24,212 nucleotides of DNA from a virus: the IMG/VR virus record IMGVR_UViG_3300024346_000502, positions 1-24,212 of that record; one strand, written 5' to 3'. A program made the translations under genes and the position numbers. Position 1 is the stretch's first letter; every line of letters starts with the position of its first letter. Positions 1 to 24,212 of the stretch are shown here, piece by piece. The notes beneath the pieces were generated by a model. It was not told the origin of the DNA. It did not search any database and saw nothing but the letters and a program-made list of their open reading frames with translations.

Positions 1-465
1 ACTCAACTCAATCAAATCATATTGCTTAATAATTCTAATTGCCTTGTCTGACTTCTCGTCAAACCCATCATCCCACTTGTTCATACGTCCACCAATAGAA
101 AAACCAGTTAGTGTTCCATCTAGAACTTTTTCCCAAGTATCTTGTGCACCCTTTGAAACATATGCTGATACGAATACACCGTTATAAAACTTCTTTGAGT
201 CTGGATCAAAATACTTATCTGCTTTGAATGAAACCATCTTGCCTACTGCTAGTGGCTGATGCATTTCTCTGATGTTCCCTCTGAATTTTGCAAACGCATC
301 CATTGATGCTTCTGCTGTTACGATGTCATCTTGCTTATCAACATTGTCTAAAGATGCAAAACCAGAAACCATTCTACGCTCTTTGTCTACCTTGGTAAGA
401 GGCATAGAAAGACGCAAATTATTGCCATCGGTATTCCAATGGGCTTTGGATATATTGCTCACCAT
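1..465 (-). CDS. Prohead protease, XkdF-like (Peptidase_S78_2), 3' end cut by window
   Basis: The visible 155 residues match the XkdF-type prohead serine protease family, which trims scaffold and capsid proteins during head maturation. Seen: a short N-terminal strand, then KVDKERRMVSGFASLDNVD (residues about 25-43), the EMH motif with candidate catalytic His at 67-69, and GFSIGG at 121-126 with candidate nucleophile Ser123. The gene continues beyond base 1, so the C-terminal part (often scaffold-like) is not visible. It lies just downstream of the portal gene, the usual position for a head protease. The start is ambiguous. ATG at 465 has a GGAGGG site 9 bases upstream, while GTG at 462 sits 6 bases after a TATAAT box and could be leaderless. 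Family confidence is high; the catalytic residues are assigned by motif only. Confidence 0.85.
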   Translation of the reverse strand, partial: MVSNISKAHWNTDGNNLRLSMPLTKVDKERRMVSGFASLDNVDKQDDIVTAEASMDAFAKFRGNIREMHQPLAVGKMVSFKADKYFDPDSKKFYNGVFVSAYVSKGAQDTWEKVLDGTLTGFSIGGRMNKWDDGFDEKSDKAIRIIKQYDLIELS

Positions 466-517
466 TATATTATACCCTCCATTTTATATAAGTCTCACAT
501 TTTGGACAAATTGGACA

Positions 518-2110
518 TTAAGGAGTTTTTCTTCCTTCACCCTTTGGGGCTCTTCCAGCAACTGTTGAAGTGCTATCAGAGTTGTTATTAGTTCTTTCAG
601 AGTCTCTTGCTCTTGTTGTGGTTGCCTCTGCTGCTGCTTCTGGCTTAAGGTCCAGGACCTCATCACCACCATCTCTTTGTGGCATATCCAAAACAACTCT
701 TGCTTCGTTAGGAGTCATGATCTGATTCTTAACATAACGCTCAAGGATTTGAGACTGAGCAATTTCATCTGTAAGAGTTAGTTCGTTAAACGTAAACTCA
801 ATGATGTCTGTCTTTTCACGAATAATCTTATTGATCATTTTCTCAAGTTGTCTTTGTGCTGGTCTTGCAACCTGCTCTTTGAAGGTACGATCCTGTGCAA
901 GTGCTGCTGCAATAGATCCAGAATCGCCACCTCCAAGTTTAGACAATGGCACTTGATGTGCTACTAGAATGTCATCACGGTTTTGTTTACGATACTCTTT
1001 AAATGAGCCGTCCTGTATTCCGTCTTCGATGGGATCCATCTTAAATTCAACTTTGTTATTTTCGCTATCACCTGGAAGTGGAATATATAGCGTTCTGTGT
1101 GACTGCCCTCTGAGACTTGTCTGTAAGAATCTAAACATCTTATCTTCTGCATCTCCAGAAAGTTTTGCACCTTTTAGTGTTACAACGTATCTTGGTACTG
1201 CCTTGTTTGCAAAGTAGTCAATGTTGTACTGTGAAGCAAGAGAGTCTCCGTGTAGTGAGTTGATAGCCGACATAATGTCTGGCACTCCGTAAAATGTGTT
1301 TAGAGGTGAGTACTGCTTGAAGTGAATAATTTCGTTTGGTCTAGCATCTGTTGTTAATGGGTTTTGGTTCTTTGCTCCAAAGTTACGGAAGTATACAATC
1401 TTGTTTCCAATGATCTGAACATAACCGTCTTTGATTCTTCGTACTCGCATTGTTGTTGCTGGTATATGTCCAACATAACCAATTTCTCCACGAGTGGTTC
1501 TACCAATTTCTAAATAGCCATTACCAGTAGACTGAAGGTCTGTGTAAACTTTTTCCATGGTTGCCGTAAATGAGTCATCATCATTAAGTGACTCTAGCCA
1601 ATCTCTTGCCTCAATCTTTGTTCTTTCAATTCTCTTTCTTGCCTTCTGTGTTGCACTGTTATCTTCTGATGACTCAAGTCTCATCATTGTTCTTTGAGAA
1701 ACCTTAAACTCATATCCTAGGCCTACAATGTTTTCTACCTTAGCGTCAATTGCTGCGTGGTTTGCAAATGAAGTGTCGTAGTAATTTGCTAATTCATAAA
1801 GGTTCCATGGTGGAGTAATTACATCAAACATTCCGTAGCCGTTTACATATACTAGACCTGGGTTAATTTCTTTTGATTGTGCTCCGTCAATACCGCTTTT
1901 TCCAGCAAGTGCTGCAGTTGTATATTGAGTTGTTGGTTCAACCATCTTTGTTGAAGATCTGCTTATTCGTCTTTTAAAATTTGCTTCTAGTCCATCAAGA
2001 GATTTTAGTGCGTCCCAATTTCCGTTAAATGGATCTGACTTTGAAAAACTGTCGTCCTTCTTTACTACATCATCAATTCTTGCACCAATCTCGTACTGGT
2101 TATCTTCCAT
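518..2110 (-). CDS. Phage portal protein
   Basis: This 530-residue protein has the size and motifs of a tailed-phage portal of the HK97/PBSX type. The portal forms the dodecameric ring at the capsid vertex through which DNA enters and leaves. Seen: GNGYLEIGR at 196-204, IIHFKQYSPLNTFYGVPDI at 261-279, and NIDYFANKAVPRYVV at 296-310, which match the portal wing/stem core. A Gly-rich stretch LGGGDSGSIAAALAQ near residue 390 follows. The C-terminal 50 residues are Glu/Thr/Ser/Asn-rich and probably disordered. The start overlaps nothing and lies 2 bases after the preceding gene's stop, and the protease gene follows after about 50 bases. The terminase and major capsid genes expected near a portal are not in this window; they may lie to the left or elsewhere. 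Confidence 0.93.
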   Translation of the reverse strand: MEDNQYEIGARIDDVVKKDDSFSKSDPFNGNWDALKSLDGLEANFKRRISRSSTKMVEPTTQYTTAALAGKSGIDGAQSKEINPGLVYVNGYGMFDVITPPWNLYELANYYDTSFANHAAIDAKVENIVGLGYEFKVSQRTMMRLESSEDNSATQKARKRIERTKIEARDWLESLNDDDSFTATMEKVYTDLQSTGNGYLEIGRTTRGEIGYVGHIPATTMRVRRIKDGYVQIIGNKIVYFRNFGAKNQNPLTTDARPNEIIHFKQYSPLNTFYGVPDIMSAINSLHGDSLASQYNIDYFANKAVPRYVVTLKGAKLSGDAEDKMFRFLQTSLRGQSHRTLYIPLPGDSENNKVEFKMDPIEDGIQDGSFKEYRKQNRDDILVAHQVPLSKLGGGDSGSIAAALAQDRTFKEQVARPAQRQLEKMINKIIREKTDIIEFTFNELTLTDEIAQSQILERYVKNQIMTPNEARVVLDMPQRDGGDEVLDLKPEAAAEATTTRARDSERTNNNSDSTSTVAGRAPKGEGRKTP

Positions 2111-2112
2111 GA

Positions 2113-2499
2113 TTAGTCCTCATCTCCATATTTAGCGATAGTATCTTTTGCTGCTTGAACAGCACCAAGGTCGTTTAATGAAGGAATTAGTCCAGCATTT
2201 AGTCGATCAACTTGTTCTGAATACTCTTCTTCGCTTACTCTTGTTAGACCTGGAACAAACACACAGGTGCCGTCTCCTGGATCGCCATAATGCATTGCAG
2301 TCTTTTTTAGTTCTGCCATTCTAGAAATGTCGTTTTTATCTGAAGGAATATTAAGCACAGAGCCATTGCCGTCTGTAAACCACTTGCCATTTGCCTTCTT
2401 ATACACGTAAAGACCCCAGTCATAGTTCTTTTCAATGACCTGTCGTCTAACGTTTTTTACAATTGGTTCACCAGTTTTTGGGTTTATTAAAGAATCCAT
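2113..2499 (-). CDS. Hypothetical protein between tail-like gene and portal
   Basis: I do not recognise this protein of 128 residues (130 if started at the upstream GTG at 2505). It is soluble and mixed alpha/beta, with a motif-poor N-terminus (DSLINPKTGEPIVKNVRRQV) and a segment WGLYVYKKANGKWFTDGNG that looks like beta-hairpins. It ends 2 bases before the portal start, so the two are likely co-translated and it may be a head-associated protein. I prefer the ATG at 2499. It stands exactly 7 bases after TGGTATACT, an extended -10 box, and there is no Shine-Dalgarno site, which fits a leaderless mRNA. The GTG at 2505 is in frame. The preceding 1240-residue gene ends in the same frame, separated only by its TGA and a few codons. 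Confidence 0.72.
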   Translation of the reverse strand: MDSLINPKTGEPIVKNVRRQVIEKNYDWGLYVYKKANGKWFTDGNGSVLNIPSDKNDISRMAELKKTAMHYGDPGDGTCVFVPGLTRVSEEEYSEQVDRLNAGLIPSLNDLGAVQAAKDTIAKYGDED

Positions 2500-2506
2500 A
2501 ACCACA

Positions 2507-2515
2507 AGTATACCA
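2507..2515 (-). promoter_or_regulatory. Extended -10 promoter, leaderless start of the 130-aa/portal operon
   Basis: The minus strand reads TGGTATACT, then TGTGGTT, then ATG at 2499. The predicted transcription start falls on or next to the start codon. No clear -35 box was seen. The same TGGTATACT string recurs at 16148-16156. Confidence 0.5.
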
Positions 2516-2517
2516 TA

Positions 2518-5500
2518 TCATACTGGATCGACAACGTATTTGACCCAGTTAATATCCGTATACACAGAATATCCGTAATCCTTTAACGTTACAGGGGTAT
2601 CATCGCCAACAACCAACTTATTGGTTCCCGTATAACTCTTGTAAACCTCTGCTGGATTAACCCCATAGAAACTGCTTTCTGCCAAAACAAGAACCTTATT
2701 CCAGTTAAACGAAGGAGAATCCCAAAATTCCCAATCTAAAACAGACCCAGACAAAACCTTAACTCTAAACCATGGTCTGTCTGAAACGTTCTGGACCTCT
2801 TGTAGGTTTGTTGACTGATAGTATGAAATGCTATTAAATAGCAGTGGTCCTGTTAGTCTTATGGCTCCCTCGAAAGATGAGAAGATTAGGCTATCGGCAA
2901 AACTTATACCCAAGAATCCCCACTCTTGAAGAGTTAGAACTGGCTCTTTGACAATCTTGCCATTCCAATAAAAACCTATTCCATTCTGGACTAAGCCAGT
3001 CTTTGCATCTATTGCATAAATCTTTGCTCTTCTTCCGCTTGGATCACTTGCAACCATATAGAACTTTATGTATGCCGTTTTGCTTTCTATCTCAAATATT
3101 TGTGTAGGTGCATATGGGAAATAGTCTCCATCAAATCTAACGGCCATCTGCATTGCAATTGCCTTAAAATCATCTGCTCTGCTAGTATTGATTGGAATTA
3201 AAAGACCTCTGTTTACTAGTGGGTCATACTTTCCTCTAACCTGTATTCCGCTTGTCTTGGTTAAGTAAAGGTATGATGATGATCCGCTATATATCGAAAA
3301 TGGATTTTGCTTTTTAAAGTCATAATAGATTCCTGTTTTTGTGTAAGGATAAATAGGAGTTCCAAACCTTGTTCCAATTGGGCTTGCGTCAGATTCGTTT
3401 AATGCTTGTGAGGCATAGGAAAGTTTTTTAATAATAACATTTCCAATATCAGAATCTTTAATGTTCATGTCAATATGTGTCACAATAGAAAGATCATTAA
3501 AGTCTACGCCTGAAGGTGGATAGATAATCATATTATCTACAACTTCATATCTTGTTGTCATCCAGTCTGTACCAGGAACCAGGATACCATTTCTAGAGGG
3601 TCTTTCTGTTTTTGTAAAATAGAATGGAGTTGCATTTGCTCCTAATTCAGTGTACTGAAAAGTTACATAACTTTTTACAATTGCTCCGTCTGTATCATAT
3701 CTATAATCTTTTGCTATTTTATTTTTAAGATCTTCATAATCGTTATACCCAGTAAACAAATAATTATCAAGTGACTCATAGGTTCTTTGAACTGGTAGAC
3801 CGTATTCATTTGCAAGTTCTGCGTATGTCCATTCAACTGGCTCAGTTTCTATTGCAATTGTTTTTGATGTTACTGGATAGTCAATGTTAAATTGAATAAA
3901 GTCAAGATCAAAATATTGGTCTCCTCTTTTATCAATGACAGACTCAGCAAAATAAGTCAATGGGATTTGATCTTCCCAATAAGCATTTGCAGATACTGAT
4001 AGTTTGTAAGTATCAAAAACCTTGTTTGGAACAAGGGTATAACTTGCAACATGATCAATAAGTGCGTCTTCATCGTCAATAAGAACCACTCCACCAGATA
4101 TGGCACCCAGAGCAGTTGAAGTTGGGCCTCCAGACGGTGGCATTGATGTAGTGTCTATTCCACCATCGATACCTATTAACTGATTGTTTTGATATATAGC
4201 GAATAGGTCTTCGTTCCATATTGGTACGCCTATTTCATTAAACAGTCCCCTGATTTTTTGAAAATTGTATTTTGTGCAAAAGCCAATCTTATAAATTTTA
4301 CCAGTAAAAGTTGAGGTGTTGTTCTTTTTGCCACCTGCATACAATCTCAAATCAGATAAAGATCCAAAGAAGTCTGACGCTTGATCTCCAAATCTTTCAA
4401 CAAAGGCTGGAATATTTAATCCAACATCAACCAACTCCCCTGGATCAGCAACTAGTGGAGAGTACAGGGTTTGCAAGGTTCCATTATAATTCATAGAATA
4501 TGATATTTGATTATTAAGTAACTCTATTGCAAAATAACTATTGCTATTTTCTTTTTCAATTCTAAAGAGAGTTTGTGTTTGGGGAGATGTCTGTGGCAAT
4601 CTAAAGCATCCGTAAAAAGATGACACAGAACTTTTTAAGAAATCAAAATTTTCAAATAGAATATGCCCAGAAACGGTGTTCCAATTAGAGTTTGGTCTGA
4701 ATGAAAAAAAGTTTCGTGTGTCTGATGACTGTACGGCATTGCAGTCTGAAAACAACTCATCTTCTGTTTTTGAAGACAGAAGAATTTGAGGAAGTGGATT
4801 TTTTGATACTGATAAACCTTTGCCCTGAATTAAAGTATTATCATTAAAGGCTTGCTTCCAAGAACCTATCTTGGGATACTGATAGTTAGCAGAATAATTT
4901 GCAAAAGCGTAATCAATAAAAACAGATGTTCCACTATATGATGTGTTAATATTTTCTGGTATTTCAACGCCTTGACCAAATACAAACTTTCTTTTTGTGA
5001 CAGCAGTAGGAATGACATATGGATAAATTGCTACACAGTCTATATCAATTGGGAAAACATCTTCGTGTGCATAAAAGCCTATCCAGTCTTGATCTTTTCC
5101 GTTTAGAGTCATTTCTGGAAAATCTAATGTGTCAGGATCATAAGTAAAAGATATAACCTCTTGCCCATTAATTACAAGAGAGGCAACATCTTTTCCAAGT
5201 CTTAGGTGTACGAGCATTGGCCTTGTCCATTCGCCAACATAATATGTTTGATACTCGTCTCCTATCTTTAATCCAATTGAAGGACCATCAACATAGATTC
5301 CATCATCAGAGGCTATGGGGCCAATGATTCGCTTTCTGTCATTTGTATATGCGTTAACTCTAAGCCAAGTTTCTAAAGTATACTGTTTAAATTTTCCAGA
5401 CTCATTTAAAAATCCTAACCCAGGGATTATGATCGATGGATTTACTCCATTTGGATACAGGGATGTTAAACTAGATGTTCCGTAAACAATTGGAATTCCC

Positions 5501-6240
5501 AAGTTTTTTGCTTTAAGCATCTTGTCAGAAATCAAATAATACCCATTAAGTTCTTGTAGTCCATAACATTTTGCAACAATACCCTTTTGTGGAGCAATTG
5601 CAATTGTTGATGGAATGTCTATTGGTGTTACCCCAAGAGATGTGGAAGAAAACTCTTCTGACCATTGTCCAAAAGTTATTCCGTTTACTAAGAAGGCATC
5701 TTCTATTCCTGAGCCTCCAATAAAGTTAATCTTAAACACTAGTTGAATCTGTGCATCCTCTGGAGGAGTATCAAATGTTTCTGACACAAAAACCCAGTTG
5801 TTATTGATTATAGTGTCATAGTTTTTTAAGTGTGTAATTATCTCTGCGCTAGTTGGATCTTCATATCTGTACCCAATTTCAAAACCAGCAATGTAGGTGC
5901 TTTCAGAATAGAAATATGCTCCAACAGAAAATGTTTTTAGATAGGCATTGAGTTCGTTAAGGTTCATGATCTCGTCGCTTATTGCAACAATGGATGCAGA
6001 CTCACTAGATGTTGGAGTAGCAACGATTCTATGAACATAACTGTCAATAAATGGTTCGTCTACTGACTGTGTGTATACGGATACAGTTCCACCCGTTACC
6101 GTCCATTTTGGATAGTTAGAAAGATCTCTCTGAGCCTCTGAGATTAAAGAAACATAGTCTGCGTTATCATCCAAAGCCCATAGACCAGTTGGATGCTCGG
6201 CAAAGGCTTTTTCTGCATATAGGTTTGATGGAGTAGACAT
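2518..6240 (-). CDS. Large structural protein with LamG/concanavalin-like domains (tail or adsorption protein)
   Basis: This 1240-residue protein is almost wholly beta-rich and reads as a chain of jelly-roll (LamG/ConA-like) domains, a fold phages use in virion surface proteins that bind glycans. Seen: a carbohydrate-binding-module-like N-terminus (about 50-195); a LamG-like unit at about 284-408, starting YTLETWLRVNAYTND and ending in a DIDCVAIYPYVI strand; a second at about 540-660 (FRIEKENSNSYFAIEL, LSDLRLYAGG); and a third at about 1035-1165 (YIKFYMVASD, ISFADSLIF). A linker near 700 has a Gly/Ser/Pro-rich stretch. There is no signal peptide or membrane segment. It is encoded beside the portal and protease, so a virion role is likely. 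The exact part (minor tail, baseplate spike or head fibre) is unknown. The start at 6240 has no Shine-Dalgarno site but has TGGTAAAAT 9 bases upstream. Confidence 0.75.
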   Translation of the reverse strand: MSTPSNLYAEKAFAEHPTGLWALDDNADYVSLISEAQRDLSNYPKWTVTGGTVSVYTQSVDEPFIDSYVHRIVATPTSSESASIVAISDEIMNLNELNAYLKTFSVGAYFYSESTYIAGFEIGYRYEDPTSAEIITHLKNYDTIINNNWVFVSETFDTPPEDAQIQLVFKINFIGGSGIEDAFLVNGITFGQWSEEFSSTSLGVTPIDIPSTIAIAPQKGIVAKCYGLQELNGYYLISDKMLKAKNLGIPIVYGTSSLTSLYPNGVNPSIIIPGLGFLNESGKFKQYTLETWLRVNAYTNDRKRIIGPIASDDGIYVDGPSIGLKIGDEYQTYYVGEWTRPMLVHLRLGKDVASLVINGQEVISFTYDPDTLDFPEMTLNGKDQDWIGFYAHEDVFPIDIDCVAIYPYVIPTAVTKRKFVFGQGVEIPENINTSYSGTSVFIDYAFANYSANYQYPKIGSWKQAFNDNTLIQGKGLSVSKNPLPQILLSSKTEDELFSDCNAVQSSDTRNFFSFRPNSNWNTVSGHILFENFDFLKSSVSSFYGCFRLPQTSPQTQTLFRIEKENSNSYFAIELLNNQISYSMNYNGTLQTLYSPLVADPGELVDVGLNIPAFVERFGDQASDFFGSLSDLRLYAGGKKNNTSTFTGKIYKIGFCTKYNFQKIRGLFNEIGVPIWNEDLFAIYQNNQLIGIDGGIDTTSMPPSGGPTSTALGAISGGVVLIDDEDALIDHVASYTLVPNKVFDTYKLSVSANAYWEDQIPLTYFAESVIDKRGDQYFDLDFIQFNIDYPVTSKTIAIETEPVEWTYAELANEYGLPVQRTYESLDNYLFTGYNDYEDLKNKIAKDYRYDTDGAIVKSYVTFQYTELGANATPFYFTKTERPSRNGILVPGTDWMTTRYEVVDNMIIYPPSGVDFNDLSIVTHIDMNIKDSDIGNVIIKKLSYASQALNESDASPIGTRFGTPIYPYTKTGIYYDFKKQNPFSIYSGSSSYLYLTKTSGIQVRGKYDPLVNRGLLIPINTSRADDFKAIAMQMAVRFDGDYFPYAPTQIFEIESKTAYIKFYMVASDPSGRRAKIYAIDAKTGLVQNGIGFYWNGKIVKEPVLTLQEWGFLGISFADSLIFSSFEGAIRLTGPLLFNSISYYQSTNLQEVQNVSDRPWFRVKVLSGSVLDWEFWDSPSFNWNKVLVLAESSFYGVNPAEVYKSYTGTNKLVVGDDTPVTLKDYGYSVYTDINWVKYVVDPV

Positions 6241-6249
6241 TATGAGTCT

Positions 6250-6258
6250 ATTTTACCA
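6250..6258 (-). promoter_or_regulatory. Possible extended -10 promoter, near-leaderless start of the 1240-aa gene
   Basis: The minus strand reads TGGTAAAAT followed by 9 bases and the ATG at 6240. No ribosome binding site is visible in the 25-base gap after the reductase gene. The -10 match is weaker than at the other sites. Confidence 0.35.
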
Positions 6259-6265
6259 CAGAAGA

Positions 6266-8299
6266 CTACTTGTTTATTTTAATTTCACAGTAATCTGTAG
6301 TGCAGTACATCTCTCCTTGAGCCTCAAGGTTCTCTGCTCCGTCGTAAATTGCAGCAAAATCAATGTGCTTTAATTTACCAATATAAGACTCATATTGCTC
6401 CTCAGTAATACCTGTGTATGGTTGCTGTGGATAAACTGTGTTTCCCATTGGTAGGAATGAAACAGCCTTTAGTTGTCCTTCGTACATATTCAGTGCTGGA
6501 ACAATATGCTTTGACTCTGTGTCTTTGTCAAATGACAATGTTACAGATACTCCATTATCAGACCAATACTTTTGAGCAGTTGCAGCAAGGGCAATCTTTT
6601 CAAATAGTGTTACATCTTTTTCAGATCGTGGATGACCTGATTTAATTGGGAAATAAACTACTGATGTGTTTGCTGATACTACGTCATCTTCAATTGTGTA
6701 CCCTGCTGCTTTGAACAAATGAATCATTGGATCTGTGTTTCCAAAACGAACGGCACGAAGGAAGAACTCTCCTCCAGGACCCCAGTGAACTCCAGGAGTT
6801 GCACCAGAAAGAATTGAAACTGATCCTGATGGTTTAACTGTTGTTACACGAATTGATTCACGAACACATAGCCATTCCGAATACTGGTGATCATAGTGAC
6901 GAATCTTATTGTATCCTTCGTCCATCCATTCACGAACTGTTGGCAAACCTTTCTGATCTGCAAATGATGCAATACCAGTAAGTGAAGTACCAATACGGCG
7001 GTTGCGTTGCATGATGCCGTTTGTTTGTGGCCAGTGTGTCGGAACAAGTGTTACAGTCTTTCCGTATAGGTATGCAAACTTCAGGGTACGCAGGAAGTCT
7101 TCCTTAGACTCATGACGATTCAAGTGCACTTCTACAAGTGTACACAATTCGTATGATTCCAATGGCTGCTCCGCACATGGGTTAAATCCCATCACACGAT
7201 AATCCTTACCGTCTGGCGCATCCTTTAGTCGTCCATAATTACGAGCAACATCAAGCCAGATAAAACCTGGTTCTCCGTTTTCCGTAATTAAATCTACATA
7301 GTCTTCGTACTTTGTTCCTACCTCTGCTGAGATAGAATTGTTTGACATCCAAGCCCAACCTGGATTTTCTGGATCAAAGGAGTTACGCTCTGGAAACATT
7401 TCTGAATTCTTTAGATTCATGAATATGTCGTCTCCTGCAGTACCCAAAGCGAGTGTTGCTGATCTACGGACATTGCCTGATACCACGCAAGTACCAATAA
7501 GGTTTACCAAGTCTACGATGGCACGAGAGTCTAGCGTTTCTCCGCCTCTGGAGCCGATTACACGGTCTATCTGGTCGTGCAACTTGATAAGAGGTGCAGG
7601 CCCTGATGCAACGCCTCCAAAGCCCTTAATGGGTGCTCCAAGAGGTCTGATCAAATCATAGTTAAACTTTTGAATATTTTGGTTTGGTCTTAGGTATGAA
7701 TTAATTAGGAGTCGTACTGACTCTACCCATCCTTCACGAGTGTCTGGGATTTCAAATATCTGTTCTGGTTCTGTTGGGGCATAGATTGTAAAATTCTTAT
7801 CCTGTCCCACTGTATCAAACCCTACACCAATACCAAGCATTAAAGCATCCATAACCCAAGCAAATAGGGCTCCTGGATCATTCTTATCAAGGTCCTTGGT
7901 AGACACCATTGCACAGTTTTGTAGTGCTGCAGAGTTCTTCTTCTCCATAGTCATAGGTGTTCCAAATGCCCACATGCCTCGTCCTGGTGGTGTCCACTTT
8001 AATTCAAACATTCTTTGAAATGCTTCTTGTGCTGACTTCTGAGCCTTATAGTCATTCCATGGTAGACGGTTTTCCTTAGCATGATTCTTTTGAACTGAAT
8101 ACATGCCCTCGATTACACGACGACAAACTTCATGCCATCTCTCCTTAGTTCCATCTTCCTTCATGCGAGAATAAGTACGGATAAAAGTAATTTCTCCAAG
8201 TGAGTTTTCTGCTGCATCTTTAAATCCAAATGGGCTTTCTTGGCTTTTATACTTTTCTACAAAATCCTCTGGAAGTTTAAAACTAAAAAAATCTGACAT
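6266..8299 (-). CDS. nrdJ: Adenosylcobalamin-dependent ribonucleoside-triphosphate reductase (class II, monomeric)
   Basis: This enzyme reduces ribonucleotides to deoxyribonucleotides using coenzyme B12 and supplies dNTPs for phage DNA synthesis. All diagnostic residues are present. Cys129 in LQNCAMVST and Cys385 in YELCTL form the active-site redox pair. Cys374 in NPCAEQ is the thiyl-radical residue, with Glu376 beside it. Cys666 and Cys671 in MYCTTDYCEIK form the C-terminal shuttle pair. The 11-residue spacing of the radical cysteine to its partner and the 5-residue spacing of the tail pair match the Lactobacillus-type monomeric reductase. VKPSGSVSILSGATPG (489-504) is the conserved phosphate-binding loop. 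At 677 residues it is somewhat shorter than the roughly 740-residue bacterial enzyme. AAAGGA lies 8 bases before the ATG. It has its own promoter and lies between the oxygenase island and the virion genes, a common place for phage metabolic genes. Confidence 0.96.
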   Translation of the reverse strand: MSDFFSFKLPEDFVEKYKSQESPFGFKDAAENSLGEITFIRTYSRMKEDGTKERWHEVCRRVIEGMYSVQKNHAKENRLPWNDYKAQKSAQEAFQRMFELKWTPPGRGMWAFGTPMTMEKKNSAALQNCAMVSTKDLDKNDPGALFAWVMDALMLGIGVGFDTVGQDKNFTIYAPTEPEQIFEIPDTREGWVESVRLLINSYLRPNQNIQKFNYDLIRPLGAPIKGFGGVASGPAPLIKLHDQIDRVIGSRGGETLDSRAIVDLVNLIGTCVVSGNVRRSATLALGTAGDDIFMNLKNSEMFPERNSFDPENPGWAWMSNNSISAEVGTKYEDYVDLITENGEPGFIWLDVARNYGRLKDAPDGKDYRVMGFNPCAEQPLESYELCTLVEVHLNRHESKEDFLRTLKFAYLYGKTVTLVPTHWPQTNGIMQRNRRIGTSLTGIASFADQKGLPTVREWMDEGYNKIRHYDHQYSEWLCVRESIRVTTVKPSGSVSILSGATPGVHWGPGGEFFLRAVRFGNTDPMIHLFKAAGYTIEDDVVSANTSVVYFPIKSGHPRSEKDVTLFEKIALAATAQKYWSDNGVSVTLSFDKDTESKHIVPALNMYEGQLKAVSFLPMGNTVYPQQPYTGITEEQYESYIGKLKHIDFAAIYDGAENLEAQGEMYCTTDYCEIKINK

Positions 8300-8332
8300 A
8301 TGTTTCGTCCTTTCTAAAACGGAATAGTCTTA

Positions 8333-8360
8333 AGTATAGCAGAGTTTTTAAAAAAGTAAA
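8333..8360 (-). promoter_or_regulatory. Promoter of the ribonucleotide reductase gene
   Basis: On the minus strand TTTACT (8360-8355) and TATACT (8338-8333) are separated by 16 bases, and TGC directly before the -10 makes it an extended -10. The predicted start is near 8326, which gives a leader of about 26 bases carrying AAAGGA. Confidence 0.55.
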
Positions 8361-8365
8361 ACTCT
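8341..8365. repeat. Inverted repeat overlapping the reductase promoter
   Basis: AGAGTTTT (8341-8348) and AAAACTCT (8358-8365) form a perfect 8-bp inverted repeat around a 9-base centre. It covers the -35 box and most of the spacer of the reductase promoter. It could be an operator, or a hairpin closing the upstream operon, although no U-tract follows it in the minus direction. Confidence 0.4.
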
Positions 8366-8388
8366 CACCCTATTCTTAATCTTTATGA

Positions 8389-9108
8389 TTAATTAAAATT
8401 CTTTTTTTCCCAAGCCATGCTTCTATATGCATTTGGATATAGTAAGTCTCCACGCTTGTTTTGAGTATATATCTCTTCTGGATCGTGATTTAAATCAATA
8501 ACCATCTCCCAAGACTCTCTTTTAAATGGTATAGCCTGAAGTATTGGAGTTCCTTGTTTTATAACTCCTTCAAAGTTTTTTTCTAAAAAAAATGAGTTTA
8601 AACCATCAGTTAGGAATTTGTCTGTATCTACAACAGCCTCTATTGCTTTCAATGGAGAATATTCTTGATGCATGGGAGACATAAACAAAGTACTGTATCC
8701 TGGAGGGGTTCTTGTCATCCACATAGGATTAATCCTAAAAAGATCTTTTAAATAAATATCAAAGTTAGCAGGATAATGAGATATATGATCTGATGTGTGC
8801 CATCCAATTATTCTGTTTTTTATTTTTAAAAACTCTTCTGGAATATTGCATTCTGATTTACCATTCTTTGTATTTATATATAGGTCAACTGGCATTCTTA
8901 AAAAATACCCCATAGACAAAGAGTCAAAAAATGGAAGACATTTTTTTACTGTTAAGTTTGCATCTCTTGACTCATTCTCCTTGCTAAAAGAAGATGGCTG
9001 ATTTTTATACCAAGAAGGTATATATTTTGTACACGAAACTGGCTCTGGAAACAAGTACTCAAAATTTTTCACTGGCAAAGGAAAAAATTGAATTAAGTTA
9101 TTAGACAT
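8389..9108 (-). CDS. DUF6065-like protein, paralogue 1
   Basis: Function unknown. The 239 residues share an order of motifs with two other genes of this island (14622-15398 and 13218-13928): a Cys-Pro pair near 57-59 (KKCLPF), MGY at 66-68 followed by a conserved Asp75, PPGYSTLFMSPMH (135-147), VVDTD (159-163), and GTPILQAIPFKRESW (186-200). Closest is the 258-residue gene, which has PEGYSALFMTPMN, VVDSD and GTPYLQVLPFKRENW at matching places. The N-terminus carries IPSWYK, also shared with that gene (IPEWYK). No signal peptide or membrane segment. It is the last gene of the oxygenase island, separated by 35 bases from its upstream neighbour. The assignment to DUF6065 rests on memory of the family pattern, which is clearest in the 236-residue paralogue, so the family link is moderate. 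The relation to the 258-residue gene is strong. Confidence 0.7.
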   Translation of the reverse strand: MSNNLIQFFPLPVKNFEYLFPEPVSCTKYIPSWYKNQPSSFSKENESRDANLTVKKCLPFFDSLSMGYFLRMPVDLYINTKNGKSECNIPEEFLKIKNRIIGWHTSDHISHYPANFDIYLKDLFRINPMWMTRTPPGYSTLFMSPMHQEYSPLKAIEAVVDTDKFLTDGLNSFFLEKNFEGVIKQGTPILQAIPFKRESWEMVIDLNHDPEEIYTQNKRGDLLYPNAYRSMAWEKKNFN

Positions 9109-9143
9109 CTTGTATATTACTTTCTAATATAACAAAATAAATA

Positions 9144-9770
9144 TTAGTGAATCCAGTGTTGTGGAACCATGATCTTTTCACCACTCTTGACTAAGTGTGC
9201 AGTGTGATGATATGGTGGTGATGGAGGAAACACAATAATACTTCCAGCCTTTGGCTTAACTGCAAAATGATAGGCTGAAGGATCTGCAGTTGCAAAGTCT
9301 TCATTAGGAGTTGGCCCCTGAATAGGACCCTTTGGATCTCTAATTGTGAAAGAAATTTCTCCACCTTCATAATCGTCATTAAGGTACATTACAAAAGAAA
9401 CCTTAAGTCTTTCATCTCCCTCTTGCTGATCAAAGTGAGCACCCATAAATGTTCCAGCCATATACTTCTTAATTGGATATGTTGGGAAAAGTTTTGGCTC
9501 TTCTGTTATTCCGTGTGCTGCTGCGTAGTCTCTTGCTACATCATCAAAAGCCTTTCTTAGTGTTTCGTAGATGTATGTGTTTTTTTCATCTGAAGGATCT
9601 GCCTGTGAGATACTCTTATCTGTTCCATAAACATACTCTTGTCCACTACACGCCATCCACTCGCCCCAAGGGTCTTGATTATCATTCTCAATTGCCTCAA
9701 CAAGTTTCTTTGGGTCTTCAATTACGTTTGTGTAATAGTAAACCTTTTCTTCAAGTATTTCTCTATCCAT
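9144..9770 (-). CDS. 2OG-Fe(II) oxygenase (prolyl 4-hydroxylase type)
   Basis: This 208-residue protein belongs to the 2-oxoglutarate and Fe(II)-dependent dioxygenases, which hydroxylate a substrate while decarboxylating 2-oxoglutarate. The facial triad is visible as His112-Phe-Asp114 (GAHFDQQ) and His189 in HHTAHLVKSGEK. The residue ten places after the distal His, which binds the 2OG carboxylate, is Lys199. Lysine is also used there by collagen-type prolyl 4-hydroxylases. Between them lies the core strand YLNDDYEGGEISF (129-141) shared by all oxygenases of this island. The protein ends unusually early, at PQHWIH. AAGGAG precedes the ATG with good spacing, and the preceding gene ends 11 bases upstream. 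The substrate is unknown; peptide hydroxylation is favoured by the family resemblance. Confidence 0.88.
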   Translation of the reverse strand: MDREILEEKVYYYTNVIEDPKKLVEAIENDNQDPWGEWMACSGQEYVYGTDKSISQADPSDEKNTYIYETLRKAFDDVARDYAAAHGITEEPKLFPTYPIKKYMAGTFMGAHFDQQEGDERLKVSFVMYLNDDYEGGEISFTIRDPKGPIQGPTPNEDFATADPSAYHFAVKPKAGSIIVFPPSPPYHHTAHLVKSGEKIMVPQHWIH

Positions 9771-9781
9771 TTTGTATCTCC

Positions 9782-10444
9782 TTAGTATTTATTTTTTTCA
9801 TAAAACCCTGTGACCTTCATAAAGCCTACAGTTACATATCTAATGGGTCCTTCTCCAACAGTTCTAACACCGTGCTCGTACTCTTCGTTTCCTGGAAATA
9901 CAAGCAAGGTCCCTGGCTTTGGCCTTAGATCTGAATCCTTTTTATTTTTAAAGAACAGAGTTCCATCCTTATAGTCGTCATTAATATAAAGTATAGCAGC
10001 ATATCTAATAGATGGGTCTGTGTGCTGATCTGTGTGTGACTTTAACTCAACACCTGGCTGCATTCTTTGCATAGTGCCAAACCCAGCAAGTTCAAGACTT
10101 TCGTCTGCTAAAAGTAGTAACTTTCCAAGCCTTTCTTGAAGAGTTTTGCAAATTTCTTCGCTTGTAATATCTAAATTTTTATCTTCCCAGCCTACCGTAA
10201 TTTCAAACTTTCCTTCTGCTACCAAGTTATCCACATCGTCTCTTCCAAATTTTTCCATGCAAAATCTAGCAAGATTCTTAGTATATTCAATAGACCAATC
10301 TTCATTGTCAGTTGTTTCAATTATTTTTAGAATAGCCTGAAGTTCTTCTTCGTTTAAAAAATCTTTTACAAACAAAACATGATCATGAAAAACTTCAACA
10401 TCATACCCAGCCTCTTCAAATTCTTTTTTTAAAAAAACTTCCAT
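9782..10444 (-). CDS. 2OG-Fe(II) oxygenase
   Basis: This 220-residue oxygenase has the triad His137-Thr-Asp139 (LKSHTDQHTD) and His191 (EEYEHGVRTV), with Arg202 in IRYVTVGF as the 2OG anchor. The core strand is YINDDYKDGTLFF (153-165), with KDG replacing the EGG seen in its neighbours. A Pro-Gly turn and LLVFPGNEEYEHG follow, typical of the double-stranded beta-helix. The N-terminal half contains VLFVKDFLNEEELQAI, the substrate-domain helix common in phage prolyl-hydroxylase-like proteins. The ATG directly abuts the stop of the preceding gene. It is clearly a diverged paralogue rather than a recent copy of its neighbours. Confidence 0.88.
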   Translation of the reverse strand: MEVFLKKEFEEAGYDVEVFHDHVLFVKDFLNEEELQAILKIIETTDNEDWSIEYTKNLARFCMEKFGRDDVDNLVAEGKFEITVGWEDKNLDITSEEICKTLQERLGKLLLLADESLELAGFGTMQRMQPGVELKSHTDQHTDPSIRYAAILYINDDYKDGTLFFKNKKDSDLRPKPGTLLVFPGNEEYEHGVRTVGEGPIRYVTVGFMKVTGFYEKNKY

Positions 10445-11191
10445 CTATAAGTCACCCACTTTATACTTATTGCCGTCAGCATCTAGTTTCCAACCTTGTT
10501 TTAATAACTCTTGCCATTCTGCTCTTTCAACTTCTTGCTTGGCTCTAGTTTCTTTCATTTCTGCTGCCCAAGCATCTCTAACTTCTTGTGGGTAGTCTGA
10601 TTCTTCTCTGTCATCCCAGAAGGAACCTATTGTATACCTTACTCCTTTTGTTATTAGGGTTACTTCGTGCATATTATTAAATCCCCCGTCAAAAACAGCA
10701 AGCATTCCAGTTTGAGGCTTAATCTCTATATCTTGATCTGGAAAACGAAGAAGCCCACCTTCAAAATCATCATTGAGATATAAAAATCCTGCGTATCTAC
10801 TTCTTGTAAATGCTCCAGACTTTCCGTGTTCATCTGTATTATCTGAGTGCTTTCTGGCATAGGCTCCTGGCTCCCACTTCTGAGTGTGGTATCCAATTTT
10901 TGAAATAATCTTAGGATCAAGGTCATGAACTGATGCTATTGCTTCTGGCATTTTATTTTCAATATCTGAAAACATTGTTGGGCTTAGATCAGCATCAAGA
11001 ATTTCTTGATCATTATCTTGTGGTAACACAGATGAGTATGACTCATAAAAAGATATTGGCATCCAAGACAACTTGCCTGATTCTGCTTGAGCATCAAGTG
11101 CTTGAATCATTTTCTTACAGTCTTCTTTGCTTATAAAGTCTTCATAAACAACGATATCTTTTGTTATTCTTTTTTTGTTTTCTAGATTCAT
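10445..11191 (-). CDS. 2OG-Fe(II) oxygenase with C-terminal charged helix
   Basis: This 248-residue oxygenase has the triad His115-Ser-Asp117 (ARKHSDNTD) and His175 (NNMHEVTLITKGVRY), with Arg185 as the 2OG anchor. The core strand is YLNDDFEGGLLRFP (138-151). After the catalytic domain, about 55 residues follow that are rich in Glu, Arg and Trp and look helical (RDAWAAEMKETRAKQEVERA); the other island oxygenases lack this. The tail could be a substrate-binding or dimerisation element. The ATG at 11191 overlaps the TGA of the preceding gene (ATGA), so translation is coupled. Confidence 0.88.
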   Translation of the reverse strand: MNLENKKRITKDIVVYEDFISKEDCKKMIQALDAQAESGKLSWMPISFYESYSSVLPQDNDQEILDADLSPTMFSDIENKMPEAIASVHDLDPKIISKIGYHTQKWEPGAYARKHSDNTDEHGKSGAFTRSRYAGFLYLNDDFEGGLLRFPDQDIEIKPQTGMLAVFDGGFNNMHEVTLITKGVRYTIGSFWDDREESDYPQEVRDAWAAEMKETRAKQEVERAEWQELLKQGWKLDADGNKYKVGDL

Positions 11192-12066
11192 CTTACTCTT
11201 ACTCCTTCTGGTATTTCAAATCTATTTGGGATTGTCTTATTATACTCCTGGATTATGTCATTTTGCATGCTTGCCCAGACCTCTTTCCCAAACTCATTTT
11301 CTTTGTCAAACCATTCTTGACTGCCTATACTATACTTTCTCCAGTACATTCTTGCAAAATACTTCTCATTTTCATAGGAAGGAAACACTCCGTGAAGATA
11401 TACGGTATCACCTTTCCTTAATACCTCTGGGTGTCCAGAAGGAAATACTAGCCAATCGCCTGCCTCTGGCTTATATTTTATAAGTTCTCCATTTACAAAA
11501 AAGTCAATTTCTCCACCAACGTAGTCTTCATTAAAATATGCATTTGCTGTTATAGCAAACTTATATCCTGGGCTAGGGATTGGCTCTCTTATAAAGTCAG
11601 AATGATATGTCATAGACATTATGTCTTCCATATTTTTATGATATTTGCAAATTGATGGGCCATACATTCTCCATAAAGGAACAAGTTCTCCATCTTTTGT
11701 CTGTATATTTTCTGTTTTGTCAAAATCAAAATCTTTTCCAAATTTTGAAATATAATGATCTGTAACCTTGTCAAAACCTTTTGCCAACTCTAGTAAGAAG
11801 TATTTCTGATCATTTTGTACTTGATTGTAAGTTTCTATAGTCTGTAGATTTGTATAACTCCAGTCTCTATTAAAATATTCTCCTGCTGGATAATTAATAT
11901 ATTTTCCAAAGATGGACCATTCTGACCACTCACCAAAAACTTTATCACCTTCAACTTCTGAAGAGTTTTTTACAATATCATACATCTTTGTTGGATTTTC
12001 AAAAACATTTTTGTAAACAACAATATTTGGATATATCTCTACAAACTCAAACTCTTCATTTGTCAT
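11188..12066 (-). CDS. 2OG-Fe(II) oxygenase, longest member of the island
   Basis: This 292-residue protein has the triad His155-Ser-Asp157 (MTYHSDFIRE) and His225 (VYLHGVFPSY). Arg239 in YFARMYWRKY is the likely 2OG anchor, displaced by a few residues compared with the others. The core strand is YFNEDYVGGEIDFF (177-190). It has an extended N-terminal region (about 1-130) with several aromatic clusters and a C-terminal helix of about 50 residues. It is the most divergent oxygenase here and may use a different substrate. ATGA overlaps join it to the genes on both sides. Confidence 0.82.
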   Translation of the reverse strand: MTNEEFEFVEIYPNIVVYKNVFENPTKMYDIVKNSSEVEGDKVFGEWSEWSIFGKYINYPAGEYFNRDWSYTNLQTIETYNQVQNDQKYFLLELAKGFDKVTDHYISKFGKDFDFDKTENIQTKDGELVPLWRMYGPSICKYHKNMEDIMSMTYHSDFIREPIPSPGYKFAITANAYFNEDYVGGEIDFFVNGELIKYKPEAGDWLVFPSGHPEVLRKGDTVYLHGVFPSYENEKYFARMYWRKYSIGSQEWFDKENEFGKEVWASMQNDIIQEYNKTIPNRFEIPEGVRVR

Positions 12067-12737
12067 GGCTGTCTATCACCAGTATGCTTAACAATTTCCC
12101 AGAAGAACGGACAAGTAAACCTTAGTCCACTCTTTATCTCTGTTACCCCATGGATATAGTTCTTATCTCCAGGGAAAAAATATGCTGCACCCTTCTTAGG
12201 CTTAAATTTAACACCTTGAAGAGGGAAGTATAATTCTCCACCCTCGTAATCATCATTAAGGTAAAATAAACTTGAAAGATCGTAATTAGGGAAGTCGTTA
12301 GGAAGTCCAGCATCTGGACCTTCATGAAGTTCTTTATCGGCATGTGGCTTTTGAAACTGTCCTGGTAGCCACTTTACGATTGTTGTCCCTGTTGGTATAA
12401 CTTCAACCTTATAAAACTCTTCAACGATTGGCTTTAATCTTTGAAACAATCCCGCAATAACTGGGGCAATTGCTGGATCATTTTTGTCTAGAGTTGGGCT
12501 AGTTGCAACTCTGTCTTTCCAGTAGTCTGAGTCATAAACGACTGTACCATTTTCGTTTACATGGCTTTCTGTTACATCCCAGATAGTTAAAGACTTTGCA
12601 GCCTTTTCTAAGAAGTCTATTTCTTCTTGAGTCATAAAGTTTTCTAACTCAACGATCATATCTTTACTACTTCCGAACCATCCAGAAGGAGTCATAGACG
12701 GCTTTCTTACTACAACAGAGGCATTTATATTTTCCAT
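12063..12737 (-). CDS. 2OG-Fe(II) oxygenase, first gene of a sub-operon
   Basis: This 224-residue oxygenase has the triad His132-Ala-Asp134 (FQKPHADKELHEG) and His196 (YIHGVTEIKSGLRF), with Arg206 as the 2OG anchor. The core strand YLNDDYEGGELYFP (159-172) is a near-consensus version. After the first triad pair comes a short loop rich in Pro, Gly and Asp that probably covers the active site. The ATG at 12737 has no Shine-Dalgarno site and stands 6 bases after TGATATAAT, so this gene may be made from a leaderless mRNA. It then drives the following oxygenases by coupled translation. The gap to the preceding gene is 28 bases and holds a 6-bp palindrome. Confidence 0.88.
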   Translation of the reverse strand: MENINASVVVRKPSMTPSGWFGSSKDMIVELENFMTQEEIDFLEKAAKSLTIWDVTESHVNENGTVVYDSDYWKDRVATSPTLDKNDPAIAPVIAGLFQRLKPIVEEFYKVEVIPTGTTIVKWLPGQFQKPHADKELHEGPDAGLPNDFPNYDLSSLFYLNDDYEGGELYFPLQGVKFKPKKGAAYFFPGDKNYIHGVTEIKSGLRFTCPFFWEIVKHTGDRQP

Positions 12738-12743
12738 AATTTG

Positions 12744-12752
12744 ATTATATCA
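12744..12752 (-). promoter_or_regulatory. Extended -10 promoter, leaderless start inside the oxygenase island
   Basis: The minus strand reads TGATATAAT, six bases (CAAATT), then ATG at 12737. There is no clear -35 box. This would give the downstream oxygenases transcription independent of the island's first promoter. Confidence 0.5.
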
Positions 12753-12768
12753 TAGGGTTTGTACCCTA
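12753..12768. repeat. Palindrome next to the internal island promoter
   Basis: TAGGGT (12753-12758) and ACCCTA (12763-12768) form a perfect 6-bp inverted repeat with a 4-base centre, directly upstream of the extended -10 and including the TAG stop of the preceding gene. It could be an operator or a weak hairpin, and it is short enough to arise by chance. Confidence 0.3.
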
Positions 12769-13221
12769 CAATGTCCTTTCTATTTCTAGTTGTTTTAAGA
12801 ATCTTTCTATACTAAATCTCCAGTTATCTTTTGCAAAAGAAGTCACGATCTTAATACATACATCTTCATAATCTTCTTTGCTTAATTTATCTTTTAAACC
12901 ATGAAGTGCCTCAACAGTGTCTATGTAGTTTTGCCTAACAAAAGATGGATCTCCTGCATGATTTCTTTTTAAAACCTTTGTAAGAGTATTTCCAGATGGC
13001 TGGTATAAAGACACAGTTAGATAGTCTTTAGCAAATCCTGCATCTTGATACATTTCATAACCTTCTAGCGCTTGCTGAATATTATCAAAAGAGATTATTG
13101 ATCTTACTGGAGACTCTCCATCTCTAGATACAGTTATCATATAATGACCAACCTTGCCTTCTTTAGCATTTTTAAGATACTCATTTACCATATCGTCGTG
13201 TGTCATATTTAGTTCACTCAT
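12766..13221 (-). CDS. Hypothetical protein of the oxygenase island
   Basis: I do not recognise this 151-residue protein. It begins with a charged helix (THDDMVNEYLKNAKEGK). A beta-strand/helix unit then runs from GHYMITVSRDG through SIISFDNIQQALEGYEMYQDAG to YLTVSLYQPSG, which resembles a small alpha/beta sandwich. The C-terminal half is helical and charged, with two Trp/Phe-containing helices. No metal-binding triad is present, so it is not a degenerate oxygenase. It overlaps the preceding DUF6065-like gene by ATGA and is followed by a new promoter, so it closes the first part of the island operon. A partner or adaptor role for the enzymes is possible but has no direct support. Confidence 0.65.
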   Translation of the reverse strand: MSELNMTHDDMVNEYLKNAKEGKVGHYMITVSRDGESPVRSIISFDNIQQALEGYEMYQDAGFAKDYLTVSLYQPSGNTLTKVLKRNHAGDPSFVRQNYIDTVEALHGLKDKLSKEDYEDVCIKIVTSFAKDNWRFSIERFLKQLEIERTL

Positions 13222-13928
13222 TGTGCACCAGTATTATCTTTTACACTAAGTTTTAAAGTTTTTACTTCATGTGATCCAAGAGACTCTTGTTTTTCATTAA
13301 CAGCATTTCTATACCAGTCAGTCCATTCTCCAGAAGAGTTTAAAACCTGTGCTGCTTCGCCGTAAGCAATATTTGCTTCTAGTCTTTTTCTATCTTCATC
13401 TCTATACTCTACAATGTTTATAACTGTGTTATTTAGTTGTGTTAAAGATATTGGAATAATTGTTGCAACTGGTGTTCCAGCCTTTATTGTAACCTTTTTA
13501 TTTGCAACCTTTGCCTTAATAGCCAGTGGTAATGGGTTGTCATAAAATGATGTACTTATTAATGATGACATTACTTCAAACTCATCACTAAAATAGTTTA
13601 CTGGATTAATAGTAAATATACTAACATCTTTATCTGTTCTAAATATTAAAGATGTATCTAGGCTTACTGATGACTGCCCTCTTCCAGAATATGCTCTATC
13701 TGGGTTAAATATGGTAACGTGGTCTTGCGTCTGATCATTTATACCGTCCCAAATAAACTCAATATCTTCTTTGCAGGAAAGACTATAACCTATGACGTTT
13801 GCCTGAGTTACTGGAAAACATCTATAAGCGTGGTTTTCTGAGGTAGCATCCATCCAGTCTCTTTTAATAGACATAGGAGTTATTTCAAATATACAGCCTG
13901 GAGCCTTTTCAACCGATATGTTGTACAT
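13218..13928 (-). CDS. DUF6065-like protein, paralogue 2 (closest to the family pattern)
   Basis: Function unknown. The 236 residues carry the features I associate with DUF6065: RDWMDAT (23-29), AYRCFPVTQAN (34-44) followed by GYSL (47-50), a downstream acidic pair and IEFIWDG (56-62), FRTDKDVSIFTINPVNYF (96-113), and IKAGTPVATIIPISL (148-162). The same skeleton occurs in the two other DUF6065-like genes of this island: Cys-Pro then Gly-Tyr, a strand ending in P-V/M-N/H, and a Gly-Thr-Pro turn before a Pro strand. The C-terminal 75 residues are helical and charged and differ from the paralogues. The gene overlaps the flanking genes through TAATG (upstream) and ATGA (downstream), so it is co-translated with the oxygenase before it. 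Confidence 0.75.
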   Translation of the reverse strand: MYNISVEKAPGCIFEITPMSIKRDWMDATSENHAYRCFPVTQANVIGYSLSCKEDIEFIWDGINDQTQDHVTIFNPDRAYSGRGQSSVSLDTSLIFRTDKDVSIFTINPVNYFSDEFEVMSSLISTSFYDNPLPLAIKAKVANKKVTIKAGTPVATIIPISLTQLNNTVINIVEYRDEDRKRLEANIAYGEAAQVLNSSGEWTDWYRNAVNEKQESLGSHEVKTLKLSVKDNTGAQ

Positions 13929-14611
13929 TACTCATTGTCCCACTTTGGGTCATACATATCTGGTGTGTGGTATTTCTTGCTGTAATCAAGCATTGTTACA
14001 ATAGAGTACTTTGTTCCAGAATGAACTGGCATTGCCTGATGAGGATACATAAAATTAGAAGGGAATATATAAAGATCTCCAGCCTCTGGCTTTATGTTCA
14101 AACCCTGTAGCCTAAAGAAAAGTTCTCCGCCTTCATAGTCATCATTAACATATGCAACAAGAGATACTGTACAATTATATGAATAACCATGGTCGTGGTG
14201 TTCCTTAAAGTGCTGTCCTGGACCATACTTAATAAAGTTAAATGCTTCCCAATATTTTAGAGGCATAATATTATGGTCTCTTCTATAGTCTTCAACTGCT
14301 GCGGATTGTGCATCGTAAATATCCTGCCATAAAGACTGCAACTTAAGAGAATCTTCACTCTTGTCTTGTTCTATGTCTGTTTTCTTAAACTTGAAGTCTG
14401 CACAGTCTCTATAGTCTGGCATTAATTGTTGATATCCAACATATGCTGGCATCCAGTGGTATCTCTTGCCTTCTGGTGACAACTCTCCATAACCAGCAAC
14501 TGATCCAAGGGTGTTCTCAAGTCTATTGATTACATCAAACTCTTTTTTAATAACATCCTTGTAGCAAAAGATTCCATTGCCAAGATCTTTCTTCTCTGTC
14601 CATGTTTGCAT
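13928..14611 (-). CDS. 2OG-Fe(II) oxygenase, close paralogue of the 15398-16111 gene
   Basis: Counting from the ATG at 14611 (227 residues), the triad is His138-His-Asp140 (FKEHHDHGY) and His191 (YPHQAMPVHSGTKY), with Lys201 as the 2OG anchor. The core strand is YVNDDYEGGELFF. It is strikingly similar to the oxygenase two genes upstream: EAFNFIKYGPGQHF here against EAFNFVKYEGEGKHF there, and YNCTVS in both. I chose the ATG at 14611 because AAGGA lies 7 bases upstream and the preceding gene ends at 14622. The longer reading to 14671 has no ribosome binding site and would overlap that gene by 50 bases. Confidence 0.88.
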   Translation of the reverse strand: MQTWTEKKDLGNGIFCYKDVIKKEFDVINRLENTLGSVAGYGELSPEGKRYHWMPAYVGYQQLMPDYRDCADFKFKKTDIEQDKSEDSLKLQSLWQDIYDAQSAAVEDYRRDHNIMPLKYWEAFNFIKYGPGQHFKEHHDHGYSYNCTVSLVAYVNDDYEGGELFFRLQGLNIKPEAGDLYIFPSNFMYPHQAMPVHSGTKYSIVTMLDYSKKYHTPDMYDPKWDNE

Positions 14612-14621
14612 AATATATTCC

Positions 14622-15398
14622 TTATCTATATTCTCTTCGTGACCAGACTTTATTTTTGTATACCCCGCCATCTGGCTGGCGATAAAACTGCATGTTCTTT
14701 ACCATTTTATCATAAATTTTAGATTGATCTAATATTTCTATTTCATGCTCCCAGTTTTCTCTTTTAAAAGGAAGAACTTGGAGATACGGAGTTCCCGCTG
14801 GAATGGTTCCTTCCCATCCTTCAGCAATAAAAAACGGAAAACTTCCAAGGAGGTGAACTTTGTCTGAATCAACAACACCAGTAGTATTTAAGAATGGTAG
14901 ATCAAATCTATTCATTGGTGTCATAAATAGAGCACTATATCCTTCTGGTAACTCTAAACCCCAATCAGCAGACCAAGCAAAATGGTGCTTGTAATATCCA
15001 AGTGGGTGTTCAAACTGTGGCATTGGTGGTCTTTGTGTACAAAAGTCTTGATACTTTGTCTCTTCAACCTTTACATTAATTATTCCTTGAGCATTTTTAA
15101 AAAATGTTAGATCGCAAGGGGTTTTAAAAACATATCCAGTTGAAAATGCATCCATAATTGCAGGACACGCTTTCCAAGTTGGAATCTTTCCATAGTCATC
15201 GGTAGTTCCCTCTTTTGGAAATGGACAAACCTCTTTTGGTGCTTTATAATAATCCCCATTTGGCATTTTTGCAAATCTGTCTGCATCCTTGTACCATTCT
15301 GGAATTACACCTTGAGTTGGACCTGGAACAGACTTACTTTCTTTATTTAACCATGGCCTAAATGATCTAAATATTGCAACATTTGGGTTTAAAGACAC
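14622..15398 (-). CDS. DUF6065-like protein, paralogue 3
   Basis: Function unknown. The 258-residue protein shares most motifs with the 8389-9108 gene: IPEWYK (32-37), ACPAIMDAFSTGY (77-89) with a following PCDL, PEGYSALFMTPMN (151-163), VVDSD (175-179), and GTPYLQVLPFKRENW (202-216). An extra segment with several Cys residues (VCPFP near 58, DFCTQ near 119) is not in the shorter paralogue. The start is a GTG that overlaps the TAG of the preceding oxygenase (TAGTG), with AGGA 8 bases upstream. It lies between two closely related oxygenases, so an oxygenase plus DUF6065-like pair appears duplicated here. Confidence 0.73.
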   Translation of the reverse strand: MSLNPNVAIFRSFRPWLNKESKSVPGPTQGVIPEWYKDADRFAKMPNGDYYKAPKEVCPFPKEGTTDDYGKIPTWKACPAIMDAFSTGYVFKTPCDLTFFKNAQGIINVKVEETKYQDFCTQRPPMPQFEHPLGYYKHHFAWSADWGLELPEGYSALFMTPMNRFDLPFLNTTGVVDSDKVHLLGSFPFFIAEGWEGTIPAGTPYLQVLPFKRENWEHEIEILDQSKIYDKMVKNMQFYRQPDGGVYKNKVWSRREYR

Positions 15399-16111
15399 TA
15401 CTTATGTCCTAATTCATTAATGTCTGTCATTACGACAACACAATACTTTGTCCCCGATTTCATTGGTAATGATGCATGTTCATATATATAGTTTGATGGG
15501 CAAAGAATTATGTCTCCAACTTTTGGAGTATGAGTATATCCATCAAATCTTGGGAACCTGATCTCTCCGCCTTCATAGTCTTCATTGATATAAATTACTG
15601 CAGAAACCGTACAGTTATACGCTGGTCCATGATCCGCATGAATATTAAAGTGCTTTCCTTCTCCTTCATACTTTACGAAGTTAAATGCTTCATAATAAAC
15701 AACATTTATTCCCCAATATCTTGCATAGTCGTCAACACAAAACTTTAACTTTTGATATATCTCTTCATGCAAGTCAAGTAACTCAGAATTATGTTCATCT
15801 CTTGGGCCAAGGTTTTCTTGCTTGTATTTAAAGTCTACAGCATCTCTAGCCTTTTTAATTGGAATATCTGAGTTAGTAACCTTTGCTTCTGACCACTGAT
15901 ATTTCCCGCTACCGCCCAAGTTTGACTCAAGAGTATTTATATATCTTTCGGAATCTTGTTTTGAAAAAACATTTCTATATATATTAATTCCAAGTGCTGG
16001 ATTTTCAACCAAAATGTTGTTCCCTATTTGTCTATCTGAGTATCTGTTTGCTGCTGTTTCTGATCTATCCTTAGTAAACCAAGGAGTTTCATTTTCATCA
16101 TATACTGACAT
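15398..16111 (-). CDS. 2OG-Fe(II) oxygenase, first gene of the island
   Basis: This 237-residue oxygenase has the triad His158-Ala-Asp160 (FNIHADHGP) and His212 (YEHASLPMKSGTKY), with Lys222 as the 2OG anchor. The core strand is YINEDYEGGEIRFP (174-187). The N-terminal 40 residues (NETPWFTKDRSETAANRY) are polar and may be a flexible extension absent from its paralogue at 13928-14611. AGGAAT precedes the ATG. It is the first gene after the strong terminator that closes the tail operon. A TGGTATACT box within that terminator could start its transcript. Lysine at the 2OG site groups it with two of its neighbours rather than with the Arg-type members. Confidence 0.88.
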   Translation of the reverse strand: MSVYDENETPWFTKDRSETAANRYSDRQIGNNILVENPALGINIYRNVFSKQDSERYINTLESNLGGSGKYQWSEAKVTNSDIPIKKARDAVDFKYKQENLGPRDEHNSELLDLHEEIYQKLKFCVDDYARYWGINVVYYEAFNFVKYEGEGKHFNIHADHGPAYNCTVSAVIYINEDYEGGEIRFPRFDGYTHTPKVGDIILCPSNYIYEHASLPMKSGTKYCVVVMTDINELGHK

Positions 16112-16140
16112 TTTGATTCCTATCTATTGTTAACCTGCCT

Positions 16141-16181
16141 AAATAAAAGTATACCACACCAAATTTTATGATGTGGTATAC
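16141..16181 (-). terminator. Intrinsic terminator of the tail-gene operon
   Basis: GTATACCACA (16149-16158) and TGTGGTATAC (16172-16181) form a perfect 10-bp stem with a 13-base loop. On the minus strand it is followed by TTTTATTT. It stands 20 bases after the stop of the Phe/Pro-tailed gene. Confidence 0.85.
16148..16156 (-). promoter_or_regulatory. Extended -10 promoter of the oxygenase island, embedded in a terminator arm
   Basis: The minus strand reads TGGTATACT. The predicted start is near 16141, leaving a leader of about 30 bases with AGGAAT before the ATG at 16111. The box forms the 3' arm of the terminator hairpin. No convincing -35 box was seen. Confidence 0.4.
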
Positions 16182-16200
16182 CTTTACTTTACTTTTTATA

Positions 16201-16968
16201 TCACGTTGCTCTTGGGCTCCACTTGTTTCCACCAAACGATGGGAAGAACGGTGGGAAGAACGGTGGGAAGAACGGGAAGAATGGGAAGAATGGTGGGAAG
16301 AACGGGAAGAATGGTGGGAAAAATGGAGGGAAGAATGGAGGGAAAAATGGCGGGAAGAATGGGAAGAACGGAGCAATAGTAGTAACATTGTTAGATGCTG
16401 GTGATGCTGCAGAACTTCCATTAGCATTTGTTGCTACAACTGTGTATGTCTGTGCTGTATTTGCTTCTTGAGGAATAGTTGCAGATGTTCCTGCTACTGA
16501 ATTACTCTTTCCATCTGATGATGACCAGGTGTATCCAGTAATTGCCTTTCCACCGTTTGATGGTGCTGTCCAGTTTAATGTATCTTGATCAACTCCTGCT
16601 GTTGCTGTTGGTGCAGATGGGGTTGCTGGTACAGTGGTTACTGTAACTGCAGATGAAGCATCAGAAGCAGCAGATGTTCCTGCTGCGTTACTTGCTGTTA
16701 CAGTAAATGTTGGTGTTGCTCCAGAAGCAATTCCTTGAACAATAATTGGAGAAGATGCTCCAGTTGCTGTCTGTCCTGTGCTTGCTGTTACTGTAAAGGA
16801 GGTAGCAGCAGGTGAGAGTGCTGGTAGAGAAAATGATACAGAAACTGCACCATTAGTAAATGCCCGTCCTGTTCCTATGTCTGTTCCAGAAACACCTGTT
16901 GGCTTTAGTGGTTCCAAAAAGTCATTTGATGCTTGGGACCTTCTACCTGATTTCTTACCTGCTGCCAT
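16201..16968 (-). CDS. FN3-like structural protein with C-terminal Phe/Pro repeat
   Basis: This 255-residue, presumably virion-surface protein has three parts. Residues 1-20 are basic and polar. Residues about 22-198 form two fibronectin-III/Ig-like beta domains rich in Thr, Ser and Ala, with a typical GKAITGYTWSSSDGK turn (140-154) and YTVVATNANGSSAAS (175-189). Residues 200-243 consist only of Phe and Pro in FFPP and FFP units, followed by PSFGGNKWSPRAT. The repeat is encoded by 12- and 9-base units. Without FN3 context such a tail would look like low-complexity noise, but the frame is open, the domain before it is good and a terminator follows directly. AGGAG precedes the ATG. Binding, adhesion or assembly roles are possible. 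The prolines could be hydroxylation targets of the adjacent oxygenases, which is inference. Confidence 0.8.
   Translation of the reverse strand: MAAGKKSGRRSQASNDFLEPLKPTGVSGTDIGTGRAFTNGAVSVSFSLPALSPAATSFTVTASTGQTATGASSPIIVQGIASGATPTFTVTASNAAGTSAASDASSAVTVTTVPATPSAPTATAGVDQDTLNWTAPSNGGKAITGYTWSSSDGKSNSVAGTSATIPQEANTAQTYTVVATNANGSSAASPASNNVTTIAPFFPFFPPFFPPFFPPFFPPFFPFFPPFFPFFPFFPPFFPPFFPSFGGNKWSPRAT
16240..16371 (-). repeat. Tandem 12/9-base repeat encoding the Phe/Pro tail
   Basis: On the plus strand, units such as GGTGGGAAGAAC and GGGAAGAAT repeat with small changes over about 130 bases. They encode FFPP and FFP units on the minus strand. Unit length varies only by whole codons, so the frame is kept. 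Confidence 0.9.
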
Positions 16969-17000
16969 GTTGATCTCCTAATTTCTTATTGAATTTTGTA

Positions 17001-19067
17001 TTACGCTGTCAAGTCGCCGTAGACAACCCATGTATTTGCTGCTCTCTTGAATAGAGTTGCAGATGACCAAGTTGTACGAAGTTTCAAGCCAGGTGTTGCG
17101 TTAACAGTTACTCCTGCTGCTCCTGCAATTGTAACCTGTCCAGTTGATGTCTGAAGGATATCAAGTGATGTTCCAATTGGGAAGTTTAGAGTTGCATCTG
17201 TTGGGATTGTAAGAGTCATCGCTGAAGATGATCCCATTTCGATCAAGTCATCTCTTTCAGTTAGTGCTGAAAGTGTGTATGATGCTGTCTTCTGAATGAT
17301 TGGAGTACGTGATGGTACACCTTCCATTGTCTGTGTACCGTCTGAGAATGCTACACCTGCTGCTGCTGCTGTAACTAGTCCAGAGAAAGTTGGAGCATTT
17401 GCAACAGAGATTGTCTCTCCAGTTTTTACAATGTTTGTACCAGCAATTACAGCCTCAGAAGCATTAAACTGTGAGTATGAAATTTCTGTTGTTCCAACTG
17501 TAATTGTTCCAGTTGTGCTCAAGATATATCCCTTAGAGCCATTTGTTGAACCAGATGTTACGAATACGAAGTCACCTGTTGCCAACTCTCCTGCAGGATT
17601 ATTATCTGCATCTGCTGCACGGGTTACAACCCAAGGTGCTCCAGCGCTTCCTACTGCTGTTACTGTGTAAACACCATTTTGCTTTGCGTCTGTCTGTGCA
17701 CGAAGAAGAATTCTGTTGCCAACAGAAACTGATGCTCCATCAATTGTTCCAATAGAACCATTTGATGCTGCTGTAATTGTTGCACCAACGCCATTTGTTC
17801 CGTTGTTATATGTACCAGCAAGATTTCCTGATGTTGCTGCAACTACTGGTTGGTGGAAGTTGATTCCTGCTGCAAGTCCATCAACATACTGCTTTGTTGC
17901 TGCATGTAGATCTGATGTTGGTGCACCTGATAGTGTAAGTGCTCCTGTTAGTGTTCCACCAGAAAGATTCAACTTAGCATTAAGTGCTGTCTGTGCAGCA
18001 GTTGATACTGGCTTATTTGCATCTGAAGTGTTATCAACATTTCCAAGGCCAACTGATGACTTTGTAAGTGCTGCAACGGCTGTTGCAATCTTTGAATCTG
18101 CTGCAGTGCCTGCTGCTGTAATTGCATCTGCTTCTGCAGTGTCTGCGTAAGACTTTGTTGCAAGAAGTGATGTATCTGCAATTCCATGTACATTTGATGT
18201 ATCATCATTGTGTGTTGATACTGCATCATCTGAATACTGTTTTGTTGCAATTGTTGAACTGATATCGAATCTCTGATCAACAGAGTTCCAGTCAATTCCA
18301 GTTCCTGCAAGTGCTTCCTGATCTACAGTTGCTTCTGAAACTGCATTTGAAAGATCTGATTGTGTAACAAGAACAGATGTATCTGGAATACCGTGTACGT
18401 TTGCTGTTTCTGCATTGTGATCAGAAACATCTGTTAGCAATGCTAGTGCTGATGTGTCTGCGATTCCATGTACGTTTTCTGTTTCTGAATTGTGTGCTGA
18501 AAGATCAGCCTGTACAACAAGAAGAGATGTATCTGCGATACCATGAACTAATGTTGTATCTGCAGTGTGTGTTGAAAGTGCTCCAGAAGCGTCATCTCGT
18601 GCTCCCTGAACTTCTGACTTAAGTGCTAAATCTGCTGTGTCCTGAATACCATGTACTAGGGTTGTGTCTGAGTTGTGTGTTGAAAGTGCATTAGCAGCGT
18701 CTGTTGCTGCAGTATTAACATGGCTCTGAAGTGCTAGAGCAGATGTATCTGCAATGCCGTGAATCATAGTTGAATCATTTATGTGTGTTGTAAGATTTTG
18801 TCCAACTGTTGCAAAGAACTGTGGGTCATCGCCAATTGCTGCTGCTAACTCATTAAGAGTATTTAGAAGATCTGGGGCACCATCAATAATTGCTGATAGT
18901 TCTGCTGCATTAGCAAAGTACTGTAGAGCAGTCCATGCTGAGGAGCCGTTACCCATTTTAAATTTATTTGTGTCGGTTTCAAAACCAATTTCACCTGCTG
19001 CCAATACTGGGTTTGCAGCCGTCCATTGTGCTGCAGTTCCTCTGCGCTGTTGCATTCTTGTTGCCAT
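17001..19067 (-). CDS. Tail fibre-like protein with Mtd-type N-terminus and HGI-DT repeats
   Basis: This 688-residue modular fibre has these domains in order: an N-terminal module like that of the major tropism determinant (RRGTAAQWTAANPVLAAGE, 8-26, then KMGNGSSAW); a LLNTLNELAAAIGDD helix (67-81); six copies of an H-x3-T-x2-(V/I)-HGI-x-DT motif beginning at residues 95, 131, 167, 192, 217 and 286; the fibre signature SSVGLGNVDNTSDANKP (337-353); the GALTLSGAPTSDLHAATKQY module (375-394); and a beta domain of about 140 residues with GTNGVGATITAASNG and ENGVYTV-like text (KQNGVYTV). The C-terminal beta-rich domain (about 590-688) may be the receptor-binding or trimerisation tip. AAGGAG precedes the ATG by 9 bases. 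It is probably a virion appendage; the exact place is not known. Confidence 0.85.
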   Translation of the reverse strand: MATRMQQRRGTAAQWTAANPVLAAGEIGFETDTNKFKMGNGSSAWTALQYFANAAELSAIIDGAPDLLNTLNELAAAIGDDPQFFATVGQNLTTHINDSTMIHGIADTSALALQSHVNTAATDAANALSTHNSDTTLVHGIQDTADLALKSEVQGARDDASGALSTHTADTTLVHGIADTSLLVVQADLSAHNSETENVHGIADTSALALLTDVSDHNAETANVHGIPDTSVLVTQSDLSNAVSEATVDQEALAGTGIDWNSVDQRFDISSTIATKQYSDDAVSTHNDDTSNVHGIADTSLLATKSYADTAEADAITAAGTAADSKIATAVAALTKSSVGLGNVDNTSDANKPVSTAAQTALNAKLNLSGGTLTGALTLSGAPTSDLHAATKQYVDGLAAGINFHQPVVAATSGNLAGTYNNGTNGVGATITAASNGSIGTIDGASVSVGNRILLRAQTDAKQNGVYTVTAVGSAGAPWVVTRAADADNNPAGELATGDFVFVTSGSTNGSKGYILSTTGTITVGTTEISYSQFNASEAVIAGTNIVKTGETISVANAPTFSGLVTAAAAGVAFSDGTQTMEGVPSRTPIIQKTASYTLSALTERDDLIEMGSSSAMTLTIPTDATLNFPIGTSLDILQTSTGQVTIAGAAGVTVNATPGLKLRTTWSSATLFKRAANTWVVYGDLTA
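18138..18785 (-). repeat. Six HGI-DT repeats in the 688-aa fibre
   Basis: Six copies of a motif like THNSDTTLVHGIQDTADL occur with residue spacings of 36, 36, 25, 25 and 69. The linkers between them are Ala/Ser-rich and probably coiled. Copies are similar but not identical at DNA level. Confidence 0.75.
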
Positions 19068-19082
19068 TTATATATTCTCCTT

Positions 19083-19114
19083 ATGGGGGCTGCCCATTAA
19101 CTTATCTTATTATA
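19083..19114 (-). promoter_or_regulatory. Possible promoter and leader hairpin before the 688-aa fibre gene
   Basis: TATAAT on the minus strand (19114-19109) without a good -35 box is followed by a small hairpin, ATGGG/CCCAT (19083-19097), directly before AAGGAG (19082-19077). A start near 19102 would give a leader of about 35 bases. Confidence 0.3.
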
Positions 19115-19123
19115 ACCCCTGTT

Positions 19124-19573
19124 TTAATTGAAGTTATCTACTACACTACCGCCATCGAATACAACTGTCCATTCTGTTGTAGAAGGGCCACCTGCATCCA
19201 AACCTACACCCAATGGGCTGTTGAATGATCCACCTTCATAGAACTGAGATACTATAAAACCAGTTCCATCAATTGCGGTATCGTGAATGTGCTGTGGTAA
19301 GTTGTTTGTATCATCGATAGTTGCTTGGGTATACCAAGAACCTTCGTAATAGAAATTAACTCTGTTTGTTAGAGTGTCTAACCACATTGTTCCATTAGTT
19401 GGTGAAGAAGGAGCAGTTGATCCAACAGCCATTGAACGGTTATCAACGTACTCCTTGGTTGCTGCATGGTCTGCAAGAGTTGGTGCTCCTACTGTTACTG
19501 CATCTCCGAATGTACCGCCGTTTGTTACGACTAATCCATTCTTGACCTTGAAGTCTTTATCGACTGTTGTCAT
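19124..19573 (-). CDS. Small fibre-like structural protein
   Basis: This 149-residue protein begins with TTVDKDFKVKNGLVVTNGG, nearly the same tag as the upstream 548-residue fibre (TVNKDFKIKSGLVV). It continues with the fibre module APTLADHAATKEYVDNR (30-46) and then PSSPTNGTMWLDTLTNRVNF-type text, widespread in phage tail fibres (TMWLDT at 63-68, FYYEGSWY near 75-82). The rest is Gly/Ser/Thr-rich and probably beta. It looks like a short fibre or an assembly partner using the same attachment tag. GGGAG precedes the ATG. The neighbours on both sides are fibre genes. Its C-terminal sequence gives no further family. Confidence 0.75.
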   Translation of the reverse strand: MTTVDKDFKVKNGLVVTNGGTFGDAVTVGAPTLADHAATKEYVDNRSMAVGSTAPSSPTNGTMWLDTLTNRVNFYYEGSWYTQATIDDTNNLPQHIHDTAIDGTGFIVSQFYEGGSFNSPLGVGLDAGGPSTTEWTVVFDGGSVVDNFN

Positions 19574-19608
19574 TTACTACTCCCTCTTCCAACTATTTTT
19601 ATTTTTTA

Positions 19609-21255
19609 TTAAACTAGAAGTGTTCCAACAACTGTAACTGTTGAAGTGTTATTTGCTGTAGTTACACGAAGTTGTACATCGTTCCCTGAGATTGCTGCTG
19701 AAACAGAACCAAGAGAACCATTTGTTCCGACGATACCATATTCAGTCATTGAAATGTTATCGTTGGCGTGAAGTGTTACAAGTACCTTTGACACTTCTGT
19801 GTGGTCACCATTAGCAACCTTTACAAGGAACTCTGCTGAACGGTAGTCAGCCTTAGCCCATGAATATGCTGTTGCAATTCCTGCTGTTGGAACTACTGTT
19901 GTTCCTGCAACATTCTTAGCAACTGAGTTAATCTCAACTGCTGTGAAGTTTGGTGTTGTATCTTGAATCGCATCAATTGCTCTCTGATCTGTGAAGTATA
20001 GTCGTGTACCTTCTGCAAGATCAGATGTTGTAGAATCTGCTACACCGTTTTCTGCGGTGATAGTAAGTCCTGCACCTGTTCCTGTAATTGTGATGTTTGT
20101 AAGATTTGCACCAGTCAAAAGGGCTGCTGCTGAAGTCTTAGCACGAGCATCTGTGAAGTACTGTGTTGTTCCTTCTGCTACATCATCTGTTGTAAGTGCA
20201 TCTGCATGTGCAATAGCATTTTGTTCTGCTGTATTTGCATATCCTTGTGCTGTTGAAAGAGCAGTTGTGATTTCACCATCTGTATAAGATCCTGCTGCTG
20301 CAATAGCATCTGACTCTGCAGTGTCTGCATAGCCCTGAGCAGTTGAAAGTGCTGTTGTAATTTCTCCATCTGTATAAGATTCTGCTGTAGAAATTGCATT
20401 TGATTCTGCTGAATCAACATATGCCTTTGTTGCTGCATGGAGGTTACTTGTTGGCGCACCTGAAAGTGTCAAAGCACCTGTCATTGTGTCGCCAGACTTG
20501 GCTACCTTTTCTCCAATTGCTGCATTTACAGTTCCAATAAAGTCTTCGTCATCACCAAGTGCTGCTGCCAACTCGTTAAGAGTATCAAGCATTGCTGGTG
20601 CAGCATCAATAAGTGCTGCTACCGCATTATCTGCATGTAGTTCTGCTGCTGCCTGTGCAAGACCAATTTCTGTATTTGTCTTGTATGCTGACCAAACCTC
20701 TGTTGAAAGGTTTGAAGCATCATTGATTAAGTCATCTGCGTAGTTCTTAGCATCTTGTTCTGCTGTGTCAGCATATGACTGGTAAGCAGATGTAATTGCT
20801 GTTTCACGAGCATCTGTGTATGCCTTAGCATCTGTTTCTGCTGTGTCAGCATATGACTGGTAAGCAGAAGTAATAGCAGTTTCACGGCCATCTGTATATG
20901 AGTTGGCTGCGTCTTCTGCATTTCCTGCTGCTGTGTCAGCGTAGTTCTGATAAGCAGTTGTAATAGCAGTCTCACGATTGTCTGTGTATGTGTTTGCTGC
21001 TGTTTGTGCTGATGAAGCAGAACCTGCTGCATCGTAATAAGCATCTACTGTAGCACGATCAATTGAAAGTTCTCCAGCACCACTTACATCAAATTCTGCT
21101 GAAACTGACTTTACAAGTGTTTCTCCGCCAATGAGGTCAAGGATGTATTGATCTCCTGCGTTTTCTGTAAGAATTACTTCACCGTTGATTGTACCTTGTA
21201 GGCCCTCAACGACGAGTCCACTCTTAATCTTAAAATCTTTATTTACTGTTGCCAT
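19609..21255 (-). CDS. Repeat-rich tail fibre-like protein
   Basis: This 548-residue fibre-like protein has these parts in order: the N-terminal tag MATVNKDFKIKSGLVV (1-16) shared with the 149-residue gene; three Ala/Tyr-rich helical repeats of the form SYTDGRETAITSAYQSYAD (from about 89, 119 and 145); a MLDTLNELAAALGDD helix (222-236) and GALTLSGAPTSNLHAATKAY module (260-279), both also present in the 688-residue fibre; two copies of SYTDGEITTALSTAQGYA (293-310 and 323-340); YFTDARAK and LYFTDQRA motifs (366-373, 419-426); and a C-terminal beta domain (about 470-548) homologous to that of the 148-residue gene. The helical repeats suggest a trimeric coiled stalk. AAGGAG precedes the ATG. Confidence 0.85.
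   Translation of the reverse strand: MATVNKDFKIKSGLVVEGLQGTINGEVILTENAGDQYILDLIGGETLVKSVSAEFDVSGAGELSIDRATVDAYYDAAGSASSAQTAANTYTDNRETAITTAYQNYADTAAGNAEDAANSYTDGRETAITSAYQSYADTAETDAKAYTDARETAITSAYQSYADTAEQDAKNYADDLINDASNLSTEVWSAYKTNTEIGLAQAAAELHADNAVAALIDAAPAMLDTLNELAAALGDDEDFIGTVNAAIGEKVAKSGDTMTGALTLSGAPTSNLHAATKAYVDSAESNAISTAESYTDGEITTALSTAQGYADTAESDAIAAAGSYTDGEITTALSTAQGYANTAEQNAIAHADALTTDDVAEGTTQYFTDARAKTSAAALLTGANLTNITITGTGAGLTITAENGVADSTTSDLAEGTRLYFTDQRAIDAIQDTTPNFTAVEINSVAKNVAGTTVVPTAGIATAYSWAKADYRSAEFLVKVANGDHTEVSKVLVTLHANDNISMTEYGIVGTNGSLGSVSAAISGNDVQLRVTTANNTSTVTVVGTLLV
20222..20990 (-). repeat. Degenerate stalk repeats in the 548-aa fibre gene
   Basis: Two repeat families encode the stalk: a 26-30 residue Y-T-D-x-R-E-T-A-I-T unit (three copies) and a 30-residue Y-T-D-G-E-I-T-T-A-L unit (two copies). 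Some stretches are nearly identical at DNA level, for instance around 20770 and 20850, a sign of tandem duplication. Confidence 0.75.
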
Positions 21256-21272
21256 TTTTTATATCTCCTTAG

Positions 21273-21719
21273 TTATGCCTTAAGTCCAATTCGTGCAAAA
21301 CGAACTGTGACTGGCTTGATCGCAGGATCTGGAGTGACTGTTAAGGCCACGGTATTTCCAGTGCGAGAGACATTAATGGTGCCAATATTCCCATCATTGT
21401 CGATTGTTCCGTATTCGCTGACATTTACATTTGTACCGTCAACGAGAATTGTGAGTTCGGTTGCATAGAACTTGTTGTCCCCTGCACTAGTCTTTGATAT
21501 TGAAACAATATACTTGACCATTCGCCAAACTGTAGCGTCAAAGTTATCAACAACAGTTACGTTCTCAATACCAGTGATTGTGTTTTCATTGTTACCTGCT
21601 GAACCCAAGTCTGTTGCTTGAGCAGAAGCGGTATCGATTAAATCTTCATAGTTTTCTTGAGTAGGTCTATCTCCAGTTTGGAATAGACTCTTAACTGCTG
21701 GAATTGATACTTTAGCCAT
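21273..21719 (-). CDS. Small virion-type protein sharing the fibre C-terminal domain
   Basis: This 148-residue protein starts with KSLFQTGDRPTQENYEDLID (10-29), a segment common at the N-terminus of phage structural proteins. Its second half (about 65-148) is a beta domain seen again at the C-terminus of the 548-residue fibre: NVSEYGTIDNDGNIG here matches SMTEYGIVGTNGSLG there, followed in both by an S-x-(T/S)-G-N-x-V strand. It may be a fibre-tip or chaperone-like unit of the same assembly. The ATG at 21719 has no Shine-Dalgarno site and lies 6 bases after TATAAT, consistent with a leaderless start. Confidence 0.7.
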   Translation of the reverse strand: MAKVSIPAVKSLFQTGDRPTQENYEDLIDTASAQATDLGSAGNNENTITGIENVTVVDNFDATVWRMVKYIVSISKTSAGDNKFYATELTILVDGTNVNVSEYGTIDNDGNIGTINVSRTGNTVALTVTPDPAIKPVTVRFARIGLKA

Positions 21720-21725
21720 GTGGCA

Positions 21726-21731
21726 ATTATA
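21726..21731 (-). promoter_or_regulatory. -10 box, leaderless start of the 148-aa gene
   Basis: The minus strand reads TATAAT, six bases (TGCCAC), then ATG at 21719. The extended TG is absent here (GGT instead). No Shine-Dalgarno site is present. Confidence 0.45.
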
Positions 21732-21751
21732 ACCCCCTTTTAATAATATTA

Positions 21752-21976
21752 TTAGAGAATATAGTTACTATAGCCAATAACCTGAAGTGGAATCGCTGGG
21801 GTATTTCCCAAACCAATGGCTTGAATCTGAATTGCTGTGAACTTAACCCTAAAAGGCAAGACTTCTGTTATAACTGTTTTTCTTAAGAAGTCTTTTATTT
21901 GAACTTCTGGATAGTCTATAGGAAATATTCGTTCTGTTTTGTTTTGTAGATCGTCAATAATTACTGCTGTTGCCAT
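21752..21976 (-). CDS. Small hypothetical protein of the tail module
   Basis: I do not recognise this 74-residue protein. It has a mixed N-terminus (ATAVIIDDLQNKTERIFPID) and a second half rich in Val, Ile and Pro (VRVKFTAIQIQAIGLG-like text at 43-57) that suggests a small beta sheet. The ATG overlaps the TAA of the 138-residue gene (TAATG), so translation is coupled and the two products are probably made together. Membership of the tail operon suggests a structural or assembly role. Confidence 0.6.
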   Translation of the reverse strand: MATAVIIDDLQNKTERIFPIDYPEVQIKDFLRKTVITEVLPFRVKFTAIQIQAIGLGNTPAIPLQVIGYSNYIL

Positions 21977-22392
21977 TAATCTGTTACATCTTCAAGAATC
22001 TTCATGCTACCCTGAGCAACTGTCCAGACTCTTGTTGGGTCTGATACTTGAATATCAAAGATGTCTCCTGTTTCAAGTTGAATAGACTCTTCTGCTGTAA
22101 GCCATACTGTAAACTCTCCAACAAGATCATCTTCGTCTGCAACTGGATATAGATTTAAAATAAGTTCTGCATCATCAGTTATAACACCTAGATTTGATGG
22201 AAGATTTGGACGCTTTATCTTCATAGCAATGTCCCACTCAGATCCTTCACCTTTTAGAATTAGTGGCTCTTTGGCATCATCTGTTACATAAACCTTAAAC
22301 CCAGAAGTGTCTCCACGAACAACAGTCCAAATAACTGTAGGTGGTTTATTTCCTATATCGTATGATGTTTGAGATCCTCTTAGAGTTGCCAT
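21976..22392 (-). CDS. Ig-like structural protein, possibly baseplate-type
   Basis: This 138-residue protein is probably beta-sandwich. Its order of features is WTVVRGDTSGFKVYVTDD (22-39), a K-P-L-I-L-type strand, WDIAMKIKRP, an acidic stretch DDAELILNLYP, then GEFTVWLTAEESIQLETGD and IFDIQVSDP. This resembles the N-terminal domain of phage upper baseplate proteins (BppU type), where a G-D-T start leads to an Ig-like fold. The link is by pattern only and therefore tentative. The ATG at 22392 lies 6 bases after TGATATAAT with no Shine-Dalgarno site. The TGA of the preceding gene forms part of that promoter box. Confidence 0.62.
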   Translation of the reverse strand: MATLRGSQTSYDIGNKPPTVIWTVVRGDTSGFKVYVTDDAKEPLILKGEGSEWDIAMKIKRPNLPSNLGVITDDAELILNLYPVADEDDLVGEFTVWLTAEESIQLETGDIFDIQVSDPTRVWTVAQGSMKILEDVTD

Positions 22393-22398
22393 AATGTT

Positions 22399-22407
22399 AT
22401 TATATCA
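22399..22407 (-). promoter_or_regulatory. Extended -10 promoter overlapping a stop codon
   Basis: The minus strand reads TGATATAAT, then AACATT, then ATG at 22392. The first three bases are the stop codon of the 108-aa gene, so one TGA serves both as stop and as the extended -10 TGn. Confidence 0.5.
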
Positions 22408-22731
22408 CGACAATCCGTCTTTGAGTGCTCCCCATGTACCGTTGCCTTTTGTCTGCACAACTATTAAACCTTGCGCTCCCTGAACAGCAACAACGGCAAC
22501 ATATCTTGCTGGACCAGTTGAAGGTCTTCCACCAACAAGTTCACCGTTTGAATTAATATAAACCTTTGTTCCTGGAGCACCAAGACCAGAGGTGTTCATC
22601 TGTAAAATTCCAGACACAACAGCAACACCATCACTCATTGCAGAAATTCCTGTTTGTATCAAACCAAGTATAGGTGCATCTGGGTTGTGGTTGAGTCCAG
22701 ATGGATTATATCTTTCAACTGTTGTTTTCAT
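22405..22731 (-). CDS. Structural protein, downstream part of a gene split by TGA
   Basis: This 108-residue reading frame from ATG 22731 has the C-terminal part of a common phage virion domain: ILGLIQTGISAMSDGVAVVSG (21-41, the usual I-L-G-L then V-x-S-G pattern), NTSGLGAPGTKVYINSNGEL (46-65), then YVAVVAVQGAQGLIVVQTKG. In related proteins this domain begins with V-R/K-N-N-T and G-T-P-V-Y. Here those elements lie upstream in the same frame: VRNNT is in the 59-residue frame before the TGA and TPVYITG directly after it. The ATG at 22731 has no Shine-Dalgarno site or -10 box. This part may therefore be made by readthrough, by an alternative start, or not at all. Confidence 0.6.
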   Translation of the reverse strand: MKTTVERYNPSGLNHNPDAPILGLIQTGISAMSDGVAVVSGILQMNTSGLGAPGTKVYINSNGELVGGRPSTGPARYVAVVAVQGAQGLIVVQTKGNGTWGALKDGLS

Positions 22732-22773
22732 TTGTCCAGAATGAGAAACATTTCCTGTAATGTATACGGGAGT

Positions 22774-22953
22774 TCAAGCAGAAAACGGCAAGTTTGTGTT
22801 GTTTCTTACAGGAGAAGAAACACTAGTCATACCTAACGGTGGCAGAATATTATTCAAAGCATCTACCAATACCTTAAAATCTCCGTGTACGTTCACGGGA
22901 TCAGAAGCAATAGGATACTTCATAGTAGGATAATTAGATGATGATACAGGCAT
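22774..22953 (-). CDS. Structural protein, upstream part of the same split gene
   Basis: A 59-residue frame from ATG 22953 to the TGA at 22774-22776. It reads from PVSSSNYPTMKYPIASDPVN through VLVDALNNILPPLG (29-42) to SPVRNNTNLPFSA, and the frame continues after the stop as TPVYITGNVSHSG. Together with the 108-residue frame it forms one frame of 549 bases broken only by this TGA. The TGA stands where related domains have a conserved Gly before T-P-V-Y, and a single base change from GGA would explain it. The ATG lies 7 bases after TGGTATAAT, a leaderless arrangement. It could be a nonsense mutant, a sequencing error or a leaky stop. Confidence 0.6.
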   Translation of the reverse strand: MPVSSSNYPTMKYPIASDPVNVHGDFKVLVDALNNILPPLGMTSVSSPVRNNTNLPFSA

Positions 22954-22960
22954 AATATTT

Positions 22961-22969
22961 ATTATACCA
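22961..22969 (-). promoter_or_regulatory. Extended -10 promoter of the tail operon, leaderless
   Basis: The minus strand reads TGGTATAAT, then AAATATT, then ATG at 22953. It is divergent from the lysin promoter, whose -35 begins at 22980. Confidence 0.5.
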
Positions 22970-22979
22970 CCCTATAAAG

Positions 22980-23009
22980 TTGACTTTTGGTAAAATTTTG
23001 TGTTATACT
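22980..23009 (+). promoter_or_regulatory. Promoter of the lysin gene
   Basis: TTGACT (22980-22985) and TATACT (23004-23009) have an 18-base spacer, with TGT directly before the -10 (extended -10). It is the best-formed promoter in the window. The predicted start is near 23016. Confidence 0.75.
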
Positions 23010-23010
23010 T

Positions 23011-23035
23011 GGTAGTAACACCTACCAGGGTGTTA
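23011..23035 (+). repeat. Two overlapping inverted repeats at the lysin transcription start
   Basis: TAACACC (23016-23022) and GGTGTTA (23029-23035) form a perfect 7-bp inverted repeat around TACCAG. It overlaps a second repeat, GGTAG (23011-23015) with CTACC (23022-23026). The two pairings exclude each other. The 7-bp repeat may be an operator or a leader hairpin. Confidence 0.5.
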
Positions 23036-23056
23036 TTGTTTTCTAAGGAGGAAACT

Positions 23057-23620
23057 ATGATTAAATTTATCGAAAGAAACAAAGAGATCATTAGCACACT
23101 CAGTATCGTAGCACTTGTCAGTGTTTTTTCTAATGCTGCTAATGCTACCCCAGAACTAAGCACGAAGAATAATCTTAGCCTTGAACAGGCTCAGACATCG
23201 GAAACCACCTCGAAAGAGGTTTTTTTGGTTTCTAAGGCAAAAAAACTAGAGAGTTTTGAGAACAAGGTTTCTCTTACTGATTTAGAACTAAAGGAACTGC
23301 TTTCGCTAGTAGGCTTCAAGGGCAAAGACCTTGTAGTTGCTTGGGCGGTTGCTAAGAAAGAGTCTAATGGGCGACCACTGGCTTTTAACGGCAACCACAA
23401 GACTGGCGACTCATCCTATGGAATGTTCCAAATCAATATGATTGATGCCCTTGGTCCTGACCGTAGAACCAAGTTTGATCTTGACTCTAACGCCGAACTA
23501 TTTAATCCCGTCAAGAATGCAGAGATTACATACTATATGACAAATGGCGGAGAAGACTGGTCTTCATGGAAGGGTATTACCCCAAAGACCAGAATGTGGA
23601 TGAGTAAATTTCCAAAGTAA
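23057..23620 (+). CDS. Secreted lysozyme-like lysin (SLT/transglycosylase-type)
   Basis: This 187-residue protein starts at ATG 23057, with AAGGAGG upstream. An in-frame start near 23000 would lie inside the promoter. A Sec signal peptide is visible: a charged start MIKFIERNKE, a hydrophobic stretch IISTLSIVALVSVF (11-24), and ANA (28-30) as the likely cleavage site. A polar linker (31-70) follows. The catalytic domain (about 75-187) is lysozyme-like: AVAKKESNGRP with candidate catalytic Glu102, SSYGMFQIN (119-127), and FNPVKNAEITYYM then DWSSWKG, the pattern of transglycosylase-type murein hydrolases. It would cleave the glycan backbone of peptidoglycan, for host lysis or wall penetration. 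It is the only clear plus-strand gene, with its own promoter and terminator. Confidence 0.85.
   Translation: MIKFIERNKEIISTLSIVALVSVFSNAANATPELSTKNNLSLEQAQTSETTSKEVFLVSKAKKLESFENKVSLTDLELKELLSLVGFKGKDLVVAWAVAKKESNGRPLAFNGNHKTGDSSYGMFQINMIDALGPDRRTKFDLDSNAELFNPVKNAEITYYMTNGGEDWSSWKGITPKTRMWMSKFPK
23207..23226 (+). terminator. Terminator-like hairpin inside the lysin gene
   Basis: ACCTC (23207-23211), a GAAA tetraloop and GAGGT (23216-23220), then a run of seven T (23220-23226). It lies in the linker between signal peptide and catalytic domain (codons 50-57). It looks like an intrinsic terminator but falls inside an intact reading frame. Confidence 0.35.
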
Positions 23621-23635
23621 CATATAAATAAATTT

Positions 23636-23668
23636 ACCCCCTTTGAGAAATCTTTGGGGGTATTTTTA
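23636..23668 (+). terminator. Intrinsic terminator of the lysin gene
   Basis: ACCCCC (23636-23641) and GGGGGT (23656-23661) form a GC-rich stem around a 14-base loop, followed by ATTTTTA. It stands 16 bases after the lysin stop. In the minus direction the following sequence is less T-rich, so it may also weakly end the glycosyltransferase transcript. Confidence 0.75.
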
Positions 23669-23674
23669 TACCTG

Positions 23675-24212
23675 CTATAAGACTTCTCCATTTACAAAAT
23701 CAAGTCCAGCAAATTTTCCATATTGTTCCAAGGTTCTTTTTGTTCCAAGAAAACCGTCTCCTACTGTTCCTTCTGTAAGTGTCTTATAAACAATTTCTCT
23801 AGACTTTGCATTCATGGCTTCAAAATGTTCTGGAAAATCATGCCAGAATATCTTTCTTCTATTGATTTCAGGATTTGGATGCTCATGATTATAATATAAA
23901 TGATACATAAATTGTTGCTTTGGTACCAGCATGTCATATCCGTGTGTATATGCTCTTGCTGCCATCATTATCTCTTCTCCCCAAAAAGCCATATCTTTGT
24001 TTGGTGCCATAAATGGTCCTATAGTAAATACGCACCCAGCAGATATTGATTTTGTATATATCTCTCCTTCTGCTGGAACTGCAGTTTGAGAAGGAATTCT
24101 TAATTGCTTAAACTCTTCTGGTTTTTGACTAAAACTAACCTTGCTCTTGTAATCTAAGTCTAAAATGTCATGATCTATTTCTTTAAAAGTAGTATCCTTG
24201 TACCAGTAATTA
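23675..24212 (-). CDS. GlcNAc-type glycosyltransferase (GT60-like), 5' end beyond window
   Basis: The frame is open to the right edge, so the N-terminus, with the nucleotide-sugar site, is missing. The visible 178 residues include SAGCVFTIGPFM, then MAFWGEEIMMAARAYTHGYD (a W-G-E-E and T-H-G-Y-D pair), MLVPKQQFMYHLYYN and RRKIFWHDF. These match the C-terminal half of the glycosyltransferase family that includes Skp1 GlcNAc transferase Gnt1, with the usual F-x-G-E-E, aaR and ThGyd pattern. It would transfer GlcNAc or a related sugar to a protein or glycan. An internal ATG at 24010 is not the start, because homologous sequence continues upstream. It lies convergent to the lysin gene. Family confidence is good; donor and acceptor are unknown. 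Confidence 0.85.
   Translation of the reverse strand, partial: NYWYKDTTFKEIDHDILDLDYKSKVSFSQKPEEFKQLRIPSQTAVPAEGEIYTKSISAGCVFTIGPFMAPNKDMAFWGEEIMMAARAYTHGYDMLVPKQQFMYHLYYNHEHPNPEINRRKIFWHDFPEHFEAMNAKSREIVYKTLTEGTVGDGFLGTKRTLEQYGKFAGLDFVNGEVL

Follow-up and report, generated by a model that had tools for sequence, protein, structure and literature searches.

A conserved cluster of 2OG-Fe(II) oxygenase and DUF6065-like genes follows an F/P-repeat gene in tailed phages

RESULTS

Gene content of the locus

The window, by which we mean the whole stretch of DNA analysed, is the complete 24,212-base viral record IMGVR_UViG_3300024346_000502 of IMG/VR, a fragment of an uncultured, aquatic tailed phage. 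Its portal protein is 45 to 48% identical to those of Streptomyces phages of the Stanwilliamsviridae; a search for a T4-type portal gave no match, and the controls gave none either. Open reading frames (ORFs) were called with a plain longest-ORF rule. Eleven ORFs, A to K, were recovered where the original prediction had placed them (Table 1), and a profile search of the window showed that a class II RNR gene adjoins this cluster. Neighbouring cluster genes overlap by 1 to 4 bases or are separated by gaps of 0 to 35 bases, so that the description of a nearly gapless cluster stands apart from the start of gene I, which as first called (13928-14671) produced a 50-base overlap with its neighbour. 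Because the orthologs are 227 aa long, the start was moved to an internal ATG. Promoter and terminator scans of the cluster gave results near the shuffled expectation, and the argument for co-transcription therefore rests on gene spacing; the cluster genes are probably co-expressed.

TABLE 1 Genes of the cluster and its upstream neighbours in the window
Gene	Product	Coordinates	Strand	Active site (H/D/H/2OG anchor)	Evidence and occurrence
	Protein with Mtd_N domain (major tropism determinant N-terminus)	17001..19067			Beside cluster; gene varies among relatives
F/P	F/P-repeat protein, 255 aa, candidate substrate	16201..16968	-		Weak fn3 match and FFPP/FFP tract
K	2OG-Fe(II) oxygenase, 237 aa	15398..16111	-	H158/D160/H212/K222	PF13640 E 1.3e-9; 34/34 complete relatives
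J	DUF6065-like, 258 aa	14622..15398	-		phrog_7084 E 1.4e-32; dUTPase-like fold in model, pLDDT 93
I	2OG-Fe(II) oxygenase	13928..14611 (start moved from 14671)	-	H158/D160/H211/K221 (numbering of longer ORF)	PF13640 E 3.6e-15
H	DUF6065 protein, 236 aa	13218..13928	-		PF19541 E 1e-25; dUTPase-like motif-3 Asp lost
G	Function unassigned, 151 aa	12766..13221	-		No Pfam match; optional, 16/34 relatives
F	2OG-Fe(II) oxygenase, 224 aa, most conserved	12063..12737	-	H132/D134/H196/R206	PF13640 E 1e-8; model pLDDT 94
E	2OG-Fe(II) oxygenase, 292 aa, most divergent	11188..12066	-	H155/D157/H225/K235	PF13640 E 6e-5, below cut-off; full triad
D	2OG-Fe(II) oxygenase, 248 aa	10445..11191	-	H115/D117/H175/R185	PF13640 E 3.2e-9; triad
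C	2OG-Fe(II) oxygenase, 220 aa	9782..10444	-	H137/D139/H191/R202	PF13640 E 6.8e-11; triad
B	2OG-Fe(II) oxygenase, 208 aa	9144..9770	-	H112/D114/H189/K199	PF13640 E 1.3e-10; triad
A	DUF6065-like, 239 aa	8389..9108	-		phrog_7084 E 1.8e-37; optional, 3/34 relatives

The oxygenases are diverged and resemble prolyl hydroxylases

PF13640 matched all seven oxygenases, six of them above the curated cut-off and E at 24.4 bits against a cut-off of 27, and the H-x-D motif, the distal H and the K/R 2OG anchor are present in 7/7. Profile searches thus placed the enzymes in the 2OG family, and the seven intact active sites that had been read from the sequence were all found. Local identity among the seven is about 21 to 41%, the closest pair being I and K (41%), which rules out recent gene duplication and agrees with the earlier description of diverged enzymes.

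Structure modelling of the oxygenases covered gene F, one of the seven. The best PDB fold matches of the model were algal, viral, bacterial and human prolyl hydroxylases, with Z of about 16, and no TET enzyme occurred among the best 50. According to the sequence profile of the F family, prolyl 3-hydroxylase 1 (P3H1) was the top match (E 1e-15) and TET-like enzymes came near the bottom (5.6e-4); gene F scored 20.4 bits against the Tet_JBP profile, below the cut-off of 34.9. For gene I, a PDB sequence search gave Bacillus anthracis prolyl 4-hydroxylase and LH3 as the best matches. The closest relatives, by fold and profile for gene F and by PDB sequence match for gene I, are prolyl hydroxylases, and the cluster oxygenases are probably of this type, while a fold alone does not prove a substrate. 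A role in anti-phage defence was set aside, PADLOC having returned just a generic "2OG" model.

DUF6065-like proteins have a predicted dUTPase-like fold

A, H and J had been described as three related DUF6065-like proteins. All three match phrog_7084, but only H passes the Pfam DUF6065 cut-off of 26.6 bits (PF19541; H, 91 bits; A, 13.5 bits; J, no match). A sequence search of the PDB with gene J gave no credible match, and the fold is visible from the model alone: the top Foldseek rows were all dUTPase/dCTP deaminase, with VIA Z scores of up to 9.4. Gene J shares with that superfamily the GVVDSD sequence and the motif-4-like IPAGTPYLQ, at an identity of only about 8 to 17%; GVVDSD and the motif-4 glutamine are kept across the A/J group. 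In catalytic motif 3 (G-V-I-D-x-D-Y), the Asp is kept and the Tyr is missing in the A/J group, whereas the Asp is lost in the H group. What is proposed for gene J from its model is a dUTPase-like fold, not a dUTPase. As judged from these residues, enzyme activity of H is unlikely, and the pattern suggests that H, at least, acts in binding or assembly.

DUF6065 also occurs without oxygenases in two relatives carrying a similar portal (L417 and L433), which makes it a separable partner. In HF2-type haloviruses, profiles likewise detected DUF6065 (PF19541)/phrog_7084, as a lone gene beside tail genes and RNR without an oxygenase (L100 11851-12693 and L101 11857-12741); unlike the window, the haloviruses checked had no PF13640 match and no FFPP.

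The cluster is conserved among relatives

A search of IMG/VR with the J protein gave 222 related stretches, and in all 25 of the larger records searched PF13640 matched four to eight times and phrog_7084 two or three times. We then compared 34 relatives whose loci span the cluster from K to RNR. The gene order was K-J-I-H-(G)-F-(E)-D-C-B, with five to eight oxygenases each; the records are metagenome fragments, and gene counts vary with locus length. K, H, F, C and B were present in 34/34, and several relatives had a short-chain dehydrogenase gene in the slot of gene A. Since the order is essentially kept in 34 relatives, the cluster is far beyond chance. The conserved neighbourhood that had been anticipated was thus found, and the proposal of a dedicated modification system is well supported by it; what the proposal had not linked to the system is the adjacent F/P-repeat gene, beyond position 16111.

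An F/P-repeat gene lies directly upstream

The F/P-repeat gene is contiguous with the cluster, on the same strand and 89 bases away. In its product, fn3-like domains precede a 43-residue FFPP/FFP tract, after which comes a short variable C terminus. The FFPP DNA pattern has four exact matches in the window, at 16241-16359, against 0 expected. Codons of the tract vary synonymously (TTC/TTT and CCA/CCG/CCT/CCC) while the peptide repeats, which rules out a chance or low-complexity-DNA artefact. In about 40 relatives the tract is at the same position and is followed by a polymorphic, often Cys-rich C terminus.

Several variants of this region were seen. Four F/P proteins (L063 7871-9169, L458 1-969, L469 2-1006 and L473 477-2036) appear by eye to have an intein/Hint-like end ("...TELLTPTGLVKAKDLQIGD...GGFLVHNK"), which suggests self-processing or anchoring after the tract; a Pfam search of the L063 protein did not confirm an intein/Hint-like domain. 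In relatives, a gene for a small Cys-rich DUF6171-like protein of about 76 to 88 aa (L046 930-1160 and equivalents; match just below the cut-off) often separates the F/P gene from that of oxygenase K. One tail-like protein (L095 1457-2875, record G007) contains a short stretch of FFPP as well as long TP repeats.

Oxygenase genes track F/P tracts

Viral contigs were chosen by the FFPP DNA pattern alone, and 50 records among the matches listed, not a random sample, were searched. PF13640 was found in 46 of the 50, at least four copies in 36 and phrog_7084 in 31; the four records without PF13640 are fragments. Among 50 contigs with TPTP repeats, used as a comparison, PF13640 was found in five and at least four copies in none (Fisher test, 1e-17). 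In 77 cases among the matches listed, single-oxygenase loci included, an oxygenase falls inside the stored flank; the one nearest the FFPP gene was no more than 3 kb away in 72 of them, lay downstream in 75 and was on the same strand in 68. This exceeded within-locus permutation, with 47 observed against a mean of 33 and a maximum of 46 in 2000 permutations; for loci with one or two oxygenases, 15 were observed against a mean of 7.6 and a maximum of 13.

A portal like that of the window, 46 to 93% identical, was present in 18 of the 50 FFPP records among the matches listed. Others, such as G028, G032 and G071, lack a PF04860 match and differ in gene content, and in these, too, oxygenases and a DUF6065 gene come after FFPP. 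Portal relatives were also fetched with an alignment placing the Streptomyces phages first, and 38 were kept, each with at least 6 kb upstream. An F/P tract was found in 10/10 of those with at least three oxygenases and in 0/28 of the remainder, which have none to two. GFFSPP or LFFSPP repeats replace FFPP in three of the ten, indicating that the F/P character is kept despite sequence change. On the portal tree, a quick tree with some rows picked for having FFPP, the traits change seven to eight times, and across six independent pairs the agreement was complete or almost complete (median p 0.03).

The FFPP pattern gave only 17 matches in 84,980 prokaryote genomes, and the long genuine tracts among them were on contigs with the same oxygenase or DUF6065 genes. 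Four bacterial MAG contigs with FFPP and phage-like oxygenase/DUF6065 genes (L347, L351, L358 and L359) look like misbinned phage contigs. The presence of the oxygenase cluster follows that of the F/P-repeat gene, and the association is strong. Linked inheritance of the adjacent tract gene and the cluster could be the source of part of this correlation.

DISCUSSION

We consider it fairly likely that the cluster encodes a prolyl-hydroxylase-type line with DUF6065 accessories and that its main substrate is the F/P-repeat protein encoded directly upstream. We infer both the enzyme-substrate relation and the residue modified: during assembly, several enzymes of differing specificity would hydroxylate prolines in the FFPP/FFP or GFFSPP repeats, and perhaps phenylalanines of the F/P repeats as well. 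The F/P-repeat protein is probably tail-associated and fibre-like in the virion, and the benefit would be that a highly hydrophobic tract becomes, once hydroxylated, a fibre that is soluble, stiff or adhesive. A broader proposal is held more tentatively, namely that several phage lineages make a hydroxyproline-rich, possibly hydroxyphenylalanine-containing F/P fibre with a dedicated hydroxylation line, the DUF6065 proteins acting as substrate-holding or assembly factors, as a counterpart of collagen or mussel-adhesive maturation.

Collagen P4H/P3H1, Chlamydomonas P4H and the viral collagen hydroxylase vCPH of PBCV-1 share with the cluster the DSBH fold, the HxD...H centre and the 2OG anchor. 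Prolyl hydroxylases of repetitive structural proteins are the closest structures for gene F, and their known substrates include proline-containing repeats. The phage system differs from the collagen, algal and PBCV-1 enzymes in having seven diverged copies in one operon, and its candidate substrate is an FFPP/FFP tract rather than Gly-X-Y or Ser-Pro. Against the F/P protein as the substrate, the number of enzymes, seven, looks large for a single repeat this simple, and some of the enzymes matched by gene F in structure act on other proteins.

Large numbers of oxygenases in a phage are not in themselves a novelty. Cyanophages carry 8 to 24, mostly dispersed, with 24 2OG-Fe(II) oxygenases reported in S-SCSM1 (PMC9602691), and 8 to 13 copies were detected in those searched here. 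The cyanophage enzymes belong to the same superfamily, match PF13640 as the cluster does and in some cases lie beside tail-fibre genes; unlike the cluster they are mostly dispersed, and no DUF6065 cluster was recognised. FFPP tracts were absent from the four records of Kyanoviridae that were searched, of which three are isolate genomes and one is a single-cell contig, so such enzymes have other uses, which is a further point against the F/P-substrate reading. Roles in host metabolism or DNA repair have been proposed for the multi-copy cyanophage enzymes (PMC9602691; PMC3037559).

The cyanophage copies also fit a reading in which the oxygenases hydroxylate host proteins, such as EF-Tu or proteins of the ribosome, and so reprogramme the cell, the F/P gene being a mere neighbour; among the matches of gene F are bacterial prolyl hydroxylases whose structures were solved with EF-Tu (4iw3 and 5v7y). 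We regard this as rather unlikely, since it leaves unexplained both the tracking of tracts among the portal relatives (10/10 versus 0/28) and the adjacency in single-oxygenase loci. It is slightly less probable still that the F/P gene and the cluster are simply co-inherited at one tail-variable site with no enzyme-substrate relation. Their spacing and shared strand fit such a cassette, and tail genes do swap as cassettes, but the association recurs with one or few oxygenases in records of different gene content, with variant repeats and in about six independent co-changes in the tree test.

Nucleotide or DNA base modification by TET/JBP-like oxygenases with dUTPase-fold partners was prompted by the adjacent class II RNR, the dUTPase-like fold of DUF6065 and the sub-threshold Tet_JBP match of gene F. 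It appears improbable, because the gene F profile places TET-like enzymes far below prolyl hydroxylases, the best folds include no TET, the motif-3 Asp is lost in the H subgroup, and base-modifying partner genes were not recognised within the cluster. Moreover, the RNR-to-portal arrangement also occurs in Streptomyces phages without any oxygenase: the Stanwilliamsviridae Coruscant and Annadreamy share the synteny RNR, LamG or long protein, small protein, portal, and, unlike the window, have glycosyltransferases upstream of RNR and neither PF13640 nor FFPP. That 2-oxoglutarate consumption by the oxygenases alters host nitrogen or energy metabolism, as has been proposed for the multi-copy cyanophage enzymes (PMC3037559), is very improbable here, since it would lead one to expect neither a single operon with seven diverged active sites nor a tie to F/P repeats.

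Searches of the open-access literature found no paper on F/P repeats with hydroxylases and none naming DUF6065, a family that here gains a fold and a genomic context. The functions of multi-copy phage 2OG oxygenases have been described as uninvestigated (PMC9602691), and a simple sequence signature now names a likely substrate for them. If the F/P-repeat protein is indeed hydroxylated in this way, phages employ enzyme lines to hydroxylate a repeat fibre after translation, and hydroxylase specificity could then be studied usefully in a system where seven related enzymes share one short repeat as their target.
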